A stretch of DNA of 43,928 nt from a virus. The stretch lies in the IMG/VR virus record IMGVR_UViG_3300009514_000048, positions 1 through 43,928 of that record. One strand, 5' to 3'. The notes beneath the pieces were generated by a model that was not told the DNA's origin, searched no databases, and saw only the letters and a program-made list of their open reading frames with translations. The translations under genes and the position numbers were made by a program. Shown one piece after another: positions 1 to 43,928 of the stretch; the stretch's first letter is position 1, and each line of letters opens with the position of its first letter.

Positions 1-167
1 CCATCTTGAGACAGTGCCAGACCTACAAAGTTATCCTTCTCATCGGTCTCTACGTCTAAAGCAACAGGGCCTTGATCAGCATAAACTAGAGTAGGCTTAT
101 TAATATGCAGCACCGCCCCATAATCTTCTGGCGTTTTAATCTTAACGTCCAAGACGTTGCTTGACAT
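1..167 (-). CDS. polA: DNA polymerase I family A, N-terminal part (cut by window edge)
   Basis: This is the N-terminus of the phage replicative family-A polymerase and runs off the left edge. The start is the ATG at 165-167. The 55 visible residues include VALDVETDEKDN, the ExoI motif (DxE) of a DnaQ-type 3'-5' proofreading domain, followed by GLALSQDG. The rest of the gene enters at the right edge (42489-43928) on the same strand. Joining the two edges directly is out of frame and lacks the ExoII region, so about 70-90 codons are missing from the window. It overlaps the preceding diphosphohydrolase-like gene by 26 bases. Confidence 0.85.
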   Translation of the reverse strand, partial: MSSNVLDVKIKTPEDYGAVLHINKPTLVYADQGPVALDVETDEKDNFVGLALSQD

Positions 168-603
168 ATTCCGCCCCACTGATATTAAAAAAGACCGCCG
201 CAGCGTGGTCTTCTTCTGGTGCTTCGCCATTAAACCATTGAATAAAATGTCTAAAGGCACTCTCCCTAAACCTATTTAGTTCCTCTTGTGTGGTGGCTTT
301 CTGCCAGTTGTTTTCTCCATACTTTACTGCTCCGCGTCCCATAAGATCAGCCCATCGTTTAAGCATAGGCATATGAACCAAATCATATCTAGCCTTACCT
401 TCAGTCACATCTCTTCTCATTCCTGATGCAAACTCCTGTCTCTTCCCACTATCTTTAGTCACAAATTCTTTTAATATTTTATCGTCACCAAACTTTACAT
501 CTTTACTCATAGATTTTTGTCCTCCTCGACAAGAAGCACACTCCACCATATCATCCTCGTCATACCCTTGACATCCACAATCATAGATCGTGTAGCCGCC
601 CAT
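142..603 (-). CDS. dATP/dGTP diphosphohydrolase N-terminal domain protein (DUF5664-like)
   Basis: 153 aa. The C-terminal 90 residues match my recollection of the phage dATP/dGTP diphosphohydrolase N-terminal family: SGMRRDVTEGKARYDL, RWADLMGRGAVKYGENNW, FRESAFRHFIQWFNGE and EDHAAAVFFNI. In MazG/HAM1-type relatives these acidic and His residues bind Mg-dNTP, so a dNTP-pool role is likely. The N-terminal 30 residues hold a CGC...CASC cysteine cluster that may bind zinc. Its ATG overlaps the stop of the upstream gene (TAATG), and its end overlaps the polA start. Relatives act in 2-aminoadenine (Z) genome phages, but no PurZ-like gene is in this window. Confidence 0.75.
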   Translation of the reverse strand: MGGYTIYDCGCQGYDEDDMVECASCRGGQKSMSKDVKFGDDKILKEFVTKDSGKRQEFASGMRRDVTEGKARYDLVHMPMLKRWADLMGRGAVKYGENNWQKATTQEELNRFRESAFRHFIQWFNGEAPEEDHAAAVFFNISGAEYVKQRLGR

Positions 604-848
604 TAATACACGTCACCATTCACATGTATCTTGTGGTCTTCGTACTGTTGCACCTTACGTCGATAGAACTCTAGCTTTGCTCCTTCTAAAGCTCCAATCA
701 CATCATTAATAGTCTGATAAGATAATCCCTTTTCATCTAGGTATCGTTTGATATCACTAGTGAAAAGAAAGTTTAACTCACCAGGAGTTTTAGGCCTAGC
801 TCCATCTGATATAGTTTCTCTTGCGTCTGATTTAATGTAAGGGATAAT
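603..848 (-). CDS. Small conserved phage protein, probable ATT start (DUF6899-like)
   Basis: 81 aa. The reading frame is clearly coding: IPYIKSDARE, TPGELNF, then IGALEGAKLEFYRRKV and ending NGDVY. I recognise this pattern from a widespread small phage family of unknown function (DUF6899, from memory). No ATG, GTG or TTG lies in frame upstream. A strong GAGGAGG lies 4 bases before an ATT at 846-848, followed by ATC, so initiation at ATT is the simplest reading and gives the usual family N-terminus (M-I/P-YIK). The stop overlaps the next ATG as TAATG, which implies translational coupling to the diphosphohydrolase-like gene. Confidence 0.7.
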   Translation of the reverse strand: MIPYIKSDARETISDGARPKTPGELNFLFTSDIKRYLDEKGLSYQTINDVIGALEGAKLEFYRRKVQQYEDHKIHVNGDVY

Positions 849-857
849 CGCACCTCC

Positions 858-1262
858 TCAATTTAATTTTAATCCTTTTAAATTATAAAAATCTTTGTGT
901 GTTACTAGGCGGTTTTGTAAAATATTTAAAGCTTCTAAAACTTTTTTCTTTTTAACAATTAAAAACGGGTAGAGTAAAATTAACAATTTTAACGTGTCTA
1001 AAGATTTAGTTAATCTCCAAACATAAAATTTCTTTCCACTTTTTAATGTTTGTTCATGATCTAAAGTTCCACCAAAATTATTATGGCACCACTGAATAAC
1101 TTTTTTATTTGTCATACCAATGACTACTCGCACAGTTCCCCATTGCTCTACTTTAATATATCCCTCACCATCTAAGAGACCTGCTAAATAGGAAAGTTTA
1201 TTTCTTTCATAACTCGGTGTCTTATGGTAGCGATTAAGAAAATTTACTGTGCGTGGATTCAT
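858..1262 (-). CDS. LAGLIDADG homing endonuclease (free-standing)
   Basis: 134 aa. The motif YLAGLLDGEGYIKV (about residues 25-38) is a canonical LAGLIDADG helix with the catalytic acidic residue. There is one motif per chain, so it would act as a homodimer, and the basic C-terminus (VKKKKVLEAL) fits DNA binding. GGAGG at 1272-1276 overlaps the stop of the upstream gene. It lies between two phage genes with no sign of an intron, so it is a free-standing mobile gene that probably cleaves a related allele nearby. The exact target cannot be told. Confidence 0.85.
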   Translation of the reverse strand: MNPRTVNFLNRYHKTPSYERNKLSYLAGLLDGEGYIKVEQWGTVRVVIGMTNKKVIQWCHNNFGGTLDHEQTLKSGKKFYVWRLTKSLDTLKLLILLYPFLIVKKKKVLEALNILQNRLVTHKDFYNLKGLKLN

Positions 1263-1275
1263 GGCATGTGACCTC

Positions 1276-1434
1276 CTAACTTTGAATGACTTTTGCTAGC
1301 TGTACTGTCTTTGTTTTGTCTGCATGATGTTTAATCTTTACCTTCTCGAATTGTTCAAAGGCAACATTGGGATCTGCTGTTTCTAAGATCGATATAATCT
1401 TTCCAGCCTTATCTCTCACCAATATCATATACAT
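1276..1434 (-). CDS. Hypothetical 52-aa protein under a two-hairpin leader
   Basis: The protein starts MYMILVRDKAGKIISI and ends AKVIQS. It is a small alpha/beta-like protein of no recognised family. An internal ATG two codons in could also start it. Its SD (GAGGAG) is in the loop of the proximal hairpin of the repeated RNA element at 1435-1470, and the stem ends one base before the ATG. Its TAG stop lies inside the SD of the homing endonuclease gene. Confidence 0.65.
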   Translation of the reverse strand: MYMILVRDKAGKIISILETADPNVAFEQFEKVKIKHHADKTKTVQLAKVIQS

Positions 1435-1470
1435 AGTCGTTACACTCCTCAGACGATGGCACGCACCGTC
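1435..1470 (-). promoter_or_regulatory. Two-hairpin RNA element, copy A (SD in loop)
   Basis: Read on the minus strand, the distal hairpin is GACGGTG-CGTGC-CATCGTC (7 bp, one G-U). Its 3' arm overlaps the 5' arm of a short proximal hairpin, TCGT...ACGA (1453-1456 with 1437-1440). The 12-base proximal loop carries GAGGAG, and the ATG follows. Only one hairpin can form at a time. The proximal stem is only 4 bp here, so this is the weakest copy. Confidence 0.5.
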
Positions 1471-1473
1471 TTG

Positions 1474-1695
1474 TTATTTCTTCTCCTGACTCAGAACAAT
1501 AGTTGGTTTGACTAACTTGGGACATAAGGGTTCCACAATATTAACAATAGCGTCCAGTATTTTCTCTTGAATTTCTGGCCGACGTTGTACCTTAAGAAAG
1601 AATCCAAAGTTCGCTTGGAGAAATTGTACCTCTGCTGCTCTGTTAGCTAACCTCTGTGCTTCGTCAATCAACTCTTGCTTTATCTCTGTGGGCAT
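1474..1695 (-). CDS. Hypothetical 73-aa protein
   Basis: A helical, charged protein starting MPTEIKQELIDEAQRLANRA. No family is recognised. It has a good SD (GGAGGC) and overlaps the stop of the upstream basic protein by about 30 bases. It ends 4 bases before the distal arm of RNA element copy A, so ribosomes terminating here would touch that hairpin. Confidence 0.6.
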   Translation of the reverse strand: MPTEIKQELIDEAQRLANRAAEVQFLQANFGFFLKVQRRPEIQEKILDAIVNIVEPLCPKLVKPTIVLSQEKK

Positions 1696-1840
1696 CTTGG
1701 GCCTCCTTTATTCTTTTAGTTAATTCTTCTTGCACATCCCTGTTTCGTAGGATAGCAAACTTTATTTTATCTAACCGTCGTTTCAATTTGGCCTCACGAA
1801 TTTCAGATTGTCTTAGTAAAACCTTAAGTCTAGTTCCCAT
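1664..1840 (-). CDS. Hypothetical 58-aa basic protein
   Basis: Starts MGTRLKVLLRQSEIREAKLK and is rich in Lys/Arg and heptad-like Leu/Ile, so a short coiled coil or nucleic-acid-binding helix is possible. I chose the ATG at 1840 because AAGGAG lies directly before it. An in-frame ATG 5 codons upstream would place that SD inside the coding sequence. No family is recognised. Confidence 0.55.
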   Translation of the reverse strand: MGTRLKVLLRQSEIREAKLKRRLDKIKFAILRNRDVQEELTKRIKEAQDAHRDKARVD

Positions 1841-1866
1841 TTTTTCTCCTTGCAAACCCGTTACGC

Positions 1867-1889
1867 AGCCTCGGAAAAACCAAGAGGCT
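1867..1889 (-). other. Intergenic hairpin
   Basis: AGCCTC at 1867-1872 pairs perfectly with GAGGCT at 1884-1889, extended by an inner GG/CC pair, in the short gap between the DUF4406 stop and the next leftward gene. There is no U-tract after it in the leftward direction, so it looks more like an mRNA processing or stability hairpin than an intrinsic terminator. Confidence 0.45.
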
Positions 1890-1898
1890 CTAACCTAA

Positions 1899-2273
1899 CT
1901 ATAAATAATCCTTTTTATTTTTTAAAAAATGCTCTACGGAGTATGTAGGAAACCCTAAAGCCTTACCAATATGAGTTTCTAATAAAGCCCCTTTAGACTT
2001 CGTCCATCCAGCCAATGTTCCTATGTATCTACATGTTAACAAATAAATGATGTCTCGTATCAAACAATCAGCCCAGCTTAAAGATTTACCTTCATCTAAT
2101 TCTGCTGGACTAATAACATCATAGCCAGCTTTACGAAGCTTCTTAGACGCTTTCTCAAAAGCAGGGTAGTTATGTTTAGGATAACCAGTCATAGGCCCAC
2201 TAACGTAGATTCTTTTAGACCTACTTCTTACCCTAAAAACATGCTTCACAAATGTAGTAATGACTTTATACAT
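1899..2273 (-). CDS. DUF4406 / nucleoside 2-deoxyribosyltransferase-like protein
   Basis: 124 aa from the ATG at 2273; a TTG 13 codons upstream is the alternative. The motifs RIYVSGPMTGYPKHNYPAFE, VISPAELDEG, LIRDI and GTLAGWTKSKGALLE match the DUF4406 fold related to nucleoside 2-deoxyribosyltransferases: the GPMTG nucleotide loop, an acidic residue, and the W-x-x-S-x-GA-x-x-E helix. The likely role is in nucleotide salvage or base exchange, but activity cannot be read from sequence. The SD (AGAAGAG) is weak. Confidence 0.75.
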   Translation of the reverse strand: MYKVITTFVKHVFRVRSRSKRIYVSGPMTGYPKHNYPAFEKASKKLRKAGYDVISPAELDEGKSLSWADCLIRDIIYLLTCRYIGTLAGWTKSKGALLETHIGKALGFPTYSVEHFLKNKKDYL

Positions 2274-2457
2274 GGACACTCTTCTGTTGGCGTGCCCATT
2301 CTTTGCGGTCAATCACAGCAAACTTATCCTTTAAGTTTAACCTTTTTACTAACTCCTCTATTAGTTGGCTACCTTCATTCCAATGATAACCTATAACTTG
2401 ACTGCCGATTTCAATGACCCATCCATTATGAATTTCTTTTAATACAATATGGCTCAT
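2266..2457 (-). CDS. Hypothetical 63-aa protein
   Basis: Starts MSHIVLKEIHNGWVIEIG. It looks like a small beta-rich domain and no family is recognised. The ATG at 2457 has the SD GAGGAGG, which also encodes the last residues (EEV) of the primase-helicase gene, so the two are translationally coupled. Its end overlaps the start of the DUF4406 gene. Confidence 0.65.
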   Translation of the reverse strand: MSHIVLKEIHNGWVIEIGSQVIGYHWNEGSQLIEELVKRLNLKDKFAVIDRKEWARQQKSVHV

Positions 2458-2458
2458 A

Positions 2459-4012
2459 TTACACCTCCTCAAATTTGCATAATGTTTTATTAAATTTCAA
2501 CTGCACTTCCCCTTTAGGGCCTTTGTTTTTAGCCAGATCTGCCATCACAATACCAGCTTGCTCATCTAACCAAGATAACAGTATAACAGATTTTGCTTCT
2601 TCTTCAAGTGCCCCACACTCTTTTAGATGATGTAATTGAGGACGTTCTGAAGCAGCAACTCTATTTAACTGTGAGTTTAAGAGTCCTGCAACTTTGTACT
2701 TTCTGCAGAGGGTATTGACTCCTTTGACGAATCTAGCGAGTTCGAGTGCTCTTTGATTGGATTGATTAGCGACACGTTGAATGTGATCAAAGATGAGAAC
2801 ATCTGGACGTATTCTGGATATTGCTTCATCAACTTCTCTGAGATTTGGCTCAGCTCCATCGAAAACGAATAAATTTTGAGATTCAAACGAAAGACGGTGT
2901 CCTGCAATAGCACGCTTAGCTGCCTCACTAAATCGCTTCTCTGTAAACGAAAAGAGAGGAATTTCTGTCCCAAATGAGATGAATCTATCAAATATTTCGG
3001 TGTAGTCCATTTCTGTAGAGAAAAAGAGAACTCTTCTATTTCTTTTAAGTAACGCTTCAGCGATTGTAATACTGAAACTTGTTTTTCCAGTATTCGTCCT
3101 TGCACCCACAACCCAAATACGTCCTTTCGTAAGTCCACTGGTATAGCGGTCAAGTGAAGGAATGCCTGTAGGGAGTTCGGAATCTGCCCTGGATGCAGGG
3201 TTAAGGAGGTTTCGTTGGTACTCTCTGTAATGGGATTCTGGTGTGATGAGTTCAATTGGTTTGTGTTCTTCTGGCTCGTCATAAATTTGTACCCCTTTTT
3301 CTGACATTGGTTGTTTATATCTAGTGACGCTATCCAAACATTCATCAAAATGGATTTCTTCACATCCTGCAGATTTAAAGTGTGACCATAACATTGCACG
3401 AATAGCTTCTTTGTCAACTCTATTTCTATGGAGCTTTCCTATTAACTTCACTGCTGAATCATGAAGGTTTCCAGGCCGCAGATTGCCTAGAACCTCTGAC
3501 ATCCAATCATTTCCTTTATTCGTAGATGGCGTATTTTTGTTCACAAAATACGAATGAAGAGTTGCTGTTAAATCATTCAGTGCTTTAGGAAATCCTGGCA
3601 CTACATTTCCTGTGACTGTAAAGAACCTACCTCTGTTGTAAATTTCTAGCCCTTGAGTTTTATAAGCTGATGGTATAGAACCCTTACCTAAGATATGTAA
3701 ACCTTTGCCACTAGGAGAATACTCAGTGTATGATTGAAGCTTTTTTGGAATTGTTAAATCTAAAGACTTATCAATATCCACGCCAATGAAAGGCGGCTCA
3801 AAACAAAACCCTACACCATCGACTTCTTCATTTCTATAAACAGTTACTGCCGTTTCAAAATCAAACCAATTCTCTTTGTCACTAGCAGAAACTGCCCTTA
3901 ATCTATCACAATGTAAAGGAATTTTATTCTTGTGAACAACCCAATTACGTGTATCTTGTAACTCTTTAGGGACGTAAAATGTGAGATTGTTACAATTATT
4001 TTCCTTTGACAT
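2459..4012 (-). CDS. Primase-helicase fusion (prim-pol domain plus DnaB-like helicase)
   Basis: 517 aa, the replicative primase-helicase. The N-terminal half is an archaeo-eukaryotic-type prim-pol: metal-binding GVDID (D79, D81), SPSGKGLHI (99-107) and EIYNRGRFFTVTG (123-135). A linker to about residue 280 follows, then a RecA-like DnaB helicase core with Walker A GARTNTGKT (303-311), Walker B VLIFDH (405-410) and LLNSQLNR (444-451), where ATP hydrolysis drives unwinding. It would lay primers and open the fork for the phage PolA. It overlaps the PD-(D/E)XK gene by 17 bases and sits in the leftward replication operon. Confidence 0.88.
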   Translation of the reverse strand: MSKENNCNNLTFYVPKELQDTRNWVVHKNKIPLHCDRLRAVSASDKENWFDFETAVTVYRNEEVDGVGFCFEPPFIGVDIDKSLDLTIPKKLQSYTEYSPSGKGLHILGKGSIPSAYKTQGLEIYNRGRFFTVTGNVVPGFPKALNDLTATLHSYFVNKNTPSTNKGNDWMSEVLGNLRPGNLHDSAVKLIGKLHRNRVDKEAIRAMLWSHFKSAGCEEIHFDECLDSVTRYKQPMSEKGVQIYDEPEEHKPIELITPESHYREYQRNLLNPASRADSELPTGIPSLDRYTSGLTKGRIWVVGARTNTGKTSFSITIAEALLKRNRRVLFFSTEMDYTEIFDRFISFGTEIPLFSFTEKRFSEAAKRAIAGHRLSFESQNLFVFDGAEPNLREVDEAISRIRPDVLIFDHIQRVANQSNQRALELARFVKGVNTLCRKYKVAGLLNSQLNRVAASERPQLHHLKECGALEEEAKSVILLSWLDEQAGIVMADLAKNKGPKGEVQLKFNKTLCKFEEV

Positions 4013-4634
4013 CTTTATAAATTCTCCTTAACGCAAGGAACTTATGGCGTGCTGATTTGATATTATCAAGTCTAATAACCTGTAACTGTGGGGTAGGTAG
4101 TTCTTTAGTTATGCGAACAATGACAGCCTTACCAATCTCAACGTCGTAATTTTCCGCATACAGCAAACTATACCCTGCGGCTTGGTAGCGGTATTTAGCT
4201 TCCCTAGCTCTCGTTTGCAGCCCTGGTTTAGGAGTAGAATCTGTTTTCCAATCTACTACTACCAAAGTTTTGCCTCCATTGAATGTTCCTATGGCATCAG
4301 GCGTACCTGCAAACTTATATTTCTTGCTATACAACGGCTTTTCTATTAATATTGGTTTAAAGTCTTCAAGGCCTACCCACTCAGTAAGCTTAGACAGCAT
4401 CACACGCTGCTGATTATCTAAACCCTCACATGCCTTACTGAATGGATAGCCTTTAAGGAACTTCTCTATCCCTTTATGAACTCCATGACCGAGCGTTTGG
4501 GTGGACTTTTTCAATTCGTCCGTAAACTCAAAGCCCTTACTTTTAATCCAATAGACTATCCAATCTTTTTCCAATATATCAACAACAGTTGTGACTGAGA
4601 CATAGCCCTCTTTATAATCTTTGGGCCGTCCCAT
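3996..4634 (-). CDS. PD-(D/E)XK nuclease (RecB/Cas4-like exonuclease)
   Basis: 212 aa. The catalytic core is visible: KFAGTPDAIG (Asp at about 113), VVVDWKT (Asp 128, Lys 130) and RYQAAGY (Gln of the QxxxY motif). An upstream HGVHKGIEKFL helix supplies the usual conserved His. This places it in the PDDEXK_1/RecB-like nucleases used by phages for recombination or end processing. It is co-transcribed with the primase-helicase, whose ATG lies within its 3' end. Its own SD is poor, so it may depend on coupling. Confidence 0.85.
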   Translation of the reverse strand: MGRPKDYKEGYVSVTTVVDILEKDWIVYWIKSKGFEFTDELKKSTQTLGHGVHKGIEKFLKGYPFSKACEGLDNQQRVMLSKLTEWVGLEDFKPILIEKPLYSKKYKFAGTPDAIGTFNGGKTLVVVDWKTDSTPKPGLQTRAREAKYRYQAAGYSLLYAENYDVEIGKAVIVRITKELPTPQLQVIRLDNIKSARHKFLALRRIYKDVKGK

Positions 4635-4637
4635 AAT

Positions 4638-5072
4638 TTACAATACGCCTTTCTTTCTGTACTTCAACTCCACATGCTCGAACGCAGCATCAAATTTAGC
4701 AATGTCTCCATTAGCCAAAGTGGCAGCAACGTTTGCAACATTCATTAGTGTAATTCTAGTATCTCTATCTAACACTATTTTATGATCCCCATTAGAAGTC
4801 TTAGAAACACCTTCAGGCGTGACAGCATCATCAAACCCAACAACTTTGATAATATTACCGGCTTTACCATTCTCTAAGATCTCACGCTCAACTTCGTAAC
4901 TTCCATCTTTTTGAAACACTTTCATATCAAGCCCTGGAGCCACATTAACCCATATTTTTCTTTCTGAATCAACTAACAACCCTCCAGCACTAATTGTCTT
5001 TCCGCCCTTTAAAAATGGCTTAGGGTTTACTCCTTCTACTTTAATTACTTCTGTATTCACCGTATTTGGCAT
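4638..5072 (-). CDS. Hypothetical replication-operon protein (possible ssDNA-binding)
   Basis: 144 aa, starting MPNTVNTEVIKVEGVNPKP. It is beta-strand rich with alternating charged and aromatic residues and no clear motif. Its place directly before the nuclease and helicase genes, its size and its OB-fold-like pattern make an ssDNA-binding or recombination accessory role plausible, but this is inference only. The SD AAGGAG is good. Confidence 0.6.
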   Translation of the reverse strand: MPNTVNTEVIKVEGVNPKPFLKGGKTISAGGLLVDSERKIWVNVAPGLDMKVFQKDGSYEVEREILENGKAGNIIKVVGFDDAVTPEGVSKTSNGDHKIVLDRDTRITLMNVANVAATLANGDIAKFDAAFEHVELKYRKKGVL

Positions 5073-5073
5073 T

Positions 5074-5460
5074 TTAATTTTCTCCTTTTAATAAACTTTC
5101 TGGACATTTGTATTCATATTTATCGATTACTCGCTCTGGCTTGGCTGGAATTATGCGTTCTGGTTCGGCTGGAATAACCTTTACTCCAACCTTTACTTTT
5201 TCACACACATATTCTCTAGAAGAGTGCAAGCGAAACGTAATTTTACCGAACTTTTTATCTAAAGTCGCACTGTAATCAGTAAAATTTCGTTTAAAACCCC
5301 CCATATGTTTTGTATTTTCCAAGAAGGAGTTGCCAGTATCACAAAACAAGAATATGTCCGTCCCACTAAAATTAGCGGCAGAAGTATCAAACTCTCTTGT
5401 TTCAAGATAGCTCGCAAAGTCTCTTAGGGATTTAATTAGTTGAGTTTGTTGTTCATTCAT
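5074..5460 (-). CDS. Hypothetical protein with IPAxPER repeat
   Basis: 128 aa. The ATG at 5460 is preferred because AAGGAG lies upstream; an earlier ATG reads through that SD. The protein starts MNEQQTQLIKSL. Near the C-terminus a short tandem, IPAEPERIIPAKPERV, precedes EYKCPESLL. I recall similar Pro-rich linkers followed by a short Cys-Pro tail in conserved phage hypotheticals, but no function is known to me. Confidence 0.6.
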   Translation of the reverse strand: MNEQQTQLIKSLRDFASYLETREFDTSAANFSGTDIFLFCDTGNSFLENTKHMGGFKRNFTDYSATLDKKFGKITFRLHSSREYVCEKVKVGVKVIPAEPERIIPAKPERVIDKYEYKCPESLLKGEN

Positions 5461-5470
5461 AATAATCTCC

Positions 5471-5542
5471 TTAGATAATATCATCTAAACTAACATCATC
5501 ACCCCATTTAGCAATGAAATAACGATCTGAACTTCCTTCAAT
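5471..5542 (-). CDS. Possible 23-aa peptide with ATT start (tentative)
   Basis: The frame reads (M)EGSSDRYFIAKWGDDVSLDD and stops just before the SD of the next gene. No standard start exists. GGAGGAG, inside the end of the HTH gene, lies 9 bases before an ATT. Alternatively this could be a frameshifted C-terminal extension of the upstream HTH protein. It is listed because the composition looks coding and ATT starts are likely elsewhere in this genome. Confidence 0.25.
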   Translation of the reverse strand: MEGSSDRYFIAKWGDDVSLDDII

Positions 5543-5543
5543 C

Positions 5544-5927
5544 CTAGTCTTCTCCTCCGAACTCTGGTATTAGTTTTTTAAGCTTCTTCTTAGCCGCCTC
5601 AAGATGTTCTCTTACGGTTGATTTATGCAACTTTAGAAATTTAGCAATATCTGACTGGTTCAATCCTTCAGTAGATAGCAGTATAATCTTTCTTTGTTGT
5701 GCTGTCAACCCCACCCCCCTAAACTGTCTGTCTATCAATGATTTTGCCGACATTACCTGAAGCTTATGACCTTTACTGGACTCTTTTAAATTGTGAGCGT
5801 GCTGTTCACTAACAATCCAAGAAGAGCCTTTTTGATCTCTCAAAATTTCCGCATCTTGGAAATCTTCTAACGAGTCTAATTGTTTGTCTGTTACTCTTTT
5901 TGTGATTTTCCCATCTTTATCAGCCAT
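5544..5927 (-). CDS. Helix-turn-helix protein, sigma-70 region 4 / LuxR-like
   Basis: 127 aa. The C-terminal 50 residues form a sigma-70 region-4/LuxR-type HTH: LTAQQRKIILLSTEGLNQSD, IAKFLKLHKSTVREHLEAAK, then a basic tail. The N-terminal 70 residues are charged and unrecognised. It probably binds promoter DNA and could redirect transcription in the middle or late phase. The position between nuclease and replication genes fits a regulator. The SD is weak, and the start overlaps the HNH gene spacing by only 6 bases. Confidence 0.7.
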   Translation of the reverse strand: MADKDGKITKRVTDKQLDSLEDFQDAEILRDQKGSSWIVSEQHAHNLKESSKGHKLQVMSAKSLIDRQFRGVGLTAQQRKIILLSTEGLNQSDIAKFLKLHKSTVREHLEAAKKKLKKLIPEFGGED

Positions 5928-5933
5928 ATGTCT

Positions 5934-6173
5934 TTACTTAGTTTGGTGTGGACATAATCCTCTTCGCTTAGCCCAATTACAGTTCATACATAATAATTGA
6001 TAACGATCTTTTGGATACCCTAGTTTTCGTAATTTTACATACGTAACAGCTCCACAAACACGCCTAGGTAATCTCCCCCTTTCTTTGTAGCCATCATTAA
6101 AAATATGATCAATAGTTAAAAACACTTCTCGTTTTTCTCCACAACATTGACAACAATTTCCATAAGCTGTCAA
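5934..6173 (-). CDS. HNH endonuclease (start uncertain)
   Basis: At least 79 aa from a TTG. The pattern CCQCCGEKREVFLTIDHI then DG...YQLLCMNCNWAKR matches a phage/plasmid HNH family: CxxC zinc knuckle, DH catalytic pair, then CxxC. The frame stays open for 42 codons upstream (to about 6299) and encodes a strongly basic stretch (KYTARRKRTNKIYRETARK) typical of the N-terminus of this family. A longer protein from a rare start, or a fusion, is therefore possible. It is probably a homing-type nuclease. Confidence 0.7.
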   Translation of the reverse strand: MTAYGNCCQCCGEKREVFLTIDHIFNDGYKERGRLPRRVCGAVTYVKLRKLGYPKDRYQLLCMNCNWAKRRGLCPHQTK

Positions 6174-6280
6174 AACATCTTTTCTAGCAGTCTCTCTATA
6201 AATTTTATTTGTTCGCTTTCTCCGTGCAGTGTATTTATGTTTATTCTTTGTCCACCACAGATTGTGCAGTTTCCTCTGTC

Positions 6281-6700
6281 TTACGGCGTTCTTTTTGTAT
6301 CAAACTCTTTGGTACTCTTTACGCTTATTAACCATGTGTTGCTCTGTCTCCACCCTATTTTCTTTTCTTCTTCGTAAGTTTCTACCCAAATATCCACATG
6401 ATTTCGTATTAGTTTTCTTTTAAGGCATTTTTTATTCTGCCATTTCACGCATCTAGATTCTCCCATGCAATCATTCACAATTTTTATACCATAGCCGTCA
6501 ATGTAAAGCATATCTCCATACCCCACAGGCCCACCCCATCTTTTTAGAAGATCTCTACTAACCGCCACACCATCTTTATGCACATGACTACCAGTTGAAG
6601 TTATCAAAGGAGTAGAATCAGTTTGCTCTGGAACTGACCTATATGAGGTTACTTGACAAGGGGCACATAGTAACGAAGCTATCATTATTAACTCATTCAT
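6281..6700 (-). CDS. 3D-domain secreted protein (cell-wall active, MltA-like barrel)
   Basis: 139 aa. The ATG at 6700 is fixed by an ATGA overlap with the upstream stop and a GGGAG SD. A short hydrophobic N-terminus (NELIMIASLLCAPC) suggests export. It is followed by VTSYRSVPEQTDSTPLITS, VAVSRDLLKRWGG, YGDMLYIDGYG and VDIW. These are the signature of the 3D (double-psi barrel) domain named for its three aspartates, found in MltA-type lytic transglycosylases and resuscitation-factor-like proteins. It probably cleaves peptidoglycan during lysis or entry. Confidence 0.75.
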   Translation of the reverse strand: MNELIMIASLLCAPCQVTSYRSVPEQTDSTPLITSTGSHVHKDGVAVSRDLLKRWGGPVGYGDMLYIDGYGIKIVNDCMGESRCVKWQNKKCLKRKLIRNHVDIWVETYEEEKKIGWRQSNTWLISVKSTKEFDTKRTP

Positions 6701-6963
6701 TTCTCTTTCTCCCATTGGGCGAGGGCTTCTTCTGCCCATGCTCCGACATTCACAATCAACGATGTAATCCGTTCATCTTGTTGTTCAGGTGACTTGTAAC
6801 CATAATCGGCTTTCATCTTGGCCAGTTTTCCAAGAACTTCCTCCAACATCTTCGCCTTCTCTATGGCTTCTAAATAACCAACAGCTCGCCAATGAAAAGA
6901 ATATTCAGGAATAACTTTTTTATTGAGAAGAGCTTTTGCCTGTTGTTCATTGATTTTTTTCAT
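6697..6963 (-). CDS. Hypothetical 88-aa protein
   Basis: A helical, charged protein starting MKKINEQQAKALLNKKVIPE, with no recognised family. Its TGA overlaps the ATG of the 3D-domain gene (ATGA), so the two are translationally coupled. Its start overlaps the metalloprotease-like gene. Confidence 0.65.
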   Translation of the reverse strand: MKKINEQQAKALLNKKVIPEYSFHWRAVGYLEAIEKAKMLEEVLGKLAKMKADYGYKSPEQQDERITSLIVNVGAWAEEALAQWEKEK

Positions 6964-7264
6964 GGCTTCTTTTTCGCTCCTTTAATAAATACCAACACGC
7001 TACTAACCCATCTTCCATAGCATCAATAAATTCATGCTCAGATTGTGCCGTAACTTCATAATCAAAATACCTATCCAAAATAATAAAAATAGCGTGTAAA
7101 AATTCGTGGAAAGCAGTTTTTGCATAAGACAACAAACGCTTGTTTGTTCTTCTACTAATTTTAATATCAAGAAATTCTCCGTACTTTATATTTTTACTAG
7201 GATTTATTTCTGCTTCAGTAGCTTTAGCAATTTTAGTTACATGTCTATATCTAATCCATAGCAT
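6947..7264 (-). CDS. Small HExxH protein (zincin-like)
   Basis: 105 aa. The motif AKTAFHEFLHAIFII contains HEFLH (HExxH, about residues 53-57), with the acidic stretch EHEFIDAMEDG about 25 residues later that could give the third zinc ligand. This is the minimal zincin metallopeptidase arrangement seen in small phage proteins. The substrate is unknown and activity is inferred. The gene starts within 1 base of the previous stop. Confidence 0.6.
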   Translation of the reverse strand: MLWIRYRHVTKIAKATEAEINPSKNIKYGEFLDIKISRRTNKRLLSYAKTAFHEFLHAIFIILDRYFDYEVTAQSEHEFIDAMEDGLVACWYLLKERKRSHEKNQ

Positions 7265-7464
7265 TAGCCAGGGTACCTCTCATTATGTTTATGCACAAAA
7301 GAATATAATATATTGAGACATTCGCATTTATCAACATACAACGCCATTTTCTCAATAGCGAGTTCATCTGCATAATTATCTTCTAATGCTTCTTTAGTCT
7401 GTTGCGCCTGTATTCCATCAAAAGCATAAAAATTCATTAACTCTTTAACAGACATTAGTTTCAT
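7264..7464 (-). CDS. Hypothetical 66-aa protein
   Basis: Starts MKLMSVKELMNFYAFDGIQA and is acidic and helical, with no family recognised. A near-consensus sigma-70 promoter (7476-7505) lies immediately upstream. Its predicted start point falls inside or just after the SD (AAGGAG), so the mRNA leader would be only a few bases long. Confidence 0.65.
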   Translation of the reverse strand: MKLMSVKELMNFYAFDGIQAQQTKEALEDNYADELAIEKMALYVDKCECLNILYSFVHKHNERYPG

Positions 7465-7475
7465 ACGCTCTCCTT

Positions 7476-7505
7476 AGTATAGCAGATAACTACCATGTAT
7501 GTCAA
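7476..7505 (-). promoter_or_regulatory. Sigma-70 promoter, leftward
   Basis: TTGACA (7500-7505) and TATACT (7476-7481) on the minus strand, with an 18-base spacer. It drives the 66-aa gene and the genes after it. Confidence 0.7.
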
Positions 7506-7514
7506 CTACCCCAT

Positions 7515-7706
7515 CTATCTTGAATCTAACTGAATATCAACCCTTTCTAATGCAATTTTAAGAGTCTCTAAATCATTAATTCTATTTAAATCATTTTGTT
7601 CTTCTGCGTGTTTTCTCATCGCATGATAACTGTCATGTATTTTATTAAGCTCACGCTGATATAATGTGCTACCCTTTCCAATCTGGCTCGGTAATCTGGC
7701 TGTCAT
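7515..7706 (-). CDS. Hypothetical 63-aa protein
   Basis: Starts MTARLPSQIGKGSTLYQREL and is probably a helical hairpin. AAAGGGG lies about 9 bases before the ATG, inside the end of the upstream gene, which it overlaps by 38 bases. No family is recognised. Confidence 0.6.
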   Translation of the reverse strand: MTARLPSQIGKGSTLYQRELNKIHDSYHAMRKHAEEQNDLNRINDLETLKIALERVDIQLDSR

Positions 7707-8139
7707 ATTTAGATTCCCCTTTTAATACTTCAACTATGTCATCGCTTCCTTCTGGTTTTACAACGGCAGAGCCGGCATATTCATTGTCTAACACACCAGC
7801 AAACTTTCCATCTTGCCGCACTTTCTCGTAATATTCCACTATTCCTTTTTCTTCGTCTATAAGTTTTGTTTTCAACTTGTCCATCCACCATCCAATCTCA
7901 TTAGCTGGAAGATTCCATAAGATTCTTTGATCAAGTTGTTTAACGGGATCTGCATCTCTCACTAATCGACGCTTATGAATTGAATACAACTCACCAAACA
8001 CTTGATTTGTCTTTTTCTGTTCTTCTTCCACACGCTTGTCTCTTTCGTCCCTGTCAGCTTGCATCTTTTTTGGGTCTAACTCCTCGTCTATGCGTTTTAT
8101 TCTGTCTTGTAGTTCTTTGGCGAAGTCTTGTTGGCGCAT
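7669..8139 (-). CDS. Hypothetical 156-aa coiled-coil protein
   Basis: I chose the ATG at 8139 over one 8 codons upstream because GGAG lies 7 bases before it. The N-terminal third (KELQDRIKRIDEEL through RVEEEQKK) is a strongly charged coiled coil. The middle has WNLPANEIGWWMDKLKTK, and the tail is acidic. No family is recognised. Confidence 0.65.
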   Translation of the reverse strand: MRQQDFAKELQDRIKRIDEELDPKKMQADRDERDKRVEEEQKKTNQVFGELYSIHKRRLVRDADPVKQLDQRILWNLPANEIGWWMDKLKTKLIDEEKGIVEYYEKVRQDGKFAGVLDNEYAGSAVVKPEGSDDIVEVLKGESKYDSQITEPDWKG

Positions 8140-8302
8140 AATATATCTCCTTTGATTTGTCATAGCGACTTACAATTTCATTCCGCACATTCCTTAACAT
8201 ATCATTCAATAATGTCGCTAAATGAAGTAGTTTCCTTTCATCTTGAGGCTCATCATCTTGATCTTCTATAGCACTGATTAATTCTGCTCCTGGGAATATC
8301 AT
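8054..8302 (-). CDS. Hypothetical 82-aa protein overlapping the next gene
   Basis: Starts MIFPGAELISAIEDQDDEPQ and ends in a basic tail. It has a good SD (AAAGGAG, 8 bases before the ATG). It overlaps the following coiled-coil gene by 86 bases in another frame, and the basic tail lies within that overlap. Either both genes are real and nested, or this gene is extended by a mutation. Confidence 0.55.
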   Translation of the reverse strand: MIFPGAELISAIEDQDDEPQDERKLLHLATLLNDMLRNVRNEIVSRYDKSKEIYYAPTRLRQRTTRQNKTHRRGVRPKKDAS

Positions 8303-8351
8303 TTTTCTGACTCCTTTGAATGTTGAAACCTACCACACACTTGAAAAGTAT

Positions 8352-8654
8352 TTAAGGGTGTCTGGGATTATTGGGTTTAGGGTGTCCTTTATAGCTGGTG
8401 TTTGTTTCTTGACATTGATCACACCACCATTCCCCACTTGTCAGCTTCCCTAACCATTCTATATGTTTCTTACAAATAGTGCCAGCACTTATGGCAGACT
8501 CCACATGCCCCACACAACATTCTATCTTTTGTTTATAGTTGTCCAACACATCCCAGTTATCGATATGGCTTTGGTGACAGGCTTCACAGGGGATGTCGTC
8601 ACAACCAGGATGCTCTCTATCCCACTTCTCAGATGGATTTTCATTTTGCCACAT
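8352..8654 (-). CDS. Cys-rich zinc-binding protein
   Basis: 100 aa. Three cysteine pairs are visible: CDDIPCEACHQSH near residues 18-30, the CC and later C of IECCVGH...TICKKH, and WWCDQCQ near residue 78. This pattern suggests two zinc knuckles, possibly for nucleic-acid or protein contact. The family is not recognised. The SD GGGGG is in a 9-base leader after the small membrane gene. Confidence 0.6.
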   Translation of the reverse strand: MWQNENPSEKWDREHPGCDDIPCEACHQSHIDNWDVLDNYKQKIECCVGHVESAISAGTICKKHIEWLGKLTSGEWWCDQCQETNTSYKGHPKPNNPRHP

Positions 8655-8656
8655 AA

Positions 8657-8773
8657 TTACCCCCTTATCAAATTAATGGCTAGCGTGAGAGCTAAACCCC
8701 ACAGTATCAACGCTAATGGCACTATCGCCACCAATGTTCCCCATCCCACTACTGTCCAAATCCAATAACTCAT
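8657..8773 (-). CDS. 38-aa single-TM protein
   Basis: MSYWIWTVVGWGTLVAIVP is followed by a hydrophobic run and ends INLIRG. It is almost entirely one transmembrane helix. The ATG overlaps the stop of the upstream 41-aa gene (ATGA). The function is unknown; a lysis accessory or membrane-remodelling role is possible. Confidence 0.65.
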   Translation of the reverse strand: MSYWIWTVVGWGTLVAIVPLALILWGLALTLAINLIRG

Positions 8774-8895
8774 TGCTCTTCCTCATCTATAATTTGTCCT
8801 TCATGAGGACATTCTACCCATTGTCCACTTGTGATATCTGCATTATTATATATTCTACCAGGTGTTTCTTCACAATCACTGCATATTTTGTCCAT
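8770..8895 (-). CDS. 41-aa Cys-containing small protein
   Basis: MDKICSDCEETPGRIYNNAD continues to QWVECPHEG and an acidic end. CxxC plus CPH suggests a small zinc ribbon. It has an excellent SD (GGAGGG). It is the first gene after the leftward promoter at 8928-8955. Confidence 0.65.
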   Translation of the reverse strand: MDKICSDCEETPGRIYNNADITSGQWVECPHEGQIIDEEEQ

Positions 8896-8927
8896 ATTCC
8901 CTCCTGTTCCTCAAGTATACCTCCAAA

Positions 8928-8955
8928 ATAATATTTTTTCCAGGTTTTTTATCAA
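8928..8955 (-). promoter_or_regulatory. Sigma-70 promoter, leftward early operon
   Basis: TTGATA (8950-8955) and TATTAT (8928-8933) on the minus strand with a 16-base spacer, about 30 bases before the ATG of the 41-aa gene. It is a probable early leftward promoter read by host RNA polymerase. Confidence 0.65.
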
Positions 8956-9116
8956 GTAAATTATGCTTTATACTGTGATATTTTGACAGTTTCTTATATA
9001 TTTTGTGCAATTTGTGCTATTTCATACCCCTTCAAACCCCTACATATGGGGCAGTAAGTGTAAGGGTACTATGTATTCTGAACCTGGAAACTATAGGATG
9101 CCTGTGAAAAAGTATT

Positions 9117-9230
9117 TCATTTATCGCCCTCTTCAAGAAGATCAGGTCCCTCAGAAATCCACTCTAATTCGCACTCAGAACACACACCGTTTATTAATTT
9201 TAATAAATGATATTGACATTGTTCATCCAT
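9117..9230 (-). CDS. 37-aa zinc-ribbon-like peptide
   Basis: MDEQCQYHLLKLINGVCSEC is followed by ELEWISEG. The CxxH...CxxC arrangement is a compact zinc site. The SD GAGGTG lies upstream. It is the most upstream leftward gene I can support. About 220 bases separate it from the next gene, and they hold the promoter at 8928-8955. Confidence 0.55.
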   Translation of the reverse strand: MDEQCQYHLLKLINGVCSECELEWISEGPDLLEEGDK

Positions 9231-9349
9231 TTTGTTTCACCTCGTTTTTATGTATTTTGTGGTTGTTCGGCTGTTAGCCTCACTTCCACTCACTACTTTC
9301 GTGGTTAGCTGCACTGACTGGGGAGACCAGCAAACCAAAGCTGTAAAAC

Positions 9350-9379
9350 TTGACGTTATCCACTTATTTTAAATATTGT
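9350..9379 (+). promoter_or_regulatory. Promoter-like site 1, rightward
   Basis: TTGACG (9350-9355), spacer of 17-18, then ATATTG or TATTGT (9373-9379). It has the same -35 hexamer as site 2, 56 bases further on. Confidence 0.4.
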
Positions 9380-9405
9380 TAGCTGAAAGATGGGACACGC
9401 ACCTG

Positions 9406-9434
9406 TTGACGACTTTCAGATCTCAGATTATTCT
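9406..9434 (+). promoter_or_regulatory. Promoter-like site 2, rightward
   Basis: TTGACG (9406-9411), 17-base spacer, TATTCT (9429-9434). It is the best rightward sigma-70 candidate upstream of the terminase genes, about 250 bases before the small terminase ATG. Confidence 0.5.
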
Positions 9435-9634
9435 ATGACCCTTAAATGTGGTTTAAAATTGAGAGTAGGCTAACAACCATCTACCATTGGGAGCGTAGCC
9501 ACTGGAACAGCTTTTAAAGACCACCACTTATCTTATCTATATTATATACACATAGAAAAGAAAGAAAGTCGAAACTTACCCAATTTCTCAACCTTGAAAC
9601 TTTATAAATAGTGTAAAAAAGTATTTGACTTTTA

Positions 9635-9660
9635 GGGACGTAGCAAACTAGCGAAGTCCC
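9635..9660 (+). promoter_or_regulatory. Hairpin before small terminase
   Basis: GGGAC (9635-9639) pairs with GTCCC (9656-9660). Two short upstream ATGs (9663, 9673) and the real ATG (9685) follow, all in similar ATGACAAA contexts. The small terminase has no clear SD, so this hairpin and the upstream starts may set its translation. Confidence 0.4.
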
Positions 9661-9684
9661 ATATGACAAATAGATGACAAAATT

Positions 9685-10194
9685 ATGAATGACAAAAAAG
9701 AGACAAAGTTAAGACAAAATGACACTGGTAAATTTGTTGCTATAGATAAATCCAAACTTCTCATGCCAGTCTTAAATCAAGGGCTTAAACCTGATGAAGT
9801 TTTTAACCCTGATTTAAAAGCTAAGTTTATAGAGAACTATAGACGCAGCAATAACCTTACAAAATCATTGCAGTTAGTGGGTGTGGGTAAGCAATCTTTT
9901 TATAATCAGATAGCTAGGGATAAATATTTCAAAGAGCTGTTTGATGAGGCTTTAAACGCCATATTAGACGATATGGAACAAGTTATGAAGGAAAGTGCTA
10001 TGACTCATGGGGCAGGGGGGTTTAGGGATCGCATAGCCTTCCTTAAGGCTCATCGCAAGAAGTATAATGACAAGATTGAACATGAGCATACAGTAGATAA
10101 GAAAAAGCTTCTAAGTTATTATAAAGACCTTCCAAACGTCTTTAAAGAGATTCCTAAAGAAGTCATAGATATAAAGCCTTTGCCTACGTCGTAG
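9685..10194 (+). CDS. Terminase small subunit
   Basis: 169 aa. The central part has the helix-turn-helix typical of small terminases: FIENYRRSNNLTKSLQLVGV, then GKQSFYNQIARDKYFKELFD. A helix (AILDDMEQVMKESAM) and a basic C-terminal segment follow (RKKYNDKIEHEHTVDKKKLL). The small subunit recognises the packaging site as an oligomer and hands DNA to the ATPase. No SD precedes this ATG; three ATGACAAA-like repeats cluster here. A 1.9-kb antisense cassette separates it from the large subunit genes. The stop codon is inside a hairpin. Confidence 0.8.
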   Translation: MNDKKETKLRQNDTGKFVAIDKSKLLMPVLNQGLKPDEVFNPDLKAKFIENYRRSNNLTKSLQLVGVGKQSFYNQIARDKYFKELFDEALNAILDDMEQVMKESAMTHGAGGFRDRIAFLKAHRKKYNDKIEHEHTVDKKKLLSYYKDLPNVFKEIPKEVIDIKPLPTS

Positions 10195-10207
10195 GAGTGC
10201 CTACGAC
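10188..10207 (+). terminator. Hairpin over terminase small-subunit stop
   Basis: GTCGTAGG (10188-10195), loop AGTG, CCTACGAC (10200-10207): a perfect 8-bp stem containing the TAG stop. A second CCTACG just upstream (10183-10188) can pair with the same CGTAGG, giving an alternative fold. There is no U-tract, so it is either a factor-dependent or weak terminator or a processing site. Confidence 0.5.
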
Positions 10208-10232
10208 CATAGAAGTAAAAGAAGTTAAATAA

Positions 10233-10361
10233 TTATTTTATATGATAGACGGGTACACCATCTCCATAATTTTTGGTGCAGCTTGGGCATTTGTAATGCT
10301 CTGTAGTTTTAATAGTTTTAGTCCATCGACCATTTTCAAATACCCATATTAAGGTTTCCAT
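10233..10361 (-). CDS. 42-aa zinc-knuckle peptide
   Basis: METLIWVFENGRWTKTIKTT is followed by HYKCPSCTKNYGDG. One CPxC pair with a nearby His suggests a half zinc site. The SD GGAG is 10 bases upstream. It is the last gene of the antisense cassette and ends about 25 bases from the small terminase hairpin, so the two transcripts converge here. Confidence 0.6.
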   Translation of the reverse strand: METLIWVFENGRWTKTIKTTEHYKCPSCTKNYGDGVPVYHIK

Positions 10362-10362
10362 T

Positions 10363-10497
10363 TTATTTTATCTCCTGAGTTTTATTAGTTATCCAAGCAT
10401 GAATTACAAGTAGCAAGATTAAACTGTTTACTATGCAACTGATAGTAAATAATACTTTAATAGTTGACAAAGCCTTTTCTAGTATTAAGATCTCCAT
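10363..10497 (-). CDS. 44-aa single-TM protein
   Basis: MEILILEKALSTIKVLFTIS is followed by CIVNSLILLLVIHAWI and a polar tail. It is one transmembrane helix with a short cytoplasmic tail. The tail codons contain the SD of the next gene (CAGGAG). It overlaps the 59-aa gene by 41 bases. The function is unknown. Confidence 0.6.
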   Translation of the reverse strand: MEILILEKALSTIKVLFTISCIVNSLILLLVIHAWITNKTQEIK

Positions 10498-10636
10498 ACG
10501 GTTTAATCTCCTTTAATATAATTTCATAGGTATCAGTGCCGTCTGGGTGCATCATGTATAGTTTTAGTCGTATGTTTAGGTGTTTTCTTTCGTATTGATG
10601 TGCCTCACTGGCTGTCAGGGTTATTAGTGTTTTCAT
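10457..10636 (-). CDS. Hypothetical 59-aa protein
   Basis: MKTLITLTASEAHQYERKHL continues to IRLKLYMMHPDGTDTYEI. It has an alpha/beta-like composition and no recognised family. It overlaps the TM gene downstream, and the SD of that gene (AAGGAG) is inside it. Confidence 0.6.
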   Translation of the reverse strand: MKTLITLTASEAHQYERKHLNIRLKLYMMHPDGTDTYEIILKEIKPYGDLNTRKGFVNY

Positions 10637-10645
10637 AGGATCTTC

Positions 10646-10891
10646 TTATTTGTTTGATAATCGTTCAATAGTTTCTTGATTCACATATTTAATATCTGCT
10701 TTGTCAATGGGAAAGTTTGCTAGCCATTGATTTATATGTTTACTTGTGGTGCGAGACCATTTTTTATTAGTGGCGAATACTTCACCAGTGGATTTTATTG
10801 TTACAATAACTGGAGTTTTGTAACTAAATAATACGTAGCCATTTGGATATTCTATTTTTGTAACATTTTGTTTAATTGGATGTAGTTTCAT
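10646..10891 (-). CDS. Hypothetical 81-aa protein
   Basis: Starts MKLHPIKQNVTKIEYPNGYV, with beta strands then KKWSRTTSKHINQWLANF. The TSKHINQWL pattern is shared by several small phage proteins I cannot name. The SD AAAGGAG lies within the upstream gene, and the two overlap by 20 bases. Confidence 0.6.
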   Translation of the reverse strand: MKLHPIKQNVTKIEYPNGYVLFSYKTPVIVTIKSTGEVFATNKKWSRTTSKHINQWLANFPIDKADIKYVNQETIERLSNK

Positions 10892-11084
10892 TGTTGGAAT
10901 TCTCCTTTGTTAAAGAATAGTCTTTATTAATGCGCCAATATACGATACGAGGACATTTTTCTACATATTCAACTTCTAGAAATTCTCCTTTAATTTTAAA
11001 CTTTTGTTTTCCAAAAAATTTCATAGTGGATTTGTTGAAGAATTTTGGATTGTGCGCTCTAAGTAGTGCTAGTGTAGGTGTCAT
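10872..11084 (-). CDS. Hypothetical 70-aa protein
   Basis: I chose the ATG at 11084 (MTPTLALLRAHNPKFF) because AAGGAG lies 9 bases upstream. The central part, KIKGEFLEVEYVEKCPRIVY, is beta-rich. No family is recognised. Confidence 0.6.
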   Translation of the reverse strand: MTPTLALLRAHNPKFFNKSTMKFFGKQKFKIKGEFLEVEYVEKCPRIVYWRINKDYSLTKENSNNETTSN

Positions 11085-11097
11085 TTTATTTTCTCCT

Positions 11098-11298
11098 TTA
11101 GTCTTTAAACAGATTATCAATCATTATATCTATGACTTGATTTTCATACTTATCAGTTAAGGTGTTAATGATTTCTTCTAAGACTTCATTATCATTTAAT
11201 TTTAAGGCTTTTTCTAACGATTGTTTATCTACTTTATACTCGCTTTGTTCGCTCAGTTTTCTAGGAAGCGAGACCCTAGATTTTTTTGGGTGGTCCAT
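11098..11298 (-). CDS. Hypothetical 66-aa protein
   Basis: MDHPKKSRVSLPRKLSEQSE is basic at the N-terminus, followed by acidic helices (DNEVLEEIINTL). The arrangement resembles a small DNA-binding or antirestriction-like helix bundle, but nothing specific is recognised. Confidence 0.55.
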   Translation of the reverse strand: MDHPKKSRVSLPRKLSEQSEYKVDKQSLEKALKLNDNEVLEEIINTLTDKYENQVIDIMIDNLFKD

Positions 11299-11304
11299 TT
11301 TAGT

Positions 11305-11517
11305 TTACCTCTCTTTATTCCATTTACGTATCTCATAAATGTGGATCATTAAAGGGCCTAATCTATAGCCAATGTGCACTATTTTTCCGTTTGGTAGATC
11401 TAAATACATTTTAGAGGCATGTTTATATCCTGTTTGTTTTATTAGCTCTTTTCTAGGGTGTTTCTTTAAGCGATAAGGCGCTCCATTTTGATCGATACCT
11501 AAATATCCTAGTATCAT
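11305..11517 (-). CDS. Hypothetical 70-aa protein
   Basis: MILGYLGIDQNGAPYRLKKH continues to KMYLDLPNGKIVHIGYRLG. Short beta strands and several Gly-Tyr turns suggest a small SH3-like barrel. No family is recognised. The SD is AAAGGAG, within the end of the preceding gene. Confidence 0.6.
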   Translation of the reverse strand: MILGYLGIDQNGAPYRLKKHPRKELIKQTGYKHASKMYLDLPNGKIVHIGYRLGPLMIHIYEIRKWNKER

Positions 11518-11518
11518 C

Positions 11519-11656
11519 TTATTTGCTCCTTTTTACTGGTTTGCCAGTATTAGTATAATACCATTTACCATCTTGATAATATTGCGGTCTTACTTTTATT
11601 ATTTTCTTAGGTTTAAACCTTATAAGTGTAGCATTTAGGTTTTTAGGTTTTGACAT
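11519..11656 (-). CDS. Hypothetical 45-aa basic protein
   Basis: MSKPKNLNATLIRFKPKKII continues to KVRPQYYQDGKWYYTNTG. It has a very basic N-terminal half, then an aromatic YYxDGKWYYTNTGKPV segment that looks like a tiny beta hairpin. A nucleic-acid contact is plausible. The SD GGAG is upstream. Confidence 0.55.
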   Translation of the reverse strand: MSKPKNLNATLIRFKPKKIIKVRPQYYQDGKWYYTNTGKPVKRSK

Positions 11657-11671
11657 TGTATTATATCTCCT

Positions 11672-11926
11672 TTAGATTAATTCAGCGTCAACGTCATGTG
11701 AAGTAACTAGCACTGATTCTTGATTATTGTGGGTTTTTATCTGTTTTGCAAGGGTTTTTATTAAAGTCTCATTTTTAGTTAAGATTTCAATGATTATGGC
11801 GTTTTCTGGTGCCCCTCTCCAGAATCCTTTTGTACGAATGATAGTATAACCATCAAATGAGATATTTAGAAGATTTTGAATGTAGTTTTGATTTATATTT
11901 TCAGTGTATATTTTAAATGATCTCAT
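11672..11926 (-). CDS. Hypothetical 84-aa ferredoxin-like-fold protein
   Basis: The ATG at 11926 (MRSFKIYTENINQNYIQNLL) has AAAGGAG 7 bases upstream; a longer ATG start reads through the neighbouring gene. The pattern beta-alpha-beta-beta (GYTIIRTKGFWRG, AIIIEIL) then helix (LIKTLAKQIKTHNNQ) and strand (ESVLVTSHDV) resembles a ferredoxin-like fold. I recall phage homologues ending VLVT...ELI but no function. Confidence 0.6.
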   Translation of the reverse strand: MRSFKIYTENINQNYIQNLLNISFDGYTIIRTKGFWRGAPENAIIIEILTKNETLIKTLAKQIKTHNNQESVLVTSHDVDAELI

Positions 11927-11927
11927 T

Positions 11928-12086
11928 TTAATCTCCTTTATTGATATTGAAAGCTTTTCCATAGTTAAATTCATTTTCTAGCATTTTGTAGTGATTTAAT
12001 AATATTTTCTTTTCATTGTAATTCGTTGTCCATTCAATTTGTTTTAAAACTTCGGTCATTTCTTTTCTTAGTTGATCTTTAGTCAT
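11928..12086 (-). CDS. Hypothetical 52-aa helical protein
   Basis: MTKDQLRKEMTEVLKQIEWT continues to YNEKKILLNHYKMLENEF. It is probably a two-helix hairpin. It is the first gene of the antisense cassette, with SD AAAAGGAG and a promoter 35 bases further up. The function is unknown. Confidence 0.6.
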   Translation of the reverse strand: MTKDQLRKEMTEVLKQIEWTTNYNEKKILLNHYKMLENEFNYGKAFNINKGD

Positions 12087-12120
12087 TGTGTTAGCTCCTT
12101 TTATTCTTTAGTTCTAATCT

Positions 12121-12148
12121 AGTATAACTGTGACCTGTGACAAATCAA
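12121..12148 (-). promoter_or_regulatory. Promoter of the antisense cassette, leftward
   Basis: TTGATT (12143-12148) and TATACT (12121-12126) on the minus strand, 16-base spacer. The spacer contains TGTCACAGGTCACAG, with direct TGTCAC/GGTCAC repeats that could bind a regulator. Further TGAC repeats lie on the plus strand nearby. Confidence 0.6.
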
Positions 12149-12193
12149 TGACAGTAGAGGGAATTATAGGTGACAATGATAGTTTGGCAGTAA

Positions 12194-12398
12194 TGTTGTA
12201 TGGTTGTGGTATACACAAGAATTTTGCAACACTCTTGTCCTCTATAAAAGAAGAATCGTTGCTTTATGCAACATTATTACCTTATTTGTAGCCGACATCG
12301 TGGCCATTCTGTTGCATAACTGCTAAAGATTTATTTGTCAAGGTTATTTTTGTTGCTGTTTGCAACATTTCTGCCTTGAATTTTGGTCATTGTGTTGC
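12194..12398. repeat. GTTGC/GCAAC iteron-like array
   Basis: Two palindromes of the same build, GTTGC-5-GCAAC, at 12258-12272 and 12352-12366. Single half-sites are at 12226-12230 (GCAAC), 12311-12315 and 12394-12398 (GTTGC). Centres are spaced about 37, 48, 46 and 37 bases, a near-symmetric layout. A degenerate GTTGT is at 12194. The array sits in the noncoding stretch before the large terminase and probably binds one dimeric protein. Confidence 0.6.
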
Positions 12399-12688
12399 AT
12401 AGAACCCGATTCCTGTTGACGGGTAGGTATTATTTATCAAAGTACCTAACAAGATGCCGAAAAAATAAAAGAGGCCCGTAAAGTATATAAAAAGGCCCTG
12501 ACTAAGAAGCAGTTTCGTAGTATTGAGTTAACCAGGAAAGATAAGAGTAACATAAGTTAGCGTGTTGATAGTTGATGGTTTACTGTCAAGTATAAAAATT
12601 ACCACAAAGTGCCGTACCTTGTGGTCAAACGACCAGCATTAGCAATTTGCAAATTTCGTCGTATATCAACGGTTTTCAGGGAGAAGAT
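12399..12688 (+). other. Leader between iteron array and terminase
   Basis: This stretch has no convincing gene. It holds a TTGACG (12416-12421) like those at 9350 and 9406 but without a good -10, a GGCC...GGCC dyad around 12473-12496, and a 35-codon open frame rich in Lys/Arg (EKIKEARKVYKKALTKKQF) that has no start unless a -1 shift occurs on a run of six A after the ATG at 12454. It may be a decayed gene. Confidence 0.4.
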
Positions 12689-12742
12689 ATGGCAAAAAAG
12701 AAAAAATCACGCAAAATCAAACCCAAAGGGGTTAAGTATTAA
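12689..12742 (+). CDS. 17-aa Lys-rich leader peptide before terminase ATPase
   Basis: MAKKKKSRKIKPKGVKY, with an excellent SD (GGGAG, 5 bases before the ATG). Its stop TAA overlaps an in-frame ATT that is the best start for the terminase ATPase, and AAGGGG inside the peptide gene serves as the ATT's SD. It is probably a coupling leader, or the true N-terminus joined by a +1 shift. Confidence 0.45.
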   Translation: MAKKKKSRKIKPKGVKY

Positions 12743-13478
12743 AGATTTTGCTGCAGCAAAAATAGAAGAAACCCATATCGCAGCTTTAAAACGAGGCTGT
12801 GAGGGATCTTTAAAGTTTCTTTGTAAGGATATGCTTAAAATGACGGCCTGGGACGGTTTGCATGATGATATAGCCCGTTATCTGGACAATTCGGGGCCTG
12901 AGAAACTTATTTTGGTGCCGAGAGGCCATTTAAAAAGCAGTGTGGTAACTGTTGGGTACACAATTCAACGATTATTGAGAAATCCTGATTTAAGGATTTT
13001 AATAACCAACGCCACATGGAACATGAGTAGGAAGTTTTTAAGACAAATAGCGGATTATTTGACTTTTAATTCAGATTTACCGTCCATTTATGGAGATTTT
13101 AGAGTCGCAGAGCGCACTTGGACGAGAGATGAAATCACAATAGGGCAAAGAACACTCCCAACTGTGAAAGAAGCTAGCGTGTCCACTGCAGGTCTGGAAA
13201 CTGCGTTAACAGGCGGTCATTACGATTTAATTATTCATGACGATTTGGTTGATGAGAATAATATTAACACAAAAGAGCAAATAGAGAAGGTCATTACTTT
13301 TTATAGAAATTCTAGGCCCTTATTAGATCCAGGGGGCGAAATGATTATTATTGGAACTAGATGGGCTGAAGATGATCTATACGGCATGATTATTAAAGAA
13401 TTGGCTGGTTCTATTAATGGACACCTAGTTAAAGAGCACGAAGATAGGCTTAAATGGCGAAAATTCGTAACAATATGA
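12738..13478 (+). CDS. Terminase large subunit, ATPase domain (split gene)
   Basis: 246 aa from the ATT at 12738; the frame is open from a GTG at 12609 but without an SD. Walker A-like LVPRGHLKSSVVTVGY (classic phage terminase PRGHxKS), then ATNATWNMSRKFL, Walker B plus catalytic acid LIIHDDLVDE, and the coupling motif IIIGTRWAEDD. This is the packaging motor ATPase. The chain ends just after the motor domain (NGHLVKEHEDRLKWRKF); the nuclease half is a separate gene 380 bases downstream, after two small ORFs. The split falls exactly in the interdomain linker. Confidence 0.8.
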   Translation: MKDFAAAKIEETHIAALKRGCEGSLKFLCKDMLKMTAWDGLHDDIARYLDNSGPEKLILVPRGHLKSSVVTVGYTIQRLLRNPDLRILITNATWNMSRKFLRQIADYLTFNSDLPSIYGDFRVAERTWTRDEITIGQRTLPTVKEASVSTAGLETALTGGHYDLIIHDDLVDENNINTKEQIEKVITFYRNSRPLLDPGGEMIIIGTRWAEDDLYGMIIKELAGSINGHLVKEHEDRLKWRKFVTI

Positions 13479-13636
13479 CCTTAGAAAATAAAAATAAGGC
13501 TAAATCATTAATAATTGAAAGAATTAATAATTTTAAGCCTGAATTTGAAACGATTGATGAGGTTTTAGAAGAAATAGTGGCTGATTTATGGGAAATTTTT
13601 GAAGACGACTTAACTTTTAACATTAAGAGGAATTAA
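13454..13636 (+). CDS. Hypothetical 60-aa protein inside the terminase split
   Basis: Starts MAKIRNNMTLENKNKAKSLI, then acidic helices (EVLEEIVADLWEIFEDD). It overlaps the end of the ATPase gene by 25 bases in another frame and has no good SD, so it would rely on coupling. No family is recognised. It lies entirely in the insertion between the two terminase halves. Confidence 0.5.
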   Translation: MAKIRNNMTLENKNKAKSLIIERINNFKPEFETIDEVLEEIVADLWEIFEDDLTFNIKRN

Positions 13637-13638
13637 TT

Positions 13639-13836
13639 ATGGCAAAACGAAAAAGAGGCAGTATTAGAACTGTAGGGGACGTAAAAGAAGGACAATTAGC
13701 GAGTGGGCGACGGATTATAATTCCTAAAAGTAAAGAATTTGCTCCTGGGCTATTTGATTCAATGGCAAAATCTATTGTATCACCTGAAATTAAAGCTCAG
13801 ATGAGAGAAAGAGCTAGACGACGGAAAAATAAATAA
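13639..13836 (+). CDS. Hypothetical 65-aa basic protein inside the terminase split
   Basis: Starts MAKRKRGSIRTVGDVKEGQL and ends MRERARRRKNK. It is basic at both ends with a short central domain, which suggests nucleic acid or virion binding. The SD AGAGGA is 6-8 bases upstream. It does not resemble a homing endonuclease or maturase. No family is recognised. Confidence 0.6.
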   Translation: MAKRKRGSIRTVGDVKEGQLASGRRIIIPKSKEFAPGLFDSMAKSIVSPEIKAQMRERARRRKNK

Positions 13837-13842
13837 TTAGTC

Positions 13843-13859
13843 ATAATAGGGGATATTAT
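13843..13859 (+). promoter_or_regulatory. SD-in-loop hairpin at terminase nuclease start
   Basis: ATAATA (13843-13848), loop GGGGA, TATTAT (13854-13859). The loop is the ribosome-binding site and the 3' arm runs into the ATG. The stem is A/T only, so it is weak and could be temperature sensitive or a chance feature. Confidence 0.4.
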
Positions 13860-14742
13860 GGCATTTGATTGTTATATAAGACGTTCTACTGAAAACGACA
13901 AAGTCATTTTTCCTAAAATGTTCTGCCGAACGGATAAAGAAGCAGAAATATTAGGAAAACAAGGAAAAAAGATTAAGTCATTAGAAGCCGAGCGTAGGGC
14001 CATGAATAGCGTATTTAGATTCATGTGTCAGTTTTACAATGATCCTATTGATGAAAGCACTATTGAATTTAAAAGAGACTATATACACGCAGTCAATATA
14101 TCGGGAGACATGGTTAAACAATTGGCTAGAGAACCTGCTATTATCTCCATTGATCCAGCCATCCGTTTAAAAGAGACAAATGATCGCACAGGTATTGTCG
14201 TAACAAAACCGTTACGTGAGCAGCAACAAATTGTTGTTTTAGAAGCTACAGGTAAAAGAATTAGTGTCGATCAACTTGTAGATGAAATTTTTAGGCTTAC
14301 TAAAACATACTACACAGAGCGAGTCTTAATTGAGACATTTCACGCTCAATTATGGCTCGTCAAAATTTTAAAAGATGAGATGGTAAAGAGAGGACAGTAC
14401 TTTACTATAAATGAAGTTAAAGGCTCTACTAGGGAGAGTAAAGCCGCAAGAATCAGAGGGTTGATTCCGTATTACGCTAATCATAGAGTATTACATAGAA
14501 TTGGACTTGATGATTTAGAGGCTGAGTTAATTCAGTTCCCCCGATCAAAACATGACGACATCATAGATGCACTCGCTTACCAGATATTGTACTGGAAAGA
14601 AATTTTGACGGGAGACAGTAAAAAGTTCATTATTAAACATGAACCATTTACTGTTGACTGGTTCAAATCCAGAATGCCTAAATATAATACCGCAGAAGAA
14701 AAAATCTTTAAAGGTATAATCAAGAGGAGACCAACAATTTAA
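13858..14742 (+). CDS. Terminase large subunit, nuclease domain (split gene)
   Basis: 294 aa. It starts MAFDCYIRRSTENDKVIFPK, the segment that follows the ATPase domain in one-piece terminases. Then SIDPAIRLKETNDRTGIVV supplies the first catalytic Asp of the RNase H-like fold, RVLIETFHAQLWL the second acidic position, and FPRSKHDDIIDALAYQI the final Asp pair. This domain cuts concatemers during packaging. It has its own SD (GGGGA in a hairpin loop), so the terminase is probably made as two chains that assemble. Confidence 0.8.
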   Translation: MAFDCYIRRSTENDKVIFPKMFCRTDKEAEILGKQGKKIKSLEAERRAMNSVFRFMCQFYNDPIDESTIEFKRDYIHAVNISGDMVKQLAREPAIISIDPAIRLKETNDRTGIVVTKPLREQQQIVVLEATGKRISVDQLVDEIFRLTKTYYTERVLIETFHAQLWLVKILKDEMVKRGQYFTINEVKGSTRESKAARIRGLIPYYANHRVLHRIGLDDLEAELIQFPRSKHDDIIDALAYQILYWKEILTGDSKKFIIKHEPFTVDWFKSRMPKYNTAEEKIFKGIIKRRPTI

Positions 14743-14744
14743 TC

Positions 14745-16706
14745 ATGGCTAAATCAACGGGTAACCCAAACCAAACACCTAAATTAAAAACCATCGAAAA
14801 CTGGCATGATAGGTTAGATACGGCAGAAAGAGTTAAAAACGATTATAAAGATCTCTATCGTTGGGATGTTTTTGTTGATGAGATGAAAGGCTTTTGGAAC
14901 TTACCTTCAGATGAAATTACACCATTAAACTTCGTATTTTCGTGGATGAAGACTGAACTCTCCTCCCTTTATGTGCGTGATCCACATATTGAGATTACTC
15001 CTTTAAAAAAAGCCACTGTACAGCAAGCAGAGTTAAAAGAGTTAGCAATGGCTGACATATGGCGACGTAAACGAGTTAAGAGAGAAATAAAGAAATGTAT
15101 TGTTGATGGGAAATTAGTATCACACGCTTGGTTAAAGGTGGGGTATGCTGGCGACTTTAAAACAATGGTAGATGCTGAAGGTAATCAGTTTGACACTATT
15201 AAGAAGGATGATTTCTTTATATATCGTATTCCTTGGACACATGTATTATTTGATAATCACAGGTCTATTGATGCACCATTTGATTGCCAATGGATTAGTC
15301 ATGAATTTTGGGTTCCTGAAGAAGAGTTTATGGCTAAAAAAGAGTTTAAGCATAAAGACAAAGTTAGTGCTCAGACTTTAAGACGATTTTCACCCACACA
15401 GCAAACACAACGCAGGATTAAGCTTATACGACCTCCTGAGATTGAGAGACTGGGAAGTCAAAAATTTGTTCAGCTATTTGAGATTTGGGATAAGAAAGCC
15501 AAGAAAGTTTATATTTTAGCTCCTGGGGTCACACAAGGGTTTATACATGAGAAAGATTGGCCTTATAAGAAATTAAAAGACTTTCCGTTCTCTTTCTTAG
15601 ACTTTAATCCCATTAATGATGAACCTTACGGGATCCCTGATGTTTATACCTTTGAAAGACAGCTTCTGGAGTTAATGAAAGTTGATCATTTAATTTTAGA
15701 TCATGTGAAGAAGAATAATAGGCAAATGATTACAGAGCCTGGGAACTTGAGTGAAGAGTCTCGGGTTGCGTTTGAAGAAGGACAGACTGGCGTGCTTTTA
15801 GAAGCTAAAAATCCTGATAAAGTCTTTACTGTGCCTTATCCTGCTGTTCAACAAGATATCTATGCGTTACGTAATTTCTTACTGCAGAATATCAATAACA
15901 CGAATGGTCAACCTGCTAATCAACGTGGATCTAGTCAACCTGTAGCTACACGCACATTCAGAGAATTGGCAAAAATTGACGAAGGTTCACAAGATAGACG
16001 GGCAGAACAGTTAGATGTTTTAGAAGATTTTATGGCTGATGCAGCTAGAAAGCTTAGCCTCTTAGTAGACGAATTTGGTGATACAGATTATTTTGTTAAA
16101 GTTTCTAGACGTTTAACTCCGCAACAAATTGAAGCAGTGCTAAGGAGACCATCAGGACAAGATATTGAAGGTAATGGAGTATCTATTAGAAATAATCAAA
16201 TTAATGGATTCTCTGTTAACCGAGAAGACTTTGGTGGCCTAGATTCAGAATTTGATATTCAAATTAAACCTGGCTCTACGGTTCCTTTAACAAGAGAAAA
16301 TAAAACAGAGATTTATAGATTTGCTATAGAGACTGGGCCAGCCGCAGGAGCAATTCCTGGTGGGCCACTTATGGGAGCTGCAGCGAGAGGACTCTTTAGA
16401 GAATTTGACATGGTTGAACTAGAAATGGCCTTGGAAGAAGAACAGCAAGCACAAGAACAGCTTAGAGCAGCCCAATCACAGCAAGCGCAAGAAGTTCAGC
16501 AACTAGATGCTGCTAAGAAAGGTGCTGACATAGAAATTGCGGCAGAGCGTGAAGCAGACAGAAAAGAAAATACTAGAATTAAACAAGAGGAAGTTCAACT
16601 CAAACGAATTGAACTTCGTATAAGAGAGTTAGAAGCGGCATTAAAAGCAACACAGAATAGACAAGCCTTTAATGAACGCAAACGAAAAGAATCTAGGAGT
16701 AAATAA
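14745..16706 (+). CDS. Portal protein
   Basis: 653 aa. Size, position after terminase and motifs fit a podovirus-type portal: WDVFVDEMKGFWN near the N-terminus, FVFSWMKTELSSLYVRDPHI, KCIVDGKLVSHAWLKVGYAG, then LDFNPINDEPYGIPDVYTFE and ELMKVDHLILDHVKKNNR. The last 100 residues are a long Gln/Glu/Arg coiled coil. It forms the 12-subunit ring through which DNA enters and leaves the head. It starts 2 bases after the nuclease stop and abuts the next ATG. Confidence 0.82.
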   Translation: MAKSTGNPNQTPKLKTIENWHDRLDTAERVKNDYKDLYRWDVFVDEMKGFWNLPSDEITPLNFVFSWMKTELSSLYVRDPHIEITPLKKATVQQAELKELAMADIWRRKRVKREIKKCIVDGKLVSHAWLKVGYAGDFKTMVDAEGNQFDTIKKDDFFIYRIPWTHVLFDNHRSIDAPFDCQWISHEFWVPEEEFMAKKEFKHKDKVSAQTLRRFSPTQQTQRRIKLIRPPEIERLGSQKFVQLFEIWDKKAKKVYILAPGVTQGFIHEKDWPYKKLKDFPFSFLDFNPINDEPYGIPDVYTFERQLLELMKVDHLILDHVKKNNRQMITEPGNLSEESRVAFEEGQTGVLLEAKNPDKVFTVPYPAVQQDIYALRNFLLQNINNTNGQPANQRGSSQPVATRTFRELAKIDEGSQDRRAEQLDVLEDFMADAARKLSLLVDEFGDTDYFVKVSRRLTPQQIEAVLRRPSGQDIEGNGVSIRNNQINGFSVNREDFGGLDSEFDIQIKPGSTVPLTRENKTEIYRFAIETGPAAGAIPGGPLMGAAARGLFREFDMVELEMALEEEQQAQEQLRAAQSQQAQEVQQLDAAKKGADIEIAAEREADRKENTRIKQEEVQLKRIELRIRELEAALKATQNRQAFNERKRKESRSK

Positions 16707-17017
16707 TGATTTGTTCTGGCTGCGGTAATAAACACGCCTATAGAATTAACTCAGGAGAAGGGTGGGAAATTTGTAATCAGTGCGGTGATTTACGAGCAGG
16801 AGATACTTGTCAACCTGATCTTTACTTAGGTGGGAAAGGTGGTATACAAACTTGTGAAAATATATGCGATCCTAAGACAGGTAAACCCATACCTTTTTCT
16901 ACTAAAAGAGAAAAGAAGGCTATTATGGATAAACTAAAATTACGTCCAGCAGCCTCTGCAGAAAAATATCATGGAGCTAGAAACGAAAAATATCTCCATA
17001 GGAAAATTTACGGTTAA
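16706..17017 (+). CDS. Zinc-ribbon protein
   Basis: 103 aa. MICSGCGNKHAYRIN and ICNQCGDLRAG form a classical CxxC...CxxC ribbon, followed by a second Cys group (DTCQPD, CENICDP) and a basic C-terminus. It lies between portal and head genes and overlaps its neighbours by a base each, so it is made with the structural operon. Its role is unknown. Confidence 0.65.
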   Translation: MICSGCGNKHAYRINSGEGWEICNQCGDLRAGDTCQPDLYLGGKGGIQTCENICDPKTGKPIPFSTKREKKAIMDKLKLRPAASAEKYHGARNEKYLHRKIYG

Positions 17018-17292
17018 TGCCCCAAACAACTTTTAATACAACAATTGCTGTTACTGCTACTCAAATATTATCTCCTAAAGCTAGGAGAGTGGGGTTTAGT
17101 CTTCAAAATACTGGTAGTGAAATAGTATATATCGGATTTAACTCTGGCGTAACCCCTAGTTCATTTGTAGCTAGACTAAAACCAGACGGATTTTATGGAC
17201 TAAACGAACAAGCTGGAGTCTGGAAAGGTAATGTTTATGGCATTACTAGTTCTGGCACTAGCGTCATTAGTGGTTCAGAATGGAGGGATTAA
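17017..17292 (+). CDS. Small beta-rich virion protein
   Basis: 91 aa, starting MPQTTFNTTIAVTATQILSP, with strands such as RVGFSLQNTGSEIVYIGF and ending GSEWRD. The pattern NTG..I.Y.GF...VT resembles a small head-decoration or fibre beta-sandwich unit (DUF-type, unnamed). Structural role inferred. Confidence 0.6.
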   Translation: MPQTTFNTTIAVTATQILSPKARRVGFSLQNTGSEIVYIGFNSGVTPSSFVARLKPDGFYGLNEQAGVWKGNVYGITSSGTSVISGSEWRD

Positions 17293-17293
17293 T

Positions 17294-17677
17294 ATGGGCG
17301 TAGCATTCCATCCAGGGAATGAGGCAGATGATCTTCCCCATGCAGGTAATAGCCCTGTTAGCGTGCTTGCTAGTGGTTCAGACACCACTGTTTCTGATGC
17401 TACATTAACGACTTTACGGACATACACTGCCCCTGCGGCAGGAGCAAGTATTAGTCAGATTAACGTGTCAGGAGGGCCAGGAAAAGCCACACTCGAACTT
17501 AATAGTACTGTTATTGACGCTAAACGCATTAATCCAAGTTATACAACAGAATGGAGATTTGAAGGCCCCTTGAATTTAGCTGGTGCAGATATTTTAGATG
17601 TAAAAATTAGATTTAATTCTAGTGACAATTCTGAAACTAGAGATTTTAATGCAACAATCTACGGAAGGACTAACTAA
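17294..17677 (+). CDS. Hypothetical virion protein, 127 aa
   Basis: Starts MGVAFHPGNEADDLPHAGNS with SD GGAGGG; an earlier ATG in the frame is inside the preceding gene. The C-terminal 80 residues are beta-rich (QINVSGGPGKATLELNST, ILDVKIRFNSSDN), like a small jelly-roll or Ig-like virion domain. No family is assigned. Confidence 0.6.
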   Translation: MGVAFHPGNEADDLPHAGNSPVSVLASGSDTTVSDATLTTLRTYTAPAAGASISQINVSGGPGKATLELNSTVIDAKRINPSYTTEWRFEGPLNLAGADILDVKIRFNSSDNSETRDFNATIYGRTN

Positions 17678-17880
17678 TGGATAGAGGCGATCAACTTCCT
17701 GTTCCTATTAACACTGTTGTTAAAGAAACAAAGGAAATGCGAAAACTTTGGATAGACTCACAAATAAAAGAACTAGAAGCAAGAATGGCTGCAAAGCGAA
17801 GAGAGCTACTGCACTTAGAGACTTTATTAAAACAAACACAACAAGGCTATGATTTACTTGATAAGTCTGTTGATGTATAA
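17677..17880 (+). CDS. 67-aa coiled-coil protein
   Basis: MDRGDQLPVPINTVVKETKE is followed by a continuous heptad helix (KELEARMAAKRRELLHLETL). A short trimeric coil or chaperone-like piece is plausible. It overlaps the upstream stop by a base (TAATGG). Confidence 0.55.
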   Translation: MDRGDQLPVPINTVVKETKEMRKLWIDSQIKELEARMAAKRRELLHLETLLKQTQQGYDLLDKSVDV

Positions 17881-17921
17881 AAATTTTGACTGGGGAGACA
17901 AATTAAAAGGAGGATGTAAAA

Positions 17922-19166
17922 ATGGCTGATAATGATTTTCCGACTTTAGTATCGGCAACAACTGCTGCAAATGCTGCGACAAATCCTATCTTTACCCAGT
18001 TAACTGACGGTACAGACACGGTCAATGTAACGGCGGCTGGCGAGTTAGAGGTTACATTAACTACGGCGTTACCTGCAGGAACAAACAACATCGGAGATGT
18101 TGATGTTCTCAGTGTAATTCCTGGTACGGGTGCTACTAACTTAGGTAAAGCAATTGATGATGCTGGTGGAGCGACTGATACAGGCGTTGCTGTTCTTGCT
18201 ATACGAGATGATGCTTTAACAACTCTCACCCCTGTGGATGGTGACTATGTAGCTCTTAGAGTAGACTCAACTGGAGCACTTCATGTCAATACTGGAAGTT
18301 CTAGTGACCCATCTAATGTGGTTGCTGACGACAGTGCTTTTGTTGTAGGAACTGGAACTCTTGGTGTTGTTGGGTTCTTAGCTGACGAAACCACGCCTGA
18401 CTCTGTAGACGAAGGTGATGTTGGTGTGCCTAGAATGACGCTTGATCGTAAGGTCTTGACAAGAGTTGTAGGTTCAACTGACGCAAATAGATTAGAAGTA
18501 GCTGCAGATGGATCAATTGCTGTGACTGACAACGGTGCATCATTAACTGTTGATAATTCAACCCTCTCTGTGGTTGGTGGTGGAGTTGAAGCTACCGCTC
18601 TTAGAGTTACAATTGCCAGTGATTCTACTGGACTGTTATCTGTTGATGATAATGGTGGTTCACTTACGGTGGATCAAGCCACCCATGATAGTCTTAATGC
18701 GAATGCTAATATCCAGGTTGGAGATGCTGATGTGTCTTCTTCAAATCCTGTTCCTGTTAGTAAGGATGGTTCAGCAAATTCTGAAACAAATCCTATATTC
18801 GTTCAACCTGTTACTACAGGTGTTTCCGCTTCAGAGATTCATGATTACGACACTGCTGCTGCCGTTGCTGGTGGTGCAACCGATAATCATGACTATACTG
18901 TTGCTAACACCACGTTCTTATTGAAGCAAGTGCATTTTGCTTCTTCAGGCGCGTTAAAAGTAGAAGTTCAAACTGGCCCTGTGGCCTCTTTGGTTTCTAT
19001 TGCTGTAGGTTTCTTACCTAAAGCTGGTGGAACTGGCGTGATAGACTTCAATGGAGTTGCTAGAGAAGTACCTGTGACGAGCACTGGAACAGTGCGAGTT
19101 ATTCGTACCAATCGAGAAGGTTCATCCAATGATGTGTATTCAACAATAGTTGGTAATGATGTTTAA
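17922..19166 (+). CDS. Ser/Thr/Val-rich beta-repeat virion protein
   Basis: 414 aa with repeated short strands: ATNPIFTQLTDGTD near the start and ETNPIFVQPVTTG near residue 290, plus several DNG.SLTVD units (SIAVTDNGASLTVD, SVDDNGGSLTVD). Negatively charged, Gly/Asp-rich turns point to an extended beta-solenoid or head-fibre protein. It has one of the strongest SDs in the window (AAGGAGG), so it is probably abundant. A hairpin follows its stop. Confidence 0.6.
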   Translation: MADNDFPTLVSATTAANAATNPIFTQLTDGTDTVNVTAAGELEVTLTTALPAGTNNIGDVDVLSVIPGTGATNLGKAIDDAGGATDTGVAVLAIRDDALTTLTPVDGDYVALRVDSTGALHVNTGSSSDPSNVVADDSAFVVGTGTLGVVGFLADETTPDSVDEGDVGVPRMTLDRKVLTRVVGSTDANRLEVAADGSIAVTDNGASLTVDNSTLSVVGGGVEATALRVTIASDSTGLLSVDDNGGSLTVDQATHDSLNANANIQVGDADVSSSNPVPVSKDGSANSETNPIFVQPVTTGVSASEIHDYDTAAAVAGGATDNHDYTVANTTFLLKQVHFASSGALKVEVQTGPVASLVSIAVGFLPKAGGTGVIDFNGVAREVPVTSTGTVRVIRTNREGSSNDVYSTIVGNDV

Positions 19167-19183
19167 TAAATAGTTTAAATAAG

Positions 19184-19212
19184 CTCCTGGGGGGCTTCAT
19201 GCCCCCTGGGAG
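19184..19212 (+). terminator. Strong GC hairpin after beta-repeat protein
   Basis: CTCCTGGGGGGC (19184-19195), loop TTCAT, GCCCCCTGGGAG (19201-19212): 12 bp with two G-U pairs. It is the most stable hairpin in the rightward block. No U-tract follows, so it may be a partial terminator or a 3' end stabiliser that raises the level of the upstream message. Confidence 0.55.
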
Positions 19213-19234
19213 TATATCAAGGGAGAAGTAAACT

Positions 19235-19429
19235 ATGTCAAAGAAAGAAAAAGTAAAAGAACTAGAAAAACCAAAAGATGTACAAATTCAATATGAGCCT
19301 TATGAGAAATATCTTACGAGGGTTCTAATTAATATTCATAATAAACTAGACAGTATTGAAAAAACTCAACAAGTGATAAAAGAACGTATAGTGTTTGAGG
19401 CTAAAGAAAGGGACAATACGAATGGCTGA
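19235..19429 (+). CDS. Hypothetical 64-aa helical protein
   Basis: MSKKEKVKELEKPKDVQIQY, then a helix (HNKLDSIEKTQQVIKERI) that looks like a short coiled coil. The SD GGGAG is good. It overlaps the next start. The role is unknown. Confidence 0.6.
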   Translation: MSKKEKVKELEKPKDVQIQYEPYEKYLTRVLINIHNKLDSIEKTQQVIKERIVFEAKERDNTNG

Positions 19430-19940
19430 TTTATCTATTGAAGAAATTACAGAATCAAAATTAGAATCTTTAAAAGAACATTACTTACGACGGGGAGTAT
19501 TATACGCTGCAATAGAAGCAATGACTTTCAGTGGCACTAGTTTAGAACAAAAGTTATTAATAAGAAATGGTGGTGCTAGTGGCATTAATGCCATTATTTT
19601 TGAAGTAACGGGAATGCTTGATATAGCTGCAACGACTTCTCAACTTAATCAAATTGTTGTCGACATTAGACGTAACCCTACTGTCACAACTACTGGAACT
19701 GCTGTTACTTCTAGTGGCAATAGAAAATCAGGATCTAGTGATAGTCATGCTTTACAATTATTTGGTCAACCTACGGTTACAGGTGGTTCAGCAATCACAG
19801 GAGAGATTTGTATTAATACTGTCGCAAAAACTGGGCCTTTCTTTTTAGAGCCAGGTGATGATTTAGTAGTTAGCTGTAGAGTTAATGATGCTTCTAATAG
19901 TGGCTTTTTACAAATTATTTGGGCTGAGGATAACGTCTAA
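19422..19940 (+). CDS. Hypothetical virion protein, 172 aa
   Basis: I chose the ATG at 19422 (MADLSIEEITESKLESLK). The central strands include LLIRNGGASGINAIIFEVTG, and the C-terminal half is Thr/Ser-rich beta (VTTTGTAVTSSGN, GPFFLEPGDDLVVSCRV). The end LQIIWAED resembles tail or head-fibre modules with a beta-sandwich. No named family. Confidence 0.6.
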   Translation: MADLSIEEITESKLESLKEHYLRRGVLYAAIEAMTFSGTSLEQKLLIRNGGASGINAIIFEVTGMLDIAATTSQLNQIVVDIRRNPTVTTTGTAVTSSGNRKSGSSDSHALQLFGQPTVTGGSAITGEICINTVAKTGPFFLEPGDDLVVSCRVNDASNSGFLQIIWAEDNV

Positions 19941-20599
19941 TGAGTTTTTCAATAAAATGGGCAGATCTAAAAACTTTAAAAAATGCTAACTCTTGGCAAC
20001 TATACTATATAGAACAAAAAAATTTGGCTGAGGTAGTTGATTCTTATATTGTTGTAACAGGAAACGTGAATAATCAATACCACACTAAATGTCAATTAAC
20101 CGATAAAACAGATTTTGAAACGAATTTTAAGTCCGCATCAACAAAAGTTGATTTAATACCAGAAGCAATCTCTCAAATTGAAGAAGTTGGTAAAACTGAG
20201 ATTGTCCAAATTACTCCTTTTTCTTCTAATGCTGTAGAATTTAAAGGTAAAGGAGTCAAAGGAACAGCAACTAAAGAAGCTACTACAGATATTGATTTAA
20301 AAATTACAGAAGGCTCATTAATTAATGGTGGATTATTGTACACTAATAATGCAGTAGTAGGAGATAAGTTTACATGTCAGGTTGTAGATAAAGATGGTAT
20401 TTATTATCCAGCAGGAACTGTATTGAATGAGTGGATTACAAATTGGTATGCGATGCCAAATACTAAAATGGACTTGACAACTCCTCAAGCTGGTGCTATT
20501 CCTGCAAATGTATATCTTAGAATTAAATATACATCAATAGGCACTGTCAATGATGTTGATGTTATTGTTAATTACAAACTAAATAAAGACCTAATTTAA
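19940..20599 (+). CDS. Hypothetical virion protein, 219 aa
   Basis: Starts MSFSIKWADLKTLKNANSWQ. The middle holds VELKGKGVKGTATKEATTDI-like strands, and it ends DVIVNYKLNKDLI. Beta-rich, probably a fibre or head-associated protein co-translated with its neighbours through one-base overlaps. Not recognised. Confidence 0.55.
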   Translation: MSFSIKWADLKTLKNANSWQLYYIEQKNLAEVVDSYIVVTGNVNNQYHTKCQLTDKTDFETNFKSASTKVDLIPEAISQIEEVGKTEIVQITPFSSNAVEFKGKGVKGTATKEATTDIDLKITEGSLINGGLLYTNNAVVGDKFTCQVVDKDGIYYPAGTVLNEWITNWYAMPNTKMDLTTPQAGAIPANVYLRIKYTSIGTVNDVDVIVNYKLNKDLI

Positions 20600-20814
20600 T
20601 GAAAGGTAAAACTATAACGATTGTTGGGATTTTAGCCGCAATCGTAGGTTTACTTGGATTAGAAGCATGGACTCTGAGTAATGATACGGATGATGACACT
20701 ATAAGTGAGGTGATACAATCAACATCTCACAAGTGGATTTTTGTGCCATTTTTAACAGGATTTTTAATGGGCCATTGGTTTTGGCCCCTTGATACACGCA
20801 AAAGGAAAAAATGA
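20599..20814 (+). CDS. 71-aa two-TM protein (holin candidate)
   Basis: The first TM is TITIVGILAAIVGLLGLEAW, then an acidic loop (DTDDDTISEV), a second TM (KWIFVPFLTGFLMGHWFW) and a basic tail TRKRKK. Two TMs, an acidic turn and a positive C-terminus fit a class II holin, though other small membrane proteins look alike. Its stop overlaps the next ATG as ATGA, and the following gene is another small membrane protein with two possible starts. Confidence 0.55.
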   Translation: MKGKTITIVGILAAIVGLLGLEAWTLSNDTDDDTISEVIQSTSHKWIFVPFLTGFLMGHWFWPLDTRKRKK

Positions 20815-20933
20815 ATCCAGAGTATTTTATGACTCTGGTATTTTATAAGGGGGATAACGTGATTGAAATTATACTATTGGCCTTAGCTTTTGGCTTGGGT
20901 TATGTCTTAGCAAAAGTTAATAAGGAGAAATAA
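20811..20933 (+). CDS. 40-aa TM protein with possible dual start
   Basis: MNPEYFMTLVFYKGDNVIEI is followed by ILLALAFGLGYVLAKVNKEK. The long form starts at the ATG overlapping the upstream stop. A second start, GTG at 20859, has its own strong SD (AAGGGGG) and gives a 24-aa peptide that is essentially the TM alone. A 6-bp hairpin lies between the two starts. The layout recalls holin/antiholin dual-start genes. Confidence 0.55.
   Translation: MNPEYFMTLVFYKGDNVIEIILLALAFGLGYVLAKVNKEK
20817..20838 (+). promoter_or_regulatory. Hairpin between the two starts of the 40-aa gene
   Basis: CCAGAG (20817-20822) pairs perfectly with CTCTGG (20833-20838). It starts 4 bases after the first ATG and ends 8 bases before the SD of the GTG start. 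It could hold back the long form and favour the short one. Confidence 0.45.
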
Positions 20934-20934
20934 C

Positions 20935-21255
20935 ATGCCTGAATTTTTAGAAGCTTTAGAATCAATAACGGACAAACCTAAATCTATTGTCCACACTGAA
21001 CAACTTGTCCCTGCGTGGGTGCCTGGAGCTACATATACGGGTAAGTTTACCTTTGTATTAAAATCAATGCACACTGGTGGAATGGTTTTAGAAGTAGTGG
21101 CTGAAGATTTCTCAGAAAGTGAAGTAGTTGATCCTGGGCCTAACAGTCCAGACAGTCAAGGAAATAGAAAAGTAAAAGATTTAACAAAACCTGGTATGGG
21201 AGCAGACAGACCTAACAACATTATAGATCCACGCTCCATAATGCCACGAGCATAG
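20935..21255 (+). CDS. Hypothetical 106-aa virion-operon protein
   Basis: Starts MPEFLEALESITDKPKSIVH, then beta strands (YTGKFTFVLKSMHTGGMVLE) and a Pro/Gly/Asp-rich tail (DPGPNSPDSQGNRKVKD). The SD AAGGAG is good. It lies just before the scaffold. It may be a small head protein, but nothing specific is recognised. Confidence 0.55.
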   Translation: MPEFLEALESITDKPKSIVHTEQLVPAWVPGATYTGKFTFVLKSMHTGGMVLEVVAEDFSESEVVDPGPNSPDSQGNRKVKDLTKPGMGADRPNNIIDPRSIMPRA

Positions 21256-21324
21256 GGTTTATAGAGACCCCATATAAACAGATTTTCATAACGGGATACT
21301 GCGGATAGCAGCCCCACAGGGAGG
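21255..21324 (+). promoter_or_regulatory. Structured leader of the scaffold gene
   Basis: There are two switch-like parts. First, GGGT/ACCC (21255-21258 with 21267-21270) competes with GTTTATA/TATAAAC (21257-21263 with 21273-21279). Second, GGG-CTGC/GCAG-CCC (21293-21302 with 21308-21314) competes with CCC pairing to the GGG of the SD (GGGAGG, 21319-21324). The leader could set scaffold output. Confidence 0.45.
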
Positions 21325-21329
21325 AAATT

Positions 21330-22205
21330 ATGGAAGAAGTAAATAAGAATGCGTCAGAGAATGCTAATGATGACTCGGTAAACACCTCACCCTCGGATCA
21401 GCAATCACTTGATGCAAACAACCAAGATACAGGAGCGCAGTCAAATGCCCCTGATAAAAAGAATGATGGGCAAGTTAATTATGAGTTCAAAGGAGACTGG
21501 CAGGAACTAGAAGAAAAGGCTCCTGAAGCTTATAATTGGGCACTAGGTGTTCGTCGATATCTTACCAAAGAGTCTGAACAGATTTCTAGGGATAAAGATA
21601 AGATTGATAAATACACTAAACTCGAAAATGATCCAGAATTAGGAGAGTTCCTAGACTGGAAAAAAGCGAGAAAAACAGGCCAAATACCTGCAACACAACA
21701 ATCAGCCTACTACACTGAAAATCAAGTTAATCTTGATAGTTCTGGTGCTTATGTAGATCCTGAAGTTGCCCGTTTAAAAGCGGAGTTAGCAGAGAAAGAA
21801 AGACTCTTCTCACAACAGTTTAATCAACTGAATAGTAGAGTCACAAAAATAGATAAAGCGAATGCACTTGAAGCCTTCGCACAAGCTCATCCTGACTTTT
21901 ATGAGTTACATCGTCTAGGGTTATTAGCACCACAACTACAAAAGATCGAACAAACTGGTAAAGGCACTATTGCAGATGCGTACAATGCTGCAGTAGATGA
22001 AAAACAGAGAATAGTAGCACAACTAAGAAAAGAACAGCAAACTGTTTTGAAACATAAACAGAGTGCCTCTTCAGCCACACCTACCTCTTCTGGCGAACCT
22101 GACACAGAATACATTGATGCCAAAGGCAACGATGATATTATAAGACGAGCTTTTGAGTTGGCTCAGAAAGGACAGACAAAGTCTGTTCGTAGGCGTAAAA
22201 AATAA
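21330..22205 (+). CDS. Capsid scaffolding protein
   Basis: 291 aa, acidic and Asn/Asp/Ser-rich N-terminus (NTSPSDQQSLDANNQDTGAQ), a central helix-rich part with a coiled coil (ARLKAELAEKERLFSQQFNQ), and a basic C-terminus (KSVRRRKK). This charge layout and the place just before the capsid gene are typical of phage scaffolds, which bind capsid subunits through the basic tail. The SD GGGAGG lies in a structured leader. Confidence 0.75.
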   Translation: MEEVNKNASENANDDSVNTSPSDQQSLDANNQDTGAQSNAPDKKNDGQVNYEFKGDWQELEEKAPEAYNWALGVRRYLTKESEQISRDKDKIDKYTKLENDPELGEFLDWKKARKTGQIPATQQSAYYTENQVNLDSSGAYVDPEVARLKAELAEKERLFSQQFNQLNSRVTKIDKANALEAFAQAHPDFYELHRLGLLAPQLQKIEQTGKGTIADAYNAAVDEKQRIVAQLRKEQQTVLKHKQSASSATPTSSGEPDTEYIDAKGNDDIIRRAFELAQKGQTKSVRRRKK

Positions 22206-22212
22206 AAGTTAC

Positions 22213-22245
22213 GACGTTTTTCCGTCACTGGAAAGACTTAGTGGC
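22213..22245 (+). promoter_or_regulatory. Two-hairpin RNA element, copy D (capsid leader)
   Basis: Distal hairpin GACG (22213-22216) with CGTC (22223-22226). Proximal hairpin GTCACT (22224-22229) with AGTGGC (22240-22245), one G-U, loop of exactly 10 bases. The arms share GTC, so only one can form. Unlike the minus-strand copies the SD is not in the loop but 12 bases after the element. Confidence 0.5.
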
Positions 22246-22273
22246 TGAAAACTAAAAAGGAGTATCAACTCTA

Positions 22274-23239
22274 ATGGCTGATAAAATATTCACTCATGGG
22301 CCAGACAACGTAGACACACTAATTACTACGACTCATGAAAATAGACGTGGAGAAATCCATGACGCTATTTTCAAGGATTTAGTGTTGTTGAACTGGCTAA
22401 ATCAAAAAGCCAAAGTTAATGTTAGAGGCGGACGTACAATTGTCACTCATTTAATGACTGGCAAAAACAACACTGTGACAGCGTATTCGGGATTTGACTT
22501 AATCCCTACGACTCCACAGCAAGGTTTCACTACGTCACAAGCTCAATGGAAGCAGTACGGTGATTCCATTGTTGTTAGTGGACGTGAAGCTAGAGTTCAA
22601 AACGCTGGTTCATCCCAGGTATTTGACGTTGTTCGCACTAAACTTAACCAGGCTGACCGAAGTATTAAGGATGATGTCAATCGAGATCTCTTTAATACCT
22701 CACAAAACTCAAAAGAAATTCGTGGATTGCCCACGTTAATTGACGCAACTTCCACCATACAGGACATTAATTCAACTTCCAATGCTTTTTGGCAAGCTGA
22801 TGTTAATACTGGTGGATCATTCGCTGAACAGGGACTCAGTGACTTCAGGACACTCTACAACGATCTGTCCAAGATCACTCCGTCTAATCCAGTTGACTTG
22901 ATTCTTACCACGTCAGATGTTCATGAATCATACGAAGGGACGCAGCAGCCTCAAGCTCGTCATACTTCAATGGACTCTGCTAACGGTAGCTTCAATAACT
23001 TGATGTTCCGCACTGCACCTGTAGTGTTTGACAATGAAGCAAACTCTGGTGTCGCTTACTTCCTCAATTCAGAAGCTCTTGAATTGGTGATCGACAGTGC
23101 CACAGACTTCATCGTTACGCCCTTCGAGCCAGCAACTATCAAAGGACAGGATGCGAAAGTCGCTCTTGAACTCGTTGCTCTCGAATTAGTAACACCAAAT
23201 CGTCGGATGCTTGGAAAAGTTACCAGCATTACCGAATAA
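22274..23239 (+). CDS. Major capsid protein (HK97-type fold)
   Basis: 321 aa. Order and motifs fit HK97-like podovirus capsids: N-arm MADKIFTHGPDNVDTLITTT, DAIFKDLVLLNWLNQKAKVN, VVSGREARVQNAG, then DDVNRDLFNTSQNSKEIRGL (E-loop/spine helix region), PVDLILTTSDVHESY, and the P-domain end AVALEL-like strands (DAKVALELVALELVTPNRRM). Codons are visibly more C-ending (CTC, GAC, ATC, CGT) than in neighbours, as expected for the most abundant protein. The SD is AAGGAG, 11 bases from the ATG. Confidence 0.78.
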   Translation: MADKIFTHGPDNVDTLITTTHENRRGEIHDAIFKDLVLLNWLNQKAKVNVRGGRTIVTHLMTGKNNTVTAYSGFDLIPTTPQQGFTTSQAQWKQYGDSIVVSGREARVQNAGSSQVFDVVRTKLNQADRSIKDDVNRDLFNTSQNSKEIRGLPTLIDATSTIQDINSTSNAFWQADVNTGGSFAEQGLSDFRTLYNDLSKITPSNPVDLILTTSDVHESYEGTQQPQARHTSMDSANGSFNNLMFRTAPVVFDNEANSGVAYFLNSEALELVIDSATDFIVTPFEPATIKGQDAKVALELVALELVTPNRRMLGKVTSITE

Positions 23240-23254
23240 GGGAGGTATACAAAA

Positions 23255-23524
23255 ATGGCTGAAAAAACTCCAGATTCAAGAACTACTCATAGTTTAGGGA
23301 GTGAAAAACTAATTCGGCTAGTTTATAGTGCTACCACCCTAGATGATGGTGATACATACACTAGTGGGATTAAGGGTATTGTGGATCAGTGGTTTAACCA
23401 AACTGATGATCCAACGACACAGGCTTCGGCTGGCGTGTCTGTATCTGAAGCTTCTAAGGTCTTTACATTTAGACCTGGAGAAGATGGTGCGACTGGTACG
23501 CTCTACGTACTAGCGAAAAGTTAA
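23255..23524 (+). CDS. Small head protein, 89 aa
   Basis: MAEKTPDSRTTHSLGSEKLI, then beta strands and SKVFTFRPGEDGATGTLYVL. It follows the capsid gene with SD GGGAGG. A head-decoration or minor capsid role is likely from position. No family is recognised. Confidence 0.6.
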   Translation: MAEKTPDSRTTHSLGSEKLIRLVYSATTLDDGDTYTSGIKGIVDQWFNQTDDPTTQASAGVSVSEASKVFTFRPGEDGATGTLYVLAKS

Positions 23525-23542
23525 TTAAGGAGGATATCTATA

Positions 23543-24001
23543 ATGCAAAGTAAAGCTACTGATAGACCAACAACGTCTGCGGAAGCAGATTCCATATACA
23601 TTGTGGCCAAAGCCGAAAATGCGTTGACTGAAGGTGATATCGTTCAATGGTCTGATACAGCGTCTGCTGCCTATCCTTTAGGTGTGGCGGTTGAAGATTC
23701 TGTTGCGGATGCTGGACGACTTGCTGGCGTAGTTGCGCTCGGAGATGTTGCTGCTGATGAGTATGGGCTTGTTCAAGTCTATGGTTACAACACTAACATC
23801 ACTACTGATGGTAACGTTGCTTCTTCAGATCTCTGGCTAAAAGCTGGTGCTGCGGTTGCAGAAGGTGCCACAGATGCTGAGGTTGAAGCTGACATTACTA
23901 CTGCCAGTATTAGCGGACTAGCTGACTTATTGGGCTGGAACGTAAGTGCTGATGTAGGAACAGTCGGCCAAGGATTCATAAGAAAACTGGGGAATATCTA
24001 A
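23543..24001 (+). CDS. Head decoration protein (DUF2190-like)
   Basis: 152 aa. IYIVAKAENALTEGDIVQWS, PLGVAVEDSVADAGRLAGVV, ALGDVAADEYGLVQVYGYNT and VGQGFIRKLGNI follow the beta-barrel pattern of DUF2190-type capsid stabilisers (from memory). It lies just behind the capsid genes with a strong SD (AAGGAGG). It probably sits on the capsid surface. Confidence 0.6.
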   Translation: MQSKATDRPTTSAEADSIYIVAKAENALTEGDIVQWSDTASAAYPLGVAVEDSVADAGRLAGVVALGDVAADEYGLVQVYGYNTNITTDGNVASSDLWLKAGAAVAEGATDAEVEADITTASISGLADLLGWNVSADVGTVGQGFIRKLGNI

Positions 24002-24009
24002 TAATTCTC

Positions 24010-24027
24010 AAATCGGGGGAGCGATTT
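24010..24027 (+). promoter_or_regulatory. SD-in-loop hairpin flush with start codon
   Basis: AAATCG (24010-24015), loop GGGGAG (the SD), CGATTT (24022-24027), then ATG at 24028. A perfect 6-bp stem encloses the entire SD and ends at the start codon. It should lower initiation on the zinc-ribbon gene unless melted. Confidence 0.55.
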
Positions 24028-24228
24028 ATGGCAATTAAAAAAGATCCACAATGGGTGGACTATAGAAAAGTACAACCAAAGTATTTTCGTTGTGATAGTT
24101 GTGCTAGACCAGTAACAAAACGTTCAATTAAAGCAGGTGGATGTAAAACTTGTGGTGGACGAAGATTAAGATTGCCTTGTAGAACAACGTTATTAGAACG
24201 TATACTAGTATTTATCTTTAGGAGGTAA
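24028..24228 (+). CDS. 66-aa zinc-ribbon protein
   Basis: MAIKKDPQWVDYRKVQPKYF, then RCDSCARPVTKR and KAGGCKTCGGRRLRL: a four-Cys zinc ribbon (CxxC...CxxC) with a basic C-terminal helix. Similar small ribbon proteins occur in phage head modules. The SD is locked in a hairpin, so low and controlled output is expected. Confidence 0.65.
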   Translation: MAIKKDPQWVDYRKVQPKYFRCDSCARPVTKRSIKAGGCKTCGGRRLRLPCRTTLLERILVFIFRR

Positions 24229-24232
24229 CACT

Positions 24233-24529
24233 ATGAGCATGATAGGAATTGGAGGAACACGCAGAGTTACAGCAGATACAAATGTTAGTGCTGGCAGACC
24301 TGTGCGAGTGTTCTCTGTTCATTGGTTGTCAGGAGGTACTGCTGGAGTGCTTACGCTCCGTAATGGTACTTTAGTTAGTGATGAAATCAGGTATCAAAAG
24401 ACAGGGACTATTAATGACGGACACACTGAAGACTTTGGAAAGACTGGAATTTTCTTTCCTGATGGTCTATTCATTGATGTCGATGCTAATGTAACATTTG
24501 CTGATGTAAATTTGACATTCACAAAATAA
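24233..24529 (+). CDS. 98-aa virion protein, beta-rich
   Basis: MSMIGIGGTRRVTADTNVSA continues to PVRVFSVHWLSGGTAGVLTL and FFPDGLFIDVDANVTF. It resembles a small beta-sandwich head or neck decoration protein. The SD is GGAGG. No family is assigned. Confidence 0.6.
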   Translation: MSMIGIGGTRRVTADTNVSAGRPVRVFSVHWLSGGTAGVLTLRNGTLVSDEIRYQKTGTINDGHTEDFGKTGIFFPDGLFIDVDANVTFADVNLTFTK

Positions 24530-24543
24530 GGGGGAATTAAATT

Positions 24544-25077
24544 ATGCCACATGTTGATGGTATATTAAAAGAAGTATTAGTAAAACAAATCGGTGGAAAC
24601 ATTCATGACATGGGAATAGTCATTAATGAACTTCCTAAAGAATTGTTTTATCAGAAGAACTTTCCAAGAGTTCCAAAATTAGATCGTGACGGAGAACCTA
24701 CTGGTAATCTGAAGCGTGATAGGGCTGTGGGAAAAATAACAAATGAATTAAAACCTGGTATTAGTTATAGTCAAACAGGGGATGGTGGCTATGTGATTGA
24801 TATCAAGAATCAAGAAGGGGAACAACGGTTTAGAGAGCTAAGTAGCTATATTATGGCACACTTACCACCTGGCTCTGCCTCACCAAAGTTCGACTTTATA
24901 TGTGTCGAGCCTGGTAATCCTAGCTCACCACCTAAACCAACAAATCAGCTTCCGAGGGTGCAGTTACCTGTATCTTCTCCCCCTGTATCTTCTAACGAAG
25001 ATGCGGTACAGGCCTCACCCTCAACTTTAGCCAAGAGACGGGGTAGACCAAAGAAAGTAGAAACACACGCTAAATAA
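24544..25077 (+). CDS. 177-aa protein with C-terminal AT-hook
   Basis: Starts MPHVDGILKEVLVKQIGGNI, a mixed alpha/beta part, then a Pro/Ser-rich linker and KRRGRPKKVETHAK. RGRPKK is a textbook AT-hook that binds the minor groove of AT-rich DNA. In a virion gene cluster such a tail could bind packaged DNA at the head-neck. The N-terminal domain is not recognised. Confidence 0.6.
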   Translation: MPHVDGILKEVLVKQIGGNIHDMGIVINELPKELFYQKNFPRVPKLDRDGEPTGNLKRDRAVGKITNELKPGISYSQTGDGGYVIDIKNQEGEQRFRELSSYIMAHLPPGSASPKFDFICVEPGNPSSPPKPTNQLPRVQLPVSSPPVSSNEDAVQASPSTLAKRRGRPKKVETHAK

Positions 25078-25082
25078 GTTAC

Positions 25083-25135
25083 CTAACAAAAGCCTTACAC
25101 TGCATTTGTTAGTTAAGTAATGAATGTAGTGTAAG
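25083..25135 (+). promoter_or_regulatory. Possible RNA pseudoknot in the adaptor leader
   Basis: Stem 1: CTAACAAA (25083-25090) with TTTGTTAG (25105-25112). The loop of stem 1 pairs downstream: CTTACACTGCATT (25094-25106) with AATGTAGTGTAAG (25123-25135), 13 bp with one G-U. This is H-type pseudoknot geometry, or two competing hairpins, just before the adaptor SD. Confidence 0.5.
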
Positions 25136-25154
25136 CACAATTTTAGGAGGATGA

Positions 25155-26081
25155 ATGAATTATCTATCCATAAGACAACGAATAGCAGAAATGGCAGGGT
25201 TGGATCAATCTAATACTGATACTGACACGTATTTAAAAGAATGGGTTAACGATAGTTATAACTATATCTCTGGTCTTAAAACATGGCCTTGGCGACTTCA
25301 GAATGATATTGTTCAGACCGTTACTGAAATAACGACAGGCACTGTTTCTATCACCCAAGATTCTGCAGCAATCACTTTTTCTTCTGCTCCTACCCCTTCT
25401 GTAGCAACAGACTATAGAATACAGTTTGATGATAGCGACGACTGGTACGACATTAGTGCTCATACTGCTGGAGCAACCGCCGCTACATTGGCAGATCCAT
25501 TTCTAGGGACTACCAATGGCACTGCTTCTTATACTCTAAGAAAAGTCTATTATGATCTTCCTAGTGACTTTGGTAGGATGATCTCCATGCGACAGTCTAG
25601 AACAGATGTTAAACTAGAACCTATGGACTTTAGGTTTATGGATAAGTTTCTTCCAGATCCTACAGAAGTAGCGGAACCAACCAATTATCAAATTATAGGT
25701 CTTAAATCTTTAAGCCCTGTGACTGGTTCAACCAATCAATTTCGATTAGTATTTCATCCGACACCTAATGTTAGAATGAATATTGATCTACGATATTATG
25801 TTAAAATAACTGCTTTATCGGCTGATACTGATAGTCCTATTTTTCAAGAAGCATGGCACTCTATCTTAATTTTTGATGTGTTAGATAGATATGCTTATAC
25901 GTTTTTAGACGACACTCGTAGAAATGAAGTAAGAGCAGTAAAGAAAGAACTGTTAGAAGCAATGGAGCAAAATAGAAATCCAATGCCCGATAAATTATTG
26001 AAGAAATTACAATGGGATAAAGCTATTCAATTACTTAGCTCTACGAGATTGCGTGCTCAACTTCCAATAACTGAGGCTTAA
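25155..26081 (+). CDS. Head-tail adaptor protein
   Basis: 308 aa. The N-terminus MNYLSIRQRIAEMAGLDQSN continues to VNDSYNYISGLKTWPWRL, the helical start typical of podovirus adaptors that contact the portal; a beta domain (RKVYYDLPSDFGRMISMRQS) and a long C-terminal helix with basic residues follow (RRNEVRAVKKELLEAMEQNR). The start uses GGAGG 4 bases before ATG at 25155. The structured leader is described separately. Confidence 0.7.
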   Translation: MNYLSIRQRIAEMAGLDQSNTDTDTYLKEWVNDSYNYISGLKTWPWRLQNDIVQTVTEITTGTVSITQDSAAITFSSAPTPSVATDYRIQFDDSDDWYDISAHTAGATAATLADPFLGTTNGTASYTLRKVYYDLPSDFGRMISMRQSRTDVKLEPMDFRFMDKFLPDPTEVAEPTNYQIIGLKSLSPVTGSTNQFRLVFHPTPNVRMNIDLRYYVKITALSADTDSPIFQEAWHSILIFDVLDRYAYTFLDDTRRNEVRAVKKELLEAMEQNRNPMPDKLLKKLQWDKAIQLLSSTRLRAQLPITEA

Positions 26082-26083
26082 AA

Positions 26084-27682
26084 ATGGGCTATAGAGGAAT
26101 AGAGATACCTGTTTTTGATCTGACAGGCGGACAAGCTTCTAATCGTCCTCCTACAGGCTTAGAGCTTAATCAAGCTTTACTAGTACAGAATGTCCACAGT
26201 CTTCCAGGTGGAGGAATTGAATTAAGACAAGGAGATGCTATCTTTAATTCAACCGCTATGAGTAGCGGCGATCCTGTACAAGCACTCCATTATTATCGTA
26301 AAGCTGATAGGTCAGAATTTTTATTAGCCATTGCTGGTTCTACATTATATAAATCTGATTCTTTAGATGGAACAATGGATGATATTACTTCTGGTCTCAC
26401 CATTACATCAGGAAAGGATAATAAATGGACAGGCTTTACTGCAGGTAACTTAGGAATATTAGTTGGTGGGCCTGTTGATACATTTGACACGCCTATTAAG
26501 TTTGATGGAACTACGGCAGCTATCTTATCTGCTTCTGCGCCTAGCGGTAAAACAGGATTTTTTCATAACAACAGAGTTTTTATTTTAGATGATGATACCA
26601 TTCATCACTCTACCCTTACAGATATTACCGATTTTTCAGGAGAAGGTTCTGGTTCGGCTGAGATAGATAAGAATGATGGGGATAAACTAATGGCGGCTGC
26701 GCCATTAACTACTGATACAGTTTTACTTTTTAAAGAGAACTCTATTCATCAATACATCACCACTCAATTCCCATTTGGACGATTTCCATTATTTACTAAA
26801 TCTAGAGATCAAGCCCCTGGTGTAGGGGCTGCAGGGCCACATTGCGTGGTAGTCCATCAAGGCACAGCTTATTTTTTAACAAAACAAGCTCGAATGAAAG
26901 CTACTAATGGTTCTGTCATTATTGATTTTCCTTCTGACATGGATGATGTTTGGGATACAGTAGACAAAGATAGATTAGAATTTGCAGAAGGATTTTTCTA
27001 TCAAGGTAAAGATTATAGATACATTGGATGGGCAGTATCAACTACTGGTAGTACAACCAATGACCTATTAATATTTTGGGACTTAGATAAAAAATCTTGG
27101 TGGCAATATCAGACAGGTTATAAATTAAATGTAGTTTCTACTGATTCGCAAAGAAAGACTTTATACGCTGGACACTACGACGGCATTATTTATAAAAAAG
27201 ATGTCGCAAATCGCTATACTGATGAATCTGAAGACGATGATCCTATCATAGGTAAATGGAGATGGGGTTGGCAAACAAATAATTCTTTTCAAGTGCCAAT
27301 TCATCCTCAAAGAATTAATGTATCTGTTAGAACTGAAACTAGAAATAACTTACAAATTAAATATGGATTTGACTTTAACTTAGAACAACGAACAGCCACA
27401 GTGTCATTGCAAGGTAAAGGTGCAACATGGGATGTCAGTAATTGGGATGAAGCAAATTGGGCTGATTTTACTGACCTCATAAGAAATGTCAAACCTTTTG
27501 GAAGAGGTAATGCTTTTTCTTTAACCTTTGATAATGATATTTCTACTGCTGATCTTGGAGCTATATGGGATGTAACAAACTGGGATGAAGATGTATGGGG
27601 CGTACTAGGAAGACCATTTAGAATTAATGGCTTTACAATTACAGGAAAACAGACAGCACAAAAAGTTTTTAATGCTCAGTAA
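26084..27682 (+). CDS. Tail nozzle / beta-propeller protein
   Basis: 532 aa. Successive strands with turns (LHYYRKADRSEFLLAIAGST, GFFHNNRVFILDDDTIHHST, TDTVLLFKENSIHQYITTQF) suggest a six-bladed beta-propeller as in podovirus nozzle proteins (P22 gp10-like, from memory). Near the end two near-identical units, WDVSNWDEANW and WDVTNWDEDVW, lie about 50 residues apart. It follows the adaptor by 2 bases, as in many podovirus tails. Confidence 0.72.
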   Translation: MGYRGIEIPVFDLTGGQASNRPPTGLELNQALLVQNVHSLPGGGIELRQGDAIFNSTAMSSGDPVQALHYYRKADRSEFLLAIAGSTLYKSDSLDGTMDDITSGLTITSGKDNKWTGFTAGNLGILVGGPVDTFDTPIKFDGTTAAILSASAPSGKTGFFHNNRVFILDDDTIHHSTLTDITDFSGEGSGSAEIDKNDGDKLMAAAPLTTDTVLLFKENSIHQYITTQFPFGRFPLFTKSRDQAPGVGAAGPHCVVVHQGTAYFLTKQARMKATNGSVIIDFPSDMDDVWDTVDKDRLEFAEGFFYQGKDYRYIGWAVSTTGSTTNDLLIFWDLDKKSWWQYQTGYKLNVVSTDSQRKTLYAGHYDGIIYKKDVANRYTDESEDDDPIIGKWRWGWQTNNSFQVPIHPQRINVSVRTETRNNLQIKYGFDFNLEQRTATVSLQGKGATWDVSNWDEANWADFTDLIRNVKPFGRGNAFSLTFDNDISTADLGAIWDVTNWDEDVWGVLGRPFRINGFTITGKQTAQKVFNAQ

Positions 27683-27698
27683 AATAAGGAGATCATAA

Positions 27699-28370
27699 AT
27701 GGCTGATTTAACAATACCAAATGCTGATTTTGTAGGCGGTACACTAATTAAAAGTGCTGAAGTTGATGCCAATAATAGTGCCATTTCTACATATATCAAT
27801 GCACGCAATCAAGGAACAACCGCTTGGGACGGATTTAGTTTAGATGAAATAGGGGCTGCTCCTACAGCAGTTACAGGAGCACTTCGTTTATATAGTTTAT
27901 CAACAGATAGTGGAAAACTATATACAAGAGATCCTAGTGGTAATGACTTTGTTATGCCTGGAGTCATTCAAATTGTTCAGGGGACATCTACCACTGCTTT
28001 TTCAACTACGTCAACATCTTATGTAGCCACAAACACTACCGTTACCATCACACCAAAATTTGACAACAGTAAGGTATTAGTATATGCTGCTGGTCCTATG
28101 TTTAATAGTGCTACTGCTACAACTGTACCATTTGCTACTATTGCTAAAGGAGGAACTAATTTAGCTGGGGCAGATGGTTTAGCTAGATTAGATGGTTCAG
28201 GCTTAACCGATATCACCGCACCAACAAGTATGATGTATTTTGATTCACCGGCTACAACTGCTGCTACAACTTATGATGTTCGTATTAAATCTAGTTCAGG
28301 CTCTAGTGTAAGCTGGGGTGTTGGTACTGCAACTCAAGTCATTATCGCTGTAGAAATTGCACAATTATAA
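27699..28370 (+). CDS. Tail fibre-like protein, 223 aa
   Basis: MADLTIPNADFVGGTLIKSA, then helix and Ser/Thr-rich strands (TTVTITPKFDNSKVLVYAAG, SSSGSSVSWGVGTATQ). The last half resembles C-terminal beta domains of tail fibres and may contact host surface. The SD is AAGGAG. A small partner gene follows, as in many fibre-assembly pairs. Confidence 0.6.
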   Translation: MADLTIPNADFVGGTLIKSAEVDANNSAISTYINARNQGTTAWDGFSLDEIGAAPTAVTGALRLYSLSTDSGKLYTRDPSGNDFVMPGVIQIVQGTSTTAFSTTSTSYVATNTTVTITPKFDNSKVLVYAAGPMFNSATATTVPFATIAKGGTNLAGADGLARLDGSGLTDITAPTSMMYFDSPATTAATTYDVRIKSSSGSSVSWGVGTATQVIIAVEIAQL

Positions 28371-28381
28371 GGAGCGTAAGT

Positions 28382-28546
28382 ATGGCAGCAATGGGAACAC
28401 ATGATCAAATAAGATTGGCATTAGAAAGTTTAGCACCTAATAAAGAGTGGGCATTAAGTGGAAATGAATACTCTGGCCTGACTTGGTTAGACACTGGCTC
28501 TGCTCCTACAGAACAGCAAATTTTAGATAATATTGCTGCTCAATAA
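28382..28546 (+). CDS. 54-aa tail-fibre assembly-like protein
   Basis: MAAMGTHDQIRLALESLAPN, then EWALSGNEYSGLTWLDTG, ending LDNIAAQ. The W-LSG-x-Y-x-x-L-x-W core with an acidic end resembles small phage tail-assembly partner proteins (XkdW-like, from memory). It is placed directly behind a fibre gene. SD AAGGAG. Confidence 0.6.
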   Translation: MAAMGTHDQIRLALESLAPNKEWALSGNEYSGLTWLDTGSAPTEQQILDNIAAQ

Positions 28547-28555
28547 GGAACTACT

Positions 28556-28984
28556 GTGTCTGTTAGGGGTAGAATATTTACATTTAATCCCAACACTGGG
28601 GCTAAAACAGAACAGCTTAATACCAATTTTCAAGAGGGTATTAGTAGTGATGTTAGACTAGGTGCTGAAGAATATAGCCCAGCAGAAATTACAGCACAAG
28701 AAGATAACTTCTCTACACGCAATGCAGAAAATCAATTAATAGGAGTATTACGACTAAGTACAGATGCCTCTAGAACAATTACAGGACTCAAAGACGGGGA
28801 AAAGAACCGTTTTTTATACGTGCTTAATGTTGGTTCCTTCAATCTTGTGTTGGCTAATCAGTCGGTTAGTTCGGATGCTGCGAACAGGATAATTACAGGC
28901 ACAGGTGGAAACTTAACAATCGCCGCAGATACTGCGGAGATTCTATATTACGATTCAACTACTGTCAGATGGAGAATTATTTAA
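28556..28984 (+). CDS. Tail-associated protein, 142 aa
   Basis: GTG start 28556 with AAGGA upstream. Starts MSVRGRIFTFNPNTGAKTEQ; the C-terminal half is beta-rich (LYVLNVGSFNLVLANQSVSS, AAD-x-AEILYYDS). The end WRII resembles fibre tip or baseplate-attached beta helices. Exact function unknown. Confidence 0.55.
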   Translation: MSVRGRIFTFNPNTGAKTEQLNTNFQEGISSDVRLGAEEYSPAEITAQEDNFSTRNAENQLIGVLRLSTDASRTITGLKDGEKNRFLYVLNVGSFNLVLANQSVSSDAANRIITGTGGNLTIAADTAEILYYDSTTVRWRII

Positions 28985-28997
28985 AATAGACGGTTTA

Positions 28998-29031
28998 GCG
29001 TATATTTTTATTTTATACGTCCGCACGTATA
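28998..29031 (+). terminator. Three-arm competing hairpin after fibre block
   Basis: GCGTATA (28998-29004), TATACGT (29014-29020) and ACGTATA (29025-29031). The middle arm can pair with either neighbour: 7 bp perfect with the third, 7 bp with one G-U with the first. The third-arm fold is followed by a U-rich stretch, so it could be an intrinsic terminator and the other fold an antiterminator. Confidence 0.5.
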
Positions 29032-29061
29032 CTTTCATTTACTTATAAAAGGGGAAATTAA

Positions 29062-29238
29062 ATGAAACCAAAAGACTTAAAAATAGAGTTCGATAGAAAA
29101 CAAGCAGAAACAAAAGGATATTGTTCAGCCCTTCATTGGATGGCTGAAAAACTAGAGCAAGAAGAAAGGGAGAATCTTCGTGTTAAAAAGAGTGCCGCAG
29201 TTTCAACTGCTAAAGAGACTGCCCCCACACCTAAATAA
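29062..29238 (+). CDS. Hypothetical 58-aa protein
   Basis: MKPKDLKIEFDRKQAETKGY, then CSALHWMAEKLEQEERENLR and a Ser/Thr/Pro tail. It is a mostly helical protein; CSALHW is unrecognised. The SD GGGGA is good. Its 3' half carries the SD and GTG of the acetyltransferase-like gene, which overlaps it by 59 bases. Confidence 0.6.
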   Translation: MKPKDLKIEFDRKQAETKGYCSALHWMAEKLEQEERENLRVKKSAAVSTAKETAPTPK

Positions 29239-29665
29239 AGGGGCTATTGAACGAGCAGTTCATACCTTTATAAAAGAGTCAAAAAGCTATACAACAGCAA
29301 ACGCTATTGGATTGTTTAATCAAACACTCGCTGCAATTTATAATGCTACTGATCCTAAAGGATTTGGAGGAGAGTTTTGGGGTGCTATAGGAGAGGATGG
29401 AGAGCTATATGGGTATGCTATTGCTTCTATGCTTCTTGATGTTGATTGTAGGCTTACTTATTGGATTAGTCAAGGGTGGGTTAGCAAACCGTATAGAACA
29501 GGAGAGTGGATTAGGAAGGGATGGAGGACACTTGAACAACACGCTAGGACTAATGGGTGTTATCATATTATTAACATTACTAATCGTAATGCTAGGGCAT
29601 ATCTTCGTCTATTAGGAAAGGGCTGGCACCATTATGCGACTATGCTTAAAAAAGATTTTCACTAG
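29180..29665 (+). CDS. GNAT-like acetyltransferase
   Basis: 161 aa, GTG start with GGGAG 7 bases upstream. YGYAIASMLLDVDCRLTYWI, then GEWIRKGWRTLEQHARTNGC (acetyl-CoA helix region with R-x-x-G-x-W-like pyrophosphate contacts) and ITNRNARAYLRLLGKGWHHY, the beta-alpha end common in GNAT enzymes. It may modify a host or virion protein. It lies between tail and internal virion genes. Confidence 0.6.
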   Translation: MLKRVPQFQLLKRLPPHLNKGAIERAVHTFIKESKSYTTANAIGLFNQTLAAIYNATDPKGFGGEFWGAIGEDGELYGYAIASMLLDVDCRLTYWISQGWVSKPYRTGEWIRKGWRTLEQHARTNGCYHIINITNRNARAYLRLLGKGWHHYATMLKKDFH

Positions 29666-29724
29666 AAAGCAATTCAATGCTTTCGGACAAATCGAAAAAT
29701 TTACTTTAGAGGAGAGATAAAATA

Positions 29725-30699
29725 ATGGCAAGAGAACCAGAAATAACCGCCTTAGAAAATCTAGGAACTGAGGATATTCGCACTAAATTTGGACGTTCAA
29801 GAGAAGGTATTGGAGATGCTCTTTTAGTATTAAAAAAACTTCGGAAACAACTTGAAAATGAAGAAATTAGTGTTGCTGAGTTTCAAAGACTGGGTCAACC
29901 GATTGCAGAACAAGCTATAGGAGACATTGGCGTCATTGCTGGTCAAAGTGGCAAAGCCGCCAGTAGTGTTAATCCTTTTATTAGCGAAATTAAAAAAACT
30001 GGTTTTGTTCAAACTGGTGGTGCTGGGGAAACACCTGAAGTTCAATTACGTTTACCGGAAAATCTAGAGTTACAGTCTAGAGATGTTTTATTACAAGACC
30101 CTAATTTAAGTCCTGAAGAAAAACGACGTTTATTAGAAACTATTCCCTCTGATGTCCGTATTGGTTCTGATCGTTTTGCTATTGAAAAAGAACGTGTTCG
30201 TCAAGAACTTCGTGCAGAACAAGAACAACTACAAAGGCAGCAAGAAAGAGAAGGACAATTAACTGAATTAGAGAAAATTTTAGCTACTCAAAGAAAAGAA
30301 GCTTTTGCTGAAGGTGTACCAATTCTATCGGAACAGTTACAAACTCAAGGACTTTTACAAACTTCTGAATTAGAGAGACAATTTGGTAAAGAAGAAGCAC
30401 GCTTAGCACGAGAGTCTCAAAATATTTTAGCCACCGAACGACTTAAAGCTAGAGAATTAGACTTAGGTGAAAAATTAGATATACAAGAAGCTTCTCGTAG
30501 ATTTCAATCGGCAGGTTTACAACGAGAGTTTAGTCTATCCGACTTTCAAAGAGAAGAACAAATAGCTCGTCAAATTGCCGAACTTTCTAAGCCACAACAG
30601 AGAGGAAAAGGTAAGGGAGAAAAAGCTCTAGGAGTTATTCAAGGTGTGCAAGGAGCAGCTAATACTGCTAGCAGTATTAGAACTGCTATTACTGGATAA
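29725..30699 (+). CDS. Internal virion / ejection protein 1
   Basis: 324 aa, almost all charged helix: REGIGDALLVLKKLRKQLEN, SDRFAIEKERVRQELRAEQE, then QEREGQLTELEKILATQRKE. Long coiled coils with a Gly-rich C-terminus (KGKGEKALGVIQGVQGAANT) and the position after the tail genes match podovirus core/ejection proteins that enter the host with DNA. The SD is GAGGAG. Confidence 0.6.
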   Translation: MAREPEITALENLGTEDIRTKFGRSREGIGDALLVLKKLRKQLENEEISVAEFQRLGQPIAEQAIGDIGVIAGQSGKAASSVNPFISEIKKTGFVQTGGAGETPEVQLRLPENLELQSRDVLLQDPNLSPEEKRRLLETIPSDVRIGSDRFAIEKERVRQELRAEQEQLQRQQEREGQLTELEKILATQRKEAFAEGVPILSEQLQTQGLLQTSELERQFGKEEARLARESQNILATERLKARELDLGEKLDIQEASRRFQSAGLQREFSLSDFQREEQIARQIAELSKPQQRGKGKGEKALGVIQGVQGAANTASSIRTAITG

Positions 30700-30714
30700 G
30701 GAGATTTAGCTTAT
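30696..30714 (+). promoter_or_regulatory. Short hairpin running into start codon
   Basis: ATAAG (30696-30700), 9-base loop, CTTAT (30710-30714), the last two bases being part of the ATG at 30713. The SD is split between arm and loop. The stem is weak and may be chance in AT-rich DNA. Confidence 0.3.
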
Positions 30715-32122
30715 GGCTAATGGTGATGATTTAGATTTTAGATTTAGAGGTGGACAATTTCCCACTGCTGCTTTAGTGCAGGGTGTACAACAGCGTGCTA
30801 TTGAGGAACAACGGCAGAGAGAAGCTGCTATTGAAAGAGAGCAATCTCTTGTTACTGCTATTACTCAAGCAGCAGAGACTGGTATTAAGATCGCTGCTCA
30901 AGCCACTGAAATAGCAGAGATTAAACAAAAACGACAGAATAGAAAAGCTAGGGCTGAATTAATTGAACAGTCGTTTAAAAAAGACATAGATCCTTTAGAA
31001 AGTGAACTTAGTCTGTTAACCGACATGATTAAACGAAGAGAAGGAGCAGTAAGACCTCCTGTTGAACGTGGAGAGGCTAGACCCCTATTTGGCCCCAAGG
31101 CTCAAGCTATACAGGGCCAACAGCAACAGATTGATACGGGTATTCAACAGCGTCAAGCAGATCTTCAAAAACAAATAGGAGATATTAAAGGGAAAGCTAA
31201 ATTAGCTGGACAATTTGTATCTTCTGATGATCCCATCTTACAGAAAGCTGGATTAGGATTAGCTGGAGTGGGGACACCTGGAGAAAAAAGAACATTTCAG
31301 AAAGCCAATCTTTTACTTCCCGATGGGACAGTAGAACTAGGACGATTTGACACTGCTACTGGTAAATTTCTATTGGCTGATGGTACAGAAGCTCCTAGAG
31401 GAACACGCCAAGCCTTCTCAGAAGGCTCAAGATTTCAGTTTTTTACTGACGCTACTACAGGACAACGTGTTAAAGAAGATTTAATCACAGGGGAACGAGT
31501 GCTAGCTAGAGCACCGGAAGGAGACTCTCCTGCTAGAGCTATTGAAGATCTGACTATTAAACAACGACAATTAGTGGATAAGCGTGTAGATCGTTATACA
31601 AAAGATGCTGTTAGATCTGCAGCAGAAGCTTCTCTTTCTCAGATTAATCAAATTGAATTAGTATTAGCAACGAATGTAGGATTTGCAACGGGGCCTTTAC
31701 AGGGCCTTGTGGCTCGGACAATAGCTGGAGAAAAGGGTGTGTTGACAGATAAGGATATCGCACGCAACTCTGGAAATCAAGCTTTGATTCCTAGGTTTAA
31801 TCAACTTCTTACTAAATGGCAAGAAGGTAAACTTAGTACTAATAATAAGAAAGAACTAACTAGTATTATAAATGCTATTAAAAAGAACTCTCGTAGTAAA
31901 TTAGAACGAAGAGTTAGTTCATTCAAACAAGGAATTTCTAAAGAATTTAGATTGAATGCAGACGAAGTGGAAAGTACACTCTTACTACCAATATTTGAGT
32001 TTCCTGTTAAACCAGAATTTTTAAGTGAAGATCAAAAACAAAAAAGAACTACTAAGTTTCAACTTAACAAACCTGTTAAGACAGGCGCAATCACTATTAC
32101 TAAAATAAGTGGGGGTCGATAA
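30713..32122 (+). CDS. Internal virion / ejection protein 2
   Basis: 469 aa. The N-terminal third is a Gln/Glu/Arg coiled coil (QRAIEEQRQREAAIEREQSL), the middle a Gly-Asp-Gly beta part (LLLPDGTVELGRFDTATGKF), and the C-terminal part helical (SRSKLERRVSSFKQG). It ends on the next ATG (ATAATGG). Probably a second core protein ejected with DNA. Confidence 0.6.
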   Translation: MANGDDLDFRFRGGQFPTAALVQGVQQRAIEEQRQREAAIEREQSLVTAITQAAETGIKIAAQATEIAEIKQKRQNRKARAELIEQSFKKDIDPLESELSLLTDMIKRREGAVRPPVERGEARPLFGPKAQAIQGQQQQIDTGIQQRQADLQKQIGDIKGKAKLAGQFVSSDDPILQKAGLGLAGVGTPGEKRTFQKANLLLPDGTVELGRFDTATGKFLLADGTEAPRGTRQAFSEGSRFQFFTDATTGQRVKEDLITGERVLARAPEGDSPARAIEDLTIKQRQLVDKRVDRYTKDAVRSAAEASLSQINQIELVLATNVGFATGPLQGLVARTIAGEKGVLTDKDIARNSGNQALIPRFNQLLTKWQEGKLSTNNKKELTSIINAIKKNSRSKLERRVSSFKQGISKEFRLNADEVESTLLLPIFEFPVKPEFLSEDQKQKRTTKFQLNKPVKTGAITITKISGGR

Positions 32123-33261
32123 TGGCTACATTTCAAATTCAGTCGGCTCAAGGTGAGACATTTCAAATTGAAGCTCCTGACGGTATATCACAGCAACAGC
32201 TATTAGATCAACTAGAACAAGCTGGGATAGATACAGGACAACAGGCCGCACCTCAGAAAGGCCCAATAAAGGCTGGCATAGAACGAGGTACTGCGCTAGC
32301 TAAACAAATTAATCCCATTCAGTCTACTTTAGAACAATTACCTAGACAAGTGGGGAGAGGGGCAGGAGTGGCTGTATCTGGCTTAGAAAGGGCTGGTGTG
32401 AGTCCTACCCAAGGGATTACTCCAGAAGCGGCTAGACAACCTAGAGAAACTCTACAACAGGCTGGTCAAGCCATTCAAAGAGGTGCACAAGTAGGCTTTG
32501 GTGGAGCACAACCAACACCTCAAGAGCGAGTTCCTGCGGCAGTAGGAGAAATAGCTGCAACAGCTTTAACGATTATCGGAGCACCATCAACTACTGTCTC
32601 TTCTACAGGACGTATGGCTAAAATTGCTAGCACTTTAGATGACCTTAATGGTGTCCCTGGAGGCACCACGCTATCCCTGTTTCAAAATCCTGCTAAAATC
32701 TTTCAGGCTTTTAAGTCTAAAGAGAGTGTGAGACAGGCTTACAAAGTAGCTGCCGATGCAGGACAGAAAGCGGCTGATGAGGTTATTAATATTAGTAATA
32801 AAACTTTAAGACAGCTACGACGACAAACTCCTGCTAAAATAATCGATAAGACTGAAGACCAAGCTATTGCTATGTTAGATGGAGAAATACCTTCAGAGGC
32901 ACCTACCTTAATTAAATATAGGCTATTAATAAATCAAAAAATTGGGCTGTTGAAAAACAAAATTCAAAAATTAACTGAGCATGGCGATTCTTCTGTAGTT
33001 CAAGCTGAGCAGTTAGTTATACATTTAGAAGCGGCTAGAAGGACTAACTTAGTTTTAGATAAGTTGGCACCTTTATTTAGACAAGCAGATAAAGAAAAAG
33101 CAGGGTTAGAAGCTGCAAAAATATTACGTAAAGGGCTCTCATTTTTTAAAGCTATAGGAAGAGGGGGCAGTGCAGCAGTAGGAGGATTATCTCAACAATT
33201 AATAAGGACACCGATTGCTACAGGGACAGGTTTAGAAGAGATACAAAGGAGACAACAGTAA
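32122..33261 (+). CDS. Internal virion / ejection protein 3
   Basis: 379 aa. The N-terminus MATFQIQSAQGETFQIEAPD, then GISQQQLLDQLEQAGID, is the short beta-plus-helix head module seen on internal virion proteins. It is followed by Gln/Gly-rich amphipathic stretches (GRGAGVAVSGLERAGVSPTQ) and helices (AARRTNLVLDKLAPLFRQAD). It likely forms the core or transenvelope channel with its two neighbours. Confidence 0.62.
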   Translation: MATFQIQSAQGETFQIEAPDGISQQQLLDQLEQAGIDTGQQAAPQKGPIKAGIERGTALAKQINPIQSTLEQLPRQVGRGAGVAVSGLERAGVSPTQGITPEAARQPRETLQQAGQAIQRGAQVGFGGAQPTPQERVPAAVGEIAATALTIIGAPSTTVSSTGRMAKIASTLDDLNGVPGGTTLSLFQNPAKIFQAFKSKESVRQAYKVAADAGQKAADEVINISNKTLRQLRRQTPAKIIDKTEDQAIAMLDGEIPSEAPTLIKYRLLINQKIGLLKNKIQKLTEHGDSSVVQAEQLVIHLEAARRTNLVLDKLAPLFRQADKEKAGLEAAKILRKGLSFFKAIGRGGSAAVGGLSQQLIRTPIATGTGLEEIQRRQQ

Positions 33262-33542
33262 TGGAAGCTATACAAACAAATGGTAATAGTAAGTGGGTTA
33301 TGTGGGCACTAGGGATAATGCTGACTATTGGCATTGCTTCTCAAGCTGGTCAAATTGCTTACACTAATTTAAAATTTAGTGATCATACTGATAGACCTCA
33401 CGCAGGATCAGTTTCTAGAGACGAATTTAATAACGTAAGAGAAGATGTACAAAGACTTGAAGATAAAGTAGACTATCAAACAAAATTGATAATCAAACTT
33501 CAAACATTAATTGAAAACGGGGGGATACTTAAAAATGGATAA
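33261..33542 (+). CDS. 93-aa TM plus coiled-coil protein (holin or hemolysin XhlA-like)
   Basis: MEAIQTNGNSKWVMWALGIM continues to LTIGIASQAGQIAYT, a single TM, then a linker and a heptad helix (VREDVQRLEDKVDYQTKLII). One TM with a coiled coil is the layout of XhlA-type holin accessories and of some virion membrane anchors. It ends the rightward structural block except for one zinc gene. Confidence 0.6.
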   Translation: MEAIQTNGNSKWVMWALGIMLTIGIASQAGQIAYTNLKFSDHTDRPHAGSVSRDEFNNVREDVQRLEDKVDYQTKLIIKLQTLIENGGILKNG

Positions 33543-33554
33543 TGGGTCAATGTT

Positions 33555-33776
33555 ATGCACTTCCTTCGTAGAGAAAAACATCAAGAAACTGTAAGAGTCT
33601 CCTGTCCTGTTTGTCTTGGTCACTTAGGGACAAAACGGAAAGATGAGATTAAGTCTTTTAATTGTGCTGAATGCAAACACACCTTCTATTTCTATGCCTC
33701 CAATATTAAGAAGCCTAAAGGGGTAAAAATGATTCACACGGATACAAACTGTGGGTGTGGTAGGTGTGGTAGGTAA
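33555..33776 (+). CDS. 73-aa double zinc-binding protein
   Basis: VSCPVCLGHLGTKRKDEIKS, NCAECKHTFYFYAS, then TDTNCGCGRCGR: one CxxC...CxxC ribbon plus a terminal Cys cluster. The SD is poor. Its stop is part of the convergent hairpin 33774-33792. The role is unknown, perhaps a transcription-associated ribbon. Confidence 0.6.
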   Translation: MHFLRREKHQETVRVSCPVCLGHLGTKRKDEIKSFNCAECKHTFYFYASNIKKPKGVKMIHTDTNCGCGRCGR

Positions 33777-33792
33777 ACGTTCTGAACGTTTA
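33774..33792. terminator. Convergent hairpin holding both stop codons
   Basis: TAAACGTT-CTG-AACGTTTA (33774-33792). The left arm begins with the TAA of the rightward gene and the right arm, read leftward, begins with the TAA of the phosphatase-like gene. It is the only sequence between the two converging blocks. No U-tract on either side, so termination would need more than the hairpin. Confidence 0.55.
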
Positions 33793-34140
33793 AGTAGGGT
33801 AGTTGTCTTTAATCTTCTGTATTAACTCCGCATCTCTAAATTCAAAATTGTCTCCAATCTTTAAATTGATAATAGGTGTAGTTGTTCTCTTCTTTAACAT
33901 CTCTTCTTGATATTCATCCATCACCACTACCTCATCTGCCCATGCTAGTAGCACTTCGTCTAATGGAATAAGAGCATGGCCCACATCAAATCCACACGCC
34001 CTCGTATTAAAGTTATAAGGCTCTCTAGATAGTACTTCTGCTGTTGTAGGAGATCTTAATAACCCTGCCGAACAAACACACAACACCTTCTTATATTTTC
34101 CTTGATATGGATTCTTGCAATTATAGAGTCTGTTGTTCAT
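33790..34140 (-). CDS. Low-molecular-weight phosphatase-like protein
   Basis: 116 aa. VLCVCSAGLLRSPTTAEVL holds the CX5R loop (C23, R29, then SPT) of LMW protein tyrosine phosphatases, and WADEVVVMDEYQEE gives the D near the middle seen in the short phage/bacterial subfamily. It may remove phosphate from a host or phage protein. Its SD (GAAGGAG) is in the loop of RNA element copy B. It is the last gene of the leftward block. Confidence 0.7.
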   Translation of the reverse strand: MNNRLYNCKNPYQGKYKKVLCVCSAGLLRSPTTAEVLSREPYNFNTRACGFDVGHALIPLDEVLLAWADEVVVMDEYQEEMLKKRTTTPIINLKIGDNFEFRDAELIQKIKDNYPT

Positions 34141-34141
34141 A

Positions 34142-34179
34142 GTCGCTACGCTCCTTCAGCGACGGCTAAGCTCGCCGTC
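34142..34179 (-). promoter_or_regulatory. Two-hairpin RNA element, copy B (SD in loop)
   Basis: Minus strand: distal GACGGC (34179-34174), 7-base loop, GCCGTC (34166-34161). Proximal GTCGCT (34163-34158), loop GAAGGAGCGT (10 bases, the SD), AGCGAC (34147-34142), then one base and ATG. Arms overlap by GTC. The upstream gene stops 5 bases before the element. Confidence 0.65.
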
Positions 34180-34183
34180 TAGC

Positions 34184-34375
34184 TTATTGTTCCTCCACTA
34201 TTGTCCAAAAGATTGGCACCCACACATTCTTCCCAGTAGCCAATCGTAGCTTATAATGATACACAGAAGATTCTACTCTCACAACATTTTTATAAATCTT
34301 CTTTGGCCCGAAGGGCCATTCTACATACACTGTAAATACTAACAACAAGCATGATAAAAGTTTACCAACGTTCAT
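34184..34375 (-). CDS. 63-aa membrane-anchored or secreted protein
   Basis: MNVGKLLSCLLLVFTVYVEW is an N-terminal hydrophobic anchor or signal, then KKIYKNVVRVESSVYHYKLR and VPIFWTIVEEQ. I chose the ATG at 34375; a longer frame is open inside the transposase fragment. Not recognised. Confidence 0.5.
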   Translation of the reverse strand: MNVGKLLSCLLLVFTVYVEWPFGPKKIYKNVVRVESSVYHYKLRLATGKNVWVPIFWTIVEEQ

Positions 34376-34889
34376 TATTAGGTTTTTTATGACAGGCATC
34401 ACATAGCGTAGTATACCAGCCGTCTCCTCTAGTTTTTCCTTTTGCCCCACGGCCCCGTTTACCTTCCCTTTTTCCGCCGATATAAGTCTCATCGGCTTCG
34501 ACAACACCGCTTAACGGTTCTCTTTCCTGCGACATCAACCGTCTAATCTGCTTGGCAATCCGCCACGCACACTTATACGTCACGCCCAGATGACGCTGTA
34601 ATTCTTTGGCCGCTACCCCATTTTTGGATTGGCTCATCAAGAATATGGCATGAAACCACAGTGTTAATGGTGTTGGTGATTTATGGAAGATCGTCCCCGC
34701 CGTCGGGCTTAGTTGATTCCCACACCATGAACAAACGTAAGCCTTGCGGTTCTCGATGGGGTAAAAACAAGCCTTGTGTCCGCATTTGGAGCATTTCGCC
34801 CCTCTTGGATACCGTGTTTTGTAGAGCCAGAATAGACAAGCCTTATCATCGGGGAAAAGGCTTTTAAATTCTCTGATTGTGAATTTCAC
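34362..34889 (-). CDS. IS1595-type transposase, N-terminal fragment
   Basis: 175 aa, GTG start overlapping the upstream stop. YPRGAKCSKCGHKACFYPIE and YVCSWCGNQLSPTAGTIFHK are the zinc ribbon of IS1595-family transposases; KNGVAAKELQRHLGVTYKCA the HTH, and VVEADETYIGGKREGKRGRG the first catalytic Asp. Full proteins have about 300 aa with two more catalytic residues, all missing here. The end (YTTLCDACHKKPN) is not typical. GC-richer than its neighbours. It is a broken or domesticated transposase. Confidence 0.8.
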   Translation of the reverse strand: MKFTIREFKSLFPDDKACLFWLYKTRYPRGAKCSKCGHKACFYPIENRKAYVCSWCGNQLSPTAGTIFHKSPTPLTLWFHAIFLMSQSKNGVAAKELQRHLGVTYKCAWRIAKQIRRLMSQEREPLSGVVEADETYIGGKREGKRGRGAKGKTRGDGWYTTLCDACHKKPNNERW

Positions 34890-35203
34890 TTTTCAACCTC
34901 TATCTCTGCCGTTATCTTTAGCTTTGTCCCCACTGGAAAATCATCTGCAAATGCTTTATATCCATCCCCAAAAACAAACCCGCTTGTGAAATTCTTGCCA
35001 TTATGCCAGCATTTTTCCTTACCATCAATTTCATAATTAACGAGAATTTTTTCTGTTCTCTTGTTATCCATACCCAATACTTCTGATTTATTCTGATGCC
35101 TAACGCATGTCCAAATATCTGGAACGTCACTTTTTCGATAAAAATCGAAGTAGGCTCTTTCATGACAGCTATTATATGAGCATGGGACCATTACTCTTTT
35201 CAT
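34886..35203 (-). CDS. Hypothetical 105-aa protein
   Basis: ATG at 35203 (MKRVMVPCSYNSCHERAYFD) with GGAGGAGGAC upstream; an ATG 10 codons earlier lacks an SD and lies inside the preceding gene. CSYNSCHERA and WTCVRHQ give a Cys/His cluster, then beta strands (LVNYEIDGKEKCWHNGKNF). It ends GTGA with the transposase fragment start, so they are coupled. Confidence 0.6.
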   Translation of the reverse strand: MKRVMVPCSYNSCHERAYFDFYRKSDVPDIWTCVRHQNKSEVLGMDNKRTEKILVNYEIDGKEKCWHNGKNFTSGFVFGDGYKAFADDFPVGTKLKITAEIEVEK

Positions 35204-35351
35204 GTCCTCCTCCATTTTTTTTTCTGTAGTCATCTTCTAAACTTTTTCCGTAGCTCTCCTCTAAAGAATCCTTGTAGTTATTGAAACCACAATTACAAGT
35301 CAATCCACCCAATTCCCCCGTAATCCAATCACAGCTATCAGAGTGATTCAC
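35172..35351 (-). CDS. 59-aa Cys-containing protein (GTG start)
   Basis: MNHSDSCDWITGELGGLTCN continues CGFNNYKDSLEESYGK. Three Cys (CDW...TCNCG) may form a metal site. The GTG overlaps the TAG of a 15-codon leader peptide (TAGTG). It has no SD of its own, so expression probably depends on leader translation. Its 3' end overlaps the next gene by 32 bases. Confidence 0.55.
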   Translation of the reverse strand: MNHSDSCDWITGELGGLTCNCGFNNYKDSLEESYGKSLEDDYRKKNGGGHEKSNGPMLI

Positions 35352-35398
35352 TATACTTCTCGTAGTCTTTTAATGTCAGTTAGAATTTTTACTCTCAT
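35351..35398 (-). CDS. 15-aa leader peptide
   Basis: MRVKILTDIKRLREV with a strong SD (GGAGG, 7 bases from ATG). Its stop overlaps the GTG of the next gene. It is probably a coupling leader. Confidence 0.45.
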   Translation of the reverse strand: MRVKILTDIKRLREV

Positions 35399-35427
35399 TA
35401 CAACACCTCCAATTTCAATTTAACTAC

Positions 35428-35462
35428 ACCATAAGTGTGCTACACTTATTAAGTGTTGTCAA
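35428..35462 (-). promoter_or_regulatory. Operator-like palindrome next to -35 hexamer
   Basis: TTGACA (35457-35462, minus strand) is followed at once by the perfect palindrome ACACTTAATAAGTGT (35442-35456) and an imperfect one (ACACTTATGGTGT) further down. The -10 is poor. The layout suggests a repressor- or activator-controlled promoter for the leader peptide and genes below. Confidence 0.45.
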
Positions 35463-35653
35463 GGGATAATTGCCTTATCTTTTTTATACTGTTGAATCAA
35501 CGGCTCTAATTTCTCTGCCACCCCTCTAATAATACCTTCCCATCCGTCACCTGGAAAACCCCAACACATACAAGTTTCTTTCATATCCGCGTGACGATCA
35601 ACAAACACATTGGGAAAATCTTTGCATAGTTTTTCATCTAATTCTCTTTTCAT
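35459..35653 (-). CDS. 64-aa conserved phage protein
   Basis: MKRELDEKLCKDFPNVFVDR, then HADMKETCMCWGFPGDGWEG. I recall the pattern DRH-x-x-M-x-ETCMCWGF-x-x-GDGW from many unnamed phage proteins, so the family is real although its role is unknown. Its ATG overlaps the endolysin stop (ATGA-type). Confidence 0.65.
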   Translation of the reverse strand: MKRELDEKLCKDFPNVFVDRHADMKETCMCWGFPGDGWEGIIRGVAEKLEPLIQQYKKDKAIIP

Positions 35654-36183
35654 TCTATTTCAAAATGTGGATAGTCCTTTATTGTTTTCCACACCCCTCC
35701 ATTAGTAATTTTATATCCTACCTCTTTACTGACCTTGTCTGCTATACCAAGCAACTGTCTATAATACTTCATATCCCATGTTCCTACATTGTTACTACAT
35801 TGTATTACCATAACATCAATTGCCTTTGATTTCCAATAGTTATGCTTGCCTTTTTTTGTAATCCCATCTATATTAGTGACAATCTTGCCTGGCATAGTTC
35901 TTCCTTGTTTATAGAGTTTTTGTTGTTTACTAACTGACCTATACACCTCTGTTAACTTTAATGTCATGCCAGGATTACTCAACCTAAAATATTCTCGTAT
36001 AAGCCTAAATGCTGTTTGTAATTTTGGGTCTGCTGTTTCCAAGTTGCGTGATGATTTGGAAGGAGGATTTTGTAAATGTAGTGGCACAGGGGTATAAACC
36101 TCTCTATAAAAAGGTTTTTGTTCTGCACCAATCTTTTTTAGTTTGAGTCCAAATATCTCAACAATCTTCTTCAGAATGTTCAT
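35650..36183 (-). CDS. Endolysin, M15 peptidase (VanY/L-Ala-D-Glu type)
   Basis: 177 aa. LKLTEVYRSVSKQQKLYKQG (substrate helix with YRS), then KHNYWKSKAIDVMVIQ with zinc ligands H114 and D123, and KDYPHFEIE with H173. This is the M15 metallopeptidase site that cuts peptide stems of the cell wall at lysis. No signal peptide, so a holin is needed; several small membrane proteins are candidates. SD GAAGGTG lies in the upstream gene. Confidence 0.82.
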   Translation of the reverse strand: MNILKKIVEIFGLKLKKIGAEQKPFYREVYTPVPLHLQNPPSKSSRNLETADPKLQTAFRLIREYFRLSNPGMTLKLTEVYRSVSKQQKLYKQGRTMPGKIVTNIDGITKKGKHNYWKSKAIDVMVIQCSNNVGTWDMKYYRQLLGIADKVSKEVGYKITNGGVWKTIKDYPHFEIE

Positions 36184-42517: not shown

Positions 42518-43928
42518 AACCCCCCGAAACCTCCACTGGTACTGACAGAGGTACTGCTTTCTCCATCAAGTATTTTATTCGTTGATACGTAATCATATCA
42601 TCTGAGCCACTATCTATGTCAAACATTAATTCATCATGTACTTGAAGATCCATTAACATAATATCATCATAGATATCAAGCATAGCTTTCTTCATAATGT
42701 CGGCAGCACTTCCTTGGATGATGGCATTAACTGAGACTCTTTCTGCGTGCCATCGTTCAAATTTGTTTCGTGAGTTGATTCCTTTGATGGGGATAGTTCG
42801 TCCAAGTATTGTTTCAACGTATCCATATTTTGCTGCTCTATATTTTGTGAGTGTGACCCACGCTGCTGCTTTTGGCAGCTTAGACCAATACGTATTAAGA
42901 GCCTCTGCAGCTCTATCTTCAGAAATGCTAGCTGTCTCTGCAATTCTTTTTGCTCCTGCGCCGTAGATGGCAGCAAAGTTAATTGTCTTTCCAAGTCTTC
43001 TATTATCTGGAACACCAATAAGATCTGCTGTTCGTTGGTGGATGTCTTCTCCATTTTTATACGCCTCCAATAGTGTTGGCTCTTGCGTGTAGTGGGCAAA
43101 GAGTCTGTATTCAATTTGTGAGTAGTCCAACACTAATAATTTGTGTCCTCTTGGTGCAGTGAAACAGTCTCTAATCTTAGTGCCCATGTCTTCATGAAAT
43201 CTTTTACACTCTGGATCTGGTGCTGGTATGTTCTGTAAGTTTGGCTTACTTGAAGCTAACCTACCAGTTAATGTGGACTGAGTAAAGTTAGCATGAATCT
43301 TTGGTAATGTCGAGCCTTGTAAAAATGGTTCAGTGTAAGTACTTTTCAGCTTCTTATACTTTCTATAGTTCAATAGCTCCTCTATAAATGGTTGGTCTTT
43401 ATAAGGTGCGAGGTCTTTAACACCTGTTGCCTTAACATTAATATTAAGCTTCCCAAATAACTTACACTGATGTTCTCCTTTATTCAATTTCTTAATAGCT
43501 TCTAGAACTTGCTTAGGAGAATTAACATTTACTTTCTTCTCAAAATATTTTTGACACTCATCATCCCAATATCCTACCTTAGACTCCAAGTCCAGATCTA
43601 GACTTTTGAGTTTGTCAACATCCACATACACACCCTTGTCTTCCATGCGAGACAACAATCTGTAGGTAGGAAGTTCAATCTTTGTGTAGTAGTCTAGTTG
43701 TTGAGGACTCAATCGTTTCACACAATACTGATAGAGTTTATAAGTACTAAGCACATCTAGTCCACAGTACGCTGCTACTCTTTCAATTGGTTGCTGATCT
43801 AGCGTGACTTTTTTCTTACCCCTTCCCACCATTTCTTTGTAAGTTGGGTATTCGATGTCCAAATACTTTTTCGCAAGAGGTTTAAGACTGTAAGAATCAA
43901 GAGAAGAATCCATTGAATAAGTAAGAAT
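42489..43928 (-). CDS. polA: DNA polymerase I family A, C-terminal part (cut by window edge)
   Basis: The frame is open through the right edge (ILTYSMDSSLDS at the border). It holds the end of the 3'-5' exonuclease (ExoIII VAAYCGLDVLSTYKLY), then thumb, and the polymerase core: motif A LLVLDYSQIEYRLFAHY, motif B RRLGKTINFAAIYGAG with Phe at the position of E. coli F762, and motif C LQVHDELMFDI. It copies the genome using primers from the primase-helicase. The N-terminus is at 1-167; the middle of the exo domain is missing between the window ends. Confidence 0.9.
   Translation of the reverse strand: MLTYSMDSSLDSYSLKPLAKKYLDIEYPTYKEMVGRGKKKVTLDQQPIERVAAYCGLDVLSTYKLYQYCVKRLSPQQLDYYTKIELPTYRLLSRMEDKGVYVDVDKLKSLDLDLESKVGYWDDECQKYFEKKVNVNSPKQVLEAIKKLNKGEHQCKLFGKLNINVKATGVKDLAPYKDQPFIEELLNYRKYKKLKSTYTEPFLQGSTLPKIHANFTQSTLTGRLASSKPNLQNIPAPDPECKRFHEDMGTKIRDCFTAPRGHKLLVLDYSQIEYRLFAHYTQEPTLLEAYKNGEDIHQRTADLIGVPDNRRLGKTINFAAIYGAGAKRIAETASISEDRAAEALNTYWSKLPKAAAWVTLTKYRAAKYGYVETILGRTIPIKGINSRNKFERWHAERVSVNAIIQGSAADIMKKAMLDIYDDIMLMDLQVHDELMFDIDSGSDDMITYQRIKYLMEKAVPLSVPVEVSGGYGESWAKAK

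Follow-up and report, generated by a model that had tools for sequence, protein, structure and literature searches.

In phages the large terminase (TerL) is normally a single chain, and in models of packaging the hydrolysis of ATP within this one chain moves a lid and, via a hinge, the nuclease domain. For most Arthrobacter cluster AY phages the ATPase and the nuclease are reported to lie in two genes, one directly after the other (PMC11920828, PMC12820723). The terL of Lelliottia phage phD2B is described as lying in two ORFs that are together full-length, for which an intron that carries a gene for a homing endonuclease was proposed (PMC4246154), and T4 gp17, when cut at its linker, is reported to keep both activities and to lose translocation (PMC3012670, PMC9958956).

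Here we describe a locus in the window, i.e. the whole 43,928-nucleotide stretch of viral DNA that was analysed (IMG/VR record IMGVR_UViG_3300009514_000048), at which the large terminase is very probably made naturally as two proteins, one consisting of the ATPase core and a tail, the other of the lid and an RNase H-type nuclease. The features of the locus are the following.

9685 to 10194, + strand: terminase small subunit gene, apart from the split (phrog_4044, 8.3e-09); upstream of the ATPase gene in relatives too
12689 to 12742, + strand: ORF of a 17-aa basic leader, its stop overlapping the ATPase start; GGAG SD-like motif before ATG 12689
12738 to 13478, + strand: ATPase chain, 246 aa from ATT 12738 (phrog_38, structure matches, invariant catalytic residues)
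13353 to 13376, + strand: coupling motif GTRWAEDD (sequence and alignment A4; name from general knowledge and from PMC3012670)
13407 to 13475, + strand: C-terminal tail of the ATPase, in split members only (Trp-Arg pair, alignment A4)
13454 to 13636, + strand: 60-aa ORF between the genes (homologues in other gaps, purifying selection)
13639 to 13836, + strand: 65-aa basic ORF between the genes (open frame, SD-like GAGGAA upstream)
13858 to 14742, + strand: lid and nuclease chain, 294 aa (phrog_38, 8.9e-33; structure matches; conserved residues)
13858 to 14052, + strand: lid segment, residues 1-65 of the nuclease chain (alignments A1 and A5; the stretch between both models)
14745 to 16706, + strand: portal gene, directly downstream (P22_portal, 1.5e-06; same order in split and fused relatives)

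The terminase large subunit profile phrog_38 matches the ATPase ORF over profile positions 251-466 (1.6e-37) and the nuclease ORF over positions 489-717 (8.9e-33), in the same order as the genes. The fused relative L084 aligns with its residues 1-209 at 12765-13400 and with its residues 214-455 at 13864-14619, so that hardly any residue is lost or doubled, and no further L084 match better than E=2 was found in the window. The ordered coverage by phrog_38 and L084 points to one complete TerL that is present in two pieces. The first-pass annotation, made from the letters alone, had read a large terminase split into ATPase and nuclease genes, some 380 bases with two small ORFs between them and an SD for the nuclease gene itself, and this reading holds in each part: one profile covers both ORFs, 379 nt with ORFs of 60 and 65 aa separate the ATPase stop from the nuclease start, and an SD-like AGGGGA stands at 13848-13853. 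The predicted masses of the chains are ~28 kDa for the ATPase and ~34 kDa for the nuclease.

The start of the ATPase gene had been set at 12738, and while the ORF does run from there to its stop (TGA, 13476-13478), position 12738 itself is an ATT codon and no usual start. Upstream of it the only in-frame ATG, GTG or TTG codons are GTGs at 12609 and 12621, neither with a clear SD, and the gene has no such codon where its relatives begin; the ATT overlaps the stop of the leader ORF. In L001 a similar basic leader ends in TAATG at the ATPase start. Translation in the window may begin at the ATT via coupled re-initiation, or may reach the ATPase frame by a +1 shift.

Each chain has the signature of its domain. 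Lys66, Asp168, Asp169 and Thr207 of the ATPase are invariant over the 30 rows of alignment A4, and the Walker A, Walker B and coupling motifs of a TerL ATPase core are all present. Modelled alone (mean pLDDT 84.2 for the nuclease, 90.4 for the ATPase), the ATPase chain superimposes on PDB 8dgc_E (Z 22.8, 3.3 A over 229 residues) and on T4 gp17 2o0j (Z 18.0, 2.9 A over 199 residues, chain range 100-315). Asp99, Glu159, Asp233, Asp234 and Asp237 of the nuclease are nearly invariant (alignment A5, 30 rows), which is the Asp/Glu/Asp arrangement of the RNase H-type TerL nucleases, and the model reaches Z 14-17 against solved ones, with 17.1 for D6E TerL and 14.9 for T4 gp17, the match starting at model residue 66-67.

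The position of the cut follows from where these models stop and start. The nuclease model matches solved domains only from about residue 65 (from residue 360 onward in T4, 233 in D6E, 273 in HK97 and ~210 in Sf6), and the ATPase model stops at T4 residue 315, which leaves the lid to residues 1-65 of the second chain. In fused TerLs the lid segment comes after the coupling-motif helix of the same chain, and the start of the second chain, F-D-x-[YF]-[IVL]-[RK], can still be aligned to the fused lid strand (A5). Alignments A1 and A5 thereby bear out the first-pass claim that the nuclease gene opens with the segment that follows the coupling motif in one-chain TerLs. The same annotation spoke of a split into ATPase and nuclease genes; the two genes stand, but the cut is at the junction of core and lid and not at the border of ATPase and nuclease. 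Since it falls just after the coupling motif, the lid segment goes with the nuclease, and on the alignments and models the ATPase engine is predicted to be on one chain and the transmission (lid) together with the nuclease on the other. When the nuclease chain is modelled alone, its first 20 residues are poorly defined (pLDDT 48 and 65); this would be expected of strands that depend on the other chain, but could also come from a shallow alignment. Within the group the lid of L071, L072, L073, L074, L075, L076 and L078 has a zinc-knuckle-like CxxC...CxxC pattern (A5), which is absent in the window, L001, L070, L077 and L079.

The motor domain had been taken to end just after GTRWAEDD. It does not: the ATPase continues for 33 residues more, into a conserved tail, and extends ~20 residues beyond the coupling-motif helix. 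A corresponding stretch between motif and lid is absent in the fused L034, L022 and L004, and a Trp-Arg pair within it is found in 13/13 split rows of A4 and in L146, hence in 14/14 distinct ATPase sequences. The confidence of the model is lower here (pLDDT 73 and 64 in the final two blocks). We infer that the tail may serve for docking, in place of the covalent link that was lost.

A scan with the single ATPase sequence returned solely the contigs L001 and L002, which are nearly one phage twice, are closest to the window (76% identity in the ATPase, 67% in the nuclease) and have the same split. With the ATPase alignment as a profile, the scan of IMG/VR added 77 loci: 13 are split, the L001 and L002 contigs being met again among them, 63 are fused and 1 is cut at a contig end. 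The scan of genomes gave 19 loci, 14 of them fused, 4 with an ORF continuing past the join and no nuclease match, and one split, L146, on a contig binned as Saprospiraceae whose ATPase is 77% identical to that of the window. The split is thus found in 14 further contigs, i.e. 15 with the window (14 if L001/L002 are counted once), all of them from metagenomes, L146 coming from a MAG; in these 15 contigs TerL is not encoded as a single chain, the ATPase and the nuclease lying in two ORFs. A 604 aa open frame that would have made L077 a fused member was rejected, since its translation is broken by a stop directly behind the ATPase tail and by six further ones ahead of the nuclease. L007, L019, L024, L032, L039 and L044, which had looked split too, were dropped: their frames are crossed by TGA, mostly at glycines, and are otherwise read through, which fits phages whose hosts read TGA as Gly (code 25; Absconditabacteria/Gracilibacteria). 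The IMG/VR contig L069 looks chimeric, as it apparently joins two phage sequences head to head and its nuclease gene is in two differing pieces on opposite strands.

In the tree of ATPase plus nuclease (37 rows, of which L069, L072, L076, L078 and L003 entered by their ATPase part alone), the 13 split rows group together as a single clade (100/100 support), sister to fused TerLs, which indicates a single origin of the split for the clade of the window. Against one clade stands the quick ATPase-only tree of 94 rows, where L077 is placed next to the fused group (support 83, not starred) and 2 changes are needed to explain the split label; L146 is in neither tree. The ATPases of the split clade have diverged to ~50% identity. 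The search for an unsplit version that the first-pass annotation had proposed found one in related phages: the closest fused relatives show ~45-49% identity in the ATPase part and likewise have their TerL next to the portal. The order terL gene(s), portal, 103-aa gene and, where present, MCP is common to split members and to the fused L084, L080 and L034. A complete TerL elsewhere was not found in the records of the split members, a fused TerL query giving just two separate matches in 9/9 records, several of which are fragments.

Both terL genes are under purifying selection, with low dN/dS. In the comparison of L001 with L146, dN is 0.11 and dS 1.5 for the ATPase, and dN is 0.18 with saturated dS for the nuclease. 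Genes in the gap are constrained also, namely a 63-codon gene (dN 0.16, dS 1.2) and the 60-aa family (dN 0.22, dS 1.6).

The gap between the two genes is variable. The genes overlap or nearly touch in L072 and L079 (-4 nt), L073 (-1) and L074 (11); gaps of middle size are found in L077 (213 nt), the window (379), L071 (432), L067/L068 (550), L146 (632) and L070 (873), and large ones in L078 (2043 nt), L076 (2142) and L075 (2565). The gaps of L077 and L070 are counted to the nuclease ATG, and L069 does not figure here, since two strands are joined in its contig and the nuclease is cut; its ATPase tail was still used. In L072, L079 and L073 the two ORFs are in different frames with stop and start overlapping and no insert. 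In 10/13 junctions the nuclease start and the stop of the preceding gene overlap (TAATG or ATGA), the exceptions being the window, L074 and L075. The inserts of the window's subgroup consist of small basic proteins and the 60-aa family, of which homologues lie in the gaps of L001/L002, L069, L070 and L146; in the window the 60-aa ORF has an alternative start, ATG 13475, that overlaps the ATPase stop as ATGA. No homologue of the 65-aa ORF was found in the other gaps, and neither of the two small ORFs has a Pfam match above cut-off. L075 has an insert that encodes a 668-aa protein, and L076 one with a protein of weak tail-fibre similarity. By this comparison of contigs the gap is insertion-prone, and the small genes in it are best explained as cargo that is no part of the enzyme. 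Immediately before the nuclease gene a small protein KAxxILRxxxxxGKxLTxxQKxFFGAxA is encoded in L069 (6909-7133), L070 (1716-1856) and L067 (7101-7265), and was not seen there in the window and L146.

We propose that chain 1 would be the engine, an ATPase core that ends just past the coupling motif with a new conserved tail of ~20 residues, and that chain 2 would have the lid segment, or transmission, first and the RNase H-type nuclease after it. The two would reunite in a heterodimer, of which a ring at the portal would probably have five, with the lid strands of chain 2 packing on chain 1, the tail of chain 1 helping to hold them, and ATP hydrolysis being passed on across this non-covalent contact. 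Since the nuclease start usually overlaps the preceding stop, the relative amounts of the two chains may be governed by translational coupling. That the pair forms a true two-component motor, whose engine drives a separate lid-nuclease subunit non-covalently through a newly evolved docking tail and which allows unequal numbers of the chains, is a tentative idea that we hold as possible rather than likely. If it were true, a ring could have fewer nuclease than ATPase chains, or free the nuclease after the cut. The loss of translocation upon cutting T4 gp17 at the linker (PMC3012670, PMC9958956) speaks against the two-chain reading, and means that having two chains is not generally sufficient.

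The two chains could also be made without working together, the ATPase alone being the motor and the lid-nuclease separately cutting DNA. Phi29 packages with its packaging ATPase, and its DNA does not need cutting. The unit length of phi29 DNA is noted in PMC7617512. The two models also fold apart with good confidence save at their ends. However, the segment by which other TerLs close their ATP site, the lid, sits on the nuclease chain, and the start of that chain has stayed alignable to the fused lid strand, so we regard an ATPase-only motor as unlikely.

A programmed frameshift or a ribosome bypass would fuse both ORFs into one chain, and is suggested by L072, L079, L073 and L074, in which the genes touch or nearly do so and the nuclease is read in the -1 frame relative to the ATPase. 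But in 9/13 junctions the two ORFs are separated by 213-2565 nt that contain stops and other genes, and we know of no ribosome bypass across such distances. The tail, moreover, is conserved up to the ATPase stop, and no common slippery stretch was seen by eye at the junctions. We consider such recoding very unlikely.

The two chains had been offered at first beside another possibility, an insert removed as an unrecognised self-splicing intron, with one TerL chain made from the spliced mRNA. In favour of the latter, both ORFs together are one TerL with almost nothing missing, and a phage terL intron is in print for phD2B (PMC4246154). The insert-free members argue against it: in L072, L079 and L073 the ORFs overlap and in L074 they are just 11 nt apart, yet the two remain separate, so there is nothing to splice out, while other inserts hold 2.0-2.6 kb of ordinary genes. 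The conserved tail of the ATPase, besides, reaches its own stop codon. No Rfam family reached its gathering threshold in the window and none matched at E<=5 in 13200-14100, so no group I or II intron was seen there. Homing endonucleases and maturases were absent both from the ORFs of the window's insert (Pfam, PHROG), which agrees with the first-pass remark that it holds no maturase, LAGLIDADG or HNH gene, and from the 14 distinct ORFs scanned among those inserted in the gaps of relatives, 10 of them in each library. An intron is therefore highly improbable. That the gene is defunct or damaged, or the split an artefact of assembly, is equally so; the members are all metagenome contigs and L069 looks chimeric, but the split is common to 15 contigs, both genes are under purifying selection, gene order is conserved and the catalytic residues are kept. 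A split intein joining both proteins after translation has a next to negligible chance, for although related TerLs often carry inteins, at the coupling motif and ahead of the QYxN motif, the cut falls between these sites and at neither, the ATPase tail is of ~20 residues and without Cys in the window, the nuclease opens directly with the lid strand, and no intein halves were recognised, by the general rules for inteins, at the chain ends in A4 and A5. Intein-like inserts occur as long in-frame stretches in the coupling motif (IG^TRW) of L037 and L045, and before the QYxN motif of L013, L030, L045 and L057.

With the split inherited in a clade, both genes under purifying selection and no complete TerL in the 9 records, the reading of the enzyme as two chains is upheld, and at the level of the genes a real split and a two-chain enzyme are strongly supported. 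Given that a hinge cut abolishes translocation in T4, the clade is a natural test of the one-chain requirement, and an engine/transmission cut in a clade so long-lived suggests that covalent continuity is not required at this point. It would also offer a natural system for mixing and separately testing engine, transmission and cutter, and shows that the two halves of an essential enzyme can come to be separated by genes unrelated to it.

Elsewhere in the window, and on the - strand, 34362-34889 has an IS1595-type transposase zinc ribbon (3.3e-06) and just the start of the transposase domain, and looks like a cut IS1595-family transposase; 38786-39739 encodes an RNA ligase (1.2e-14), and 42489-43913 a family A DNA polymerase (3e-93) with its N-terminal exonuclease part probably cut by the window end. 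Weak similarities below the Pfam cut-off, to LAGLIDADG_3 (0.0012) at 858-1262 and to HNH (0.0074) at 5934-6173, are on the same strand and far from the terminase genes.

In regard to known systems, the cluster AY phages BillyTP and BlueShadow resemble the window in that the ATPase and the nuclease are reported to be encoded apart, by genes located between those of the small terminase and the portal. In the BillyTP record, however, the genes overlap with nothing between them, whereas genes can intervene in the clade of the window. Judged by eye, the 198 aa encoded by the BillyTP nuclease gene have nothing ahead of the nuclease, and the stretch that precedes the hinge remains in the ATPase gene, so that BillyTP is cut at the hinge and the window earlier, before the lid; a pairwise alignment gave no clear relationship between the two. 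The fused sister TerLs (L080-L095, L034, L084 and others; phrog_38) are of the same family and have the same neighbours, portal, 103-aa gene and MCP, but are single chains with no tail between coupling motif and lid. The cut of T4 gp17 at the linker comes after the lid, in contrast to that of the window's clade, which is before the lid and persists in nature. The intron and homing endonuclease proposed for phD2B have no counterpart here, neither having been seen and some members being insert-free. L014/L066 share the cut site of the window; their two parts are separated by ~4.3 kb of other genes, and they fall elsewhere on the tree. In MW202554.1 (L057), which is likewise far from the clade of the window, an ATPase gene, a 62-aa gene and a nuclease gene follow each other, the cut is at the hinge, the ATPase gene carries an apparent intein too, and both parts are annotated 'terminase large subunit'. 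No published TerL split between core and lid was recognised in the open-licence literature searched. A two-gene TerL is thus well supported and is of a kind already known; new, as far as this search goes, are that the chain is cut between core and lid, that this cut has become fixed in a clade whose ATPases bear their own tail, and that the gap is filled freely.
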